From: Beijerinckiaceae bacterium | Lineage (GTDB): Bacteria; Pseudomonadota; Alphaproteobacteria; Rhizobiales; Beijerinckiaceae | Assembly: GCA_019753285.1 (NCBI GenBank) | Contig: JAIELD010000031.1 | Coordinates: 1 to 64,000, forward strand | Length of the DNA stretch: 64,000 nucleotides | Reading direction: 5' to 3' | Program-made: the position numbers and the translations under genes | Part shown: piece after piece, positions 1 through 64,000 of the stretch | Layout of the letters: each line of letters opens with the position of its first letter | Numbering within the stretch: the stretch's first letter is position 1 | The notes under the pieces: model-generated | The model's input: only the letters and a program-made list of their open reading frames with translations | The model's database searches: none | Told to the model about the DNA's origin: nothing

Positions 1-330
1 ATCGAAGAAGGCGAGTGCGAGATCGCCCGTGCCATCCCCGACGATCACCTTGTGCGGAGCATGGCGGCTGCGCGGCGCGTTATACTGCTCGACGACGACC
101 TTGAGCGTGACGATCTGGTCGAACGGCGCATCGCGCACGCTGGGCGAGAGCCGACGGTCGACCTGATCGACCGGAACATGAAACAGAAGGTCGACGATGC
201 GGGCCGGTTGTCCGTGCGGCGCCCGCAGGAGACGGTCATAGAGCGTCGCAAGCTTCGGTCCGACGCCGGGCAGCCGGGCGAGCGGCGTGAACAAGGGATC
301 GAGGAGGGAGGGGCGCAAGCGTGGGATCAC
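1..330 (-). CDS. recG: ATP-dependent DNA helicase RecG, N-terminal part (truncated by window edge)
   Basis: RecG is a branch-migrating helicase that remodels stalled forks and Holliday junctions. Reading the minus strand gives about 110 residues with no stop, containing LLDPLFTPLARLPGVGPK and DLLFHVPVDQVDRR, the usual start of alphaproteobacterial RecG (wedge domain). The helicase motifs lie beyond base 1. The furthest plausible start is a GTG at 328-330. A TTG at 316-318 (reading LRPSLLDPLF) fits the usual RecG N-terminus slightly better. The gene is divergent from sdhE with about 110 bases between, an arrangement I associate with rhizobia. The ORF track lists only shadows here because the gene is open at the edge. 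Confidence 0.85.
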   Translation of the reverse strand, partial: MIPRLRPSLLDPLFTPLARLPGVGPKLATLYDRLLRAPHGQPARIVDLLFHVPVDQVDRRLSPSVRDAPFDQIVTLKVVVEQYNAPRSRHAPHKVIVGDGTGDLALAFFD

Positions 331-442
331 AGGAACGGGCGACTGCGGTGAGATCGCCGCTGACAATCTGGGTTTATCTCTCTATATCGCTCAACACGGC
401 GCAACGCACGTGGCTTTGCGCGACGAGATCACGGGACCAATC

Positions 443-739
443 ATGTCTGGCCAGACGGTGAGCAGCGCCGAATTCGATGAACGCCGGCGCAAGATTCTCT
501 TTCGCGCCTGGCATCGCGGCATGCGCGAGATGGACCTCATCATGGGACGCTTTGCGGAAGAACGCCTGGCAGCGATGAGCGACGATGAGCTCGACACGTT
601 CGAGTTGCTGATCGAAGTGCCGGACCGCGACCTTCTCGCCTGGATCACCGGGCGCGAGGAGACGCCATCCAATTACGATACGCTGGTGTTTCAGGCCCTG
701 AAGGCGTTCCACACGCACACCAAGCCGATCCATGTATAG
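443..739 (+). CDS. sdhE: FAD assembly factor SdhE (succinate dehydrogenase flavinylation factor)
   Basis: A 98-residue cytoplasmic protein that helps attach FAD covalently to the succinate dehydrogenase flavoprotein. It carries the family's RGMREMD motif (RGxxE type) near residue 28 and the all-helical pattern of the SdhE/DUF339 family, and the length is typical. The tracked ORF begins 52 codons earlier, but those codons have no family similarity and run into the recG promoter region, so I chose the ATG at 443 (MSGQTVSS). It sits between divergent recG and co-directional mfd, a common alphaproteobacterial order. Confidence 0.88.
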   Translation: MSGQTVSSAEFDERRRKILFRAWHRGMREMDLIMGRFAEERLAAMSDDELDTFELLIEVPDRDLLAWITGREETPSNYDTLVFQALKAFHTHTKPIHV

Positions 740-802
740 GCAGCTGAACGTCGTCCGTCCGCCGATACAGCGCACCGGCGCGCCCTGGGAACCACGCTGC
801 GC

Positions 803-3800
803 ATGTTGAAAGGCTTCTCGAGGCTTCTGGAAGCGGAAGCCGCCATCACCATAGGCGAAGTGGCCGACGGGGCGGAAGCGCTCGTGATCGCGGAGGCCGC
901 ACGCCTGCGCTACAAGGGCAATGTCGATGCGCCGGCGCTGCTGGTCTACATCGCGCGCGATCAGCAGCGCGCCACGATGATCGAAAGCGGACTTGCGTTT
1001 TTCGCACCGGAAATCGAGACGCTGACATTCCCAGCCTGGGACTGCCAGCCCTATGACAGAGCCTCTCCAAACAGCTCCGTCATTGCGCGGCGCGTAGCGA
1101 CCCTGTCGCGATTGTCGCGCTCGCGCGGCGGCGAACGCCCGCGCGTTTTGCTGACCACGGTGAATGCCTTCCTGCAACGCGTCGCCCCGATCAAATGGAT
1201 CAGGCAGGAAAGCCTGGTCGCCGCGCCCGGCAATGCGATGGACATGGCGCAGATCATTCAGTTCCTCGAGACGAATGGTTATCTGCGCTCCGGCACGGTC
1301 ATCGAGACCGGGGAGTACGCCGTGCGCGGTGGCATCCTCGACATGTTTCCGCCCGGCCTGCCGACGCCGGTGCGGCTCGATTTCTTCGGCGACACGATCG
1401 AAAGCATCAAGGCCTTCGACCCCGAGACACAGCGCTCCAGTCAGCCGCTGAAATCGCTGGAGTTGATGCCGATGGGCGAAATGGCCCTGACGACAGAGAC
1501 GATACGGCGTTTTCGCACCGCTTATGTCTCAGAATTCGGCGCGCCAAGCAGGGATGATGCGCTTTATGAATCGGTGAGCGAGGGCCGCCGCTTTCCGGGC
1601 ATGGAGCACTGGATGCCCATGTTCCACGAAAAGCTCGACACGCTATTGGATTATGTGCCCGGCGCGAGCCTGATGCTGGACCCGCAGGCGGACGAGGCGG
1701 TGAGCGCCCGGCTGGCGCTGATCCACGACTACTACGATGCGCGGCGATCCGCGCTCGAGGCCGGCAATACGGCGGGCTCGCTCGGCGGCGGCGTGCCCTA
1801 CAAGCCATTGAAGCCGGAGGCGATGTACGCCAGCGAGGCCGACTGGAGGGCGCTGACCAGCGCCGGAACGGTGCGGCTGTCGCCGTTCACCATCGAACAG
1901 AGCGAAAAATACAGCATTCCGCTCAATCTAGGTGCGAAGGCCGGCCACAATTTCGCGGCGGAGCGGGCAGATGAGCGCACCAACGTGTTCGATGCCGCGA
2001 TCGCCCATATCAAGTCGCTGCAGGAGGATGGGCGGCGCGTCATCGTCGCGAGCTGGAGCGAAGGCGCGCGCGACCGACTGCTCGGCGTATTCCGCGATCA
2101 CGACTTCAAGGCTGTCAAAAGCGTCAAATCCTTCACGGAGGCTGGCAAACTCCCTGCGACCGAAACGGCATTCGCCCTTCTAGCTCTCGAAAACGGTTTC
2201 TTGGCGCCCGATCTCGCGGTCATCGGCGAGCAGGACATTCTCGGCGAGCGGCTTTCGCGGCAGCGCCGCCCCTCGAAGCGGGCGAAAGACTTCATCGCCG
2301 AAGCCGGCAGCCTCACGGCCAACGATCTCGTTGTGCATGTGGCGCACGGCATCGGGCGTTTCGTGGGGCTGAAGACGATCGAGGCGGCCGGCGCGCCGCA
2401 GGATTGTCTCGAAATCCACTATGCCGGCAACACCAAGCTGTTCCTGCCTGTCGAGAACATCGAGCTCCTGACGCGCTACGGCTCGGAAGAGTCCGACGCC
2501 GTGCTCGACAAGATCGGCGGCGTCGGCTGGCAGACGCGCAAGGCGAAGCTCAAGAAGCGTATCCGCGACATGGCGCGTCAGCTCATCAAGATCGCGGCGG
2601 CCCGCCAGTTGCGGCAGGCGCCGCGGCTCGACGTGCCGGACAATGTCTATGACGAATTCGCAGCCCGCTTCCCGTATGACGAGACCGAAGACCAGCAGGC
2701 GGCGATCGACGCGGTGCTCACCGATCTCACCTCCGGCCGTCCGATGGACCGGCTCGTGTGCGGCGATGTCGGCTTCGGCAAGACCGAGGTCGCCATGCGC
2801 GCCGCCTTCGTTGCGGCCATGTCCGGCAAGCAGGTGGCGGTCGTCGTTCCGACGACCTTGCTAGCCCGCCAGCATTACAAGAGCTTCGCGGAACGGTTTC
2901 GCGGCTTCCCGCTGCGCGTGGTGCAGCTTTCACGCATGGTATCGTCGGCCGACATAAAGGCTGCCAAGGACGGTCTTGCGGAAGGCACCGTCGATATCGT
3001 GGTCGGCACGCATGCCGTGCTCGGCAAGACCATCCAGTTCAAGGAATTGGGGCTTGTCATCGTCGATGAGGAGCAGCATTTCGGCGTCACGCACAAGGAG
3101 CGGCTGAAAGAGCTGCGCGCGGACGTGCATGTGCTGACGCTCTCGGCAACGCCGATCCCGCGCACGCTGCAATTGGCACTGACTGGCGTGCGCGAGCTCT
3201 CGCTGATCACCACCCCGCCGGTCGATCGCCTCGCGGTGCGCACCTTCATCACGCCGTTCGATCCGCTCGTCATCCGCGAGGCGCTGCTGCGCGAGCGCTA
3301 TCGCGGCGGGCAATCCTTCTATGTCTGCCCCCGCATCGACGACATCGGCGAGGTGAAGCGTTTCCTCGAAAGCAACGTGCCGGAGGTCAAGGTCGGCATC
3401 GGTCATGGCCAGATGGCTGCGAGCGACCTCGAAGACGTCATGGGCGATTTCTACGACGGCAAATACGACGTGCTGCTCTCGACGACCATCGTCGAATCGG
3501 GCCTCGACATCCCGCGCGCCAACACGCTGGTTGTGCACCGCGCCGATATGTTCGGGCTCTCGCAGCTTTACCAGTTGCGGGGCAGGGTTGGCCGGGCGAA
3601 GACGCGCGCCTATTCGCTCTTCACTCTGCCGGCGAAAAAGCCGGTGACTGCGACGGCTGAGCGGCGGCTGAAGGTGCTGCAGTCGCTCGACACGCTCGGC
3701 GCAGGCTTCCAGCTCGCCAGCCACGATCTCGACATCCGCGGCGCAGGCAATCTGCTCGGCGACGAGCAGTCCGGCCACATCAAGGAGGTCGGGTTCGAGC

Positions 3801-4327
3801 TCTACCAGCAGATGCTGCAGGAAGCCGTCGCGGCGCTGAAGGCAGGCGTCGAGACCGAGGCGGAGGAGCAATGGTCTCCGACCATCGCGATCGGCGCTCC
3901 GGTGCTCATTCCAGAAAGCTACGTCGAGGACCTCGATTTGCGCATGACGCTCTATCGGCGGCTCGCGACGCTCGACAATGACGGCGACATCGAAAGTTTC
4001 GCCGCCGAGATGGTCGATCGCTTCGGACCGCTGCCGAGCGAGTGCGAACAATTGTTCAAGGTGGTCGGCATCAAGGCGCTCTGCCGCCGCGCCAACATCG
4101 AAAAGGTGGAGGCCGGGCCAAAGGGCATCATCGTTTCATTCAAGGACAACGCCTTCGCCAATCCGAACGGCCTTGTCCGTTACGTGCAGGATCATGGCAG
4201 CTACGCCAAGGTGCGGCCGGACATGCGCGTCGTCTTCCAGGGCGATTACGAAACGGTGAGAAAGCGTCTCGACAATACGCGGCGCATCCTTTGGGATCTG
4301 GTGAAGGTCGCCGAAAAGCGCGCCTGA
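803..4327 (+). CDS. mfd: Transcription-repair coupling factor Mfd
   Basis: Mfd removes RNA polymerase stalled at DNA lesions and recruits UvrA for excision repair. The 1174 residues match the usual family size. The UvrB-like N-terminal module comes first (AWDCQPYDRASPN near residue 80). The polymerase-binding RID Tudor-like segment lies near residues 510-570 (LVVHVAHGIGRFVGL). The helicase core has Walker A GDVGFGKTE near residue 653, a DEEQ box near 755, and SATPIPRTL and QLRGRVGRA further on. The C-terminal TRCF domain follows. It starts about 60 bases after sdhE. Start ATG at 803 gives the normal N-terminus. No anomalies seen. Confidence 0.97.
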   Translation: MLKGFSRLLEAEAAITIGEVADGAEALVIAEAARLRYKGNVDAPALLVYIARDQQRATMIESGLAFFAPEIETLTFPAWDCQPYDRASPNSSVIARRVATLSRLSRSRGGERPRVLLTTVNAFLQRVAPIKWIRQESLVAAPGNAMDMAQIIQFLETNGYLRSGTVIETGEYAVRGGILDMFPPGLPTPVRLDFFGDTIESIKAFDPETQRSSQPLKSLELMPMGEMALTTETIRRFRTAYVSEFGAPSRDDALYESVSEGRRFPGMEHWMPMFHEKLDTLLDYVPGASLMLDPQADEAVSARLALIHDYYDARRSALEAGNTAGSLGGGVPYKPLKPEAMYASEADWRALTSAGTVRLSPFTIEQSEKYSIPLNLGAKAGHNFAAERADERTNVFDAAIAHIKSLQEDGRRVIVASWSEGARDRLLGVFRDHDFKAVKSVKSFTEAGKLPATETAFALLALENGFLAPDLAVIGEQDILGERLSRQRRPSKRAKDFIAEAGSLTANDLVVHVAHGIGRFVGLKTIEAAGAPQDCLEIHYAGNTKLFLPVENIELLTRYGSEESDAVLDKIGGVGWQTRKAKLKKRIRDMARQLIKIAAARQLRQAPRLDVPDNVYDEFAARFPYDETEDQQAAIDAVLTDLTSGRPMDRLVCGDVGFGKTEVAMRAAFVAAMSGKQVAVVVPTTLLARQHYKSFAERFRGFPLRVVQLSRMVSSADIKAAKDGLAEGTVDIVVGTHAVLGKTIQFKELGLVIVDEEQHFGVTHKERLKELRADVHVLTLSATPIPRTLQLALTGVRELSLITTPPVDRLAVRTFITPFDPLVIREALLRERYRGGQSFYVCPRIDDIGEVKRFLESNVPEVKVGIGHGQMAASDLEDVMGDFYDGKYDVLLSTTIVESGLDIPRANTLVVHRADMFGLSQLYQLRGRVGRAKTRAYSLFTLPAKKPVTATAERRLKVLQSLDTLGAGFQLASHDLDIRGAGNLLGDEQSGHIKEVGFELYQQMLQEAVAALKAGVETEAEEQWSPTIAIGAPVLIPESYVEDLDLRMTLYRRLATLDNDGDIESFAAEMVDRFGPLPSECEQLFKVVGIKALCRRANIEKVEAGPKGIIVSFKDNAFANPNGLVRYVQDHGSYAKVRPDMRVVFQGDYETVRKRLDNTRRILWDLVKVAEKRA

Positions 4328-4381
4328 GCCTGGCTTGGCCGTGCCTGCGCAACGGCCTAGATTGCTGCGGAGGTCGAAACG

Positions 4382-6157
4382 ATGATCACCCTTCCATTGC
4401 CGCGCCGTCTTGTCGTCGGCCTTGCCCTTGCAGTGCTTCTCGCATGCGGGCCATCGCAGGCGGCTTCGCTCCCGGCGGTGGAAGCCGACCACGGCATGGT
4501 TGTCTCCTCGCAGCGCGAGGCGTCCGCTGCCGGCGTCGCCATCCTGCAAGCCGGCGGCAACGCGATCGACGCGGCGGTGGCGGTCGGCTACGCGCTCGCG
4601 GTCGTCAACCCGTGCTGCGGCAATATCGGCGGCGGTGGCTTCATGACGATCCGCCTTGCCGACGGCGCCAGCACCTTCATCGATTTTCGCGAAACCGCGC
4701 CTGCCGCCGCCACGCGAACCATGTATCTCGACAGGAGCGGAAACCCGGTCAAGGATTTGAGCCTTGCAGGATACCTCGCCGCGGGGGTGCCGGGAACGGT
4801 GATGGGCCTAGACTACGCCCTCGCCAAATATGGCTCGATGCCGCGACAAACTGTGATGGCGGCGGCGATCGGGCTTGCCGAACGAGGCTTCATGCTCGGC
4901 CGCGCCGATACCGACGTGCTCGATTACAGCGCGGACTATCTTCGCAAGGATGCCGAGGCAGCCAGGCTGTTCTTGCGCCCGGATCAATCGACGCTGAAGC
5001 CGGGCGACGTGCACGTCCAGGGCGACCTTGCGCGGACGCTGCGCCTGATCGCCGATGCGGGACCGGACGCATTCTATCGCGGGCCGATAGCCCGAGCCGT
5101 CGAGGCGGCGAGCGCTGGGGCCGGAGGCGCGCTCACCGCGGCCGATTTCGCTGCCTACACCGTCCGCGAGGACGTGCCGGTGACCTGCAGCTATCGCGGC
5201 TATGAGATCATTTCCGCAGCGCCGCCGAGCTCCGGCGGAACGGCGCTCTGCGAGATTCTCAACATTCTCGAAGGCTATGATCTGAAGCGCATGGGCTTCC
5301 ATTCCGCTGAGGCCGTGCATGTGATGGTGGAGGCGATGCGGCGTGCTTATCCCGATCGCAACACCTATCTCGGCGATCCCGCCTTTACCTCCAACCCTCT
5401 CGGCCAGCTTTTGTCGAAGGAGTACGCGGCGCGATTGCGCTCGGCGATCGCGCTCGATCGCGCCACGCAGTCCAAGGACGTGAGGGGTGGGCTCGCGGCA
5501 ATAGAGAAGCCTGAAACGACGCATTATTCGGTCGTCGATGCCAGGGGTAACGCGGTATCGGTCACCTACACGATCAACGGCGCTTTCGGGGCAGGGGTGA
5601 TCGCGCCCGGCACGGGGTTCCTGCTCAACAACGAGATGGACGATTTCACGGTGAAGCCCGGCGTGCCCAATCTCTATGGCCTCGTCCAGGGCGAGACCAA
5701 CGCCATCGCGCCTGGAAAGCGGCCTTTGTCGTCGATGGCGCCGACGATCGTGACGAAGGACGGTAAACTTTTTCTCGTGCTCGGCAGTCCCGGCGGCTCG
5801 CGCATCATCACCATCGTGTTGCAGACCATCATCAACGTGATCGATTACGGGATGCCTCCGCAGGAAGCGGTTGATGCGCCGCGCATTCATCATCAGTGGC
5901 TGCCGGACGTCGTCTACTATGAGCCCTTCGCGCTCTCGCCGGATACGATCCGGCTGTTGACCGCGATGGGCCATAAGCTTGTCGTGCAGAAACCGTGGGG
6001 CGCGGCGGAGATGATCGCTGTCGGCCGCACGCCCACGACGCAGGACGCCATTTCGAGCGCGGCCAACGATACGGCGCTATCCGGTGCCATGCTGCCCGGC
6101 AAGCTTTACGGCGCGAATGACAGCCGTCGGCCTGCCGGCGCGGCAATCGGACACTGA
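4382..6157 (+). CDS. ggt: Gamma-glutamyltransferase (periplasmic, self-processing)
   Basis: This enzyme cleaves gamma-glutamyl bonds such as that of glutathione and transfers the glutamyl group to water or amino acids. The 591 residues begin with a Sec signal peptide (LVVGLALAVLLACGPSQA). GNAIDAAVAVGYAL and GNIGGGGFMTI are large-subunit signatures. The autoprocessing and nucleophile threonine is expected at residue 379 in ETTHYSVVDARGNAVS, which would begin the small subunit. GSPGGSRI further on is the usual gamma-glutamyl-binding segment. It follows mfd by 54 bases and its stop lies only 3 bases from the convergent parE stop, with no obvious terminator between. Confidence 0.95.
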   Translation: MITLPLPRRLVVGLALAVLLACGPSQAASLPAVEADHGMVVSSQREASAAGVAILQAGGNAIDAAVAVGYALAVVNPCCGNIGGGGFMTIRLADGASTFIDFRETAPAAATRTMYLDRSGNPVKDLSLAGYLAAGVPGTVMGLDYALAKYGSMPRQTVMAAAIGLAERGFMLGRADTDVLDYSADYLRKDAEAARLFLRPDQSTLKPGDVHVQGDLARTLRLIADAGPDAFYRGPIARAVEAASAGAGGALTAADFAAYTVREDVPVTCSYRGYEIISAAPPSSGGTALCEILNILEGYDLKRMGFHSAEAVHVMVEAMRRAYPDRNTYLGDPAFTSNPLGQLLSKEYAARLRSAIALDRATQSKDVRGGLAAIEKPETTHYSVVDARGNAVSVTYTINGAFGAGVIAPGTGFLLNNEMDDFTVKPGVPNLYGLVQGETNAIAPGKRPLSSMAPTIVTKDGKLFLVLGSPGGSRIITIVLQTIINVIDYGMPPQEAVDAPRIHHQWLPDVVYYEPFALSPDTIRLLTAMGHKLVVQKPWGAAEMIAVGRTPTTQDAISSAANDTALSGAMLPGKLYGANDSRRPAGAAIGH

Positions 6158-6160
6158 CGC

Positions 6161-8350
6161 TCAGACGACGTCGATCAGCTCCGCCGCGAACGAGGCGCGC
6201 TCCTGGATGAAGGCGAACCGCGATTCCGGCTTGTTGCCCATGAGGCGCTCGACCGAGTCTGCCGTGTCATCGCGGTCTTCATGCAGCACGCGCACCTTGA
6301 GCAGGGTGCGCTTGCCCGGGTCCATCGTCGTTTCCTTCAATTGCGCTGGCATCATCTCGCCAAGACCCTTGAAGCGGCCGATCTCGACCTTGGCGTTCGC
6401 CTTGAACGCCGTCTTCAGCAACTGCTCCTTGTCGGCGTCATCGACCGCATAGACCGTCTTGCCGCCATGGCTCAGCCGGTAGAGCGGCGGCACGGCGAGA
6501 TAGAGGTGCCCGTTGTCGATCAGCCTCGGCGTCTGACGATAGAAGAAGGTGATGAGCAGAGAGGCGATGTGCGCGCCATCGACATCGGCATCGGTCATGA
6601 TGATGACCTTCTCGTAGCGCAGATCGTCGTCGCGATAGTGTGAGCCCATGCCGCAGCCGAGCGCCTGAATGAGATCGGATAGCTGCTGGTTGGCGGCAAG
6701 TTTGTCGCGTCCCGCATTGGCGACGTTGAGGATCTTGCCGCGCAGCGGCAGCACGGCCTGCGACTGCCGGTTTCGCGCCTGCTTGGCGGAGCCGCCGGCC
6801 GAATCACCCTCGACGATGAAGAGCTCGGAGCCTTGCGCCTGCGTGTTGCTGCAGTCGGCGAGCTTGCCGGGCAGGCGAAGCTTCCGCGTCGGAGATTTGC
6901 GGGCGAGGTCCTTTTCCGCCCGGCGACGCAACCGCTCGTCTGCGCGCTCGATCGTGAAGTCGAGCAGGCGGTTCGCCATCACGGGCGAGGCGGCAAGCCA
7001 ATGGTCGAAGGCGTCCCGCACCGCCGCCTCCACGATGCGGGAGGCTTCGAGCGTCGACAGCTTGTCCTTCGTCTGCCCCACGAATTCGGGCTCGCGGATG
7101 AAAACCGAGAGCATCGCGCCGCACGAGACCATCACGTCGTCGGTCGTGAGCGCGCTGGCGCGCTTTACCTGATTGACGCGCTCCGCATGGTCCTTGAGGC
7201 CGCGCAGCAAGGCAATGCGCAGCCCGCTCTCATGTGTGCCGCCTTCGGTGGTCGGGATGGTGTTGCAGTAGGACGAGACGAAACCGTCATCATTGCCGAA
7301 CCATGCGACAGCCCATTCCAGCGAGCCGTGTCCGCCAGGCTTCGTTATTTTGCCGGCAAATATCTGCTCGGCGACCAGTTCCTTGCCTTCGATCTCGCGG
7401 GCAAGATAATCGCGCAGGCCGCCCGGAAATCGGAACGTCGCGGAAGCCGGCACCTCGGGCGTCGCTGCGAGCAGCGCATCAGCGCATTTCCATCGCACCT
7501 CCACACCGCCGAAAAGATAAGCCTTCGAGCGCGACATCTTGAACAGCCGGCGCGGATCGAAATGCGTCGCGGCCCCGAAGATCTGATGATCCGGCTTGAA
7601 GCGGACGCGCGTGCCGCGGCGGTTGAGCACCTTGCCGAGATTTTGAAGCGAGCCCTGCGGGACGCCGCGCGAAAAGCTTTGACGATAGAGCTGCTGGCCG
7701 CGCGCCACCTCCACCTCGAGCAGTTCCGAAAGCGCGTTGACGACGGAGATGCCGACGCCGTGCAGGCCGCCCGACGTTTCGTAGACCTTGGAATCGAACT
7801 TACCGCCGGCATGGAGCGTGCACAGAATGACTTCGAGCGCCGATTTGCCGGGAAATTTGGGGTGCGGATCGACGGGAATGCCGCGCCCATTGTCGGTGAC
7901 GGTGAGAAATCCGTCTTCGCCGTATTCGACCTCGATGAAGGTCGCATGTCCGGCAACCGCCTCATCCATCGAATTGTCGATCACCTCGGCGAAAAGATGG
8001 TGCAGCGCCTTTTCGTCCGTACCGCCGATATACATGCCGGGACGGCGTCGCACCGGCTCCAGCCCTTCCAGAACCTCGATGTCGGCGGCGGTATAATTGC
8101 CTTCTGACGGCGTAGCGGCAGGACGCGCCGGAGCCGGCACCACGATCGGCTCTGGCGTGGCGGGGCGTTCGGGTTTGGCGAATGCCTCAGGCTTGGTGAC
8201 GATAACCGGCTTCGGGCGTGCCGGCTCGAGGCTCGCTGGTTCCGCCTTTATCGGTGCGTTGGCCGGTTTCGCGGCTGCCGACGGGACAAGGCTGCGCGCG
8301 GCCTCCTCGAGCTTGCCGAACAAATCCGCGTCGAAATTCTGTTTGGCCAA
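6161..8350 (-). CDS. parE: DNA topoisomerase IV subunit B (ParE)
   Basis: ATPase subunit of topoisomerase IV, which decatenates daughter chromosomes together with ParC. Visible are the GHKL ATP-binding motifs (EVIDNSMDEA, DNGRGIPV, GGLHGVGISVV) and the TOPRIM metal-binding motifs (EGDSAGGSAKQ, MTDADVDGAHI). QALGCGMGSHYRDDDLRYEK is typical of ParE rather than GyrB. The tracked ORF begins at a GTG at 8461, but its first 37 residues look non-coding. I prefer the TTG at 8348-8350, giving MAKQNFDADLFGKLEE and 729 residues, with a weak purine-rich stretch upstream. A Pro/Ala-rich linker precedes the ATPase domain. parC is not in the window. Confidence 0.93.
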   Translation of the reverse strand: MAKQNFDADLFGKLEEAARSLVPSAAAKPANAPIKAEPASLEPARPKPVIVTKPEAFAKPERPATPEPIVVPAPARPAATPSEGNYTAADIEVLEGLEPVRRRPGMYIGGTDEKALHHLFAEVIDNSMDEAVAGHATFIEVEYGEDGFLTVTDNGRGIPVDPHPKFPGKSALEVILCTLHAGGKFDSKVYETSGGLHGVGISVVNALSELLEVEVARGQQLYRQSFSRGVPQGSLQNLGKVLNRRGTRVRFKPDHQIFGAATHFDPRRLFKMSRSKAYLFGGVEVRWKCADALLAATPEVPASATFRFPGGLRDYLAREIEGKELVAEQIFAGKITKPGGHGSLEWAVAWFGNDDGFVSSYCNTIPTTEGGTHESGLRIALLRGLKDHAERVNQVKRASALTTDDVMVSCGAMLSVFIREPEFVGQTKDKLSTLEASRIVEAAVRDAFDHWLAASPVMANRLLDFTIERADERLRRRAEKDLARKSPTRKLRLPGKLADCSNTQAQGSELFIVEGDSAGGSAKQARNRQSQAVLPLRGKILNVANAGRDKLAANQQLSDLIQALGCGMGSHYRDDDLRYEKVIIMTDADVDGAHIASLLITFFYRQTPRLIDNGHLYLAVPPLYRLSHGGKTVYAVDDADKEQLLKTAFKANAKVEIGRFKGLGEMMPAQLKETTMDPGKRTLLKVRVLHEDRDDTADSVERLMGNKPESRFAFIQERASFAAELIDVV

Positions 8351-8677
8351 CCGATTATCTCGTCTCGATAACAAAGAAGCAGGGCGCGAATCACCTGACT
8401 GCACCGCCCGGCGACACCATATCAAAAATGACGTGCGGCAGCCCAATTTCCACAGCTGCACAGGGCGACTGCACCGCCATGGTCAAATCTTATGCACAAG
8501 CGCGCGTGCCGGGCGGAACCTTGCAGCCGACTTGCGCGTAACGTGCTCTGATCACCGACCATCGTTCAAAAATCGCGATCTCGCCCGCTTTCGTTCATCG
8601 AACAGTCAAGGTTGCCTGGGCATGGTCGCTCACACGGAATTAATGGTTTTGCCGCATAAGGATCGCCGGGGGATATC
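8351..8677. other. Intergenic region upstream of parE and of a small ORF
   Basis: About 330 bases lie between the divergent parE start and the small ORF at 8678. The long plus-strand ORF at 8097-8681 that crosses it overlaps parE and looks spurious. A short dyad, TTATC-N7-GATAA (8355-8371), sits directly upstream of the proposed parE start and could be a 5'UTR hairpin or an operator. No convincing promoter hexamers or RNA gene were seen. Confidence 0.4.
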
Positions 8678-8878
8678 ATGAAAAAGCAGAACTACGACAA
8701 GGCCCGCGTCCACAACCTCATGCAGGCTGAAATGGCCGCTCGAACCGCCTTCGGCCACGGTTATGAGCCGGCTGAGATCGGGCCCGGAAAAAAGCGCGTC
8801 GCGCCTTCAAGAATGCCTGCGGTTCTGTCTCGGCTTCTCGCCATGCGCCCGTTGCGTTCTGCCTTCACGAACCTTTAG
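8678..8878 (+). CDS. Small hypothetical protein, 66 residues
   Basis: The ORF begins MKKQNYDKARVHNLMQAEMAARTAF and ends in a basic, hydrophobic tail. A good ribosome-binding sequence (GGGGGAT) lies a few bases before the ATG, which is the main reason to call it. There are no cysteine motifs, signal peptide or clear membrane segment, and I do not recognise the family. It stands alone between divergent parE and the 3' end of the convergent ABC permease operon. The first half looks like a normal soluble helix; the second half is less convincing, so a shorter or non-coding reading is possible. Confidence 0.4.
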   Translation: MKKQNYDKARVHNLMQAEMAARTAFGHGYEPAEIGPGKKRVAPSRMPAVLSRLLAMRPLRSAFTNL

Positions 8879-8894
8879 GCGATAGCTTTAAGCG

Positions 8895-8914
8895 AGCCGC
8901 AAAAAGGGGCGGCT
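8895..8914 (-). terminator. Weak hairpin after the ABC permease stop
   Basis: AGCCGC and GCGGCT flank an 8-base A/G-rich loop immediately beyond the permease stop codon at 8915. There is no downstream T-run on the minus strand, so this is at best a weak or Rho-assisted end for the phoA operon. Confidence 0.3.
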
Positions 8915-10129
8915 TCAGTTCAAACCGTCCATCGGTTTTTGAACCGCAATCAGGCCTGCCGGAACGAGTGCGAGCGCCAGGCCGATCAGCGCCGTTGAGA
9001 GAGCCGAGCGTATTTCGGCTTCGCCGGGCAGCGCTGTGATGGCGAGGCCTGTGGTCTTCGACAATGCCGCCGCCAGTCCGCTGGACAAGCCGGCAGCCAT
9101 CGCCAGGCCAAGCACCGTTCCCATCACGATGATGATCGCGACGTAACTCCATACACAGAGCACGACATAGCCACGCGGCGCGCCAAGCACGCGCAGGACG
9201 GCGAATTGGCGGCGGCTGAGAGAGACGATTGCGAACGCTCCGCCTGCGAGGGCCAACAAGACGAGAAGCTGCGTCGCCATAACGATCGAGGACAGCAGGG
9301 CCTGAACGTTGCCCATCAGCCCGTAGATCTGCACCAGCACTTCAGCCGGAAAGAACGACATGCGGTCCTGTCCGCGAAACTGCGCCCGCAACCGGTAGGC
9401 TGCGACCACGCTGTCCGGCTTCACCACCACCACCGGCACGCCTGAAATATATCGCGGATCGAAGGGCAGGCCGATGCGCTCGTCGCCGGGCGGGTGGCCG
9501 TTCGGCAGGCTGTGTGTCTTCCAGACCTGCTCGACCGGAACCGCGATAGCGCGGTCCCATGGCGTGCCGGTCGGTTTCATGCGGCCGACGACCGTGATTT
9601 CAAGATCGTGAATGTCACCATCCTCATCCTCTGCGGCCGCCGCATGATGTTCGAGCCCATGCTCTGGCTTGAACCGATCTCCGATCTTGAGCGGTGAGGC
9701 CGCGCCGACCACCGCCTCCGCTTCGGTCCTGAACGTCGAGCCCTCGGCGAGCCCGCCCGACAGGTAGTCGACGAAGGAGGCAAGCGTGCCAATGATCGGC
9801 GCGCCCTGATGATTGTCGCCAAAAGCGATCGGCGCCGCAAAGGCGACATGCGGCGCGGCAAGGGCATCGCCCAGCACCTTGGCGTCGAGGAGCGGGACCG
9901 TGCCTGGCCGAAGATAGATCGCGGTGAGCACGACATCCGTCTGGCTGCCGGGCGCAGCGACTAGAATGTCGAACTTGTCGGCGGCCCGTGCGCTCGCCTG
10001 GCGGAAGCCGCGCTCCTGCGCCCCCAGGATAGCGCCGAGAGCGATGGCGAAGGCGACGATTCCACTGAACAACAGGAACAGAAGCCAGTGCCTCCTCATC
10101 GTGGCGCGGATGACCGGAATGGGGTTCAT
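8915..10129 (-). CDS. FtsX/MacB-type ABC transporter permease
   Basis: Inner-membrane permease of 404 residues: one N-terminal membrane helix (about 13-35), a large extracytoplasmic domain, then three C-terminal helices (about 270-400), the FtsX/MacB topology. The SLSRRQFAVLRVLGAPRGYV segment is the usual cytoplasmic coupling region. Residues 156-175 of the outer domain form a His/acid-rich loop (EHGLEHHAAAAEDEDGDIHD) that could bind a metal. VVGRMKPTGTPWDRAIAVP follows it. It overlaps the ATPase gene by 4 bases and is last in the phoA operon. I recall similar permeases in zinc-starvation clusters of pseudomonads; the substrate here is unknown. Confidence 0.85.
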   Translation of the reverse strand: MNPIPVIRATMRRHWLLFLLFSGIVAFAIALGAILGAQERGFRQASARAADKFDILVAAPGSQTDVVLTAIYLRPGTVPLLDAKVLGDALAAPHVAFAAPIAFGDNHQGAPIIGTLASFVDYLSGGLAEGSTFRTEAEAVVGAASPLKIGDRFKPEHGLEHHAAAAEDEDGDIHDLEITVVGRMKPTGTPWDRAIAVPVEQVWKTHSLPNGHPPGDERIGLPFDPRYISGVPVVVVKPDSVVAAYRLRAQFRGQDRMSFFPAEVLVQIYGLMGNVQALLSSIVMATQLLVLLALAGGAFAIVSLSRRQFAVLRVLGAPRGYVVLCVWSYVAIIIVMGTVLGLAMAAGLSSGLAAALSKTTGLAITALPGEAEIRSALSTALIGLALALVPAGLIAVQKPMDGLN

Positions 10130-10818
10130 AAGACAGCGGCAACGTCATGCTGTTTCAGCCGTCCGTGCTCCAGCGCGAGCCTCGCGCCGCAGCGCTCGAT
10201 CAGCCGCTCGTCATGCGAGACGGTGATGACCAGCTTGCCTGACCGGGCTGCGAGCTCGGTGAGCAGCGTCGAGACGTCGTTCGCTGCCTCGGCGTCGAGG
10301 CTCGCGGTCGGTTCGTCCGCCAGGATGATCGGCGGATCGAAGAGCAGCGCCCTGGCTATGGCGACGCGCTGCTGCTCGCCGCGCGAGAGCTGGCTGCTGA
10401 GCTTGCGGGCGATTGGAACGCGAAGCTCGTCCAGCAGGTTCAGCGCACGGGCCTTCAAGTCTGCGGAGGCTGAAAACAGCGCGAACCGCGCCGGCATCAG
10501 CACATTCTCGATCGGCGAAAGCTCGGCGATCAGGTGAAAATCCTGAAAGACGAAGCCGGCGTTTTCCCTGCGCCAGCGATCGCGGGCCGTCTGCGGCAAT
10601 CGCATCAGCATTGTTTCGTCCCAGGCAACGTTGCCTTCCAGATCGTCGACGAGCCCGGCCAGTGCATAGAGAAGCGTCGATTTGCCTGATCCCGACGGCC
10701 CGGTGATCGCGAGCGAGTCTCCGCAGCCGGCTTCGAGACGAGGAATGTCGAGTGCCGTGAAGCGCGCGCCTGCTGCATCGACAAAGGTGATCCGCAGAGA
10801 GTCGGCCCGCAGTTGCAA
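10126..10818 (-). CDS. ABC transporter ATP-binding protein (LolD/MacB class)
   Basis: Cytoplasmic ATPase of 230 residues that should power the overlapping FtsX-type permease. Visible motifs are Walker A GPSGSGKST near residue 40, the Q-loop in FVFQDFHLI, signature LSRGEQQR, Walker B IILADEPTASLD and the switch histidine in VSHDERL. MacB/LolD-class ATPases act as mechanotransmission pumps or extractors rather than classical importers. It is co-directional with the Tat-exported CPFC protein (27 bases upstream), and its stop overlaps the permease start in ATGA style, implying translational coupling. Confidence 0.9.
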   Translation of the reverse strand: MQLRADSLRITFVDAAGARFTALDIPRLEAGCGDSLAITGPSGSGKSTLLYALAGLVDDLEGNVAWDETMLMRLPQTARDRWRRENAGFVFQDFHLIAELSPIENVLMPARFALFSASADLKARALNLLDELRVPIARKLSSQLSRGEQQRVAIARALLFDPPIILADEPTASLDAEAANDVSTLLTELAARSGKLVITVSHDERLIERCGARLALEHGRLKQHDVAAVL

Positions 10819-10845
10819 ATGAGCCCCCTCAAGCCGGACGGCGCG

Positions 10846-11313
10846 TCATGCCGCGCGATACTGCGCGTCCACGAGCCTCACGCGGCTGACGAATCCGGTC
10901 GCTTCGTCCGTCTCGGTCCCGATATCGAGAACGCCATCTGTGACGATGAGCGTGTTGAACGGAACGACAGCGAGGGCGTTGGCGACGCGCACCAGCATGA
11001 GATCGTCAGGCCAGGACGCGCTGCTGTCGCAGAATGGACAAAACGCCATCGGAATGCGGGTGAGGACGAAGAAGTCGATTTCGGCCTTCAGCGGCGGCGC
11101 CATGTAGCCTCTGACGGCGATCCGCTTGCCGGCGAGTTGCTTGGCCAGCTCGGAGAACTCGCCGCGCTCGGCCCAGAGATCACGGATCTTGACCTGCGTT
11201 TCGCCTGCCCAAGCGGGCGGAGACGATAGCGCCGCGCCCACCGCGCCGAGCAGCAACGCGCGCCTCGAAACGGGAATTCCGTCCCTGATAGCGACGCGGC
11301 TGATCGGCAGCAT
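10846..11313 (-). CDS. Tat-exported CPFC protein, DUF3299-like, of unknown function
   Basis: About 155 residues starting MLPISRVAIRDG at the ATG 11313. The tracked start lies inside phoA and is unlikely. A twin-arginine signal is seen (SRRALLLGAVGAALSS, cut near AWAG), so the protein should be folded before export. The mature part contains GKRIAVRGYMAPP and FFVLTRIPMAFCPFC, where the CxxC pair could bind a metal or be redox-active. The layout resembles DUF3299 proteins that accompany FtsX-type ABC cassettes. It lies 13 bases after phoA and 27 before the ATPase gene, so it is very probably in the same operon. The function is not established. Confidence 0.75.
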   Translation of the reverse strand: MLPISRVAIRDGIPVSRRALLLGAVGAALSSPPAWAGETQVKIRDLWAERGEFSELAKQLAGKRIAVRGYMAPPLKAEIDFFVLTRIPMAFCPFCDSSASWPDDLMLVRVANALAVVPFNTLIVTDGVLDIGTETDEATGFVSRVRLVDAQYRAA

Positions 11314-11326
11314 GGCGTTCAGACCT

Positions 11327-12865
11327 TTACTTCTTGCCTTCGAGGCGGGCCGATGCCTGAAGCGCATGGTTCATGACCTGATAGATATAGCTTTCCTCGA
11401 CGCTGCCCTGGAAGAGATGCGCCCAGGGGCCAGCCGCAAAGATCGCGACGTCCTCGCCGGCATGCGTCTCGCTCGTGAGCGGAACCAGAGCCTGCTGGAT
11501 GAAGTCGGGATCGGTCGTATCGACGGATTTGAGGTCGGCGCGAACACCATCCTTCAGCCCTCCTGGGCCATTGGCGTAGCCGAGCGTCGTATAGGGCTTG
11601 CCATCGAGCCCGAGCGCGAGCTTGCCCTTTTCCTTGACGAGCCCGAGGATCGGATTGTCGCGGTCCGGATAGCCATTCATGGTCAGCGCATGGCTGTGGT
11701 CGGCGGTGACGATGATCAGCGTCTCGTCGAGGTTCACCTTGGCAAGCGCCGCCTTGATCGCCTTGTCGAAGGCGACGGCGTCGGTGAGCGTGCGGTATGC
11801 GTTGTTGGCGTGCGAGCCATGGTCGATGCGCCCGCCTTCCACCATCAGAAAATAGCCGTTGGGGTTCGACGACATCGCATCGATGGCAAAAGTGGTCATG
11901 TCTGCCAGTTCAGGCTCGCCGCCCTTGTCCTTGGGCCGATCGAAGTCGAACTTCATGTTGTCCGGCTCGAACAGGCCGAGCACCTTGGTTTGGTTCTTGG
12001 GGTTGAGCGCCTTGAACTGATCGAGATTCCAGACATAAGCGCCGGAGTTCGAATAGCGCTTCAGCCAGTCGGCGGTAAGGTCCCGGCCATCTTTTCGCTT
12101 GCCCTTGCGGTCCGCATATTCGGGATCGGCCATCGTCGCGGGCAGAAAGTTGAAGCGTCCGCCGCCGAGCATCACGTCGAGGCCGTCTCCGTATTTCATC
12201 TCGACGAGCTGACGGGCGATGTCGATGCAGCCATTGCTGACAGCTTCCTCGGAAAGATCGGCATCCGACTCCCAGAGGCGGTTAGCGCTGTGGGAATAGA
12301 GGGCGGCGGGCGTCGCGTCCGTGATGCGGGCCGTCGAGACGGCACCAGCCGACATCCCGATCGATTTCGCCACCTCGGCGAGCGTCGTCACCTCCTTGCC
12401 CTTCGTTCCGCCGCAGTTGCGCCATTCAGCGGAACCGCGCACGCCCTCCATGTTGTTGCGCATCTTGACGCCGGTCAGCATCGCACCGGCGCTCGGCGCG
12501 GAGTCGGTAACCTGACTGTCATGGGCGTAGGTGCGGGACAACGCCGCATGTGGGAATTTTTCAAAGCTCAGCAGGTTGGAGACACCGTCTACGCCGCGCT
12601 GCTGGCCCTCGAAGATACGGGCGGCGGTCATCGTCGCGACGCCAAAGCCGTCGCCCACGAAGAGAATGACGTTTTTGGCGCGTTTGGTGTTGGGCTGCTG
12701 CTGTAGAATGCGGGCGAGGTTGGCCTCGCCATCCTTGAAATACGCATCATCCGTCTGGACGATCTTCGCCTCTTCGCCGAATGCCGGAGCGACCACGGCG
12801 CTGGTTGCCCAGAGCGCGAGTATCGCAAGGCCAAAACGCGACGATGTCTTGAGGCGGAATTGCAT
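11327..12865 (-). CDS. phoA: Alkaline phosphatase, PhoA family (periplasmic)
   Basis: A 512-residue zinc/magnesium phosphomonoesterase that frees phosphate from organic esters in the periplasm. It has an N-terminal signal peptide (GLAILALWATSAVVAPAFG). Motifs: FVGDGFGVATMTA with the first metal aspartate, VTDSAPSAGAM with the nucleophile serine, MVEGGRIDHGSHANNA, and VTADHSHALTMNG with metal-binding Asp/His. Length is within the PhoA range. An 18-base Pho box lies 70 bases upstream, so PhoB control is very likely. It heads a tight four-gene operon with the CPFC protein, ABC ATPase and permease. Confidence 0.95.
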   Translation of the reverse strand: MQFRLKTSSRFGLAILALWATSAVVAPAFGEEAKIVQTDDAYFKDGEANLARILQQQPNTKRAKNVILFVGDGFGVATMTAARIFEGQQRGVDGVSNLLSFEKFPHAALSRTYAHDSQVTDSAPSAGAMLTGVKMRNNMEGVRGSAEWRNCGGTKGKEVTTLAEVAKSIGMSAGAVSTARITDATPAALYSHSANRLWESDADLSEEAVSNGCIDIARQLVEMKYGDGLDVMLGGGRFNFLPATMADPEYADRKGKRKDGRDLTADWLKRYSNSGAYVWNLDQFKALNPKNQTKVLGLFEPDNMKFDFDRPKDKGGEPELADMTTFAIDAMSSNPNGYFLMVEGGRIDHGSHANNAYRTLTDAVAFDKAIKAALAKVNLDETLIIVTADHSHALTMNGYPDRDNPILGLVKEKGKLALGLDGKPYTTLGYANGPGGLKDGVRADLKSVDTTDPDFIQQALVPLTSETHAGEDVAIFAAGPWAHLFQGSVEESYIYQVMNHALQASARLEGKK

Positions 12866-13199
12866 GAGGTTCTCCGAGTGTGCTGCGCCGGCCGACGGGC
12901 CACGCCTTTCGCCTCAGGCCATATGGACCAGGAACTACAGTTTCATGACAGGGGCGCCCCGACTATGCAGGCTTAAGCAGACCCGGACAAGATGTTCGCC
13001 TGGCTGCTGGTCCGGACGTCAGATCGATCTCCGTTTCCCTGTCTTGCGCGGGGCGGCTCTTACGCGACGCCGTTAACCAGTTTCGTATTCGATTTCTTCA
13101 ACGAAAGCTGCGCCTCATCCGGGACAGGTCGAGGTCACAGGCCGCGGGCAGGGCCCGATATCGCGGTTCATGGCTCGCAGAGGCTTTCGAAGGCGGATA
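12866..13199. other. Divergent regulatory region between phoA and a membrane-protein gene
   Basis: About 330 bases separate the phoA start from the membrane-protein start. The phoA-proximal part carries the Pho box described separately. The other half shows no recognisable promoter, RNA or ORF that I can support; the tracked ORFs across it (12531-13076, 12992-13591) overlap real genes in other frames. Confidence 0.5.
12934..12951 (-). promoter_or_regulatory. Pho box (PhoB-binding site) for the phoA operon
   Basis: On the minus strand the sequence is CTGTCATGAAACTGTAGT. It matches the PhoB direct-repeat consensus CTGTCAT-N4-CTGTCAT, with a perfect first repeat and five of seven bases in the second. 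It is 68-86 bases before the phoA start codon, an activating distance, and the downstream gene is alkaline phosphatase, the classic target. Confidence 0.85.
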
Positions 13200-14306
13200 A
13201 TGAAGACAGCAGACGACGCATTGCGAATGATCGCCTTCTCGAGCCGTTTCAAGGACGTGTCGCCGGCGCTGTCGCGGCTGGTTCTTGCCCTGCTTCTCGT
13301 CGTGGTCGCTCTCAGCGCCGCGTCGCATTTCGACGACGGTCCGCCGCCGCCCGTGCGGTTCCAGACGACCGACGCCGACCTTTATCGCGGCATCATTTCG
13401 GATATTGCGAAAGGCGAGGATTACTACACAGTCGCCGTGCGCGCGCATCGCATCGGAAATTATCCCCTGCGCCCGTTCGTGACCGTGCGCTCGCCCGTGC
13501 TGGCCGTCGTATCCGCGACGCTCGGTCCGATCCTGACCAAGCTGCTTCTCGCCGCGCTCGTCGTGCTCGTTTCGCTTGCCTGGTGGCGTAAATTGGCGGC
13601 GAGCGCCGTGCCGGAGCCGATTGCGACCGTGGCCGGCGTCTCGATCCTCGCCTCATCCTTGCTGCTCACCATGCCCTTCATGAGCGTTTTCCATGAAAGC
13701 TGGGCAGCGCTTCTGATCGCGCTTTCGCTTGCGATCCGCACGCCGAACCGCCTGATACCGGCAGTCGCGGTCGGCGTGCTGGCTGCGCTCGTCAGGGAGA
13801 TCGCCGCGGTCTATCTCATCGTGATGCTCGCCTCGGCCGCATTTGAGCGCAACCGCCGCGAATTCCTTGCCGTTGCCGCAGGGATGGCGGTCGTCGTCGC
13901 ATTTTACGCGGGGCATGCCTGGCTTCTCGAGCGTCATCTTACGGCGAACGAAGTCACGTCGCCGGGCTGGACTGGCCTTGGCGGCTGGTCGTTCTACCTT
14001 TTCGCCGTCAAGGAAACGAGCTGGCTCAACCTGTTGCCGCCGATGCTGGCTCACGGGCTTGTGCCTGTCGCCCTTTTCGGTTGGGCGTCCCTCAATCTGG
14101 ATGTCGCACGCCGCGTTACGGCGCTGGTCCTCGCCTACGCGCTGCTCATCGCCTGCTTCGCGCGGTCGGTGAACTTCTACTGGTCATTGTTCAACACACC
14201 CTTCCTTCTCGCAGGGCTCGTCTTCGCCGGCGGCGCGCTGGCCGTGCTCGTCCAGACCGGCTGGCAGCGGCGCGATCAGGGGCGCGATACGAAAAAGGCG
14301 GCCTGA
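13200..14306 (+). CDS. Polytopic membrane protein of unknown function
   Basis: About 368 residues with roughly eight to nine hydrophobic segments, for example LSRLVLALLLVVVALSA, LLLAALVVLVSLAWW and VTALVLAYALLIACFA. A periplasmic-looking stretch after the first helix contains DADLYRGIISDIAKGEDYY. Such a first loop followed by many helices recalls GT-C type glycosyltransferases (DUF2029-like), but no decisive motif is visible, so this is only a possibility. I chose the ATG at 13200, preceded by GAAGGCGG, over the tracked 13170. It is alone between divergent phoA and convergent glnA and ends inside a shared terminator hairpin. Confidence 0.7.
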   Translation: MKTADDALRMIAFSSRFKDVSPALSRLVLALLLVVVALSAASHFDDGPPPPVRFQTTDADLYRGIISDIAKGEDYYTVAVRAHRIGNYPLRPFVTVRSPVLAVVSATLGPILTKLLLAALVVLVSLAWWRKLAASAVPEPIATVAGVSILASSLLLTMPFMSVFHESWAALLIALSLAIRTPNRLIPAVAVGVLAALVREIAAVYLIVMLASAAFERNRREFLAVAAGMAVVVAFYAGHAWLLERHLTANEVTSPGWTGLGGWSFYLFAVKETSWLNLLPPMLAHGLVPVALFGWASLNLDVARRVTALVLAYALLIACFARSVNFYWSLFNTPFLLAGLVFAGGALAVLVQTGWQRRDQGRDTKKAA

Positions 14307-14317
14307 GGCCGCCTTTT
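14293..14317. terminator. Bidirectional Rho-independent terminator (membrane protein / glnA)
   Basis: A perfect 11-base-pair stem, AAAAGGCGGCC / GGCCGCCTTTT, has a 3-base TGA loop that is also the stop codon of the plus-strand membrane-protein gene. In the minus direction the stem is followed by a T-run, giving a good glnA terminator. It lies between the two convergent gene ends. Confidence 0.85.
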
Positions 14318-14339
14318 CCATCGATCCGATGCTCTCGGT

Positions 14340-15749
14340 TCAGAGCGAGTAGTACATCGTGAACTCGACCGGATGCGGCGTCATTTCGAAGCGCATCACG
14401 TCCTGCATCTTGAGTTCGATGTATGCGTCGATCATGTCGTCGGTGAAGACACCGCCGGCTTTCAGGTAGGCGCGGTCCTTGTCGAGGGCGGCAAGCGCCT
14501 CGCGCAGCGATCCGCACACCGTCGGGATCTTCTTCAACTCCTTAGGCGGCAGATCGTAGAGATCCTTGTCCATCGGCTCGCCGGGGTGGATCTTGTTCTG
14601 GATGCCGTCAAGGCCAGCCATGAGCAGAGCTGAGAAGGCAAGGTATGGGTTCGCCATCGGATCGGGGAAGCGAACCTCGACGCGCTTTGCCTTCGGATTG
14701 TTCGACCACGGAATACGGCAGGAGGCCGAACGGTTGCGCGCCGAATAGGCGAGCAGAACCGGGGCTTCATAGCCGGGAACGAGGCGCTTGTAGGAGTTCG
14801 TCGACGGGTTCGTGAAGGCATTCAGCGACTTGGCGTGCTTGATGATGCCGCCGATGTAGTAGAGGCACGTCTCCGAGAGGCCAGCATACTTGTCGCCCGC
14901 GAAGGTCGGCTTGCCATCCTTCCAGATCGACTGGTGAACATGCATGCCCGAGCCATTGTCGCCATAGACCGGCTTCGGCATGAAGGTGGCCGTCTTGCCA
15001 TAGCTCTGCGCGACGTTGTGGATGCAGTACTTGTAGATCTGCATCTGGTCGGCGATCGTGACCAGCGTGTTGAACTTGAGGCCAAGCTCGTGCTGGGCGG
15101 ACGCCACTTCATGGTGGTGCTTCTCGACAGTCGCGCCCATCGCCGCCATCGCCGCCAGCATTTCACCGCGCATGTCCTGCGCCGTGTCCTGCGGGGCGAC
15201 CGGGAAGTAGCCGCCCTTGATCGGCACGCGGTGGCCCATATTGCCACCTTCATAGTCCGTGAAGCCGTTCGTCGGCAGTTCGGCCGCATCGAGCTTGAAG
15301 CCGGTGTGATAGGGGTCTGCCGCGAACTTCACGTCGTCGAACACGAAAAACTCGGCTTCAGGCCCGAAGAACACGGTGTCGCCAACGCCGATCGACTTGG
15401 TGTACGCCTCGGCCTTCTTGGCGATGCTGCGCGGATCGCGCTCATAAGGCTGCCCGCTGATCGGATCGAGCACGTCGCAGTTGATGCTCATGGTGGCGGC
15501 TGCGAAGAAGGGGTCCATGCAGGCTGACTTCGGGTCCGGCATGAGCAGCATGTCGGATTCGTTGATCGCCTTCCAGCCGGCGATCGACGAGCCATCGAAC
15601 ATCTGGCCATCTTCGAAGAAGCCTTCGTCAACCATCGTGATGTCGAATGTCACGTGCTGCCACTTGCCCTTGGGGTCGGTGAAGCGCAGGTCGACGTATT
15701 TGACGTCGTTGTCCTTGATTGCCTTGAGAACGTCTTTGGCAGTTTTCAT
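14340..15749 (-). CDS. glnA: Glutamine synthetase type I
   Basis: GSI makes glutamine from glutamate, ammonia and ATP and forms a dodecamer. The 469 residues are the standard length. [10 protein letters not shown], the metal-binding [24 protein letters not shown] and the ATP/glutamate-site [17 protein letters not shown] are all present. The adenylylation tyrosine is seen in [11 protein letters not shown], so control by GlnE is expected. It lies 62 bases after glnB on the same strand, the usual glnBA operon, and ends at a strong hairpin. Expression is probably nitrogen-regulated from the glnB promoter. Confidence 0.98.
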
Positions 15750-15811
15750 GATCGGCGTCGTCCTTTCTTAAACAAACGCATAGTGAACTTGAAATCGAGC
15801 GATCTGCTCGA

Positions 15812-16228
<417 letters not shown>

Positions 16229-16257
16229 TTAGCGGCGCTACGGTGACCCGCCCGGTA

Positions 16258-16276
16258 ATGCAAGGCTCAAGCCGAA
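16258..16276 (-). promoter_or_regulatory. Candidate sigma-54 promoter of glnB-glnA
   Basis: Reading the minus strand, CGGCTTGAGCCTTGCAT has GG and GC separated by exactly ten bases, with a perfect TTGCAT at -12. The -24 half (CGGCTT) matches the TGGCAC consensus only partly. The position, about 110 bases before glnB, agrees with nitrogen-regulated glnB promoters described in rhizobia. A vegetative promoter could also be present. Confidence 0.5.
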
Positions 16277-16286
16277 CTCGGTATGG

Positions 16287-16355
16287 TTTTGCGATTTTTT
16301 TTGAAGTTTCGCGTCAGAAAAATCAGTTTTGCGCTCGGCAAATCCAGATTTTGCG
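16287..16355. promoter_or_regulatory. Three TTTTGCG repeats, candidate NtrC enhancer region
   Basis: TTTTGCG occurs at 16287, 16327 and 16349, all in the same orientation, with start-to-start spacing of 40 and 22 bases (about four and two helix turns). Two copies extend to TTTTGCGC-N2-GGCA/TGCA, imperfect dyads. They lie 15-95 bases upstream of the proposed -24 element, where NtrC sites would be expected. Assignment to NtrC is an inference. Confidence 0.35.
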
Positions 16356-16519
16356 CCTTGCACAGCCCCATAAAGCCATTTTGGTCATTTCAGTCTATCT
16401 TTATGCCAAGCTGCGCAGCACGCGTTGGCGGCAAGACAGGCCCAGCATAGATGACGAAAAAATAATCATATAGGCTAAATAGAAGGCATAATCTTGAAGC
16501 TATGCGCGTTTCGGCGGCA

Positions 16520-17938
16520 TTACGCCATCACATCGAACCACGTCGCGACGCCACCTTCGAAATGTTCGAGGATCGATGACCGGATCGCCCATCGTCCCGG
16601 ATTGTCGGCGACGAAGGAAATTCTGGAGGTCTGCCCTTCGGCCAGATAGAGCGTGTCGAGAAAATAGGGCTCCCAACCGTCGTCGAACGGGTGCAGCAGG
16701 CGGAAATTATGGCCGTGGACGTGGATGACCTGCGCCCATGCCGACTTGTTGACCAGCGCGAGCACCACCGGCGAGCCGCGCTTCACGGTAAAAAGCGGCT
16801 TGCCTGCAAAGCCGCCCGCTGCACCATTGTTGAGCTGCCAGAGAGTCGTACCGCTGCGTTGCGCGGCCTCGCCTGTCTTTGCATCCGCGCCGCGTTGAAA
16901 GCCGCCGGTGATGACAAGATCGGCCCGCGTCGCCGACTGCAGCTTGATGGCGGGTGGAAGACCGTTGCCCTGCAACGCGACGATCGGCGGGCGAGGCTCG
17001 ACTTTCGTGCCCTCGCCTTTCAACACCAGCAACGGCAGCACCTGTCCGAGCGCGATGCCGATTCGCCCTTCGGAGCCTTCCTCGGACGGAAGATCGACCA
17101 TGATGTCGAAACGCGAGCCGGGGGCCATGATCACGGTGCGGCGCAGCGGATCGAACGGATCGCAGGGTTGCCCGTCGATCGCCATCACGCGCGCTTGCAC
17201 GTTTTCGAATTTGAGCGGGCAGGCCCGGGCATTGGCGACATTGAGAAAGCGAAGGCGAAGCCGGCTTCCCGGAGCGGAGGCGAGCGGCTGCGGCGCGGCA
17301 AGGCCGTTCACAGTGAGGAAATTACCGAGCCGCCCGGCGCGGCCGCGGTCATCGATGTTTGCGAAGTCGGCGCTCATCGCGCCGCTCGGTTCGAAGCGCC
17401 AGTCGTCAATGATGACGGCAAGGTCGTGATCGACCGCCGGCGGCTGCTGCTCCTCGACCAGAAGCATGCCGGCAAGACCGCGATCGACCTGTTCCGCGCA
17501 TGAGCCCTGCACGAGAGGGTGATACCAGAATATGCCCGAATCCGGCGGGGTGAACTGGTAGTCGAAGGTCTCGGCCGGCTTCACGGCTGCTTGCGTCAGC
17601 CCGGCGACGCCGTCCATCGCCGATGGACCGCGGACGCCGTACCAGTGGATCGAGGTCGGCTGCGCCAAGGCGTTTTCGAGCCTGACATTGAGCGCGCCGC
17701 CCTTCCGAATGCGCAGCAACGGGCCCGGCAGGGTGTTATTGTAGGCGAGCAGGCTCGCTTCGGCCGTAAAGTCCGGCTTCATGCGCCGTTGCAGCGCGGC
17801 GGGGCGCAGCGTCAACCGCTCTGGCTCACGCCTTGGCGCTTCGACCGACCGGGCGGGCAGGGCGAGGATCGTCGCGGCTAGGCTCCCGAGCGAGCCTGCG
17901 AGCAGCGCTCGGCGGGATGGGCGTGACGGCTGATCCAT
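16520..17938 (-). CDS. Tat-exported multicopper-oxidase-fold protein with degenerate copper sites
   Basis: About 472 residues, starting at the ATG 17938 (MDQPSRPSRRALLAGS) with a good AAGGA site upstream; the tracked start adds 25 unlikely residues. A twin-arginine signal is clear. Three cupredoxin-type domains are recognisable, but ligand motifs are altered: HWYG at 98-101 instead of HWHG, WYHPL at 139-142 instead of WYHxH, QVIHVHG instead of HPxHLHG, and IRSSILEH near 452-459 instead of HCHxxxH, so the type-1 cysteine is gone. This resembles FtsP/SufI, a copper-free relative, more than an active laccase. It is followed downstream by glnB. Confidence 0.8.
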   Translation of the reverse strand: MDQPSRPSRRALLAGSLGSLAATILALPARSVEAPRREPERLTLRPAALQRRMKPDFTAEASLLAYNNTLPGPLLRIRKGGALNVRLENALAQPTSIHWYGVRGPSAMDGVAGLTQAAVKPAETFDYQFTPPDSGIFWYHPLVQGSCAEQVDRGLAGMLLVEEQQPPAVDHDLAVIIDDWRFEPSGAMSADFANIDDRGRAGRLGNFLTVNGLAAPQPLASAPGSRLRLRFLNVANARACPLKFENVQARVMAIDGQPCDPFDPLRRTVIMAPGSRFDIMVDLPSEEGSEGRIGIALGQVLPLLVLKGEGTKVEPRPPIVALQGNGLPPAIKLQSATRADLVITGGFQRGADAKTGEAAQRSGTTLWQLNNGAAGGFAGKPLFTVKRGSPVVLALVNKSAWAQVIHVHGHNFRLLHPFDDGWEPYFLDTLYLAEGQTSRISFVADNPGRWAIRSSILEHFEGGVATWFDVMA

Positions 17939-18066
17939 CTGGTCCTTGTTTTGAAAGCGGCTCTGCCGCTGCGCTTTGCCTAGCGGTGTGCCAAATGACG
18001 CGCCGCTCCACAAGCCTGTGACGGGCCGCTACAATCCGGAAAACGCGGCATTGGAGCTGCATTTTT

Positions 18067-18096
18067 TTGCTGCAAGCCGATTTTCTCATGCTATAC
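18067..18096 (+). promoter_or_regulatory. Candidate promoter for tRNA-Leu
   Basis: TTGCTG, a 17-18 base spacer and GCTATAC form a plausible housekeeping promoter about 80 bases before the tRNA. It would read into the tRNA and possibly tig. Confidence 0.4.
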
Positions 18097-18175
18097 GCGC
18101 GGCAGTTCGAACACGTCGATCGCTGTCGCCGGTGCGATGAAAACGGTAGCGATCGGGGATTCAAGTCTGCGCTTT

Positions 18176-18260
18176 GCGGGCGTGGCGGAATTGGTAGACG
18201 CACCAGATTTAGGTTCTGGCGACGAGAGTTGTGGGGGTTCGAGTCCCTCCGCCCGCACCA
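18176..18260 (+). tRNA. tRNA-Leu, anticodon TAG
   Basis: The 85-base gene has a perfect 7-bp acceptor stem GCGGGCG / CGCCCGC, discriminator A and an encoded CCA. The anticodon arm CCAGA-TTTAGGT-TCTGG carries TAG, which reads CUN leucine codons. The long variable arm typical of leucine tRNAs and the TpsiC arm (GGGGGTTCGAGTCCCTCC) are present. It lies 80 bases upstream of tig. The tracked ORF 18137-18328 that crosses it is spurious. Confidence 0.97.
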
Positions 18261-18340
18261 GACTTGATGGGTTCAAGCCGATTTGGGCAGATAGTTTGCG
18301 AAAGGCCCCGTTCACGCGGGCCGGATAGAAGGCGTTGATC

Positions 18341-19771
18341 ATGCAGGTTACCCAAACCCTTTCAGAGGGTCTCAAGCGCGAATTTCAGGTGGTGGTTTCG
18401 GTCAGCGATCTCGAAAAGCGCATGGCCTCCGAACTCGAGACGATGAAGGCCAAGGCCAACATTCCCGGCTTCCGTCCCGGCAAGGTTCCCACCGTCCATC
18501 TGCGCCGCCTCTACGGCAAGCAGGTCATGGCGGACGTCGTGCAGAACGCGGTAACCGAGGCGAACAAGAGGATCGTCGAGGAGAACAGCCTCCGCCTTGC
18601 GCTCGAGCCGCAGGTAAAGCTTCCGGAAGACCAGGCTCAGGTCGAGAACATCCTTGCAGGCAAAGCCGACCTCGAGCTCTCCGTCGCGCTCGAAGTGCTG
18701 CCGCAGTTCGAGATCGCCGATCACAGCGACATCACGCTGGAGCAGGAGGTGCTGCCGGTCAGCGACGCCGACATCGACGAGGCGATCAACCGCATGGCCG
18801 AGGGGTTCCGGCCATTCAACGACAAGCCCGACGGCGCGGGCGCCGCGAAGGGCGACAAGGTAGCGATCGACTTCGTCGGAAAGCTCGACGGCGAGGCGTT
18901 CGAGGGCGGTTCTGCGGAAGGGCACGAACTTGAGCTTGGCTCGAACCAGTTCATTCCCGGTTTCGAGGACCAGCTCATCGAGGCGAAGGCCGGCGACGAG
19001 AAGACGATCTCGGTCACCTTTCCCGAGGATTACAATGCCGCCCATCTCGCCGGCAAGCCCGTGACGTTCGACGTCAAGGTCCGCGCCGTGCAGGCGCCGG
19101 GCGAAGTGCAGATCAATGACGATCTCGCCAAGCAGTTCGGCATGGAGGACCTTGCGAAACTGCGCCAGGCGATTCACGACGTCATCGAAAAGGACTACAA
19201 GACGGCTGCCCGCCGCAAGATGAAGCGCCGGTTGCTCGATGCGCTCGATGGCAAATACACCTTCGACCTGCCCCCGACGCTTCTCGTCCAGGAGATGAAC
19301 AATATCTGGATGCAGGTCGAGGCCGACATGAAGGAATCGGGCAAGACCTTCGCGGACGAGAATACGACCGAGGAGGAAGCGCGCGCCGAATACGAGAAGA
19401 TCGCACAGCGCCGCGTGCGCCTTGGCCTTGTCCTCGCAGAGATCGGCGAGAAGGCGAAGGTTCAGATCACCGACGAGGAGGTGAGCAAGGCGCTCGTCGA
19501 GCGGGCTCGGCAGTTCCCGGGCCAGGAGAAAGCCGTGTGGGAATATTACCAGAAGAACCCGCAGGCTCTTGCCGAAATCCGAGCGCCGATCTTCGAGGAC
19601 AAGGTCGTCGATGAGATCCTCGCCCAGGTGAAGCTGGTCGACAAGGTCGTCACCAAAGCAGAGCTGATGGCCGAGGATTCCGCCGCCGGCAGCGAGAGCG
19701 AAGCGGCAGGCGACGAGAAGCCCGCCAAGAAGGCAGCCAAGCCGAAGACGAAGAAGAAGTCGGAAGACTAG
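18341..19771 (+). CDS. tig: Trigger factor (ribosome-associated chaperone and prolyl isomerase)
   Basis: Trigger factor binds at the ribosome exit tunnel and assists early folding. The 476-residue protein shows the ribosome-binding signature (IPGFRPGKVP, about residues 42-51), then the FKBP-type isomerase domain (GDKVAIDFVGKLDGEAFEGG, and FIPGFEDQLIEAKAGDEKTI), then the helical chaperone domain with the usual AEIGEKAKVQITDEEV. A Lys/Ala-rich tail ends the protein. I chose the ATG at 18341 (MQVTQTL) over the tracked TTG at 18335. It is followed by a strong terminator and then clpP, the standard tig-clpP-clpX-lon order. Confidence 0.97.
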   Translation: MQVTQTLSEGLKREFQVVVSVSDLEKRMASELETMKAKANIPGFRPGKVPTVHLRRLYGKQVMADVVQNAVTEANKRIVEENSLRLALEPQVKLPEDQAQVENILAGKADLELSVALEVLPQFEIADHSDITLEQEVLPVSDADIDEAINRMAEGFRPFNDKPDGAGAAKGDKVAIDFVGKLDGEAFEGGSAEGHELELGSNQFIPGFEDQLIEAKAGDEKTISVTFPEDYNAAHLAGKPVTFDVKVRAVQAPGEVQINDDLAKQFGMEDLAKLRQAIHDVIEKDYKTAARRKMKRRLLDALDGKYTFDLPPTLLVQEMNNIWMQVEADMKESGKTFADENTTEEEARAEYEKIAQRRVRLGLVLAEIGEKAKVQITDEEVSKALVERARQFPGQEKAVWEYYQKNPQALAEIRAPIFEDKVVDEILAQVKLVDKVVTKAELMAEDSAAGSESEAAGDEKPAKKAAKPKTKKKSED

Positions 19772-19781
19772 AGTTCAACCT

Positions 19782-19807
19782 GAAAGCCGCGCCACGCGCG
19801 GCTTTTT
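19782..19807 (+). terminator. Rho-independent terminator of tig
   Basis: AGCCGCG, a 5-base loop and CGCGGCT, flanked by AAA and followed by TTTTT, begin about 10 bases after the tig stop. It separates tig from clpP. Confidence 0.88.
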
Positions 19808-19887
19808 CGTCTCTGGAACGCCCGCATTTACCATGTCGGGCTTCTTCAGGCAGGGTTTTCCACATGAATGAGTTTTTCATGGTTGGC

Positions 19888-19913
19888 CCTTGCGAATCTG
19901 CTTTAGTCTCATG
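19888..19913 (+). promoter_or_regulatory. Candidate heat-shock-type promoter of clpP
   Basis: CCTTGCGAAT, about 15 bases, then TCTCATG resembles the alphaproteobacterial sigma-32 pattern (CTTG then CCCCAT), with mismatches in the -10. It is 40-65 bases before clpP and downstream of the tig terminator, so a clpP promoter must be close by. Confidence 0.3.
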
Positions 19914-19953
19914 ACTTACGAGGTCCCACCTGATTTTCTCCAAAGGTAATGTG

Positions 19954-20589
19954 ATGCGCGATCCGATCGACACCTACAACATGCTCGTGCCCATGGTGGT
20001 CGAGCAATCGAACCGCGGGGAGCGCGCTTTCGACATCTATTCGCGCCTGCTGCGCGAGCGCATCGTCTTCCTCACCGGCCCCGTCGAGGACAACATGGCG
20101 TCGCTCGTGGTCGCCCAGCTCCTGTTTCTCGAGGCTGACAATCCCAAGAAGGAAATCTCGCTCTACATCAATTCGCCGGGTGGGGTCGTGACGTCGGGCT
20201 TGTCCATCTACGACACCATGCAGTTCATCCGTTGCCCCGTTTCGACGCTGTGCGTCGGGCAGGCGGCTTCGATGGGTTCGCTTCTGCTGGCCGGCGGCGA
20301 GAAAGGCATGCGCTTCTGCCTGCCGAACGCACGCGTCATGGTGCATCAGCCCTCCGGCGGTGCACAGGGGCAGGCAACCGACATCCTGATCCAGGCCGAG
20401 GAGATCAAGGGCCTGAAACGCAGGCTTAATGAAATCTACGTGAAGCACACCGGCAACAAGTATGATGACATCGAAGCCGCGCTCGAACGCGACAACTTCA
20501 TGAGCGCCGAGCGAGCCAAGGAATTCGGGCTCGTCGACCAGGTCGTGGCCAAGCGGGCCGACGGCGATGCCGACGAAAAGAAGGGTTGA
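19954..20589 (+). CDS. clpP: ATP-dependent Clp protease proteolytic subunit
   Basis: ClpP forms the double-heptamer serine protease chamber that works with ClpX or ClpA. The 211 residues contain the nucleophile serine in [12 protein letters not shown], the histidine in [10 protein letters not shown] and the oxyanion segment [17 protein letters not shown]. The tracked start is a GTG directly before an ATG; I use the ATG ([13 protein letters not shown]), which matches the common N-terminus. AAAGGT upstream serves as ribosome-binding site. The partner clpX follows after 314 bases rather than in the same tight operon. Confidence 0.97.
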
Positions 20590-20616
20590 GAACGGTAAGA
20601 ACGCGCTTACCCCGTT

Positions 20617-20636
20617 TGCGACAAATCTGCGACAAA
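20617..20636 (+). repeat. Direct repeat TGCGACAAA x2, period 11
   Basis: TGCGACAAA occurs at 20617-20625 and 20628-20636, one helical turn apart, 28 bases after clpP. Such phasing fits a transcription-factor site, but no factor is assigned. Confidence 0.5.
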
Positions 20637-20766
20637 GCCTCACAGATGCGGTTTATTGTCCGGAACCGCGCCCTAATTTGGTCGTATGGATCGTTGATCA
20701 AACGTGGAGAAATGTGGTTGTTATCGGGATCGGCGCCGATTTTTGAGTCCAGCCGGCGCGTGGCGT

Positions 20767-20783
20767 TTAATGGTTTATTAACC
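20767..20783 (+). promoter_or_regulatory. CtrA-type binding box upstream of clpX
   Basis: TTAATGGTTTATTAACC is an exact TTAA-N7-TTAA with the CC that often follows in CtrA sites. It is about 120 bases before the clpX ATG. Eight fixed A/T bases are uncommon in DNA this GC-rich. Assignment to CtrA rests on the consensus and on alphaproteobacterial context. Confidence 0.55.
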
Positions 20784-20903
20784 GTGACGCCTCGCAATGG
20801 TGCGGAATTTGAATAAACTGTTTCTGACGAACGGAACTCCAACGGAGGCAGACCAGGCAAAAGGGCCTTTTCACGACCTCCTGTTGCAAGATGGAGAAGA
20901 TTT

Positions 20904-22169
20904 ATGAGCAAGCCCAGTGGGAGCGATTCCAAAAGCACCCTCTACTGCTCGTTCTGCGGCAAGAGCCAGCACGAGGTGCGCAAACTCATTGCCGGTCCCA
21001 CCGTTTTCATCTGCGATGAATGCGTGGAGTTGTGCACCGACATCATCCGCGAGGAATCCAAATCCTCTCTCGTGAAGTCGAAGGACGGCGTGCCCACGCC
21101 AAAGGAGATCGCCAAGGTTCTCGACGATTACGTAATCGGCCAGTTCCATGCCAAGCGCGTCCTGTCGGTCGCCGTGCATAATCATTACAAGCGCCTCAAT
21201 CACGCTCAGAAGAACAACGACATCGAGCTTGCCAAGTCGAACATCCTGCTGATTGGCCCGACCGGCTGCGGCAAGACGTATCTGGCCCAGACGCTCGCCC
21301 GCATCCTCGACGTGCCGTTCACGATGGCGGACGCGACGACGCTCACCGAGGCGGGCTATGTCGGCGAGGATGTCGAGAACATCATCCTCAAATTGCTGCA
21401 GGCCTCCGACTACAATGTCGAGCGGGCGCAGCGCGGCATCGTCTATATCGACGAAATCGACAAGATCAGCCGCAAGTCCGACAACCCGTCGATCACCCGC
21501 GACGTGTCGGGCGAGGGCGTTCAGCAGGCGCTCCTGAAGATCATGGAGGGCACGGTCGCCAGCGTTCCGCCGCAGGGCGGCCGCAAGCATCCGCAGCAGG
21601 AGTTCCTGCAGGTGGATACGACCAACATCCTCTTCATCTGCGGCGGGGCTTTCTCGGGCCTCGAGAAGATCATCTCCGCGCGGGGCAAGGGCACGTCGAT
21701 CGGCTTCGGTGCCAAGGTCGAGGCGCCGGACGACCGCCGCGTCGGCCAGATCTTCCGCACCGTCGAGCCGGAAGACCTGCTGAAGTTCGGTCTCATACCG
21801 GAATTCGTCGGCCGTCTGCCGGTTCTGGCCACACTCGAGGACCTCGACGAAGTTGCGCTGAAGCGCATCCTCACCGAGCCGAAGAATGCGCTCGTCAAGC
21901 AGTATCAGCGCCTGTTCGAGATGGAGAGCGTCGATCTCACCTTCTCCGAGGATGCGCTGACCTCCGTTGCCAAGAAGGCCATCGAACGCCGCACCGGCGC
22001 GCGCGGCTTGCGCTCGATCATGGAGAACATCCTGCTCGACACGATGTTCGATCTGCCTGGCCTCGAGGGCGTGGAACAGGTGGTCATCGGCGCAGAGGTC
22101 GTCGATGGCAACGCGAAGCCGCTCTATATCTACGGCGAGCGCGCGGCCGAGGCGACCGCGAGCGCCTGA
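20904..22169 (+). CDS. clpX: ATP-dependent Clp protease ATP-binding subunit ClpX
   Basis: Hexameric AAA+ unfoldase that selects substrates and feeds ClpP. The 421 residues start with the zinc-binding dimerisation domain (CSFCGKS and CDECVELC, four cysteines). Then come Walker [12 protein letters not shown] near residue 119, the pore loop GYVGEDVE, Walker [11 protein letters not shown], a [11 protein letters not shown] segment carrying the RKH loop, and [11 protein letters not shown]. In alphaproteobacteria ClpXP degrades cell-cycle regulators such as CtrA. The gene has its own upstream region with a CtrA-type box and is followed by lon. Confidence 0.98.
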
Positions 22170-22223
22170 CGGCGATCGCGGCGGCGGCCTTCCTGCCGCC
22201 TCCGCTTCGGCCAAAATAGTTGC

Positions 22224-22241
22224 ATTTCAACGGCTTGAAAT
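22224..22241. promoter_or_regulatory. Perfect dyad in the lon promoter region
   Basis: ATTTCAA-CGGC-TTGAAAT is a perfect 7-base inverted repeat with a 4-base spacer, about 172 bases before lon. It overlaps promoter-like sequence (TTGCAT before it, TTATCT after it), so it looks like an operator. The binding factor is unknown. Confidence 0.4.
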
Positions 22242-22412
22242 CCGTTATCTGCGTGCACAAGTTTTGTCTCAACAGTCAGCGTCTGTTTCGCTGTTTCAAA
22301 GAAAAAGCTGCTGCCGGAAGGTGTCGATCGACCGGTTTCAGCTTCGGCGGTCAGCTCCGTTCTCCTTGGTAATGCAAGCTGAATTAGGCCGGCGCCGAGA
22401 CAAGGAAATGCA

Positions 22413-24848
22413 ATGAGCACCTCTAAATCACGTCCGCCGCTGGTTGCCGGAGAGATCGGCAGCTATCCGGTTCTGCCGCTCCGCGACATCGTCGTTTTCC
22501 CTCACATGATCGTCCCGCTCTTCGTCGGCCGCGAGAAGTCCATCTCCGCGCTCGAAGAGGTGATGAAATCCGAGCGCTATATCCTCCTCGCCACGCAGGA
22601 GAACGCGACCGATGACGATCCCGACACGTCGGCCATCCACAAGGTCGGCACGCTGGCGACCGTTCTCCAGCTTCTTAAGTTGCCCGACGGCACCGTGAAG
22701 GTGCTGGTCGAGGGCGCGTCGCGCGCAAAGATCGGCTCCTATATCCGTTCGGAGGATTACTACGAGGCGATGGCGGAAGTCATTGCCGACGATGAAGACA
22801 ACAAGATCGAAGTGCAGGCCCTCGCCCGCTCGGTCGTGACCGAGTTCGAAGGCTATGTGAAGCTCAACAAGAAGATCTCGCCCGAGGTCGTCTCTTCGGT
22901 CGGCCAGATCGAGGACTTCGCAAAGCTTGCCGATACGGTCGCGTCGCATCTCGCGGTCAAGATCGCCGACAAGCAGGCGATCCTCGAAATGTCCTCGGTC
23001 GCGAAGCGCCTTGAGAAGGTGCTCGGCCTGATGGAGAGCGAAATCTCCGTCCTTCAGGTCGAGAAGCGGATCCGCACGCGCGTCAAGCGCCAGATGGAGA
23101 AGACGCAGCGCGAATACTACCTCAACGAGCAGATCAAGGCGATCCAGAAGGAGCTTGGCGACGGGGACGACGCCAAGGACGACCTTGCCGAACTGGAAGA
23201 GAAGATCAAGGCAACCAAGCTCTCCAAGGAGGCGCGCGAAAAGTCGCTGCACGAGTTGAAGAAGTTGCGCCAGATGTCGCCCATGTCCGCGGAAGCGACG
23301 GTCGTCCGCAATTATCTCGACTGGATGCTGTCGCTCCCGTGGGGCAAGAAGAGCAAGGTCAAGAAGGATCTCGGCGCGGCGCAGGCGTTGCTCGACGCGG
23401 AGCACTTCGCGCTCGACAAGGTCAAGGACCGCATCGTCGAGTATCTCGCGGTGCAGACCCGTACGAACAAGCTCAATGGCCCGATCCTCTGCCTCGTCGG
23501 TCCTCCTGGCGTCGGCAAGACCTCGCTCGGCAAATCGATCGCCAAGGCGACGGGCCGCGAATTCGTGCGCATGTCGCTTGGCGGCGTCCGCGACGAGGCC
23601 GAGATCCGTGGCCACCGCCGCACCTATATCGGCTCGATGCCCGGCAAGATCATCCAGTCGCTCCGCAAGACCAAGACGGCAAACCCGCTGTTCCTGCTCG
23701 ATGAGATCGACAAGATGGGCCAGGACTTCCGTGGCGACCCGTCCTCGGCGTTGCTGGAGGTGCTCGACCCCGAGCAGAACTCGACCTTCAACGACCACTA
23801 TCTCGAGGTCGATTTCGATCTGTCGAACATCATGTTCGTGACGACGGCGAATACGCTGAACATCCCCGGGCCCTTGATGGACCGCATGGAGATCATCCGC
23901 ATCGCCGGCTACACGGAAGAAGAAAAGGTCGAGATCGCGCGCAAGCACCTGATCTCCGCCTCACTTCTGAAGCATGGCTTGAGCTCGAGCGAATGGTCGA
24001 TCACCGACAGCGCGCTGCTGATGCTGGTCCGCCGCTATACGCGTGAGGCCGGCGTCCGCAATCTGGAGCGCGAAGTGTCCAATCTCGTCCGCAAGGCCGT
24101 GAAGGACATTCTTCTGATGAAGACGACGACAGTCGTCGTCGACGAGAAGAAGCTCGAGGAGTATCTCGGAGCGCCGCGCTTCCGGTTCGGCGAGGCTGAG
24201 ACCGAGGATCAGGTTGGCGTCGTCACGGGCCTTGCCTGGACCGAGGTCGGGGGCGAACTGCTCACGATCGAAGGCGTCATGATGCCTGGCAAAGGCAAGA
24301 TGATTGTCACCGGCAATCTGAAGGACGTGATGAAGGAGTCGATCTCTGCGGCGGCGACCTATGTGAAGTCGCGCGCGCTCGATTTCGGCATCAAGCCGTC
24401 GCAATTCGACGAAAAGGACGTGCACGTTCACGTTCCGGAGGGTGCTACGCCGAAGGACGGTCCGTCGGCCGGCATCGCAATGGCGACAGCCATCACCTCG
24501 ATGATGACTGGTATTCCGATCCATCGTTCGATCGCGATGACCGGCGAGGTGACGCTGCGCGGCCGGGTTCTGCCGATCGGTGGGCTCAAGGAAAAGCTGC
24601 TCGCGGCCTTGCGCGGCGGCCTCACCAAGGTGCTGATCCCTGAGGACAATGTGAAGGACCTCGCTGACCTTCCGGCATCGGTGAAGAACGGGCTTGAGAT
24701 CGTGCCTGTGTCGCGCATGGACCAGGTTCTGGAGCATGCGCTGGTGTCGAAGCCGGTCGCGTTCAGCGCCGAAGAGGTTCAGGCCCTGACAACTGCAAAG
24801 CTGCCGCCCAAGGTCGACGATGACAAGGCGACCATGGTCGCGCACTGA
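22413..24848 (+). CDS. lon: ATP-dependent protease Lon
   Basis: Homohexameric AAA+ serine protease that removes damaged and regulatory proteins. The 811 residues carry the N-terminal substrate-binding domain ([19 protein letters not shown]), Walker [10 protein letters not shown] at 363-371, Walker [11 protein letters not shown], and a C-terminal protease domain with the catalytic serine at 685 (PKDGPSAG) and the dyad lysine at about 728 ([10 protein letters not shown]). Length is typical. Spacing from clpX is 243 bases with a promoter-like region. A strong terminator follows. In many rhizobia hupB comes next; it is absent here. Confidence 0.98.
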
Positions 24849-24878
24849 GCGGCTTTGTCCGAGCAGACTTGCCTAAAT

Positions 24879-24908
24879 AAAAAGCCGGCCCTCGTGGCCG
24901 GCTTTTTC
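24879..24908 (+). terminator. Rho-independent terminator of lon
   Basis: AAAGCCGGCC, loop CTCGT and GGCCGGCTTT followed by further T residues form a 10-bp stem about 30 bases after the lon stop. Confidence 0.92.
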
Positions 24909-25019
24909 ATGTGTGCGGCGATGACGTGCGGCACAAGCGAATGTGAAGAAGAGTCTACCGCCGCCGTTTCGCCGATCGGTTATGCTTCTCGGCATCTTCT
25001 TCCCTTGGTGAGGTCTCAA

Positions 25020-25340
25020 ATGCCGCCGACTGCAACGCGCCTTTTGCCGCTTCGCTCGCAGGCACTCGCCGTTTTCCTTGTGGTCGCCCATTTCCTTGCG
25101 GCGCCAGCATCGGCGACCGAACAGGGCCGTCGCCAGGATGCGGCTCCTCCCATCGCGGCAAAGGGTGACAAACGAGCGGGTGCTGAGGACCGATCCTGCG
25201 GCGGCCGTGCAGAGTCTACCGGCTCTGTGCCGCGCGCTCCCAATGTTCGCAACGGACAGCCGGATTGCGCCAGAGGCGATCGCCGACCGGATGAAGCCTA
25301 TGTGAACCTGCCGAGCAATGGCGGCGGTGGCGGCATGTAG
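25020..25340 (+). CDS. Predicted secreted small protein of unknown function
   Basis: Reading from the ATG at 25020 gives about 106 residues beginning MPPTATRLLPLRSQALAVFLVVAHFLAAPASA, which looks like a Sec signal peptide with cleavage after ASA. The mature part is short, charged and carries two cysteines (RSCGGR and PDCARGD), ending in a glycine-rich tail. The tracked ORF starts earlier, at 24855, but that part covers the lon terminator and is unlikely. I do not recognise a family. It occupies the place after lon where hupB is often found, and it is convergent with the transporter at 25371. Confidence 0.45.
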   Translation: MPPTATRLLPLRSQALAVFLVVAHFLAAPASATEQGRRQDAAPPIAAKGDKRAGAEDRSCGGRAESTGSVPRAPNVRNGQPDCARGDRRPDEAYVNLPSNGGGGGM

Positions 25341-25370
25341 GCGCCAAGGCAGTCTTGAGCATGCGGCCGT

Positions 25371-26705
25371 CTAGACGTGCTGCTCCATGCGCGAATGTTT
25401 CTTGGTGTCTGGCAGCCAGAGGTAGACGAGAAGCGACACGAAGATGCAGGCCGTCGCATACCAGTAGAAGCCTTGCTCCCAGCCCGCGAGCTTGAAGGAT
25501 TGGGCGATGCCGTCGACTGTGCCGCCGAACACGGCGGCCGTGATGGCGTAGGGAATGCCGACGCCCATGGCGCGCACCGAGGTCGGGAAAAGCTCTGTCT
25601 TGATGACCGCAGTGATCGAGGTGTATCCCGAGACGATCGCCCACGCGGCGCAGACGAGCAGAAAGGCCGTAAACGGATCTTTCGTGGTCTGGAGCGTCGA
25701 GAGCAGGGTATAGGTGAAGGCTGTGCCCATGACGCCGAAGAACAGTAGAAGCGGCTTGCGGCCGATCCTATCCGAGATTGCGCCGTAAATGGGCTGGATC
25801 AGCACGGCGAAAAGCAGCGAGCCGGCGGTGACCCAGGTGGTCTGCGCGTCGGTGAGGCCGACAGACTGTTTCAGGAATTTCTGCATGTATGTCGTGTAGG
25901 TATAGAAGGCCGATGTGCCCCCTACCGTAACGCCGATCACCAACAGCAGGGCTTTCCAGTGCTTGATGAGTTCGCGGAACGGCGCGCGCTCCTTCACCAT
26001 CTTCTGTGCATCTTTGAAATGATCCGTTTCGTGCATGTCGCGACGCATCGTGAAGGCGATGATCGCAAGGCCGGCGCCGATGAAGAACGGAATGCGCCAG
26101 CCCCAGGCCTTGATCTCGTCGATGGTCAGGAAAAAATGCTGCAGCACGAGCAGCGTCACGAGCGCGAGAAGCTGTCCGCCGATCAAGGTCATGTACCAGA
26201 CGCCGGAATAGAATCCACGGCGGTTGGGGTGCGACATCTCGCTGAGATAGGTTGAGGATGATCCGTATTCGCCGCCCTGGCTGAGCCCCTGGAGCAACCG
26301 CGCGAAGGTGAGGAGAGCCGGAGACCACAGGCCGATGTCGAGCGAAGACGGCGTGAGCGCGATGATGAGCGAGCCGAAGCACATCAACAGCACAGAGATG
26401 GTGAGCGAGCCGCGCCGGCCATATTTGTCGGCAAGCCAGCCGAACACCACCGAGCCAAACGGCCGCGCGATGAAGCCGAGCGCAAACACGATCGACGCGA
26501 AGAGCTGCTGCTGGCCCTTGTCGACGCTGGCGAAGAAATTCTGCGCGAAATAGAGCTGAAACGCGGCAAAGACGTAGACGTCGTACCACTCGACGAGGTT
26601 GCCGGCCGAGCCGATCAGGATCGCCTTGACGCGCCGCCTGGTGTCCGCCGCGTCAAACCCATCACCGACGACAGCGAACTCGCCGCCTTTCAAGAGCTCG
26701 CTCAT
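25371..26705 (-). CDS. MFS metabolite:proton symporter, KgtP-like (alpha-ketoglutarate permease family)
   Basis: Inner-membrane transporter of 444 residues with about 12 membrane helices. Family features are NLVEWYDVYVFAAF at the start, GWLADKYGRRGSLT between helices 2 and 3, and ARLLQGLSQGGEYGSS, characteristic of the metabolite:H+ symporter subgroup that includes KgtP, ProP and ShiA. The TYTTYMQKFL and SDRIGRKPLL segments support KgtP-like dicarboxylate transport, but the exact substrate is an inference. I chose the ATG at 26705 (MSELLKGGEF), with a GGGAG site six bases upstream, over the tracked start. It is a single gene, divergent from a lipoprotein gene. Confidence 0.88.
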   Translation of the reverse strand: MSELLKGGEFAVVGDGFDAADTRRRVKAILIGSAGNLVEWYDVYVFAAFQLYFAQNFFASVDKGQQQLFASIVFALGFIARPFGSVVFGWLADKYGRRGSLTISVLLMCFGSLIIALTPSSLDIGLWSPALLTFARLLQGLSQGGEYGSSSTYLSEMSHPNRRGFYSGVWYMTLIGGQLLALVTLLVLQHFFLTIDEIKAWGWRIPFFIGAGLAIIAFTMRRDMHETDHFKDAQKMVKERAPFRELIKHWKALLLVIGVTVGGTSAFYTYTTYMQKFLKQSVGLTDAQTTWVTAGSLLFAVLIQPIYGAISDRIGRKPLLLFFGVMGTAFTYTLLSTLQTTKDPFTAFLLVCAAWAIVSGYTSITAVIKTELFPTSVRAMGVGIPYAITAAVFGGTVDGIAQSFKLAGWEQGFYWYATACIFVSLLVYLWLPDTKKHSRMEQHV

Positions 26706-26871
26706 GTTTAACTCCCATTTCGCCGGCGTCGGTATCGACCGAAACGTCATTCGTCCGTTGTCGTCGCAGCCATGCGCTCCTATTTATCATCATGATCAAC
26801 CGCGCTCCTGAACGCATTGCAAGAAGAAAAGCGGCTTTGCTTTGGTTCAGAGCGGATGGGAGGAGGGTTGC

Positions 26872-27258
26872 ATGGGCAAGAGTTTGATCGCGACGCTGAC
26901 CGGGGTGCTGGCACTGTCGCTCGGCGGCTGTGCGGTCGAGGTCGTCGGGACAGGCATCGCGGGCAACAAGCAAGCAACGGTGCGCGCATCGAACGTCGAG
27001 TCCGTCGTGGACGAAACCGGGCGCTGCGAGGCGGATGTGCGGATCGATCCGGCCGCGCTGCGCTCCAACCGTCCGTCAGGTCTCGTCGGTCGGACCGAAT
27101 GCGATGTCGTCGCTATCAAGGGTCGGCCGGCCGAGGTCGTGATCCGCGATGGCGGACCCATTCGACGGACGACGATGCTCTATGACGATCGCGACGGTCC
27201 GGTGGACTATCTGTTTGAAAACAACCGGCTCGCCCGTATCACGCGCCATGCGCGTTGA
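26872..27258 (+). CDS. Small predicted lipoprotein of unknown function
   Basis: A 128-residue protein starting MGKSLIATLTGVLALSLGGCAVEVV, a lipoprotein signal with lipobox LGGC, so it is probably anchored in a membrane. GGAGGG lies eight bases before the chosen ATG at 26872, ten codons inside the tracked ORF. The mature part has one conserved-looking cysteine pair (TGRCEADV and GRTECDVVAIKG) and reads as a small beta-rich domain, ending LFENNRLARITRHAR. I recall similar hypothetical lipoproteins in rhizobia, but none with a known role. It is convergent with the ABC-F gene 12 bases away. Confidence 0.7.
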   Translation: MGKSLIATLTGVLALSLGGCAVEVVGTGIAGNKQATVRASNVESVVDETGRCEADVRIDPAALRSNRPSGLVGRTECDVVAIKGRPAEVVIRDGGPIRRTTMLYDDRDGPVDYLFENNRLARITRHAR

Positions 27259-27270
27259 TGTTCGCATCGT

Positions 27271-29148
27271 TCAGGCGGCGCTGGCTTCCTCGAGCTCGGC
27301 GGTTGCAGCAAGCCATGCTTCCTCGTCCGCGCTGATCTTCGCCATGAGCTCGGCGCGGTTGCGGGAATATTGTGCCGCACGCTGCGGGTCGTCACGATAA
27401 AGCCCCGGCTGCGCAAGCGCCTTATCCACGCGTTTTAGAAGATCGTTGAACTTGGCGATCTGCGCTTCGAGTTGCTCGATGCGCTTGCGGATCGGCCCGA
27501 GCGGCACGCGCTGCTTTTGAACCGGCTTCTTTTCCTCGACGAGAACCAGCTTTGCCGCCGCGCTTTCGGCTTTGGCGCTGGAGTTGCGGCCAGAGACAAT
27601 GAGCTTGGCGTATTCGTCGAGGTCTCCATCATAAGGCGAGACGCCGCCATCGGCGACCAGCCACAGGCGGTCGCAGCTCGCGTCGATCAGATAGCGGTCA
27701 TGGCTGACGATCACCACCGCGCCCTTGTATTCGGCGACCGCGCGGATGAGCGCCTCGCGCATCTCGATGTCGAGATGGTTGGTCGGCTCGTCGAGGATGA
27801 GGAGATGCGGCCCGTCGAATGCGGCAAGTCCGAGCAGCAGGCGCGCCCGCTCGCCGCCAGAGAGATTCTTGATCGGCGTATCGGCCTTCGAGAAGGGAAA
27901 GCCGAGTTGCGCCGCTCTGGCGCGCACCTTGGCGTCCGGCGCATCGGGCATCTTTGCCTTGACCATCGAGACCGGCGTCTCGTTGACTTGAAGCTCGTCG
28001 AGCTGGTGCTGGGCGAAGTAGGCGACGTTGAGACGGCTGGAGCGCCGCATTTCGCCTTTCATCGGCTTCAGCCGGTCGGCCAGCAGCTTGACGAATGTCG
28101 ACTTGCCGTTTCCGTTCGCGCCGAGCAGGCCGATGCGGTCGTCATCGGCGATGGAGAGCGACAGCTTCTTCAGGACCTCGCGGTCGCCATAGCCGATCGA
28201 TACGCCTTCGAGCGCGATGAGAGGCGGAGCAAGTGCCTTGGCGGGCGAGGGCAGGTGGATCGTCACCTGTTCCTCATTAGGCAGGAGGTCGATCACCTCC
28301 ATCTTTTCGAGCCGCTTGAGCCTCGACTGCGCCTGCGTCGCCTTGCTTGCCTTTGCCCGGAAGCGCTCGACGAACGACATCAGGTGCTTGCGTTCCAGTG
28401 ACTGCTTGACGGCGGCCTTTTCAAGCAGCAGGCGCTTTTCCGCACGCATCCGGGCGAAGTCGGTGTAGCCGCCCTTGTAGAGCGTCATCTTGCCTTGCTC
28501 GAGATGCAGGATGTGGTTGGCGATGGCGTCGAGAAAATCGCGATCATGGCTGACGGTCAGCACCGTGTGCGGATAGCGGGCGAGATAATCCTGCAGCCAG
28601 AGCGCGCCTTCAAGGTCGAGATAGTTGGTCGGCTCATCGAGGAGCAACAGGTCCGGCTGCATGAAGAGGACCGCGGCGAGCGCCACGCGCATCCGCCAGC
28701 CGCCGGAAAAATCCGAGCAGGGCAGGGCCTGTTTGGCCGCATCGAAGCCGAGACCGTTGAGAATCGACGCGGCCCGTGCCGGCGCGGCATGCGCTTCGAT
28801 GTCGATCAGCCGGGTCTGGATGTCCGCGATCCGCATCGGGTCGGTGGCGGTTTCAGCCTCCGCAAGAAGAGCCGTGCGCTCGATGTCCGCAGCAAGCACG
28901 AAGTCGAGCAGGCTGTCCGGCCCGCCCGGCGCTTCCTGCGCGACCCGTCCCATTCGGGCGCGCTGCGGCAGGCCGACCGTGCCGCTTTCAGGCTGCAATT
29001 CCCCGGCAATCAGGTTGAACAGGGTCGTCTTGCCGGTGCCGTTCCTGCCGACGAGTCCGACGCGCGCGCCGTCCGGCAAGGCCACGGTTGCGTGGTCGAG
29101 CAGGAGCCTGTCGCCAAGGCGGTAGGTCAGTTCGTTGAAATGCAGCAT
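27271..29148 (-). CDS. ABC-F family ATP-binding protein (Uup/YheS type)
   Basis: A 625-residue soluble protein with two fused ABC ATPase domains and no membrane segments, the hallmark of ABC-F proteins, which act on ribosomes or translation. Domain 1 has VGRNGTGKTTLF, signature FSGGWRMR and LLLLDEPTNYLDLEGA. The linker (about residues 240-300) is the charged coiled-coil that enters the ribosome E site. Domain 2 has LGANGNGKSTF, LSGGERARLLLG and LILDEPTNHLDIEMRE. A C-terminal coiled-coil tail (KRIEQLEAQIAKFNDLLKRV) points to the Uup/YheS subgroup. It stands upstream of the lipoprotein stop in convergent orientation. Confidence 0.92.
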   Translation of the reverse strand: MLHFNELTYRLGDRLLLDHATVALPDGARVGLVGRNGTGKTTLFNLIAGELQPESGTVGLPQRARMGRVAQEAPGGPDSLLDFVLAADIERTALLAEAETATDPMRIADIQTRLIDIEAHAAPARAASILNGLGFDAAKQALPCSDFSGGWRMRVALAAVLFMQPDLLLLDEPTNYLDLEGALWLQDYLARYPHTVLTVSHDRDFLDAIANHILHLEQGKMTLYKGGYTDFARMRAEKRLLLEKAAVKQSLERKHLMSFVERFRAKASKATQAQSRLKRLEKMEVIDLLPNEEQVTIHLPSPAKALAPPLIALEGVSIGYGDREVLKKLSLSIADDDRIGLLGANGNGKSTFVKLLADRLKPMKGEMRRSSRLNVAYFAQHQLDELQVNETPVSMVKAKMPDAPDAKVRARAAQLGFPFSKADTPIKNLSGGERARLLLGLAAFDGPHLLILDEPTNHLDIEMREALIRAVAEYKGAVVIVSHDRYLIDASCDRLWLVADGGVSPYDGDLDEYAKLIVSGRNSSAKAESAAAKLVLVEEKKPVQKQRVPLGPIRKRIEQLEAQIAKFNDLLKRVDKALAQPGLYRDDPQRAAQYSRNRAELMAKISADEEAWLAATAELEEASAA

Positions 29149-29221
29149 GATAAGCTGCGCTTACCGTGAACGCCGGCCGTTTACAACCATTCGCGCTGCA
29201 TCGCAGCACGGCGGCAAAAGT

Positions 29222-29746
29222 CTATCTCGTCGCCGTCAGCCCGTCAGAGCCGAGTTCGCGCTGCAGAAGAATGAGGTCCACTGACGGCGCAGCGCCGGTC
29301 AATCGCGTCAACAGCGCATGCACCTGCCCGCGATGATGGGTCTGATGGTTGAAGAAATGGTCGAGCGCCGGCGCCAGCGGCTGGCTTATGGTCATGGGAT
29401 TGGTGACCGTGCGGTAGGTGACCGGTTCAAAAAGGCTGGACTCGCTTTGACGATCGACGAAGGCGACGATCCTGTCATCTTCCGCGATGCGCGCCTTACG
29501 CAGCGGCTCCAGCTCGTCGAACAGGATGTGGTCGAGCGTATAGGGCGGAGCAACGTCGCCGTTGAACCGCGCCAGCCAGAGCCGGTCGGTCACGACGAGA
29601 TGGTTGAGCGTCCCGAGCACGGATTTGAAGAAAGCGCCGCAGTCACGGCGGAGATCCTCCAGCGAGACTTCGGCGGCAGCAGCGTAGATACGCTCGTTCG
29701 CCCAACGGTTATAGGCTGCCATTCCGACATATCGTGCTTTCAACAT
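29222..29746 (-). CDS. DinB family protein
   Basis: A 174-residue four-helix-bundle protein of the DinB/YfiT superfamily. The probable metal-binding histidine triad is visible: one in GTLNHLVVTDRLWL near residue 49 and two in HQTHHRGQVHALLT near 137-141. AAYNRWANERIY at the start and FFNHQTHHRGQ are strong family marks. Members include thiol-dependent transferases, but the substrate of this one is unknown. It is on the same strand as the ABC-F gene 73 bases away and divergent from ndk. Confidence 0.88.
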   Translation of the reverse strand: MLKARYVGMAAYNRWANERIYAAAAEVSLEDLRRDCGAFFKSVLGTLNHLVVTDRLWLARFNGDVAPPYTLDHILFDELEPLRKARIAEDDRIVAFVDRQSESSLFEPVTYRTVTNPMTISQPLAPALDHFFNHQTHHRGQVHALLTRLTGAAPSVDLILLQRELGSDGLTATR

Positions 29747-29885
29747 GGGCTTGCCTCCGCCTGATCCCGAAGCCGATAGATCACGCGCTCCGCCGGGTCA
29801 ATTGGCGTGCCGGCGTCCTTGCCCCTTTCCGCCACGATGGCTATAAGCCCGACGGAACCACGCAATCTTGCACAAGGACGCACAA

Positions 29886-30308
29886 ATGGCCGTTGAACAC
29901 ACCTTCTCCATCATTAAGCCGGACGCGACGAAGCGTAACCTGACCGGTGCGATCAACGCCGTGATCGAGAAGGCCGGACTGCGCATCGTGGCGCAGAAGC
30001 GCATCCACATGACGCGCAAGCAGGCCGAAACGTTCTATGCGGTGCACAAGGAGCGCCCGTTCTTCGGCGAGCTGGTAGATTTCATGATTTCCGAGCCGGT
30101 CGTGGTTCAGGTGCTGGAGGGCGAGAACGCCGTCAGCCATTATCGCGACGTGATGGGCGCGACCAATCCGGCCAATGCCGCGGAAGGCACCATCCGCAAA
30201 CTGTTCGCACTCTCGATCGGCGAGAATTCATCGCACGGCTCAGACAGCGTCGAGAACGCGAAAATCGAGATCGCACAGTTTTTCTCGGGCAACGAAATCG
30301 TCGGCTGA
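29886..30308 (+). CDS. ndk: Nucleoside diphosphate kinase
   Basis: Transfers the gamma phosphate between nucleoside di- and triphosphates, balancing NTP and dNTP pools. The 140 residues match the usual size. [14 protein letters not shown] is the nucleotide-binding start, and the phospho-accepting histidine is in the family signature NSSHGSDS (near residue 117). I chose the ATG at 29886 (MAVEHTFS), preceded by AAGGA, rather than the tracked start six codons upstream. A GC-rich hairpin follows the stop. Confidence 0.97.
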
Positions 30309-30319
30309 TCCGCAGTCCG

Positions 30320-30344
30320 GAGCCGGGCCCCGCTGGCCCGGCTC
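30320..30344 (+). terminator. Hairpin after ndk
   Basis: GAGCCGGGCC / GGCCCGGCTC with a 5-base loop, about 12 bases after the ndk stop. The stem is perfect, but no T-run follows, so intrinsic termination is uncertain. Confidence 0.55.
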
Positions 30345-30446
30345 TAACTGATCGTCGATTGACGGCCAGGCGTGCCGTTCTGTCGATGATGCCTGCCATC
30401 AAGAAATTATATTTGCTTCGGCGTTCGATTTTCGCATTCTGGCGGC

Positions 30447-32531
30447 ATGGACACCAGCACTGCCGTCGTCGGCCACTCGGTCTGCCCGCATGATTGCCCG
30501 TCGGCCTGCGCGCTCGACGTCGAGATCGTGGCGGATGGCCGGATCGGCCGCGTCAAGGGGGCGGAAGCCCAGACCTACACCGCAGGCGTCATCTGCGCCA
30601 AGGTCGCGCGCTATGCCGAGCGCATCCACCATCCCGACCGCCTGCTCCATCCGCTGCGGCGCACCGGTCCCAAAGGATCGCGGTCTTTCGAGCGCGTCTC
30701 ATGGGACGTGGCGCTGGATGAAATCGCCCGGCGCCTTTTGCAGATCGAAAGCGAGCATGGCGCCGCGTCGATCTGGCCTTACAAATACGCCGGCACGATG
30801 GGCCTCGTGCAGCGGGACGGGCTTGACCGCCTAACGCATGTCAAAGGCTACTCGCGGCAATACGACACAATCTGCACCAACATGGCCTGGACCGGCTATG
30901 TCGCGGGGACGGGAAGGCTCGCCGGCCCCGATCCGCGGGAAATCGCCCGCGCGGATTGCGTCGTGATCTGGGGTACGAACGCGGTCGCGACGCAGGTCAA
31001 CGTGATGACCCACGCAATCCGTGCCCGAAAGGAACGCAAGGCGAAGATCGTCGTCGTCGACATCTACCAGAACGATACGATGAAGCAGGCGGACATGCCC
31101 CTGTTGATCCGGCCTGGAAGCGACGGGGCGCTGGCCTGCGCTGTGATGCACGTGCTGTTCCGGGACGGGCTTGCCGACCGCGATTACCTTGCCCGCTACT
31201 CGGATGACCCGCAGGGGCTGGAGGCGCATCTGCAAACGCGTTCGCCCGAATGGGCTGCCGGGATCACCGGCCTCCCTGTCGAGGAGATCGAGGCGTTTTC
31301 GCATCTCGTCGGCACGACGCGCAAAACCTATTTCAGACTCGGCTACGGCTTCACGCGCAGCCGCAACGGCGCGGTCAACATGCATGCGGCCCTCAGCATT
31401 CCCGTTGTCACCGGCGCGTTCCAATATGAAGGCGGCGGCGGCTTCCACAGCAACAGCGGAGCTTTCACCTGGAATCGATCGTTGATCGAGGGGCACGACG
31501 CCCGCGACACACGTGTCCGGGCGCTCGACCAGAGCCAGATCGGACGCATTCTCACCGGAGACGCGGCAGCGCTACAGGGCGGACCGGCGGTCAAGGCGCT
31601 GTTCATCCAGAACACCAACCCGATGTGCGTTGCGCCGGAGCAGTCCCTTGTGCGCCAAGGCTTTGCCCGCGATGATCTTTTCACGGTCGTGCATGAGCAG
31701 TTCATGACCGAGACCGCCGAGATGGCCGATATCGTACTGCCGGCGACCATGTTTCTCGAGCATGACGACATCTATTCAGGCGGCGGTCATCAGCATGCGA
31801 CCCTCGGCCCGAAACTTGTCGAGCCGCCGGGCGAGTGCCGCTGCAACCACGACGTCGTCGCGGCGATCGCAAAACGCGTCGGCGCGGCGCATCGCGGATT
31901 CGACATGACGCCGCGGGAGATCGTCGATTGGACGCTGCGCAATTCCGGCTACGGCACGTTCGAAGAGATGCAGACCGCGCGCTGGCGCGACATCCAGCCC
32001 GATTTCCGCACGGCCCATTATCTCGACGGGTTTGCCTGGCGGGACGGCAAGTTCCGTTTCAAGCCTCAATGGACGTCGGTTCCCATCGGCAACAACGGCG
32101 CGATGGGGCCGCACGAATCCATGCCCGTGTTCCCGGACCATTGGAACAGCATCGAGACTGCCGATCAGGAGCATCCATATCGTCTGGCGACCAGCCCGGC
32201 GCGCTCCTTCCTCAACTCCACTTTCAATCAGACACCGAGCTCCATGGCGCGGGAGATCGAGCCGACGGTCATGATGCACCCAGAGGACGCATCCGGGCTT
32301 GGCGTGAAGGCCGGCGAGATCGTGCGTTTGGGCAACAGGCGGGGTGATCTGCGCCTCAAGGTTCGGATTATGGATGGCTTGCGCAAAGGGGTCGTGATAG
32401 CCGAAGGCCTGTTCCCCAACGCCGCCCATCTCGACGGGCGCGGCATCAACACTCTTACCGGAGCGGATCAGGTCGCGCCGTTCGGCGGAGCCGCTTTTCA
32501 CGATAGCCGTGTCTGGATCAGACGCGCCTGA
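30447..32531 (+). CDS. Molybdopterin-dependent oxidoreductase, cytoplasmic, substrate unknown
   Basis: A 694-residue protein of the bis-MGD (DMSO reductase) superfamily. The [4Fe-4S] motif is at the N-terminus (CPHDCPSACALDV with GVICAK further on), and there is no twin-arginine signal, so it should act in the cytoplasm. VSWDVALDEIARRL, WGTNAVATQVN and NTNPMCVAPEQ are cofactor-domain segments. MSPxD-like dinucleotide contacts and a C-terminal barrel (KAGEIVRLGNRRGDLRLKV) follow. Cys143 in DTICTNMAW may be the molybdenum ligand, by position. No electron-transfer subunit is encoded next to it. A lipoprotein gene follows after 16 bases. Confidence 0.88.
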   Translation: MDTSTAVVGHSVCPHDCPSACALDVEIVADGRIGRVKGAEAQTYTAGVICAKVARYAERIHHPDRLLHPLRRTGPKGSRSFERVSWDVALDEIARRLLQIESEHGAASIWPYKYAGTMGLVQRDGLDRLTHVKGYSRQYDTICTNMAWTGYVAGTGRLAGPDPREIARADCVVIWGTNAVATQVNVMTHAIRARKERKAKIVVVDIYQNDTMKQADMPLLIRPGSDGALACAVMHVLFRDGLADRDYLARYSDDPQGLEAHLQTRSPEWAAGITGLPVEEIEAFSHLVGTTRKTYFRLGYGFTRSRNGAVNMHAALSIPVVTGAFQYEGGGGFHSNSGAFTWNRSLIEGHDARDTRVRALDQSQIGRILTGDAAALQGGPAVKALFIQNTNPMCVAPEQSLVRQGFARDDLFTVVHEQFMTETAEMADIVLPATMFLEHDDIYSGGGHQHATLGPKLVEPPGECRCNHDVVAAIAKRVGAAHRGFDMTPREIVDWTLRNSGYGTFEEMQTARWRDIQPDFRTAHYLDGFAWRDGKFRFKPQWTSVPIGNNGAMGPHESMPVFPDHWNSIETADQEHPYRLATSPARSFLNSTFNQTPSSMAREIEPTVMMHPEDASGLGVKAGEIVRLGNRRGDLRLKVRIMDGLRKGVVIAEGLFPNAAHLDGRGINTLTGADQVAPFGGAAFHDSRVWIRRA

Positions 32532-32547
32532 TATCAGGACTTTCTTG

Positions 32548-32895
32548 ATGAAAATCGTCACTTTCGCCATTGCGCTGTGCTGTCTCGTGCCGCTGACCGC
32601 GTGCCAGCAGGCGCAGCCGCCGCAACCGCCGGACCTCTCGCTTCGCGACGCATCCGATTCGCAGCTTCATTCGCGCATGCAGACGACCTGCATCGCGACG
32701 CAAGAGAAGCTCGCGTCGGTATCCTACGACAAGATCTGGCCCGGCTGTGAATGCTATGCGACGCGCACCATCAAGGCGCTGGATGCGGGCGAGAAGGCTG
32801 AGCTTCGCAGTACGAACGTCTTCAACGAGACGGCCCGCGTAAAAGCGCTTGCCTCGATCGACGCCTGCAAGCTGCGTCGGCCAGACATCAACTGA
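32548..32895 (+). CDS. Small cysteine-containing lipoprotein of unknown function
   Basis: About 115 residues from the ATG at 32548: MKIVTFAIALCCLVPLTACQQAQPP, a lipoprotein signal with lipobox LTAC. The mature part has four more cysteines (TTCIATQE, PGCECYATRTI, IDACKLRR), suggesting disulphides in the periplasm, and is mostly helical. The tracked ORF starts inside the upstream oxidoreductase gene; the internal ATG gives the proper signal peptide. It is close behind the molybdopterin gene and overlaps the convergent purN stop by 8 bases. I do not recognise the family. Confidence 0.7.
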   Translation: MKIVTFAIALCCLVPLTACQQAQPPQPPDLSLRDASDSQLHSRMQTTCIATQEKLASVSYDKIWPGCECYATRTIKALDAGEKAELRSTNVFNETARVKALASIDACKLRRPDIN

Positions 32896-33517
32896 CGCCG
32901 GGCCGGGCCGGCAGCGTCACCACCCTGTTGCCGCGAATGGAAAGCCTGTCGGCTGCAAGCAGTGCGAGAGCTTCGGGATAGATACGGTGCTCTTCGGCGA
33001 GCACGCGTGCGGCCAGCGTCGCCTCGCTGTCATCGTCGTGCACCCGCACCGCCGCCTGTGCGATGATCGGGCCCGCATCGAGCTCCGGCACGACAAAGTG
33101 AACTGTGCAGCCATGGATCTTGACGCCGTCGGCCAGCGCACGCGCATGCGTGTCGAGCCCGCGATAGCTCGGGAGCAGCGATGGATGGATGTTGACCATC
33201 CTGTCCTGCCACTGGCGGATGAACCACGGCGAGAGTATGCGCATGAAACCGGCGAGACAGACGAATTCGATCCGGTGGATTTCGAGCAGCCGCTCCATGG
33301 ACCGTTCGAACTCTTCGCGTCCGGCGAACATCTTGTGGTCCACGAACGCTGTCGCGATGCCGGCGGATTTCGCCGTCGCAAGGCCGCCGACCTCGGCCTT
33401 GTTGGACAGGACAAGCGCGATTTCTGCGGGATAAGATGGGTCGCGAGCCGCCTCGATGAGAGCGCCCATGTTCGAGCCCCGGCCCGAGATCAGAACCGCG
33501 ACGCGGCGGCGGTTCAC
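32888..33517 (-). CDS. purN: Phosphoribosylglycinamide formyltransferase
   Basis: Third step of de novo purine synthesis: formyl transfer from 10-formyl-THF to GAR. The 209-residue protein has the phosphate-binding [10 protein letters not shown] at the start, the catalytic Asn-x-His in [22 protein letters not shown] and the aspartate of [11 protein letters not shown]. The tracked ORF extends far into purM; the real start is a GTG at 33515-33517 that overlaps the purM stop in GTGA style, implying translational coupling. Its own stop overlaps the convergent lipoprotein stop. Confidence 0.95.
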
Positions 33518-34593
33518 AGCGGCAGGCGTCCGTCGTAGCGCACCCTGTCGCCGTCGACATGCTGCGTGATCACGCCGAAGCGCGACACTGTCTCGCCCAG
33601 CGTGGTGAAGGCGTTCGCGATGGCGTCGGCGTGCTCCGCCGCGACGACGACAGCCATGCCGATCCCGCAATTGAAGGTACGCAGCATTTCAGTGTCTGCG
33701 ACCCCGCCCGCCTTTGACAACCAGGAAAACACAGGCTGCGCCTTGATGCTTGAAAGATCGAGCCTTGCGCCAAAGCCATCCGGCAGCACCCGCGGAATAT
33801 TATCGGGAAAACCGCCGCCCGTGATGTGCGCCAGCGCCTTGATGCCAGCGCCGCTCTCGCCCTTCAGGACCGCCAGTATCTCTTTCACGTAGATACGCGT
33901 CGGCGTGAGCAGTGCTTCGCCCAGCGATTGCTCCGGCGCGAATGGCGCAGGCGCCTCCCATTTCACGCGAGCCATGTCGACGATGTAGCGCACGAGCGAA
34001 AAGCCGTTCGAGTGCACGCCGGAAGAGGCAAGCCCCAATATGACGTCACCCTCCCGGATGGTGTCGAGACGCGGCAGCAGTGTTCCACGCTCGGCAGCCC
34101 CGACCGCAAAGCCGGCGAGGTCGTAGTCGCCGCGTGCATAGAGCCCCGGCATCTCGGCCGTCTCTCCGCCGATGAGGGCGCAGCCGGCGATGCGGCAGCC
34201 TTCGGCGATGCCGCGCACGATTTCCACGCCGATATCCGCAGCGAGCTTGCCGGTCGCGAAATAGTCGAGAAAGAACAGCGGCTCCGCGCCCTGAACGACG
34301 ATGTCGTTGACGCACATCGCGACGAGATCGATGCCGATCGTGTGATGCTGATTGGTGTCGACGGCGATCTTCACCTTGGTGCCGACGCCGTCATTCGCCG
34401 CGACGAGGATCGGATCCTTGAAGCCTGCCGCTTTCAGGTCGAACAGTCCGCCGAAGCCGCCGATTTCCGCATCGGCGCCGGGCCTGCGCGTCGCACGCAC
34501 CAGCGGCTTGATCTCGTCGACCATCGCATTGCCGGCATCGATGCTGACGCCGGCGTCGGCATAGGTCAGGCTATTGATCAGATCGCTTTTCAT
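33514..34593 (-). CDS. purM: Phosphoribosylformylglycinamidine cyclo-ligase (AIR synthetase)
   Basis: Fifth step of purine synthesis, ATP-dependent closure of FGAM to AIR. The 359-residue sequence starts [22 protein letters not shown] and contains [46 protein letters not shown] and [15 protein letters not shown], all PurM signatures. It is the first gene of the purM-purN pair and is divergent from the phosphatidyltransferase gene, with about 155 bases between. Confidence 0.97.
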
Positions 34594-34748
34594 CCAGTGT
34601 CTCCGTGCCGCTCGTTACACGGGAAGAGCGGCGGACCGCAAGGGGCTGGTTCCACTTCGCACGGTGAGGTAGGCTGTGCACTGGCGACCGCGAGCGGACG
34701 TGTTTTTAAAGAATTGGTTGCGAAAATTTCACATCTGCTTTGTTTTCA

Positions 34749-35279
34749 ATGAATATTCCCAATATCCTGACGCTTCTGCGCTTGTGCCTCGTTCCGCTGG
34801 TGATCGACATGATCATCTCGAACGAATGGGTGCTCGCCTTCGCACTCTTCGTGCTGGCCGGCGTGACGGACGGCGTAGACGGCTTCATCGCGCGCCATTT
34901 CAACCTTCGCACCGAGTTGGGCGCCTATCTCGACCCCGTCGCGGACAAGGCACTGCTCGTCTCGATCTATGTGACGCTCGCCGTCGCGCAGATCATTCCC
35001 GCTTGGCTTGCAATCCTCGTCGTGGCGCGCGACATAATGATCGTCGGCGCGATCATCATTGCCTGGCTTCTGGACAATCCGATGCCCATTGCTCCGTTGC
35101 GGGTGAGCAAGGCCAACACCTTTGCGCAAATCGCGTTTGCGGCGCTCGTGCTCGGCATGCTCGCATTTGGCATGGTCCACCCGGATGTCAGGAACGCCAT
35201 GATGGTCGGCGTCGCCGCCTTGACGCTGATTTCCATGGGTGCCTATCTCGGGCTATGGCTGAGACATATGACCAAATGA
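34749..35279 (+). CDS. CDP-alcohol phosphatidyltransferase family membrane protein
   Basis: A 176-residue inner-membrane enzyme of phospholipid synthesis with about five to six helices. The catalytic signature DG-x2-AR-x8-G-x3-D-x3-D is complete (DGFIARHFNLRTELGAYLDPVADK). Size and sequence resemble PgsA-type phosphatidylglycerophosphate synthases (MNIPNILTLLRL at the start), but the second alcohol substrate cannot be proven from sequence, so no gene symbol is given. I chose the ATG at 34749 over the tracked TTG. Its stop overlaps the next gene, giving a perM-hdaA linked operon. Confidence 0.88.
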   Translation: MNIPNILTLLRLCLVPLVIDMIISNEWVLAFALFVLAGVTDGVDGFIARHFNLRTELGAYLDPVADKALLVSIYVTLAVAQIIPAWLAILVVARDIMIVGAIIIAWLLDNPMPIAPLRVSKANTFAQIAFAALVLGMLAFGMVHPDVRNAMMVGVAALTLISMGAYLGLWLRHMTK

Positions 35280-36424
35280 AGCGCAATGCCGCGATCGACA
35301 TTCCGGTCACGCCTCCGGCCGTGAAGGCGCGCTCGGAAACGGGCCAGACCATTTTCTGGCTGGTGCTCGTCAGCGGCCTTGCCGCGCTGCTGTTCCTCTT
35401 CAAATCGGTCGCGTTGCCGTTCATCGCCGGGCTCTTTCTCGCCTATCTGCTCGATCCGCTGGCGACGCGGCTGCAACGTCTCGGCATCGGCAGGCTGGGG
35501 GCATCGCTGTTCATCCTCACCGTGTTCATCGTCGTCGTCTCGTCGGCGCTGGTGTTCGCACTGCCGCAATTGGCCTCGCAGATGACGAGCCTGCTGGAGA
35601 AGTTGCCGGGCTACGCGTCGAGGCTGCAGACGCTTGCGATCGAGCAGGGCGGCCCGCTTCTTGAGAAATACGGCGGCCAGTCGGCCTTGCTCGATTTTGA
35701 AAAGTCGCTCGGCAATCTCGTCGGCCAGCTCGTCAATTATGTCGGCTCGTTCATCGCCTCGCTCTGGTCGGGCGGTCAGGCGATCATCGGTGCGTTTTCG
35801 ATCCTCATCGTGACGCCGGTCGTCACCTTCTATCTCCTGGTCGACTGGCCTGATCTGATCCATGCGGTCGATGGCTGGGTGCCGATCAAAAACCGCAACA
35901 CGGTTCGCGCGATCGCCGGCGACATCAACCGCGCGATTGCCGGATTCTTGTGGGGGCAGGGCGTCGTCTGCCTGTTCCTCGCCACTTTCTACGGCATCGG
36001 CCTGTCGCTTGCGCAGCTCAATTTCGGCCTGCTCATCGGTCTGATGACCGGTCTTTTGAGCTTCATTCCCTATGTCGGCACCTTGACCGGGCTCGTGCTC
36101 GCCATGGCGGTCGCGATCGCTCAGTTCTGGCCGGATAGCACCTCCATCGTGCTGGTGCTCGGCATCTTTCTCGCGGGACAGTTTCTTGAGGGCTACATCC
36201 TCTCGCCGAAGCTCGTGGGTGAGTCGGTGGGGCTTCATCCGGTCTGGCTCATGTTCGCGCTTTTTGCGTTCGGGTCGCTCTTCGGCTTCGTGGGCCTCCT
36301 GTTCGCCGTGCCGCTCGCAGCGGCGGCAGGGGTGCTGGCCCGCTTCGCCCTCTCGCAGTATCTGGCGAGCTCGCTCTATCGCGGCGTCGCCATCGACGAG
36401 GTGGGTGCGGGGCGGGATGGCTGA
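35276..36424 (+). CDS. AI-2E family transporter (PerM-like permease)
   Basis: Inner-membrane protein of about 382 residues with about eight helices: an N-terminal hairpin (TIFWLVLVSGLAALLFLFKS), a central soluble segment (LASQMTSLLEKLPGYASRLQ) and C-terminal helices with LSFIPYVGTLTGLVLAM and the family motif EGYILSPKLVGESVGLHPVWLMFALF. The tracked ORF runs 600 bases further upstream out of frame with the phosphatidyltransferase. I prefer the ATG at 35276 (ATGA overlap); the ATG at 35255 is an alternative. Family members export autoinducers or exchange ions, and the substrate here is unknown. It overlaps hdaA by 8 bases. Confidence 0.87.
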   Translation: MKRNAAIDIPVTPPAVKARSETGQTIFWLVLVSGLAALLFLFKSVALPFIAGLFLAYLLDPLATRLQRLGIGRLGASLFILTVFIVVVSSALVFALPQLASQMTSLLEKLPGYASRLQTLAIEQGGPLLEKYGGQSALLDFEKSLGNLVGQLVNYVGSFIASLWSGGQAIIGAFSILIVTPVVTFYLLVDWPDLIHAVDGWVPIKNRNTVRAIAGDINRAIAGFLWGQGVVCLFLATFYGIGLSLAQLNFGLLIGLMTGLLSFIPYVGTLTGLVLAMAVAIAQFWPDSTSIVLVLGIFLAGQFLEGYILSPKLVGESVGLHPVWLMFALFAFGSLFGFVGLLFAVPLAAAAGVLARFALSQYLASSLYRGVAIDEVGAGRDG

Positions 36425-37106
36425 GCAGTTGACCCTCCGGTTCGCCTTCCAGCCGGGGCTCGGCGAGCAGGACTACCTGGTCGGGCCATTCAATGCGGCG
36501 GCGTATGACATGATCGCCCTCTGGCCCGACTGGCCTGACAGCGTCGTCATCCTCTGCGGTCCCGAAGGGAGCGGCAAAACTCATCTCGCCCATATCTGGG
36601 CGAAGAAAAGCGGCGCGGAGTTCGCAAGCCTCGAAGCGCTCGCGAGCGCCGATCTCCCTGCGATGGCATCGCGGCCCGCCTTGGTGATCGAGCATGGCGG
36701 CGGAGCCTTCGCCGAGCCGGCGCTGTTTCACCTTCTCAATCTTGCCCGCGAAAACCGCGTCGATTTGCTGCTGACGGCCCGCACCAAGCCGGACGGCTGG
36801 TCGGTCGAAACGCCGGATCTGCTCTCGCGTCTGCGCCTCGCGCCGCTCGTCGAAATCGGTTTTCCGGACGACGCTTCGTTTCGTGCGCTTCTTGCCAAGC
36901 TGCTGCACGACCGGCAGTTGCAGGTCGATCCCAGCGTCATCGAATATCTGACGATACGTTGCGAACGCTCATTCGCCGCGGCGACGGCGGTCGTCGAGCT
37001 GCTCGACGTCGAAAGTCTTTCGAAGGCCCGGCCCATCACGCGGGCAATCGCGGCTCATGTGCTCGCGCGCATGGAGCCCTTGCAGAACAGCCTTGATTTC
37101 AGCTGA
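36417..37106 (+). CDS. hdaA: DnaA-related replication regulator HdaA
   Basis: HdaA (Hda) works with the DNA sliding clamp to stimulate ATP hydrolysis by DnaA and so prevents re-initiation. The 229-residue protein starts MAEQLTLRFAF; QLTLRF fits the clamp-binding motif. It has a DnaA-like AAA+ core with Walker A GPEGSGKTHLAHIW near residue 48 and helical regions ending SLSKARPITRAIAAHVL. It lacks the DnaA DNA-binding domain, as expected for Hda. The tracked ORF starts inside perM. The position between perM and ppk matches other Hyphomicrobiales. Confidence 0.92.
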   Translation: MAEQLTLRFAFQPGLGEQDYLVGPFNAAAYDMIALWPDWPDSVVILCGPEGSGKTHLAHIWAKKSGAEFASLEALASADLPAMASRPALVIEHGGGAFAEPALFHLLNLARENRVDLLLTARTKPDGWSVETPDLLSRLRLAPLVEIGFPDDASFRALLAKLLHDRQLQVDPSVIEYLTIRCERSFAAATAVVELLDVESLSKARPITRAIAAHVLARMEPLQNSLDFS

Positions 37107-37152
37107 ATGTCATAGAAGCGTCGCAGGCTGTCGCCATCGCTTCTAGAAAGCG

Positions 37153-39393
37153 ATGGAGGCGATGACCGTGCTGCAGGAGCCGAAGATGGAAGCGCAACTC
37201 AAACTGAGACAGGATGCCGAAACCGTGGCCGTGCCTCCGATCGACGCGCCAGCAGACGTAATGGCGATGATGAAAAGCCCCGACCGTTTCATGAACCGAG
37301 AGCTTTCCTGGCTCGAATTCAACCGGCGCGTGATGGAGGAGGCGCTCAACAAGAGCCACCCGCTGCTTGAGCAGCTGCGCTTCCTGTCGATCTCGGCGAG
37401 CAACCTCGACGAATTTTTCATGGTGCGCGTATCCGGCCTGATGGAGCAATATCGCGCGGGCGTGACGACGCTTTCGGATGACGGCTACACGCCGGCAGAA
37501 CAATTGCAGCGCATCGCCGAGCGGGTTACGGCGCTGACCGCCGATCAGCAGGCGCGCTGGCGTGAACTGCGCGAGCAGATCGCAGAGGAAAACATCAACC
37601 TGATCGATGCGGCATCGCTCAACGCCGATGAGCGGGCCTTCCTCGACGATTATTTCCTCAACTCGATCTTCCCGATCCTGACGCCCCTGGCAATCGATCC
37701 GGCGCATCCATTTCCGTTCATCCCGAATCTCGGCTTCTCGGTCGCCCTGTCCCTGTCGCGCGTCACCGATGGCCACTCGCTGCGCGGCCTCATCCGCGTG
37801 CCGCAAAAGGTCGAGCGCTTCATCCGCCTTCCTGATCGCCAGCCGGGCAGCATCGGCTTCATCATGCTGGAGCACGCCATCACGCTCTACACGCCAAAGC
37901 TCTATCCGGGATACGAGGTGCTTGGCCAAGGCACGTTCCGCGTGATCCGTGACACCGACATCGAAATCGAGGAGGAGGCCGAGGATCTCGTGCGCGTCTT
38001 CGAGAGCATGTTGAAGCGGCGCCGCCTCGGCATCGTGATCCGGCTCGAATTCGACGCCAACACGCCAGAGGCGCTACGCAATTTCGTGATCGGCGAACTG
38101 AAAGTCCGGCCGGAGGAGGTCTTCCTCGTCGACGGCATGGTAGCGCTGAACGAGGTCTCACAACTCATCTCGATCGATCGGCCCGACCTCAAATTCTCAT
38201 CCTACAACCCGCGCTTTCCCGAGCGCATCCGCGAGCAGGGCGGCGACTGTTTCGCGGCGATCAAGCAGAAGGACCTCGTCGTCCACCACCCGTATGAATC
38301 GTTCGATGCCGTCGTGCAGTTCCTGTTCCAGGCCGCGCGCGACCCGGACGTGATCGCGATCAAGCAGACGCTCTATCGCACCTCATCCAACAGCCCGATC
38401 GTGAAAGCACTGACCGAGGCGGCGGAAGCCGGCAAATCGGTGACCGCGCTCGTCGAGTTGAAGGCGCGCTTCGATGAGGAAGCCAACATACGCTGGGCGA
38501 AGGACCTTGAGCGCGCCGGCGTTCAGGTCGTTTACGGCTTCGTGGAATTGAAGACGCATGGCAAGCTGTCCCTTGTCGTGCGGCGCGAGAACGGCAAGGT
38601 GATGACGTACTGCCATCTCGGCACCGGCAACTACCACCCCATCACTGCGAAGATCTACACCGACCTGTCGTTTTTCACCGCTGACCCGGTGATTGGACGC
38701 GACGTGGCGCGCATCTTCAATTTCATCACGGGTTACGCGGTGCCGAACGCGCTCGAGCAGCTCGCCGTTTCGCCAGTCACGCTCAAGCCCCGTCTCCTCG
38801 GCCATATCGAGGCTGAGATCGAGCATGTGAAGGCCGGTCGGCCGGGCGCAATCTGGGGTAAGTGCAATGCGCTGGTCGATCCGGAGATCATCGACGCGCT
38901 CTACCGCGCAAGCCAGGCCGGGGTCCAGGTCGATTTCGTGGTGCGCGGCATCTGTTGCCTCAAGCCCGGCATTCCAGGCTTGTCGGAAAACATCCGCGTC
39001 AAATCGATCGTCGGCCGCTTCCTGGAGCATTCCCGCATCTATTGCTTCGGCAATGGCAACGGCCTGCCTGACAAGAAGGCGAGCGTCTATATCTCGAGCG
39101 CCGACCTGATGCCGCGCAACCTCGACCGCCGCGTCGAGGTGCTGACACCGATCCTCAACCCCACGGTTCACCAGCAGGTGCTGAACCAGATCATGCTCGC
39201 CAACCTGATTGACAATGAACAAAGCTGGCGCGTATTGCCCGATGGGACATCAACCCGTATCGTGCCGGCCGAAGGCGAAGAGAGCTTCAACGCCCATCGG
39301 TACTTCATGACCAATCCGAGCCTGTCCGGACGTGGAAAATCGCTTAAAGACTCTAGTCCGCGCAGTCTCACCAGGCGCAAATCGGGCGGTTGA
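37153..39393 (+). CDS. ppk: Polyphosphate kinase 1
   Basis: PPK1 reversibly builds polyphosphate from ATP. The 746 residues carry the N-terminal PPK domain ([37 protein letters not shown]) and the two PLD-like catalytic domains. The phospho-accepting histidine is H469 in [16 protein letters not shown], with [11 protein letters not shown] following. [16 protein letters not shown] is also typical. Two nearby ATGs (37153 and 37162) cannot be told apart. The 3' end overlaps ppx by 62 bases if ppx begins at its GTG. Confidence 0.97.
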
Positions 39394-40939
39394 CGTCGTT
39401 TTGCAGGGTGATGGCAAGACGGACGACCAGCCCGTCCGCCGCTCTGGCGGCCTTACGGCGGGCCGCCCCATCGCCGTCATCGACATTGGCTCCAACTCGG
39501 TTCGCCTCGTCGTTTATGAGGGCCTCGCGCGGACGCCGACGCCGATCTTCAACGAAAAGGTGCTGGCAGGCCTTGGGCGCAACATCGTTTCTAATGGGCA
39601 TCTTCCCCTCAACGGCGTGAAGGAGGCGCTTTCGGCCCTCCGTCGCTTTCGCGTCCTTTGCGAGACCATGAAGGTCGGCACGCTGAAGGTTCTGGCGACC
39701 GCAGCGGCCCGGGATGCGACCAACGGGCAGGAATTCCTGCATCAGGCCGAGGCAATTCTGGGAACCGGGCCAATCGAGCTCATTTCCGGCGCGCGCGAGG
39801 CGCAGCTATCGGCCTACGGCGTCGTCTCGGGCCTCAACGCGGTGGACGGCATCGTCGGCGACATGGGCGGCGGTAGCCTCGAACTCGTCGAGGTGCGGCA
39901 ATCGCAGCCAGGCGAAAGCGTCAGTCTGCGCCTTGGCGGCCTCGCCTTGCAGGACACGTCGGGCAATTCGCTGAAAAAGGCGCGCCCGATCGTCAAGGCC
40001 GCCTTCGAGGGCGCGACCCTTCTCGGCAAGGGGCATGGCCGCAGCTTCTATGCGGTCGGCGGGACCTGGCGCGCGCTCGCCAAGCTTCATATGCATCAGA
40101 CGAGCTATCCGCTCAACGTGATGCACGGCTATACCGTGCCCGCCCGCGAGATGCTGGATTTCTGCCGCATGATCCAGCGCGTGTCGACCGATACGATCAG
40201 CGGCATCGCTTCGGTTGCCTCGGCCCGCCGCCCGCTGCTCGTTTACGGCGCGCTGCTGCTCGAAAACATCGTCCTGCGCTCCAAGGTGAAGCAGGTCGTC
40301 CTTTCCGCATACGGCGTGCGCGAGGGCCTGATCTACGAGATGCTCGACGACGGCGTGAAGGCATCCGACCCGCTGATCAGCGCGGCGAGCGAGCTGAACC
40401 AGCTCTTCTCTCGCAGCCCCCGGCACGGTTTCGAGCTCGCCGAATGGTGTGATCGTATTTTTGAATCATCGCATCTCGAGGAGAAGTCCGACGAGCGCCG
40501 CCTGCGCCTTGCAGCCTGCCTGATGTCCGATCTCTCCTGGCGGGCCCATCCAGATTACAGGGCCGACCAAAGCCTCAGCATGATCGCGCATGCGTCTCTT
40601 GCGGGGGTCGATCACCCGGGGCGCACCTTTCTGGCGCTTTGCGCCTATTACCGCCACATCGGCTCGCACGACATCGAATCTGGGCCGCATCTGCGCGAAC
40701 TCGCCGGAAGCCATCTTCTCGAACATGCCCGCATCCTCGGCGCTGCGATGCGCGTCGCCTACATCTTGTCCGCGGCGATGCCTGGCGTGCTCGGCAGGCT
40801 CCCGATCGTCTGTGAGGGCAAGAAGCTCGTGCTTAAGGTTCCGTTGAGCTTCGAGAATCTCGCGAATGACCGCGTCTTCAACCGTATGAAACAACTGGCG
40901 AAACTGCTTGGCCGCGAGCCGCAAGTCTCGATCCAGTAA
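39332..40939 (+). CDS. ppx: Exopolyphosphatase, Ppx/GppA family
   Basis: Removes terminal phosphates from polyphosphate, or the 5' phosphate of pppGpp in GppA relatives. The 535-residue protein has the actin-like ATPase motifs [16 protein letters not shown] near residue 50 and [16 protein letters not shown] near 170. The C-terminal half is the HD-like helical domain of long Ppx proteins. The earliest start is a GTG at 39332, overlapping ppk by 62 bases. A later start would shorten the weakly conserved first 40 residues. The order ppk-ppx suggests opposing enzymes in one transcript. The stop sits in a small 11-base tandem repeat. Confidence 0.93.
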
Positions 40940-40958
40940 CACTCCAGTAACACTCCAG
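40933..40958 (+). repeat. 11-base tandem repeat at the ppx stop codon
   Basis: CCAGTAACACT occurs twice in tandem (40933-40943, 40944-40954) followed by CCAG. The first copy includes the ppx stop codon TAA. Probably a slippage product. Confidence 0.8.
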
Positions 40959-41102
40959 CCTTGGCCACCTATGGTCGCCGGGGGCTGTGTTTGCCGAAAT
41001 TTAAGGACTATCGGGCAAGACTCGCCATTGCCGAGGCTCGTTTGTCGCGCCCATGCCGGGTTTGATTCGTTGGCCGAGGCCTCTGCGGGGGCAGCAAGGT
41101 CG

Positions 41103-42875
41103 ATGACGCAAAAGAAGATCATGAAAACACGACGGTTCAATTCTCTCAGCTTCAAGCTGCTTCTGTGCGTGGTCGTATCCACGCTGGTCATTTTCACGGT
41201 CAACGCCGGTTTCAGCTGGCACGAACTGAGCTCGGAGACCGATCGCTCGGCAGCGCGCGAGGATACGTTGCGCCTGCGTCAGGTCGATCTCAGCCTGAAC
41301 GTCGCTGCGGCGGATGTGAATGAACGGATCAAGGGCATAGTGCTGACGCGCGGTCCTGACGGCTCCCTGCAGAAGCTCGTCGCCTCGCCGGATGTTCTCG
41401 CCCAGTCGCGTCTCGGCGACCCTGTGCTGCTCGATATCGTCGACGAGATCGGGTCTGTCATCAAGGGCACCGCGACGCTCTTTTCCTATGACGCAGCCAA
41501 GGATGACTTCGTCCGCATTGCCACGAACATCAAGAAGCCCGACGGCTCCCGCGCGGTCGGCACCGTGCTCGGCAAGGCGAGCGAAGCCAACGCGACGGTG
41601 CGCTCGAAGCAGATCTACCGCGGCCTCGCGACCATCCTCGGCGAGAAGCATTATACCGGCTACTTCCCGGTCCTGACGCCATCCAACGAACTCGCCGGCA
41701 TCCTTTACGTCGGCATCGGCAAGGCTGCGGATTTCGCGGTGGCCGGTGAGGGGCTCCTCAAATCCCTCGCGCTCGGCGTGCTGGTGATTCTTGCGCTCAC
41801 CCTCGCCATCATCGTCCCGCTTTTCAAGCGGCTGACCCGCCCCTTCGTCGAATTGGCGGCCATCACCAAGACCATCAATACGTGGGATGCGGCAAAACCG
41901 ATTCCCTATCAGAACCGCTCCGACGAGGTCGGAACGATCGCGACCGCGCTCCAGGAACTCAAATACGAGCTCGAAAGCGCCAGCGAAAAGCGTGCGCTGG
42001 AAGAGGCCGAACAAGCCGCGAAGGCAGCCAGGCAGGCGGCGCTTGGCGAGGTCATCGCAGAGTTCCGGCTCGTCATGCAATCGACGCTCGAACAGGTCAA
42101 TTCCGGGATTTCGGAGATGGTGTCCATGGCGCATGTCCTGCTGGACGTGACCTCCAAGACCGAGATGGAGACGAGCGCGGCCCGCTCGGCCATCGACACG
42201 GCGCTGTTCAACGTGAATTCGGTTGCGAGCGCGTCGGACGAACTGGCGAATTCCGGGCGGGAGATCGCCGAACAGGCCGGTGTCTCGACCAAGGTGGTGG
42301 CTCAGGCGCTCGAGAGGGGCGAGGAATCCGTCGGCAATGTCCTGAAGCTCTCCGATTACGTGGAGCGGGTGGACGAGGTCGTGACGCTCATTCAGCAGAT
42401 AGCCGCGCAAACGAACCTGCTCGCCCTCAACGCCACGATCGAGGCGGCGCGCGCCGGCGAGGCCGGTCGGGGCTTCAGCGTCGTCGCGTCCGAGGTGAAA
42501 CAGCTCGCAAACCAGACCGCCAAGGCGACGGAAGAGATTGCGGCGCAGATAGCCGGCATCCAGCGCGCGACGCAGGAGGCGGTCTCCTCGGTCAAATCGG
42601 TCGGCCAGGTGCTTGAAGGCGTCGGTCAGAGTTCGGCCAGCATCGCAGCCGCCGTCGAACAGCAGGGCGCAGCGACGCACGAAATTGCAAGAAGCGCGTC
42701 GCAAGCTTCAAACAGCACGAATGAAATCCGCTATAATTTCGACGCGATCGGCGACGCGGTCGAGCGTACTCGCAGCGCCTCTGCCCGCATGCAGCTCTTG
42801 TCGGACGAATTTTCGAAAACCAACGCGCGCCTGTCAGGCTCGATCGGCGAGTTCCTGCAGAAGGTCGCGGCGTAA
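41103..42875 (+). CDS. Methyl-accepting chemotaxis protein with a periplasmic Cache-type domain
   Basis: A 590-residue chemoreceptor. Order: a first membrane helix ([19 protein letters not shown], about residues 18-36), a periplasmic single-Cache-like sensor (ending [20 protein letters not shown]), a second helix ([18 protein letters not shown]), a HAMP segment, a coiled-coil and the signalling hairpin [34 protein letters not shown], which contacts CheA/CheW. No C-terminal CheR pentapeptide is seen. I chose the ATG at 41103 with AAGGT upstream; the tracked start is inside ppx. The ligand is unknown. It lies between ppx and rnd, where I would not expect a receptor in this order. Confidence 0.9.
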
Positions 42876-42894
42876 GCGGCTTCAATTCGCTTGG

Positions 42895-44052
42895 CTAGAC
42901 GCTTGGGATGGGAAGGGTCGCGATGCGTCCTCGCTTCACCGTCAGAGCGATCTCGCCCCGGGTCAGTGCGAGAGCCTGCAGGCCAAATATTTCGCGCCGC
43001 CAGCCTTCAAGCGCCGGGCTGGCGCTCTCGTCGCCATTCGCGATCGCCTCGAGATCGTCGCTGCTTGCGATGACGCGGGCTGCGACCCGCTCGCGCTCCG
43101 CCACGGCCTGCAGCAGCACCTTCAGCAATTGCACCAGCGCGGCATTGTTGCTGGCGTTCGAGCGTTCGGCGCGCATTGGCGGCAGTGTCGCTGGGTCGCG
43201 CTGGATGCCGCGCTGTACGGCCTCCAGAATATCGATGCCAGCTTTCGAACGCTCGAAGCCGTTGGAAAGCGCCCGCAAGCGACCGAGTTCCTCGACACTG
43301 CGCGGTGCGGCCAGCGCGATCTCGCCGATGGCGTCGTCCTTGAGGATGCGTCCGCGCGGCACGTCGCGCGCCTGCGCCTCCCGTTCACGCCACGCGGCGA
43401 GTTCGATCAGGATTGCAAGGTCGCGCGGCTTGCGAATTCGGGTCTTCAGCCGCTCCCAGACGCGCTCGGGGTCCACCTCATAGGTCGATGGCGAGGTGAG
43501 CACCGCCATTTCGTCCTTCAGCCAGTCGGTGCGGCCTGTCTTACTCAAGCGCTCCGCCAGCTTTTCATAGGCCACGCGCAGATGGCTGACGTCCGATGCG
43601 GCATATTCGATCTGCGCCTCGCTCAACGGGCGGCGCGCCCAATCCGTGAAGCGGGACGACTTGTCGATCTTCGCCCCTGCAAGGCTCGCGACCAGCGATT
43701 CGTAGGAGATCTGGTCGCCGAAGCCGCAGACCATCGCGGCGACCTGCGTGTCGAACAAAGGCGTCGGGATGACCTTGGCGCCGTGCCAGATGATCTCGAT
43801 GTCCTGGCGTGCCGCGTGGAACACCTTGATGACCGCAGTATTCGCCATGAGAGCATAGAACGGCGCGAGGTCGAGGCCGGTGGCCAGCGTGTCCACAAGG
43901 CCGATTTCATCCGCGCTCGCCATCTGGATCAGGCAGAGTTTTGGATAATAGGTCGTCTCGCGCAGAAATTCGGTATCGACGGTGATGTAGGGGTGGCCGG
44001 CGAGGCGGCTGCAGAGCGCTGCGAGGTCGCCGGATTTGGTAATGATATTCAT
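42895..44052 (-). CDS. rnd: Ribonuclease D
   Basis: A 385-residue DEDD-family 3'-5' exoribonuclease involved in tRNA 3' maturation. The metal-binding residues are seen in [10 protein letters not shown] (D26 and E28), in [11 protein letters not shown] and in the ExoIII segment [18 protein letters not shown] (tyrosine type). One or two HRDC-like helical domains follow ([28 protein letters not shown]). The gene is convergent with the chemoreceptor (20 bases apart) and divergent from aspS, a pairing common in rhizobia. Confidence 0.95.
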
Positions 44053-44221
44053 GATTTCGCGCCGTATCAGTTTTTACCGGGCTTGTCGCTAGCACTGCGG
44101 CGGAATAACCGCGGCCAAACGCCAGAAACCTTGACAAATCGGCGCTCTCAATGTGGGTGTGCCGCGAACCAGTCATGGCGCGCCGCAGGTCGTCGCTCAA
44201 TCGTCAAAGGCCTTTCCTCCC

Positions 44222-46030
44222 ATGTCCTCCACGCAATCGCAGGCCCGGACCCACCGCTACCGCTCGCACACATGCGGCGCGCTGCGCAGCGCCGATATCG
44301 GCTCGCGCGCCCGGCTCTCCGGCTGGTGCCACCGCATCCGCGATCACGGCGGACTGCTCTTCATCGACCTGCGCGATCATTACGGGCTGACGCAGATCGT
44401 CGTCGATCCTGCGAGCCCCTCCTTCGCAACGGCCGAGACGCTGCGCAGCGAATGGGTCATCTCCGTCGAAGGCGAGGTGCGCCAGCGCCCGGACGGCACC
44501 GTCAACGCGAATCTCGAGACCGGCGAGGTCGAACTGATCGTCTCCGAGATCGAGGTTCTCGGCCCGGCCGGCGACCTGCCGCTGCCGGTGTTCGGCGATC
44601 TCGAATACCCGGAGGAGACGCGCCTCAAATACCGCTTTCTCGATCTTCGCCGCGACAAGCTGCACAAGAACATCATGCTTCGCGGCAAGGTGATCGACAG
44701 CCTGCGCCGCCGCATGAAGGATGGCGGCTTCTTCGAGTTCCAGACGCCGATCCTCACCGCATCGAGCCCCGAGGGCGCGCGGGACTATCTCGTGCCGAGC
44801 CGCGTCCATCCCGGCAAGTTCTACGCGCTGCCCCAGGCACCGCAGCAGTTCAAGCAGTTGCTGATGGTTGCGGGCTTCGACCGCTATTTTCAGATCGCGC
44901 CATGCTTCCGCGACGAGGACGCCAGGGCCGACCGTTCACCGGGTGAGTTCTACCAGCTCGACATCGAGATGAGCTTCGTCGAGCAGCAGGATGTCTTCGA
45001 GGCTGTCGAGCCGGTGCTGCGCGGTGTGTTCGAGGAGTTCGGCGGCGGAAGGCCGGTCACGCAGAGCTTTCCGCACATCAGCTACGCCGATTCGATGCGC
45101 TGGTATGGCAACGACAAGCCGGATCTGCGCATCCCGATCAAGATGCAGGACGTTTCGGACGTGTTCCGCGGCTCCGGCTTCAAGGTGTTCTCGCGCATTC
45201 TCGAAGGCGATCCGAAGGCCGCGATCTGGGCCATTCCTGCGCCTGGCGGCGGTTCGCGCGCGTTCTGCGATCGCATGAACAGCTGGGCGCAGGGCGAGGG
45301 CCAGCCGGGGCTGGGGTATATCTTTTGGAAGGACGGCGCGGGCTCCGGCCCCATCGCGAACAATATCGGATCGGAGAAAACCGAGGAACTTCGCCTTGCC
45401 CTTGGCCTCAAGGATGGCGATGCCGCCTTCTTCGTCGCGGGCTTGCCCGAGAAATTCGTCAAGTTTGCAGGCGCTGCTCGCGTCAAGGTCGGCACGGACC
45501 TCAACCTCGGCGACATGAACCAGTTTGCGCTCTGCTGGATTGTCGACTTCCCGATGTATGAATGGAACGAGGACGAGAAGAAGATCGACTTCTCGCATAA
45601 TCCGTTCTCGATGCCGAATTTCGAGCGCGAGGCCTTCCTGAAGCTCGAAGCCGGCGACAAGGACACCATCCTCGGCATCAAGGCGTTTCAGTACGACATC
45701 GTCTGCAACGGCATCGAATTGTCCTCCGGCGCGATCCGCAACCATCGCCCCGAAGTGATGAAGAAGGCCTTCGAGCTTGCGGGCTATGGCGAGGACGTGC
45801 TGCTGGAGAAATTCGGCGGGATGTATCGCGCCTTCCAGTATGGTGCCCCGCCGCATGGCGGCATCGCGCCCGGCGTCGATCGCATCGTGATGCTGCTCGC
45901 CGACGAGCCGAACATCCGCGAGGTCGTGCTGTTCCCGATGAACCAGAAAGCCGAAGACCTGCTGATGGGCGCGCCGAGCGAGGCGACGGCAAAGCAGCTC
46001 CGCGAATTGCACATCAGGTTGAACGTGTGA
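44222..46030 (+). CDS. aspS: Aspartyl-tRNA synthetase, probably non-discriminating
   Basis: Class II synthetase of about 602 residues. It has an N-terminal OB fold ([24 protein letters not shown]), motif 2 ([24 protein letters not shown]), a bacterial GAD insertion domain and motif 3 ([14 protein letters not shown]). The anticodon-domain loop reads RDHGG (His42), where discriminating enzymes such as that of E. coli have leucine, and there is a PDGTVN loop. Both are features reported for AspRS that also charges tRNA-Asn for GatCAB conversion. Start ATG 44222 (MSSTQSQ) is inside the tracked ORF. It is divergent from rnd. Confidence 0.95.
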
Positions 46031-46042
46031 GCATGCCGATGT

Positions 46043-46146
46043 GTCATCCCGAACGGCGCGCAGCGGCGGGCCGGGATCCGGACGATATCCGCTTTCTTGG
46101 ATGTTTTGTCTGGATCCCGGGTCTCGTTTTGCTCACCCGGGATGAC
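46043..46146. repeat. Intergenic palindromic repeat element (RIME-like)
   Basis: GTCATCCCG at 46043 pairs with CGGGATGAC ending at 46146, and inner arms CCGGGATCC (46071) and GGATCCCGG (46112) are also complementary, giving nested palindromes within 104 bases. Motifs like GTCATCCCGG...GGATCC are typical of dispersed intergenic repeats of rhizobia and relatives. It separates aspS from the glycosyltransferase operon and carries no ORF. Confidence 0.8.
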
Positions 46147-46169
46147 TGCAATGGGTTAGCGGCTGCCTG

Positions 46170-47249
46170 ATGCGCATCCTTCTAGCCTCCTATGGTTCGT
46201 TGAAAACGCGTGGTGGATGGTTTTACGGCACGGCGCAGAAGCTTCAGAACGGCTTCGTCCGGCTCGGCCATGCGGTGGAGTTCTTCTCGGACCGCGACAT
46301 CGCCCGTGCGGCGTCGCCGATCCGCTCGCGCATCATGGGCCGCCGCGCCTGCAACCGAACCTTCAAGGACTATGTCCGTAATTACGATCCGCATCTGATC
46401 GTGCTTTGCCATGCCGACCTCATCGCCAACGAGACGCTGGCGGAGGTCAAGGCGAGCTTTCCCGCCAAACGGATCGTCGAGGTCAGGGTCGATGCTTTGC
46501 ACAATGTGCTGACCATCCCCCATATGCGCGCACGGGCTCACGTCATCGACCGGAGCTTCGTCACGACTGGAGGCCGCGCCCTCGACCTCGTCGGCACACC
46601 GACAGCGCCGGCCTGCTTCATTCCCAACCCTGTGGACTCAGGCATGGAAGCCGGCGAAGCGCATCTCTCCGACGACCAGCCATTCGATGCGATCTATTCG
46701 CGCCGTCCGGTCATCGAGATGCCCTCCGACGACTATCGCGCTGAGATCGTGACGACGCTGGAGCGCGATCCTTCGCTGAAGGTCTTCTCGATCGGCATCC
46801 ATGGCGGCAGCCAGATTTTCGGTCAGGCCTATTTCGATCATATCTGCAACGCGCGCATCGGGCTCAATCTGTCGGTCAAGGCCGCGGCGCCCATCGGCGG
46901 CATCGGGCCTGCCGATCTGATGCGATTCTATTCGTCCGATCGCATCGCGCATTATGGTGGCAACGGTCTCGCCATCATGAACCCGGCCGAGTTCTCGTTC
47001 GACGAGTTGTTGCGCGACGGCCAGGAGTTTGTGAGCTTCTCCTCGCCCGCCGAAGCGCTCGAACAGGTGCGATGGCTGGCGCACAATCCCGCCGAGCGCA
47101 TGCGTATGGCGTCTGCCTCGCACAGGGCATTCCATGACCGGTTTTCGTCCGAGCGCGTCGCCGAGTTCATCGTCGCCAGAAGCTTCGGCGAGCCCGTTCC
47201 GGCGGCCTGCTCCTGGCCGGCGGAAGAGTTTGCCGGGCAGCTCTCATGA
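46170..47249 (+). CDS. Glycosyltransferase, GT-B fold, CgeB-like
   Basis: A 359-residue cytoplasmic enzyme starting MRILLASYGSLKTRGGWFYGTAQKL, as is usual for GT-B enzymes. The C-terminal part (HICNARIGLNLS, then NPAEFSFDELLRDGQEFVSFSSPAEALEQVRWL) matches the CgeB/glycosyl transferase 1_2 pattern, where the acceptor-to-donor core lies. Probably transfers a sugar in surface polysaccharide or glycan synthesis; sugar and acceptor are unknown. The gene follows a repeat element and overlaps the next glycosyltransferase by 4 bases (ATGA), so the set is translated as an operon. Confidence 0.85.
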   Translation: MRILLASYGSLKTRGGWFYGTAQKLQNGFVRLGHAVEFFSDRDIARAASPIRSRIMGRRACNRTFKDYVRNYDPHLIVLCHADLIANETLAEVKASFPAKRIVEVRVDALHNVLTIPHMRARAHVIDRSFVTTGGRALDLVGTPTAPACFIPNPVDSGMEAGEAHLSDDQPFDAIYSRRPVIEMPSDDYRAEIVTTLERDPSLKVFSIGIHGGSQIFGQAYFDHICNARIGLNLSVKAAAPIGGIGPADLMRFYSSDRIAHYGGNGLAIMNPAEFSFDELLRDGQEFVSFSSPAEALEQVRWLAHNPAERMRMASASHRAFHDRFSSERVAEFIVARSFGEPVPAACSWPAEEFAGQLS

Positions 47250-48223
47250 GCGCACGAGCCGATGAGCGGCCATCCATCGTCGCCGTGATCGTAGCCTTCG
47301 AAAGCGCCGAAGTGCTGCCGCTCTGCCTCGCGGCGTTAGCAAGCCAATCCATCCCGGCCATCGTGGTCGACAATGCCTCGACGGATCGCTCGGCCGAGAT
47401 TGCGCGCAAACATGGTGCCTTGGCGATCGTCAATCCGCGCAATGAAGGGTTTGGTCGCGGCATGAACATTGGCGTGCGCGCCGCAACGGGCTTTGATCAT
47501 GTTCTCATCCTCAATCCCGACGCGGTCGTGCAGCCGGGTTTTGCCGCAGCCATGCGCAAGGCGGTCGCATGGTATCCGGACGCTGGCATTCTGGGGCCGA
47601 GCATCACCGGGCCGGACGGATCGATCTTCTTCCCGCTCCGCTCGGTGCTGTCGCCCTATCTCCAGAACGATCGGAAAAGCCCATGCGTTCCGGAGGGCGA
47701 TTGCTGCGCACCCTTCCTTTCGGGCGCGTGCTACCTCGTCGAGCGCCGCTTCTTTCTCGATCTCGGCGGCTTCGATCCAGAGATTTTCCTGTTCTATGAG
47801 GACAACGATCTCTGCCGTCGCGTGATCGATGCTGGCCGACCGATTGTCTACGTCCATGACGCCAAGGTCGCCCATGCGCAGGGGCGCTCGTCCAGCCCAG
47901 CGAAAGGCCGCCGCTTCAAGACGCGATGGCACTATGCCTGGTCAGAAGGCTACATCGCGCGCAAATACGGCTTGCCCAATCCGTCCTATGCGACGTTTTT
48001 GAGAAACACTTTGAAATATGTTGCAACACTGGTAACAGGCGATCTGCAAAAGAAGGAACGCTATGGCGGCGCTGCCGCCGGCGCTCTCGCCCTGATCCGA
48101 GGCCGCACGGCGCTCGAAAGAGAGGGCCTCGAAAGATGCGGGCCTGATGACGATCACGGCAGAGACAGCAGCGACAAGCCGCCGGGTGACCATCGCGCAG
48201 GCCCTGACGCGCGGATTCGATAA
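47246..48223 (+). CDS. Glycosyltransferase family 2 (rhamnosyltransferase-like)
   Basis: A 325-residue GT-A enzyme. IVAVIVAFESAEVLPLCLAAL, AIVVDNASTDRSAEIA, NEGFGRGMNIGV and ILNPDAVVQPGF are GT2 nucleotide-sugar signatures, with the DxD-like aspartate in NPDAV. A Cys-Cys pair and SGACYLVERRFFLDLGGFDPEIFLFYEDNDLCRRV follow, the usual acceptor-site region with the catalytic ED. The final 25 residues (CGPDDDHGRDSSDKPP and on) overlap the next gene in another frame and look artefactual, so the true C-terminus or the next start is uncertain. Likely surface-sugar assembly. Confidence 0.87.
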   Translation: MSARADERPSIVAVIVAFESAEVLPLCLAALASQSIPAIVVDNASTDRSAEIARKHGALAIVNPRNEGFGRGMNIGVRAATGFDHVLILNPDAVVQPGFAAAMRKAVAWYPDAGILGPSITGPDGSIFFPLRSVLSPYLQNDRKSPCVPEGDCCAPFLSGACYLVERRFFLDLGGFDPEIFLFYEDNDLCRRVIDAGRPIVYVHDAKVAHAQGRSSSPAKGRRFKTRWHYAWSEGYIARKYGLPNPSYATFLRNTLKYVATLVTGDLQKKERYGGAAAGALALIRGRTALEREGLERCGPDDDHGRDSSDKPPGDHRAGPDARIR

Positions 48224-49274
48224 TTTCGGCCTCATCAGACTGGCGCTGTCCGTTTTCGTCGTCGTATCGCACACGGTCAGCATCGGCCTCACCGGACTTG
48301 CGTCGACCGAGCCTGGATACGCCTGGACCGGGCTCACGCTCGGCGAGCATTCGGTGAATTGCTTCTTCGCGATCTCAGGGTTTCTGATCGCGATGAGTTG
48401 GGATCGGCGGCCGAATGCCGCCTTCTTCGCAACATCGCGGTTCCTTCGGCTCGTGCCCGGCCTCGTCGCCGCTGTCGTGATATCGACCTTCGTGATCGGC
48501 GCCGCGATGACGTCGCTTCCGCTCTCGGCCTATCTTCGGAGCGGCGAAACCTGGCAGTTCCTGCTCGAGACGATCTTCAGGCTGAAGAGCACCGGCACGC
48601 TGCCCGGCGTCTTCGAGGGCAACCCGCTGCACATCGTGCTCGGCACTGTCTGGTCGCTGAAATACGAGATCGGCTGTTATTTCGGTCTGTTCGTACTTGG
48701 CGTCACCGGCTTGCTGCTGCGGCCTCGGGTGATTCTCGCGATCGCGCTCATCTTCGGTTTCGGGTTGTTGGCGATCGAAATCCTTGCGCTCAAGGTGTCA
48801 GCATCGCAGTTCACGGCCTTCCGCCTGCGGTTCATCTTTGCGCTCGCGGCTGCGTTGTACGTCTGGCGCGACAGGGTGCCCGTCTCGCTGCCGATGGCGC
48901 TGCTGGCTTTCCTGGTGGCGCTTGCGCTGCAGCGGACGCCGTTCTACCACGCGGCGCTCTACGCCACCGAAACCTATCTCGTTCTGTGCCTTGCCATCGC
49001 GCCGGGCTTCTCGTCACCGAAGCTCGAATTGCCGTTCGATTTCTCCTACGGCATCTATCTTTACGGGCTGCCGGTGCAGCAGGCGCTGACCGCGCTGTTC
49101 CATCCGCAAAACCCGTATGCGCTCCTGCCGCCGGCACTTATCGTCACGACGTTTTTTGCTGGATTTTCATGGTATTGCGTCGAAAAGCCCGCGCTATCAT
49201 TGAAGCAGCGCGTGCTTGCGCGGGCTCCGTCCTGGCGGCTTCCCTTCATCGGGGCGAAGCCGGCGAAGCCCTAG
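48147..49274 (+). CDS. Acyltransferase family 3 membrane protein (OafA/YrhL type)
   Basis: A 375-residue integral membrane acyltransferase with about ten helices that typically O-acetylates sugars of lipopolysaccharide, exopolysaccharide or Nod factor. The N-terminal IRLALSVFVVVSHTVSIGLTG carries the catalytic-type histidine (SHT), and FAISGFLIAMSWDRRPNAAFFATSRFLRLVPGLV is the family's second signature. The start ATG at 48147 overlaps the upstream glycosyltransferase by 77 bases; a GTG at 48186 would give a 38-base overlap. The stop overlaps the convergent erpA stop by 4 bases. It closes the three-gene surface-sugar set. Confidence 0.87.
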   Translation: MTITAETAATSRRVTIAQALTRGFDNFGLIRLALSVFVVVSHTVSIGLTGLASTEPGYAWTGLTLGEHSVNCFFAISGFLIAMSWDRRPNAAFFATSRFLRLVPGLVAAVVISTFVIGAAMTSLPLSAYLRSGETWQFLLETIFRLKSTGTLPGVFEGNPLHIVLGTVWSLKYEIGCYFGLFVLGVTGLLLRPRVILAIALIFGFGLLAIEILALKVSASQFTAFRLRFIFALAAALYVWRDRVPVSLPMALLAFLVALALQRTPFYHAALYATETYLVLCLAIAPGFSSPKLELPFDFSYGIYLYGLPVQQALTALFHPQNPYALLPPALIVTTFFAGFSWYCVEKPALSLKQRVLARAPSWRLPFIGAKPAKP

Positions 49275-49618
49275 ACCGAGAACGACGTGCCGCAACCGCA
49301 GGACGATGTCGCGTTCGGGTTGTGAACGCGGAAGGACTGGCCCATCAGATCATCGACGAAATCGATTTCCGATCCTTCAAGGAAGGGCGCGGAGGTGGCA
49401 TCGATCAGCACCGTAACGCCGTTCTTCTGCAGGGCGATGTCGTCTTCGGCCTTGCTGCGGTCGAAACCGAACTTGTACTGGAAACCGGAGCAGCCGCCAC
49501 CTTCGACGCTGACGCGCAGCATCGAGCCTTCAGGCTCGCCGCGCAGGATCTGCGCCACGCGCTGTGCTGCGCTCTCCGACACAGTGATACTCGTGGAATT
49601 CGCTTCAAAATCGGTCAT
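49271..49618 (-). CDS. erpA: Iron-sulfur cluster insertion protein ErpA (A-type carrier)
   Basis: A 115-residue A-type carrier that delivers [4Fe-4S] clusters to apoproteins. The three conserved cysteines are present: C43 in GGGCSGFQYKF, and C107 and C109 in SSCGCGTSFSV. ITVSESAAQRVAQIL at the start is usual. The alphaproteobacterial location next to a divergent dgt gene supports ErpA over IscA or SufA, which sit in isc/suf operons. About 125 bases separate it from the dgt start. Confidence 0.93.
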   Translation of the reverse strand: MTDFEANSTSITVSESAAQRVAQILRGEPEGSMLRVSVEGGGCSGFQYKFGFDRSKAEDDIALQKNGVTVLIDATSAPFLEGSEIDFVDDLMGQSFRVHNPNATSSCGCGTSFSV

Positions 49619-49744
49619 GGTCCTGAATGTCCGCCATGGAAAGGGGCCGAGCCCATTGCTATATTACTGTCGAAGATACGCCTTGCCCGTCGCGCATTCA
49701 ATGGCTGATCGAGATCAGCCAAAGCTCAGCTCAGGACAGTCCGC

Positions 49745-50953
49745 TTGCATTTCTTCCTGCCGAAGCCGCTGCAGCCCTTCGCCAGCGATCAGTCGATGTC
49801 GCGCGGCCGCCTTCATCCTGAGCCGTCGTCGCCGACCCGCAGCGAGTTCCAGCGCGACCGCGACCGCATCATCCATTCGAGCGCCTTTCGCCGCTTGAAG
49901 CACAAGACGCAGGTTTTCATCGAACACGAAGGCGACCACCACCGCACGCGCCTCACGCATTCACTGGAAGTGGCGCAGATCGCCCGCTCGATCGCCCGCG
50001 CGCTCGGGCTCGACGAGGATCTGGCCGAAGCGCTGGCGCTCGCGCATGATCTTGGCCACACACCGTTCGGCCATACCGGCGAGGACGCGCTGGACGCCGT
50101 AATGGCGCCCTATCGCGGCTTCGACCATAACGCCCAGACGCTCCGCATCGTCACCAGCCTGGAACGGCGATATGCAGCCTTCGACGGGCTGAACCTCACC
50201 TGGGAGACGCTCGAGGGGCTCGCGAAGCACAATGGCGCGGTGACCGACAAAGAGGGCAACCCGGTAGGCCGCTACACGCGTTTCGGCGTGCCTTTCGCCA
50301 TCGTCAGCTACAATCAGCGGCAGGATCTTGAGCTGGCGACGCTCGCCGGCGCGGAGGCGCAGGCTGCGGCCATCGCGGACGACATCGCCTATGACGCGCA
50401 TGATATCGACGACGGTTTGCGGGCCGGCCTGTTCGAGATCGACGAGCTGCGCGAGGTGCCGCACCTTGCAAGCCTGCTCGATGACATCGAGGACCGGCAT
50501 GGCGATCTCGAGCCTTCGCGCACGATTCACGAGCTCCAGCGTCGCGTCATCACGCGGTTCGTCGAGGATGTGATCGCCGAGAGCGAGACACGCCTCACCG
50601 CCCTGAAGCCGCAGCGCGCGCAGGACATCAGACTGGCGGGCGCGCCGGTCATCGCCTTCTCCGCGCGGATGGCGGCCGCCGATCGCAGCATCAAGGGCTT
50701 TCTCTTTCCTCACATGTACCGCCACGAAACCGTGGTACGGATCAGGGTCGGCGCGACGCAGATCGTCACGGACCTGTTCGAGCGTTTCATGGCGTCCTGC
50801 GAATTGCTGCCGTCGGAATGGCAGGCCGGCCTCGTTCCGGGCGACGAGATGGCAAGAGCGCGGCACATCGCGGATTACATCGCCGGAATGACGGATCGCT
50901 ACGCCATCCAGGCGCATCAGCAGTTGTTTGACGCCACTCCGGATTTGCGATAG
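49745..50953 (+). CDS. dgt: Deoxyguanosinetriphosphate triphosphohydrolase-like protein (HD domain)
   Basis: A 402-residue HD-domain dNTP triphosphohydrolase. [40 protein letters not shown] and [14 protein letters not shown] are type signatures, and the metal site is in [17 protein letters not shown]. Alphaproteobacterial members are usually annotated as dGTPase-like; substrate range is not proven. The only start upstream of the conserved part is a TTG at 49745, preceded by AGGAC, because an in-frame stop lies just upstream; the ATG at 49796 would remove conserved residues. It is followed by argS. Confidence 0.92.
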
Positions 50954-51032
50954 CGCCACGGTCCACGTGCGAGGACCACACGAACCCGTTGAGCAAGTGT
51001 GTGCGCGCTGTAAATCCAAAGGCACGACGATC

Positions 51033-52793
51033 ATGAATGTGTTTGCCGCGTTCCAGACGCGCCTCGAAGCTGTGTTGCTGCTGCTGAAGGAGCAGGGGCG
51101 TCTGCCTGCGAGCGTCGAGCCCTCGCGTGCGGTGATCGAACCGCCGCGCGATCCTTCTCACGGCGATATGGCGATCAACGCGGCGATGGTCTTCGCCAAG
51201 GAAGCCGGCATGAAGCCGCGCGACCTCGCGGCACTGATCGTCGCGGAACTCGAGAAGGACTCGAGCATCGTTGCCTGCGAGATCGCCGGGCCGGGCTTTA
51301 TCAACATCAGGCTTGCGCCGAGCGTGTTCGACGACGCGCTGCGTGCGCTCATCGCCGACCCGCAGCACTTCGGGCGAGGTGCGCCGCGCAAGGGCAAGGT
51401 GAATGTCGAATATGTCTCGGCCAATCCGACCGGGCCGATGCATGTGGGCCATGGTCGCGGTGCGGTGTTCGGCGACGCGCTCGCCTCGCTGCTGGCTTTC
51501 GCCGGCCACGATGTCACGCGCGAATATTACATCAACGACGCAGGCGCGCAGGTGGACGTGCTCGCCCGCTCGGTGTTCCTGCGCTACCGCGAGGCGCTCG
51601 GCGAGGATATCGGCGCCATACCGGACGGCTTTTACCCAGGCGATTATCTGAAGCCGGTCGGCGTCGCGCTGGTGAAGCACTACGCCACGCAACTCGTCGA
51701 TATGCCGGAAAGCGAATGGCTGCCGCGCGTGCGGCGCTACGCGATCGATGCGATGATGACCATGATCCGGGAAGACCTCGCGAAGCTGCGCGTCGAGCAT
51801 TCGGTTTTCTTTTCAGAAGCGTCGCTGCGAGAACCCCTTGATGCGGTGAAGACCACGATCAGCGCCCTTCGGGCCAAGGGCCTCGTTTATGACGGCAGGC
51901 TGCCTCCGCCGAAGGGGCAGGTCGACGCCGAATGGGAGGATCGTGAGCAGGCGCTCTTCCGTTCGACGGAATTCGGCGACGACGTCGATCGGCCGTTGGT
52001 GAAGTCCGACGGCTCATACACCTATTTTGCCTCCGACATTGCCTATCACGCGTCCAAATACCAGCGCGGCTTCACGACGTTGATCGACGTATGGGGCGCC
52101 GACCATGGCGGCTATGTGAAGCGCATGGCCGCTGCTGTGAATGCGGTCAGCGACGGCAAGGCCGTGCTCGACGTGAAGCTCTGCCAGCTCGTAAAGCTCA
52201 TGCGGAACGGCGAACCTGTGAAGATGTCGAAGCGCTCGGGCGATTTCGTCACTCTGGCGGAGGTGGTCGATGAGGTCGGGGCCGACGCCGTCCGCTTCAT
52301 GATGCTGTTTCGCAAGAACGACGCGCCGCTCGAATTCGACCTTGCCAAGGTCATCGAGCAGTCGAAGGACAACGCGGTCTTCTATGTCCAGTACGCCCAT
52401 GCCCGCTGCTTCTCGATCTTCCGGCAGGCGGCGCAGGCCTTCGATGGCAGGCGGTTCACGCCGAGCGAGCTGTTGGCCGCGGATTTCGACAAGCTTTCGG
52501 ACCCGGACGAGCGGCGATTGATCCAGTTCATCGCCGAATATCCGCGTGTTATTGACGCTGCCGCACAGGCCCACGAGCCGCACCGCCTTGCCTTTTACCT
52601 CTACGATCTTGCAAGCGCTTTCCATGCGCTCTGGAACAGGGGCAAGGATAAGGGGCAGGCGCCTTTGCGCTTTATTAACCAAGATGATGCCACTCTGACC
52701 GTGGCGAGACTCGCGCTTGTGTATTCGTTAATGTCGGTTCTTGCGTCGGCCTTAGCAATTCTTGGCGTCAGCGCGCCTGATGAAATGCGATGA
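51033..52793 (+). CDS. argS: Arginyl-tRNA synthetase
   Basis: Class Ia synthetase of about 586 residues. The HIGH signature is HVGHGRG within [20 protein letters not shown] near residue 130, and the KMSKS loop is [18 protein letters not shown]-type anticodon-binding domain ends the protein ([21 protein letters not shown]). The start ATG at 51033 ([12 protein letters not shown]) replaces the tracked one, which lies inside dgt's 3' end. It stands 80 bases after dgt and about 135 before the SPOR protein. Confidence 0.97.
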
Positions 52794-52928
52794 GTGCGTT
52801 TGGCCTGCCTGCCAGCTTTGCCGAGCTTCTTGATTGATCTTGACGGTCTGGTTTTCGCCGTCGATGCTTGATGACCAAGAGTGTGAGGCGGAAGGATCGC
52901 AGGTAACCGAGACGAGCGAGGACCTGTT

Positions 52929-54638
52929 ATGAGTGACATGATCAAGGACGAGCGGCCGCGTCCACCGATTGACCTCGATGAATTCGAGCGCCAGCTCCGC
53001 GACATGCAGGCGAAGCCCAAGCAGGGCTCGCTGGACCCGCTTGCCGAACTCGCCCGCATCGTCGGACAGGATGACTCGCTTCAGCCCTCGCGTGGCTTGC
53101 GTCCTGCGTTGCGATCGGATGCTCCGGCGCACCCTATGCCGTCAGACGCGGGTGCCGAGTCTCTCAAGGCCAGCCTTTCAACGCTCGACGAGATGATCCG
53201 GCCGCAGCCTGCCGCCGTTTCCGCCCAGCCAAAATATGCATCGCCGCTCGATGAGCTTGCCGCCATTTCCGGTTCGGAGACTGGTCCGGCACCGGATTTT
53301 CTGCAGGCCCGGCGTGAGCCTGCTCAGCAGGCTGGCGACGATCTGCATCCCGATGCCGATTATTCCTACGCCGACGAGCCGCCGAAGCGCTCTCGCACCG
53401 GCATCAAGGTGTTCCTCGGCCTCGTCGTCTGCGGGCTTGCCGGTGTCGGTGCGGTATGGAGTCTCAGCGGGCCGAAATCGGGCTCGACGACTGTTGCCTC
53501 GGCCAATGTGCCGGTGATCGCCGCGAAGCCCGGCCCGTTGAAGGAAAAGCCGTCCGACCCCGGCGGGCTCGAAATTCCCAATCAGAAGGCAAACGTGCTC
53601 GAAAAGCCGCGCGACGACACCAAGGCGCCGCAGAAGGTGCTGGCTCGTGAGGAGCAGCCGGTCGATCTCGGCCAGGCTACCAAGAAGGACATCCGTCGTG
53701 TCGATCTCGGCCAGGCCGGTCCGACCGGGGCCGCGCCCGTCAATATCGTCTCGGTCCCGACCGTGCCGGCAGCGCCGCCGCCGGCTGTGGCTTCCATCGC
53801 GCCGCCTCCGCCGCCCGCGCCCGCCAACGTCGAGTCCAGCGCCGCCGCGTCTGCGGCTCTTGCGCAGATCAAGCCTGTCGAGACTCCCGCGAAACCCGAT
53901 CTTTCAGCCGTAGCCGCGCAGCCGACGCCTCCGCCAGCGGCGAAGCCGGTGCCGGTCGTTGCTGCCGCCGATCCTGCGCCGCCCTCGTCCGTCAGCGTCC
54001 CCAAGCGGGTGAAGAGCATCAGGATCAACAGCAACGGCGAGCCGGTTGACGGTCCTGCATCGCCAGCGGCCAGCGCCCCGCCCGTGGCTGCACCTCCCGC
54101 GCCTCCACCGGCGAAAGCGGTCGCGGCGGCCAAGACGCCCGCGTCGACGCCTGCGGTCAAGGCCCCGGCCAAGCATGCGATCGTCGCAAGGGAGACGACT
54201 ACGGCCCCGGCTTCGGGCGATGACGCCGCGCCGCTGCAGATCGTTCCGCCTGCCGGCGTCAGCCGCAAGAGCAGCCAGACGCCCCTGAAACAGCCTCAGC
54301 GCGTCGCTGCTGCTCCCGTTCCGGCGACGGACGACACGACGAGCGCCATCGGCGGCGATGCGCAGCCGGCGAGCGCCAAGACCTCCGCAGGCGGTCGCGC
54401 CTTCTCGGTTCAATTCGGCGCGCCCGGCAGCACGGGTGAGGCCAATGCGCTGATCAGTCGTCTCAAATCCCAGTATCCCTCGGTGATGGGTTCGGTTGAG
54501 CCGCGTGTGATCAAGGCGGACGTCAAGGGCAAATCGGTCTACCGGGTTCGCTCCGGGAGCCTGTCCCGCGATCAGGCGAATACGCTCTGCTCGCAGTTGA
54601 AGGCGGCGGGCGGCAACTGCTTCGTCAGCGGCGGCTGA
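52929..54638 (+). CDS. SPOR domain-containing membrane protein
   Basis: A 569-residue bitopic protein. An acidic cytoplasmic N-terminal part (about 155 residues) precedes one membrane helix (TGIKVFLGLVVCGLAGVGAVWSL), then a very long Pro/Ala-rich periplasmic linker, and the last 75 residues form a SPOR domain (FSVQFGAPGSTGEANALISRLKSQYP ... VYRVRSGSLSRDQANTLCSQLKAAGGNCFV). SPOR domains bind denuded glycan strands at division septa, so it probably works in cell-wall splitting. It precedes nagZ, an amino-sugar wall-recycling enzyme, and scpAB; I recall the same order in rhizobia. Confidence 0.9.
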   Translation: MSDMIKDERPRPPIDLDEFERQLRDMQAKPKQGSLDPLAELARIVGQDDSLQPSRGLRPALRSDAPAHPMPSDAGAESLKASLSTLDEMIRPQPAAVSAQPKYASPLDELAAISGSETGPAPDFLQARREPAQQAGDDLHPDADYSYADEPPKRSRTGIKVFLGLVVCGLAGVGAVWSLSGPKSGSTTVASANVPVIAAKPGPLKEKPSDPGGLEIPNQKANVLEKPRDDTKAPQKVLAREEQPVDLGQATKKDIRRVDLGQAGPTGAAPVNIVSVPTVPAAPPPAVASIAPPPPPAPANVESSAAASAALAQIKPVETPAKPDLSAVAAQPTPPPAAKPVPVVAAADPAPPSSVSVPKRVKSIRINSNGEPVDGPASPAASAPPVAAPPAPPPAKAVAAAKTPASTPAVKAPAKHAIVARETTTAPASGDDAAPLQIVPPAGVSRKSSQTPLKQPQRVAAAPVPATDDTTSAIGGDAQPASAKTSAGGRAFSVQFGAPGSTGEANALISRLKSQYPSVMGSVEPRVIKADVKGKSVYRVRSGSLSRDQANTLCSQLKAAGGNCFVSGG

Positions 54639-54702
54639 CGAGGCCCTCGCGGGCCACACGATCGATCCATCTTCGTCAACAGCAGCCGCGGATATCTGCC
54701 GA

Positions 54703-55731
54703 ATGCCGACCCACGCCTTCATCGCGGGCTGCTCGAGCCTGACACTCACCACGGACGAGCGCGCCTTTTTCCGGGATGCAGACCCGTGGGGCTTCATCCT
54801 CTTCAGGCGCAATATTGATACGCCAGAGCAGGTGAGGGCGCTGACGAGCGAATTGCGGGCCTGCACCGGACGCGTCGATACGCCGATCCTGATCGATCAG
54901 GAGGGCGGCCGCGTGCAGCGCCTCGGCCCGCCGCATTGGCCGAAATACCCGCCTGCGCGCCGCTTCGGCGATATTGGCGGCAATGATCCCGTCGCAGCAC
55001 GCGATCTTTGCCGGATGGCGGCAATGCTCATGGCGCATGATCTTCTCGAACTCGGCATCAATGTCGATTGCGTGCCCGTTCTCGACGTGCCGGTCGAAGG
55101 GGCGCATGACGTGATCGGCGATCGCGCCTACGCCTGGAACGCCGAACACGTCGCTATTCTCGGGCGCGCTGCAGCCGAAGGATTGCTCGCGGCCGGCGTA
55201 TTGCCGGTCATCAAGCATATTCCGGGGCATGGCAGGGCAGGGGCGGACAGCCATCTCGCGCTGCCGATCGTCAACGCATCGAGGCGCAGCCTGCGCGACA
55301 GCGATTTCGTGCCATTCCGATGCCTCGCTGACATGCCCGCCGCCATGAGCGCGCATGTCGTCTATACCGCGATCGACGACGCCTCGCCCGCGACGACCTC
55401 CGCCAAGGTCATCAGAAGTGTGATCCGCCGTGAGATCGGCTTCGACGGTCTGTTGATGAGCGACGATCTTTCGATGAAAGCGCTCAGGGGCTCGTTCGCC
55501 GAGCGCACGGCTGCCTGCTTCAAGGCAGGCATCGACGTCGTGCTCCATTGCAATGGCAACCTCGCCGAAATGCAGGCCGTCGCCAGCGAATCGCCGAAGC
55601 TGTCCGGCAAGGCGAAGCGCCGTGCCAAGGCGGCCCTTGCCCGCCTGAAGCACGTCGCCGAGCCGTTCGACCGCAAAGATGCCCGTGTGAAACTGGACGA
55701 GGCAATGGCTGAAGGCTTGCGAAACGCCTGA
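54703..55731 (+). CDS. nagZ: Beta-N-acetylhexosaminidase NagZ
   Basis: Cytoplasmic glycoside hydrolase family 3 enzyme that removes N-acetylglucosamine from recycled muropeptides. The 342-residue protein shows FILFRRNI, LIDQEGGRVQRLG, the flexible catalytic loop KHIPGHGRAGADSHLALP with the His/Asp general acid pair, and the nucleophile aspartate in GFDGLLMSDDLSMKAL. Length is typical of NagZ rather than of larger GH3 enzymes. It follows the SPOR protein by 65 bases and precedes scpA by 50. Confidence 0.95.
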   Translation: MPTHAFIAGCSSLTLTTDERAFFRDADPWGFILFRRNIDTPEQVRALTSELRACTGRVDTPILIDQEGGRVQRLGPPHWPKYPPARRFGDIGGNDPVAARDLCRMAAMLMAHDLLELGINVDCVPVLDVPVEGAHDVIGDRAYAWNAEHVAILGRAAAEGLLAAGVLPVIKHIPGHGRAGADSHLALPIVNASRRSLRDSDFVPFRCLADMPAAMSAHVVYTAIDDASPATTSAKVIRSVIRREIGFDGLLMSDDLSMKALRGSFAERTAACFKAGIDVVLHCNGNLAEMQAVASESPKLSGKAKRRAKAALARLKHVAEPFDRKDARVKLDEAMAEGLRNA

Positions 55732-55781
55732 AAAAGCGGGAATCTAAGCCTGTCGCCAGTTGGGACGACAGCGGGATTACC

Positions 55782-56573
55782 ATGGCGGACGAGCAGGATT
55801 TCGAGGCTGGGGAGCGGTTCGATCACGAGCCGGCCTTCGTCGTCGATGTCGATGGCTTCGGCGGGCCACTGGATCTATTGCTGACGCTTGCGCGAAAACA
55901 GCAGGTCGATCTCTCCCGCGTCTCGATCCTGGCGCTCGCCGAGCAGTATTTGCGCTTCATCGAAATGGCGCGGTCGCTGCGTCTCGAACTCGCCGCAGAC
56001 TATCTCGTCATGGCGGCTTGGCTCGCTTACCTGAAGTCTCGGCTTCTGTTGCCGATGCAGCCGAAGGATGACGAGCCGAGCGCAGAACTGCTGGCCGAGG
56101 ATCTCGCTCTGCGCCTGCAGCGGCTCGCGGCCATCAGGCTCGCGGCGCAGGCGCTTCTCGGTCGGGCCCATCTGGGGCGGGACGTGTTCGAGCGCGGTTC
56201 GCCCGAACGTGTCGAAACATCGGTCACGCCCATCTGGCAGGCGTCCATGTACGACCTGCTTTCGGCCTATGCCGATATCCGCCGCAAGAAGACAAACCCG
56301 TCATATGCGCCGGAACGGCGGGCTGTATGGTCGCTTGCGGAAGCGCGCGCGGCGCTGGAGCGGCTCATCGGCAAGGCGCTCGACTGGTCGCGGATGGACG
56401 AATTTCTGATCGCCTATCTCGACCGCCCGGAGGAGCGCCGCACCGCGCGGGCTTCGGCATTCGCGGCCAGCCTAGAACTCGTCCGCGAGGGGCGGCTCGA
56501 CATTCGGCAGGATACGGCTTTCTCCCCGATTTACGTGCGCAGGAAGCCGGCGCTTTCAGTGGTGAGGTCTTGA
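55782..56573 (+). CDS. scpA: Segregation and condensation protein A
   Basis: ScpA is the kleisin subunit of the SMC-ScpAB condensin, which organises the chromosome. The 263 residues have FGGPLDLLLTLARKQQVDL near the start (SMC-head-binding helix) and AEQYLRFIEMARSLRLELAADYLVMAAWLAYLKSRLLLP, the classic ScpA signatures. The C-terminal winged-helix end is FSPIYVRRK. The start ATG at 55782 fits. scpB starts 2 bases after its stop, so the two are co-translated. Confidence 0.94.
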   Translation: MADEQDFEAGERFDHEPAFVVDVDGFGGPLDLLLTLARKQQVDLSRVSILALAEQYLRFIEMARSLRLELAADYLVMAAWLAYLKSRLLLPMQPKDDEPSAELLAEDLALRLQRLAAIRLAAQALLGRAHLGRDVFERGSPERVETSVTPIWQASMYDLLSAYADIRRKKTNPSYAPERRAVWSLAEARAALERLIGKALDWSRMDEFLIAYLDRPEERRTARASAFAASLELVREGRLDIRQDTAFSPIYVRRKPALSVVRS

Positions 56574-56575
56574 GC

Positions 56576-57337
56576 ATGGACAGGGTTTTGAAGCTTGTCA
56601 CGCTGCCTGCCGCGCCGGATGAGGACCGCAGCGCCGTGCTCAGGCTCGAAGGACATGTCAGCGAGCAGGCGCTGCGCATCGCCGAGGCGGTCATCTTCGC
56701 ATCCGACAAGCCCGTGACGGCCGCCGCGCTCGCGCCACTGCTGCCCGCCCAATCGGTCGCGTCAGACGTGATCGAGAGGTTGGCAGAACGCTACGCCGAC
56801 CGTGGGGTCAATCTCGTCGCCGTCGCGGGTGGCTACGCGTTCCGCACCGCGCAGGACCTGGCCTTTCTCGTGGCGCGCGAGCGCGAGGAGCCGCGCAAGA
56901 TCGGACGTGCGGCGCTGGAGGTGCTCGCCATTATCGCCTACCACCAGCCGGTGACGCGCACCGAGATCGAGGACATCAGAGGCGTAGCGACCTCGAAAGG
57001 GACGCTCGATTTCCTGATGGAGTGCGGCTGGGTGCGGATGCGCGGCCGGCGGCGCACGCCGGGACGGCCCGTGACCTACGGCACCACGCCGGAATTCCTC
57101 GATCATTTCACGCTAGACCGGCTGTCGGATCTCCCCGGTATCGAGGAATTGAAGGGCGCGGGTTTCATAGACGCTGCCGCAGCCGGCGGGCTCTCGATCC
57201 CCTCGCCAGGCGACGATGGCGGTCTCCATGCCGACGAAGACGCGCTCGAAAGCGATCTCTTCTTGGCGTTGTCGGAGAGCCGGCTGGACGAGCAGGAGCC
57301 CGAACTCGATCCGCAGGATGGCCAGCCGAAGGGCTGA
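56576..57337 (+). CDS. scpB: Segregation and condensation protein B
   Basis: ScpB dimers bind ScpA in the condensin complex. The 253-residue protein has two winged-helix domains: ALRIAEAVIFASDKPVTAAALAPLL, then YAFRTAQDLAFLV and LEVLAIIAYHQPVTRTEIEDIRGV with GWVRMRGRRRTPGRPVTYGTTPEFLDHF, the family's signatures. The tracked ORF begins inside scpA; I use the ATG at 56576, preceded by GTGAGGT. An acidic, poorly conserved tail follows. tatA begins about 220 bases downstream, with nothing recognisable in between. Confidence 0.93.
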   Translation: MDRVLKLVTLPAAPDEDRSAVLRLEGHVSEQALRIAEAVIFASDKPVTAAALAPLLPAQSVASDVIERLAERYADRGVNLVAVAGGYAFRTAQDLAFLVAREREEPRKIGRAALEVLAIIAYHQPVTRTEIEDIRGVATSKGTLDFLMECGWVRMRGRRRTPGRPVTYGTTPEFLDHFTLDRLSDLPGIEELKGAGFIDAAAAGGLSIPSPGDDGGLHADEDALESDLFLALSESRLDEQEPELDPQDGQPKG

Positions 57338-57556
57338 CCGGCCTGCGTCAGGCGGATGCAGCGCCGCCCATGCGGACAGTAGCGCTTGTTTTTCGATGCC
57401 GCGGGCTTTACCTTGTGACGAGTGGGAGCGATCGTGGTCGGCTCCGCGCGCCATCGAGGGCCGAAGCGCCGATGGTGGACAAACGAACATGAGAGCGAAA
57501 TCGAGCTGCGGCACCGGTTGGCCCGGCGGGATTTCGACAATCTGGAGTTGATCGAT

Positions 57557-57790
57557 ATGGGTGCCTGGGGAATTGGACACTGGCTGGTTGTCGCGCTCGT
57601 CGTCATGGTGCTGTTTGGCGGCCGCGGCAAGATTTCCGGTATCATGGGCGACTTTGCGCAGGGCATCAAAGCCTTCAAGAAGGGTCTGTCCGAGGATGAG
57701 ACCGCAGAGGCCAAGACGCCTGGAGAACTGAAATCCGTTGCCGAACAGACGTCTCCGAAAGTGGACAAGACGGCGGAACACAAGGTCTGA
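57557..57790 (+). CDS. tatA: Twin-arginine translocase subunit TatA
   Basis: TatA forms the protein-conducting part of the Tat pathway that exports folded proteins. The 77 residues are the usual single helix plus amphipathic helix and acidic tail: [44 protein letters not shown]. The tracked ORF starts 45 codons upstream without family similarity. The tatA-tatB-tatC order is complete, with spacings of 31 and 5 bases. At least two Tat-type signals occur in this window (the CPFC protein and the oxidase-fold protein). Confidence 0.95.
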
Positions 57791-57821
57791 TCCTGCTGCT
57801 CCAGACGAGATTTGACCGTTC

Positions 57822-58517
57822 ATGTTTGACATTGGCGCAGGCGAACTGCTGATCATCGGCGTCGTGGCCCTCGTCGTCATCGGGCCGAAGGAGTTGCCCG
57901 GCGTGCTGAGGCAGGTCGGCAAGGCCACCGCGAAGATGCGGCAAATGGCCGGCGAGTTTCGCGCCCAGTTCGACGAAGCGATGCGCGAGGCTGAACTAGA
58001 GGACGCCAAGAAGCAGATCAGCGGCATCAAGGATCAGGTCGCGGGGCTCAATCCGCTCACCGACTTGAAGAACGAGATCCACAGCTCGGCAACGATGCTG
58101 AACACGCCGTACACGCCGGTCGAGACCGCATCGCCCATAGCGCCGCTCGACGTGAGCGCCCTGCCGAAGGTGGCGGCGAACGACACCGAGGCGGTAAAGC
58201 CGAAGTCCACCCGCAAGAAAGCTGTTACGCCATCCGTCGCTGCCGCAGCGACACCAGCGAGCGAGACCCCCTCTGCGGAGCTGCCCGCAGCTTCGCCTAA
58301 GGCGGCGGCAAAGAAGCGGACGGCGACGACCGAGCCAACGGTGGTTCAAACGCCGAAGGCTGCTGCGAAGAAGCCGGCCGTCAAGGCTGTCAAATCCGCG
58401 GCCAAGCCGGCGCGTCCCGCAGTCGTCGCTTCGATCGCGCCCGCCATCGAGGCCAAGGCAGAGCCCGCCCCGCCGACCCGCTATCGCGCGAAAAAGACCC
58501 AATCCGGGAAAAGCTGA
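57822..58517 (+). CDS. tatB: Twin-arginine translocase subunit TatB
   Basis: TatB pairs with TatC in substrate recognition. MFDIGAGELLIIGVVALVVIGPKELPGVLRQVGKATAKMRQMAGEF is the TatB membrane helix and amphipathic helix, including the conserved glutamate and GPKELP. The 231 residues end in a long Lys/Pro/Ala-rich tail (KAAAKKPAVKAVKSAAKP), a frequent and variable feature of rhizobial TatB. Confidence 0.94.
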   Translation: MFDIGAGELLIIGVVALVVIGPKELPGVLRQVGKATAKMRQMAGEFRAQFDEAMREAELEDAKKQISGIKDQVAGLNPLTDLKNEIHSSATMLNTPYTPVETASPIAPLDVSALPKVAANDTEAVKPKSTRKKAVTPSVAAAATPASETPSAELPAASPKAAAKKRTATTEPTVVQTPKAAAKKPAVKAVKSAAKPARPAVVASIAPAIEAKAEPAPPTRYRAKKTQSGKS

Positions 58518-58522
58518 GTTAG

Positions 58523-59308
58523 ATGAGTGAGATAGACATCGAGGCCAGCAGAGCGCCGCTGATCGATCACCTGATCGAACTGCGGACCCGGCTCATCCGC
58601 GCCCTGATCGCGTTCGTGATCGGTTTCATCGTCTGCTACATGTTTGCCAAGGAAATCTACCAGTTCCTCGTCATTCCTTATGGTTGGGCGGCTGGCGGCA
58701 TCGAAAAGGCGCAGCTTCAGGCGACGGGACCGCTGGAAAACCTGTTCACCCACCTCAAGATCGGCGCGTTCGGCTCGGCATTCATCACATTTCCCATCGT
58801 CGCCAACGAAATCTACAAATTCGTGACGCCGGGCCTCTACAAGAACGAACGCGAGGCGTTCCTTCCCTATCTCTTTGCCACTCCCGTCCTGTTCACCATC
58901 GGCGCGGCGATCGTCTACTTCGTCGCGATGCCGATGCTGATGGCGTTTTCGATCAGCCAGTCAGTCGAGGCGGCACCCGGAGTCGCGGCGATCAAGCTCG
59001 ATATCCGCGTCAGTGAATATCTGTCGCTCATCATGACGCTGATCTTTGCCTTCGGCGTGATGTTCCAGCTTCCCGTGGTGCTGACGCTTCTGGCGCAGGC
59101 CGGCATCATCACTGGCGATTTCCTGGTCGAGAAACGCCGTTACGCCATCCTTCTCGTCTTCATCGCAGCGGCGATCCTTGCACCGCCCGACGTGCCGAGC
59201 ATGCTCGCCTTGGCGATTCCGACCGTGCTGCTCTACGAGGGCTCGATCTACGCGGTGCGCATCGTCGAGAAGCGGCGCAACGCGGTCGATGCCGCGCATA
59301 ATCCCTGA
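58523..59308 (+). CDS. tatC: Twin-arginine translocase subunit TatC
   Basis: TatC binds the twin-arginine signal. The 261-residue protein has about six membrane helices with PLIDHLIELRTRLIRALIAFVIGF at the start, FITFPIVANEIYKFVTPGLYKNER (the conserved inter-helix region) and ILAPPDVPSMLALAIPTVLLYEGSIYAV near the end. It is the last gene of tatABC. A short dispersed repeat and serS follow. Confidence 0.96.
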   Translation: MSEIDIEASRAPLIDHLIELRTRLIRALIAFVIGFIVCYMFAKEIYQFLVIPYGWAAGGIEKAQLQATGPLENLFTHLKIGAFGSAFITFPIVANEIYKFVTPGLYKNEREAFLPYLFATPVLFTIGAAIVYFVAMPMLMAFSISQSVEAAPGVAAIKLDIRVSEYLSLIMTLIFAFGVMFQLPVVLTLLAQAGIITGDFLVEKRRYAILLVFIAAAILAPPDVPSMLALAIPTVLLYEGSIYAVRIVEKRRNAVDAAHNP

Positions 59309-59453
59309 CGCCTCACTGAATTGATGGTTTGTGGATCTCGAATAGCGCAGGCGGCTTTCGGGATTGATGCAGAGCTGGCGTCGTCGTTTGGCTGCCCATG
59401 CGGCCGCCTGTCCTTTTTCCAACTTTCTCCTTGAATGCGGCGCTTCGGCCCGC

Positions 59454-59495
59454 TACCCCCCACCCTGACCCTCCCCGCCGCAAGCGGGGGAGGGA
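59454..59495. repeat. Short G/C-rich intergenic repeat with inverted arms
   Basis: CCCTCCCCGC and GCGGGGGAGGG are near-perfect inverted arms inside ACCCTGACCCTCCCCGCC...GGAGGGAC. Such sequences are dispersed in intergenic regions of many alphaproteobacteria. The tracked serS extension (59435) runs through it and is not real coding sequence. Confidence 0.65.
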
Positions 59496-59530
59496 CACGC
59501 TCAGCAGCGAGATCGAGGCCGGCGGTTATC

Positions 59531-60808
59531 ATGTTCGACGTAAGATGGATTCGCGACAACGCTGATGCTTTTGACACCGGCCTGACGCGTCGCGGACTGG
59601 AACCGCTATCGGCTCGGGTCCTGAAGCTAGACGATGAGCGCAAGGCCGTCGTCTCCGAGCTGCAGCTCGCGCAGGAGCGCCGCAACGCCGCATCCAAGGA
59701 AATCGGCAAGGCGATGGCCGCCAAGGATGCGGCGCTGGCCGAGATAATCAAGACCGAGGTCGCGGGCCTCAAGGACAAGATTGCTGCCGGAGAGACCCAG
59801 CAGGCGCGCATCGATGGCGAGCTCCGCGAGCTGCTTGCCGGCATTCCCAACACGCCGAAAGTTGACGTGCCTGACGGCGCGGACGAGCATGGCAATGTCG
59901 AGTATCGCCGCCATGGCGAGAAGCCCAAGCTCGATTTTCAGCCGAAGCAGCATTTCGAGCTGGGCGAGGCGCTTGGCCTGCTGGATTTCGAGGCCGCCGC
60001 ACGCATGTCGGGTGCACGCTTCGTCGTGATCAAAGGGCAGCTTGCTCGCCTGGAGCGTGCCATCGGCCAGTTCATGCTCGATCTGCACACCAGGGAGCAC
60101 GGCTATCTGGAGGTCAACCCGCCGCTCATGGTGCGGGACGACGCGATGTTCGGCACGGCGCAATTGCCGAAGTTCAGGGATGATCAGTTTGCTGTTACTG
60201 GTGAACGCTGGCTCATCCCGACCGCGGAAGTTCCGCTCACCAATCTCGTTCGCGAGCAGATCCTCGCCGAAGACCAGCTTCCCCTTCGCTTCACGGCCCT
60301 CACGCCCTGCTTCCGCGCGGAGGCCGGTGCTGCGGGCAGGGACACGCGCGGCATGCTGCGCCAGCACCAGTTCAACAAGGTCGAACTCGTCTCGATCACC
60401 ACGCTGGAGGAGAGCGCGGCAGAGCATGAGCGCATGCTCGCCTGCGCCGAGAAAGTGCTGCAGAAGCTCGGCCTCCATTACCGCGTCATGACGCTCTGCA
60501 CGGGCGATATGGGCTTCGCCAGCCAGAAAACCTACGATATCGAGGTCTGGATGCCGGGGCAGGACACCTATCGCGAGATTTCGAGCTGCTCGGTCTGTGG
60601 CGATTTCCAGGCCCGCCGCATGCAGGCGCGCTTCAAATCAAAGCAGGGCAAGACCGAATTCGTCCACACGCTCAACGGCTCGGGCGTTGCCGTCGGCCGC
60701 GCGCTGATCGCCGTCATGGAGAACTACCAGAACGCCGATGGCTCGATCACTGTGCCGGACGCTCTTGCTCCCTATATGGGCGGCCTCACTCATATCGGGA
60801 AAGCCTGA
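59531..60808 (+). CDS. serS: Seryl-tRNA synthetase
   Basis: Class II synthetase of 425 residues. The N-terminal coiled-coil that contacts the tRNA-Ser long arm is visible ([30 protein letters not shown]). Motif 2 is in [37 protein letters not shown], and motif 3 in [19 protein letters not shown]. Start ATG 59531 ([14 protein letters not shown]) is used because the tracked N-terminal extension is translated intergenic repeat. surE begins 4 bases after its stop. Confidence 0.97.
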
Positions 60809-60812
60809 CACC

Positions 60813-61625
60813 ATGCGCATTCTGGTCACGAACGATGACGGCATTCACGCGCCCGGCCTTGCGGCGCTGGAGCGCATCGCGCTCGCCATCGCGCCCGAAG
60901 CCTATGTCTATGTCGTCGCGCCCGAGACCGACCAGAGCGGCGTCTCGCACTCGCTGTCGCTGAACGATCCGCTTCGCCTTCGCCGCATCGACGATCGGCA
61001 TTTCGCGGTGAAGGGCACGCCGACCGATTGCGTGATTCTCGGCGTTCATCACGTTCTCAAAGGCGAAAAGCCCGATCTCGTGCTCTCAGGCGTCAATCGC
61101 GGCCAGAACGTCGCGGAGGACGTGACTTATTCAGGCACCATCGCGGCCGCAATCGAAGGGACGACGCTCGGCATCCGCTCGATTGCGATGAGCCAGAGCT
61201 ATGCGCCCGGCGGCGACCACAATACTCCGACCCCGGTCCGTTGGGATGTCGCTGAAACACACGGACCGGCCGTGGTTCGCCATATCCTGAAGGCCGGCAT
61301 CGAGCCCGGCATCGTCGTCAACGTCAACTTCCCGAACTGCGCGCCAGACGAGGTCGAGGGCATCGCCGCGACCGTGCAAGGCTATCGCGGACCCAATCTC
61401 CTGCGCATCGACGAGCGCAAGGATGGGCGCGGCAACGCCTATTTCTGGGTCGGATTCGCGCGGCCTGCCTTCGATGTCCATGAAGGCACCGATCTACATG
61501 CGCTGAGGCACAACCGCATTTCCGTGACGCCGCTGAAGCTCGACCTCACCGATCTGCCGAGCGTGACGCATTTCGCGCAGAGCTTCGAGGGTGAAACGCT
61601 TCGCGCCTCCGCCCCGGCAAAATGA
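60813..61625 (+). CDS. surE: 5'/3'-nucleotidase SurE
   Basis: A 270-residue metal-dependent phosphatase active on nucleoside monophosphates, implicated in stationary-phase survival. The N-terminal [16 protein letters not shown] carries the metal-binding aspartate pair. [30 protein letters not shown] and [28 protein letters not shown] are family signatures. It starts 4 bases after serS and overlaps pcm in ATGA style. The surE-pcm-M23 order is a long-conserved set. Confidence 0.96.
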
Positions 61626-62404
61626 CGTCGACGCCGAGACCGTTCGCGCCCAAACCGCTGATCAGCAGCTTCGCGAGCAGCGCCAGCCGTGCGGAAGGGA
61701 GCGTCTTCCAGCCTGAAGGCCGGCTCAACCTGATGCCTGAGGACAGCGCGCAGGCGGCGGACATGGATATGGCGCGCTTCATCATGGCGCTGCGGGCGAG
61801 GGGCCTGCGCAACACCGCGCTCATGGACGCATTCGAAAAGGTGCCCCGGCGTGAATTTTTCGCCGAAGAGCTTCGCCCCTACGTCTATGCCGACATCGCC
61901 CTGCCGATTGCCTGCGGCGAGCAGGCAACATCCGCGCACGTCATCGCGCATGTGCTCAACCAGGCCGTGCTTCTGCCGCAAACGCGGGTGCTGGAGATTG
62001 GCACAGGCTCCGGCTACCAGACGGCGCTCATCGCTTCCATGGTGGAAAGCATCGTCAGCATCGAGCGCTACAGGACGCTCGCAGGGCCGGCGCGCAAGGC
62101 GCTTCGGCAGTTGGGCCTCAACAATGCCGAGTTGCGCGTCGGCAACGGATTGTCGCGGCACGATCTGCCCACGGGCAAATTCGACTTCATCATCCTCAAT
62201 GGTGAGGTCGCCGCTCTGCCGGAGGCGGTGATCGATTGCCTTGCCGAAGACGGCATTCTCATCGCTCCGATGATTCTCGAGGCTGACGGCAAACGGTCGC
62301 AGGAGTTGCGGAGAATCGCCGTGCGCGAGGATGGCCTCCATGTGGAATCGTTCGCCGCGGGGCGATTCAGCCCGTTGATCGATGCAAGAAGCGTAGCTCT
62401 TTGA
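61622..62404 (+). CDS. Protein-L-isoaspartate O-methyltransferase family protein, divergent
   Basis: SAM-dependent methyltransferase fold ([19 protein letters not shown] near residue 123, then [34 protein letters not shown]). Position after surE supports the pcm family. Two things differ from standard Pcm: the segment normally reading GQTISQPYIVA is [12 protein letters not shown] here, and the post-motif is [14 protein letters not shown]. From the ATG at 61622, which overlaps surE, the protein has 260 residues with about 45 extra N-terminal ones; internal ATGs at 61733 or 61763 give a more usual length. Repair activity is therefore not assured, so no symbol is given. Confidence 0.8.
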
Positions 62405-62544
62405 TCCTGCTGCGCTCACGATCGTGCCAAGGCCGCCTCGTCGCGCGCCCTGGCTGCATTTTACGACCGCCGTCAACCAAGACTTAACCTGAACATGATC
62501 TTAATGCTCGGCAGTAATGTTGCGTGAAGTCGGGTTGTAAAAGC

Positions 62545-64000
62545 ATGCGTAAACGCCCTGGGTACCCCATTGCAATCCGGACGTCGCGGTTCGCCGTCAC
62601 GGTTCTTCTCGCCACGGTTTGTGCTGGATGCAGTTCGAACCTCGCGCGCTTCGACGGCGACCCCTTTTCCAACCCCTTCATCAACCGCAATGACAGCATC
62701 GCGACCGGCTCGGTGCGCCCTGCGCAGCAGCGCCTGTCCCATGCGCAGCAGCCATACCGCCAACCTTCGCCCGCGGTCGGCCGTGTCTCGGCTGCGCCGC
62801 TTCCCGCACCCGGCACCAGCGCCATCGGTCAGTTGAAGGTGCGTCCTGCGACGCCGGTCTCGGTCACGCAGACTCAACGGAGCGCCGCAGCCAAAGCAGC
62901 CCAGCCCATTCATACCGGCACCATCGCCGCGAAGGCCGCGCCCGGCTGGAGCACGAAGGGCGGCACGCCGATCACGCTGAAGCAGGGCGAAACGGTCGAG
63001 ACGGTCGCCAATCGATATGGCGTGCCGGCGTCGGTCATTCTGCACGTCAACGGCATGTCGTCATCCTCGCAGGCTGTGCCCGGCAAGCTGCTGATCATTC
63101 CGACATACAGCGCCACACTCCGCCATGGCGAAGAGGCAGATGCCGGTCTTGCACAAAAGGCCGCCGCGCTGATCCCGGCCTTGCAGGCTGATCGACCGTT
63201 CCTCAAGGCAGGCGCTCATCTCCATCTTGCGTTCAATGGCGAGACGAGCGATGCGCCGGGGGCCGAACTCATCGACAACACCGCCTTGCTCGCCTTCACG
63301 TCCGAGCCCGGCGCGCGGGCTCCTGCACCGAAGAAGGTCCGCTCAGTCGCCAACATCGCCGCGCCGATCTCGATCAAGCCGCCTCTGGCCGTGACCCAGC
63401 CGGCACCCGTCAAGGCCGCCGCGAAGCCCGTTACGGTCAAGGCTGCGGCGACGAAGCCAGCCACTCCTTCCAAGGTCGCCGTTAAGGCTCCGGCCAAGCC
63501 GGCTGCGTCCAAGGTCGTGGCGCAACCCGCTCGCATTCTTGCGGCTGCTCCTGCCAGGCATCCGACCGCCAAACCGGTCGTGGCAGCGGCAAAGCCGCAA
63601 AAGGCAGCGCAGCCCGTAAAGTCCGCAAAGGTCGATACGAAACCCAAGGCGATCGCATCCGTGCCTGCAAAGACGACCAGCCCGGTCGCCAGTGCGAAGC
63701 CAGCCGCCAAGCATGCCGTGATGGCGTCAGCCGTAAAGAAGGTACCTGCCGTGGCGGTGAAGGCGCCAGCAAAGCCGGTCGCCGTCGCGTCTGTCGCGCC
63801 CAAACCGGCGAAGCCGGAGGTTCAGCCGAGCGAGATCAGCGCCTATGCCGCTGATACCACCGCAACGGGCAGCCTGCCGCCTGCCGCCATTCCGCCGGGA
63901 GACAACGGCGTGTTCCGCTGGCCGGCGCGTGGCCGCATCATCTCGAGCTTCGGCTCGAAGGATATTTCCGGCACCAATAACGGCATAAACATCTCGATGC
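62545..64000 (+). CDS. LysM/M23 peptidoglycan-binding lipoprotein, NlpD-like (3' end cut by window)
   Basis: No ORF is in the track because no stop is reached; reading from the ATG at 62545 gives 485 residues, open at the window end. The start MRKRPGYPIAIRTSRFAVTV leads to a lipobox-like CAGC. A LysM domain is at about residues 150-195 (ITLKQGETVETVANRYGVPASVILHVNG, then PGKLLIIP). A long Ala/Lys/Pro linker follows, then GVFRWPARGRIISSFGSKDISGTNNGINIS, the start of an M23/LytM domain. Such proteins activate amidases at division. The position after surE and pcm matches. Confidence 0.9.
   Translation, partial: MRKRPGYPIAIRTSRFAVTVLLATVCAGCSSNLARFDGDPFSNPFINRNDSIATGSVRPAQQRLSHAQQPYRQPSPAVGRVSAAPLPAPGTSAIGQLKVRPATPVSVTQTQRSAAAKAAQPIHTGTIAAKAAPGWSTKGGTPITLKQGETVETVANRYGVPASVILHVNGMSSSSQAVPGKLLIIPTYSATLRHGEEADAGLAQKAAALIPALQADRPFLKAGAHLHLAFNGETSDAPGAELIDNTALLAFTSEPGARAPAPKKVRSVANIAAPISIKPPLAVTQPAPVKAAAKPVTVKAAATKPATPSKVAVKAPAKPAASKVVAQPARILAAAPARHPTAKPVVAAAKPQKAAQPVKSAKVDTKPKAIASVPAKTTSPVASAKPAAKHAVMASAVKKVPAVAVKAPAKPVAVASVAPKPAKPEVQPSEISAYAADTTATGSLPPAAIPPGDNGVFRWPARGRIISSFGSKDISGTNNGINISM

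What the first reader, a model, noticed from the sequence alone, without database searches (positions are those of the whole stretch)
8915..12865. Phosphate-controlled operon joining a zinc phosphatase to an ABC/Tat cassette of unknown job
phoA, a Tat-exported CPFC protein, an ABC ATPase and an FtsX-type permease with a His/acid-rich outer loop (residues 156-175) are packed with gaps of 13, 27 and -4 bases. Related ATPase/permease/DUF3299 cassettes in pseudomonads are, as I recall, zinc-starvation genes. Linking the cassette to PhoA, a zinc enzyme, suggests delivery or protection of zinc, or maturation of PhoA, under phosphate stress. This coupling looks under-described.
Basis: partly seen in the sequence, partly recalled or inferred. 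Interest (0 to 1): 0.7.

Follow-up and report, generated by a model that had tools for sequence, protein, structure and literature searches.

The report
Alkaline phosphatase with zinc-transporter-like partner genes
A zinc-dependent phosphate-scavenging enzyme is encoded, in bacteria from marine alphaproteobacteria to Deinococcus, in one block with a three-gene membrane machine related to known zinc-starvation genes, which suggests that this textbook enzyme has dedicated help, most likely in getting its zinc.

Summary
phoA, a Tat-exported CPFC protein, a LolD/MacB-type ATPase and an FtsX-type permease lie in one minus-strand operon with the stated gaps, behind a Pho-box-like site. The linkage is conserved far more widely than the finding supposed. 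In a sample of its order all 34 genomes with CPFC have it directly beside phoA. 74 of the 80 best named relatives, in two proteobacterial classes, have it too, and so do Deinococcus radiodurans, Thermus and Allomeiothermus plasmids. Two distant PhoA subfamilies take part.

The zinc interpretation is partly supported. CPFC is a distant DUF3299 protein: its best structural match is PA4066. The permease shares three conserved histidines with DUF3299-linked permeases and has a His/acid loop. Relatives sit beside zur-, zigA-, DUF1826- and aztC/znuA-like genes. PhoA's zinc ligands are intact.

Against a zinc-only reading, two lineages pair the cassette with a PQQ dehydrogenase instead of phoA, and many phoA genes lack the cassette. 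No metal transfer was tested.

Best reading: a DUF3299/MacB-type zinc-handling cassette recruited to supply or insert zinc into PhoA under phosphate stress (about 0.5). I found no description of this coupling in the open-access library. It is a new variant of a known kind.

The parts
11327..12865 (-). phoA: alkaline phosphatase (PF00245), signal peptide without a twin-Arg motif, Zn/Mg ligands and Ser nucleophile region conserved
   Evidence: alignment with E. coli PhoA
10846..11313 (-). CPFC protein: Tat signal (SRRALLL), OB-like fold, distant DUF3299 relative
11029..11040 (-). CPFC motif (C92-P-F-C95); both Cys invariant in 47 aligned sequences (CPFC or CPHC)
10126..10818 (-). ABC ATPase of LolD/MacB type; Walker A, signature and Walker B motifs intact by eye
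8915..10129 (-). FtsX/MacB-fold permease with a large periplasmic domain
   Evidence: pLDDT 93.9; MacB 5gko E 4.7e-15; LolCDE
9605..9664 (-). His/acid-rich periplasmic loop of the permease (residues 156-175), bounded by conserved H157 and H174
9512..9514 (-). invariant H206 of the permease; a second His-rich loop follows it in many relatives that carry the other PhoA subtype
12934..12951 (-). Pho-box-like direct repeat CTGTCAT-GAAA-CTGTAGT upstream of phoA
8910..8927 (-). terminator-like hairpin at the end of the permease gene (weak)

Best explanation
The cassette is a divergent branch of the zinc-starvation ABC systems typified by Vibrio ZrgB/C/E and Pseudomonas PA4064-66, recruited into a phosphate-controlled phoA operon. 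The proposed mechanism is as follows. Under phosphate starvation PhoB turns on PhoA together with the CPFC/ATPase/permease complex. The periplasmic domain of the permease gathers scarce zinc on its three conserved His and its His/acid loop. ATP-driven mechanotransmission, as in MacB/LolCDE-type transporters, passes the zinc to the exported OB-fold CPFC protein or directly to apo-PhoA. PhoA is then metallated faster, or at lower free zinc, than it could manage alone. Shown here: the operon, its conservation, the family relations, the conserved His and CxxC motif, intact PhoA metal ligands, the Pho-box-like site, and zinc-gene neighbours of relatives. Inferred: that the metal is zinc, that the client is PhoA, the direction of transfer, and the role of ATP.
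For: Linkage: 34 of 199 genomes of the order encode CPFC and all 34 have PF00245 PhoA beside it on the same contig. 74 of 80 named best relatives have phoA directly upstream on the same strand, in about 42 genera, about 20 families and 5 orders of two classes. The same order of four genes is on plasmids of D. radiodurans R1, T. thermophilus and A. silvanus. Two PhoA subfamilies of about 30% mutual identity are both linked. Family: the CPFC model's best PDB match is 4hsp (PA4066, DUF3299), E 1.4e-4; hhalign against 27 DUF3299 proteins gives probability 83%, E 9e-6; L157 and L156 proteins match both profiles. Permease: H157, H174 and H206 are kept in nearly all phoA-linked, PQQ-linked, DUF3299-linked and Deinococcota permeases aligned over that region. 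Zinc context: Zur-like genes near L115 and L120 relatives, a ZigA-like GTPase near L159, CobW plus DUF1826 near L157, an AztC/ZnuA-type gene beside L112. Literature: the Vibrio zrg operon is Zur-repressed and zinc-starvation-induced (PMC9817125); a PA4065 mutation lowers growth of a znuA zrmB strain at low zinc (PMC11481552).
Against: Five loci in two separate lineages pair the cassette with a PQQ-dependent dehydrogenase instead of phoA, and PQQ enzymes are not known as zinc enzymes. 22 of 56 PhoA-bearing genomes of the order lack CPFC, and none of 20 fetched phoA loci without CPFC has the cassette nearby. Two loci have phoA-CPFC without the ATPase and permease (L164, L166). The direction of transport is unknown; PA4064/65 was argued to export pyochelin-cobalt (PMC11481552). 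No Zur-box enrichment upstream of phoA. The own genome also has a ZnuA, so zinc supply does not depend on this cassette alone. The structural match to 4hsp is modest (TM about 0.5) and other OB folds score close behind.
Confidence: 0.5

Rival explanations
1. Metal-independent envelope handling: the MacB/LolCDE-like complex folds, releases or moves exported enzymes (PhoA, PQQ dehydrogenase) rather than metals.
For: The closest solved folds are MacB and LolCDE; clients differ in metal (PhoA, PQQ dehydrogenase); CPFC can stay with phoA when the transporter is absent.
Against: Does not explain three conserved His and His/acid loops with 47% H/D/E whose length and position shift between lineages, or the zinc genes beside relatives. 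No Cys follows the signal peptide of the window's PhoA or CPFC as a lipoprotein would need (sequence).
Confidence: 0.17
2. An ordinary zinc importer into the cytoplasm, put under phosphate control because phosphate stress raises total zinc demand; PhoA is only a co-regulated neighbour.
For: DUF3299 relatives are annotated and studied as zinc uptake systems (PMC9817125); phosphate limitation raised zinc quotas in Trichodesmium (PMC9069106).
Against: Permeases of this fold have no obvious substrate channel for import; the cassette has no substrate-binding protein; the own genome already has ZnuA; strict retention beside phoA rather than other Pho genes.
Confidence: 0.15
3. An exporter of a chelator or chelator-metal complex, as proposed for PA4064/65.
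For: PMC11481552 reports cobalt and pyochelin accumulation in PA4065 mutants; phosphate-limited Pseudovibrio secretes metal chelators (PMC5348524).
Against: No chelator synthesis gene recurs in the neighbourhoods inspected; no MacA-type adaptor or TolC in the operon.
Confidence: 0.1
4. CPFC is a thiol oxidoreductase (CPHC/CPFC as in DsbA-like active sites) that forms PhoA disulfides.
For: Both Cys of CxxC are invariant in 47 aligned sequences; the window's PhoA has two Cys and most relatives of its type have four.
Against: 18 of 21 linked PhoA proteins of the second subtype have no Cys after the signal region yet keep the cassette; the fold is OB, not thioredoxin; a redox role does not explain the His-rich permease.
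Confidence: 0.04

Closest known systems
Vibrio ZrgABCDE (zinc-starvation operon; ZrgE = DUF3299)
   Same: ATPase, FtsX-type permease and a DUF3299-type exported protein in one operon; DUF3299-linked permeases align over nearly the full length of the cassette permease and keep its three His
   Different: No ZrgA/DUF2796 or ZrgD/DUF2607 here; Pho-box-like site instead of a Zur box; phoA in the operon; CPFC motif in place of the GACIHVPPPP motif
Pseudomonas aeruginosa PA4063-PA4066
   Same: MacB-like split transporter; PA4066 (4hsp) is the best structural match of CPFC
   Different: No PA4063-like His-rich protein here; PA4063-66 is Zur-regulated and has been argued to export pyochelin-cobalt
NosDFY(L) of nitrous oxide reductase
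   Same: By analogy: an ABC system encoded with, and needed for cofactor maturation of, one periplasmic metalloenzyme (PMC7660919)
   Different: No homology claimed or tested; copper and sulfur chemistry, different proteins
LolCDE / MacAB
   Same: Fold of the permease and type of the ATPase
   Different: No lipoprotein client, no MacA/TolC, extra conserved His and His/acid loops

Membership tests
DUF3299 (PF11736) | Score above Pfam gathering cut-off | tested here: not met
   No hit for the window protein or for any of the 21 aligned sequences; no match in the own genome
DUF3299 (PF11736) | Fold and profile similarity to the family | tested here: met
   4hsp top fold match E 1.4e-4; hhalign probability 83%; L157 protein above the DUF3299 cut-off also matches the CPFC profile
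Zrg / PA4063-66 zinc-starvation system | ATPase plus FtsX permease plus DUF3299-type protein in one operon | tested here: met
Zrg / PA4063-66 zinc-starvation system | His-rich periplasmic binding protein (ZrgA/PA4063) | tested here: not met
   No such gene between or beside the four genes in the window or in the annotated relatives
Zrg / PA4063-66 zinc-starvation system | Zur control | tested here: not met
   No Zur-box enrichment upstream of phoA in 73 regions with one consensus; a Pho-box-like site instead
Zrg / PA4063-66 zinc-starvation system | Role in zinc supply | not testable with these tools
   needs mutants and metal measurements
MacB/LolCDE-type (type VII) ABC transporters | Transmembrane helices around a periplasmic domain of MacB/LolE fold | tested here: met
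PhoA alkaline phosphatases (PF00245) | Family score and conserved metal ligands | tested here: met
   440.6 bits; Asp, Ser, Thr, Glu, Asp, His, Asp-His and His ligand positions conserved with E. coli PhoA
Pho regulon | Pho box upstream | tested here: met
   12/14 match in the window, enriched over shuffles in relatives; expression not tested

The most novel reading that the evidence does not exclude
The phoA cassette is a dedicated, ATP-driven metal-insertion machine for one periplasmic zinc enzyme, transferred between phyla as an enzyme-plus-maturase module, and the whole DUF3299/MacB family, including Zrg and PA4063-66, serves periplasmic metalloenzymes rather than metal import or siderophore export.
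Probability: 0.25. Interest if true: 0.87.

Novelty: new variant of a known kind. Interest (0 to 1): 0.68.

Why it matters
PhoA is the textbook zinc enzyme, and as far as I know it is held to take up zinc unaided in the periplasm. A module that keeps phoA together with a zinc-linked ABC system from alphaproteobacteria to Deinococcus suggests that zinc loading can be limiting enough to need a machine. It also makes zinc-phosphorus co-limitation, a live topic for marine microbes, testable with single gene deletions, and gives the unexplained DUF3299 family a concrete candidate client.

Tried and rejected
Single-sequence searches for CPFC in PDB, Pfam, NCBIfam and the named-genome scan found nothing, and the profile against PDB sequences gave only chance hits; only fold comparison and profile-profile alignment showed the DUF3299 link. 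I considered that the linkage might be an artefact of picking the closest relatives; the order-wide sample, searched separately for CPFC and for PF00245, gave 34 of 34. I considered a disulfide role for CPFC and rejected it as the general role because many linked PhoA proteins lack Cys. Zur-box search upstream of phoA was negative. The second CPFC gene of the own genome turned out to be an orphan without phoA, ATPase or permease (L031). Coordinates of the predicted models were not available, so I could not check whether H157, H174 and H206 meet in space. Literature searches for a described phoA-DUF3299 or phoA-ABC coupling found none; the library holds open-licence papers only.
Full report
What is there. 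The four genes lie on the minus strand exactly as described: phoA 11327-12865, the CPFC protein 10846-11313, the ATPase 10126-10818 and the permease 8915-10129, with gaps of 13, 27 and -4 bases. PhoA scores 440.6 bits to PF00245 and its closest solved relatives are animal alkaline phosphatases. Aligned with E. coli PhoA, the metal-ligand positions and the nucleophile region are kept, both in the window protein and in the second, roughly 590-residue subtype described below. The CPFC protein hits no Pfam or NCBIfam model. The ATPase is closest to LolD and YbbA models. A Pho-box-like repeat, CTGTCATGAAACTGTAGT, stands at 12934-12951 (-). Among 73 phoA-upstream regions 36% reach 11 of 14 matching positions against 2.3% of shuffled sequences, so phosphate control is likely for the group, though not shown for this genome.

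Conservation of the linkage. A search of 199 genomes of the order found CPFC in 34. A separate search for PF00245 found PhoA in 56, and all 34 CPFC genomes have phoA next to it on the same contig. In the 30 loci fetched first, phoA, CPFC, ATPase and permease are all found, and full neighbourhoods of 19 of the genomes show the same order and strand. In the named-genome collection a profile scan found 569 relatives before its limit; of the best 80, 74 have phoA directly upstream on the same strand, from Hyphomicrobiales, Rhodobacterales, Rhodospirillales, Oceanospirillales and Chromatiales. Plasmids of Deinococcus radiodurans R1, D. wulumuqiensis, Thermus thermophilus, Allomeiothermus silvanus, Paracoccus pantotrophus, Azospirillum and Qingshengfaniella carry the same four genes in the same order, the CPFC gene being annotated 'hypothetical protein'. 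Two PhoA subfamilies are linked: in my labelled set 82 loci have the window's type and 21 the other. A tree of 121 permeases puts all CPFC-linked ones on one side and the DUF3299/Zur-context ones on the other, and needs at least one switch between the PhoA types. The linkage is thus old, mobile and retained while the permeases diverged to mostly 35-50% identity with the window's.

Exceptions. 22 of the 56 PhoA-bearing genomes lack CPFC, and none of 20 fetched phoA loci without CPFC (18 from such genomes, 2 second copies) has the cassette nearby, so PhoA does not need it everywhere. Five loci pair the cassette with a PQQ-dependent dehydrogenase of the methanol/ethanol type and no phoA (L108, L110, L210, L214, L234); on the tree these fall in two separate places, one of them next to the window's own permease. 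One locus pairs it with a secreted protein of unknown family (L109), a relative of which also stands beside an orphan CPFC gene in the window's own genome (L031). Two loci keep phoA-CPFC without the transporter, one of them beside phoR- and pstS-like genes (L164, L166).

What the parts are. The AlphaFold model of CPFC (pLDDT 86.7) has PA4066, a DUF3299 protein of P. aeruginosa, as its best match in the PDB (4hsp, E 1.4e-4, TM about 0.5), with other OB-fold proteins close behind. A profile-profile comparison with 27 DUF3299 proteins gives probability 83% and E 9e-6. Intermediate proteins match both profiles (L156, L157). The permease model (pLDDT 93.9) matches MacB (E 4.7e-15) and LolCDE. H157 and H206 are invariant and H174 is 95% conserved in 38 sequences; the loop between the first two of these positions along the chain, H157 and H174, is 47% His, Asp or Glu and 21% His, against 11.5% and 2.8% overall. 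In many loci with the second PhoA type the first loop is short and a His-rich insertion follows H206 instead. Permeases linked to DUF3299 genes or to the Zur-context relatives match the profile at E-values down to 1e-66 and show the same three His where they are covered; Deinococcota permeases also keep them, with one ambiguous position in D. wulumuqiensis. MacB and LolC/E are not known for such residues (my knowledge).

Zinc context. A sister CPHC protein is divergent from an AztC/ZnuA-type zinc-binding protein gene (L112), another is close to a gene whose best NCBIfam model is Zur, below that model's cut-off (L115), and the more distant cassettes neighbour a Zur-like gene (L120), a ZigA-like GTPase just under its cut-off (L159), or CobW and DUF1826 genes (L157, L160). 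In Vibrio the DUF3299 operon zrg is repressed by Zur and rises about 75- to 206-fold at low zinc (PMC9817125). In Pseudomonas PA4063-66 is Zur-regulated, but its authors argue for export of a pyochelin-cobalt complex (PMC11481552).

How it most likely works. The simplest account of phosphate control, a zinc enzyme, a zinc-family ABC complex with conserved His facing the periplasm, and an exported partner protein is that the cassette loads or supplies zinc to PhoA when phosphate is short. MacB-type transporters transmit motion across the membrane (described for MacB in PMC11481552), which suits an insertase acting in the periplasm. NosDFY, encoded with nitrous oxide reductase and needed for its copper-sulfur centre, is a precedent in kind (PMC7660919), not a relative. 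The PQQ-linked loci mean that either the cassette handles more than one metal, or its job is a broader one for exported enzymes. I put zinc supply to or maturation of PhoA at about one half.

Novelty. In the held library only four papers name DUF3299 and none of the searches showed a coupling with phoA. Subscription papers were not searchable. I class it as a new variant of a known kind: a known zinc-linked cassette in a new, conserved partnership.

Noticed in passing
L031:5803-6249 and 6260-7579 (own genome, contig C51): An orphan CPFC gene beside a secreted protein of about 440 residues with no Pfam match; a relative of that protein (L109, no Pfam or significant PDB match) stands beside CPFC with ATPase and permease. 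A second possible client family.
   Followed up: partly
L210, L214, L234, L108, L110: The cassette beside a PQQ-dependent dehydrogenase, with cytochrome c-like, pentapeptide-repeat and unknown exported proteins nearby in several of them.
   Followed up: partly
L245:4288-8781 (Deinococcus radiodurans R1 plasmid MP1, DR_RS15680-15700): The complete phoA-CPFC-ATPase-permease operon in a genetically tractable model organism, CPFC annotated as hypothetical.
   Followed up: yes
L164 and L166: phoA-CPFC kept without the ATPase and permease; in L166 next to phoR- and pstS-like genes.
   Followed up: partly
L112-L115: CPHC sister family of CPFC, without a cassette transporter nearby, beside zinc genes in two of four loci (AztC/ZnuA type in L112, Zur-like in L115).
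   Followed up: partly
window 16520-18013 (-): Multicopper oxidase (three Cu-oxidase domains) with a twin-arginine-like N-terminus, upstream of the glnB/glnA-like genes.
   Followed up: no
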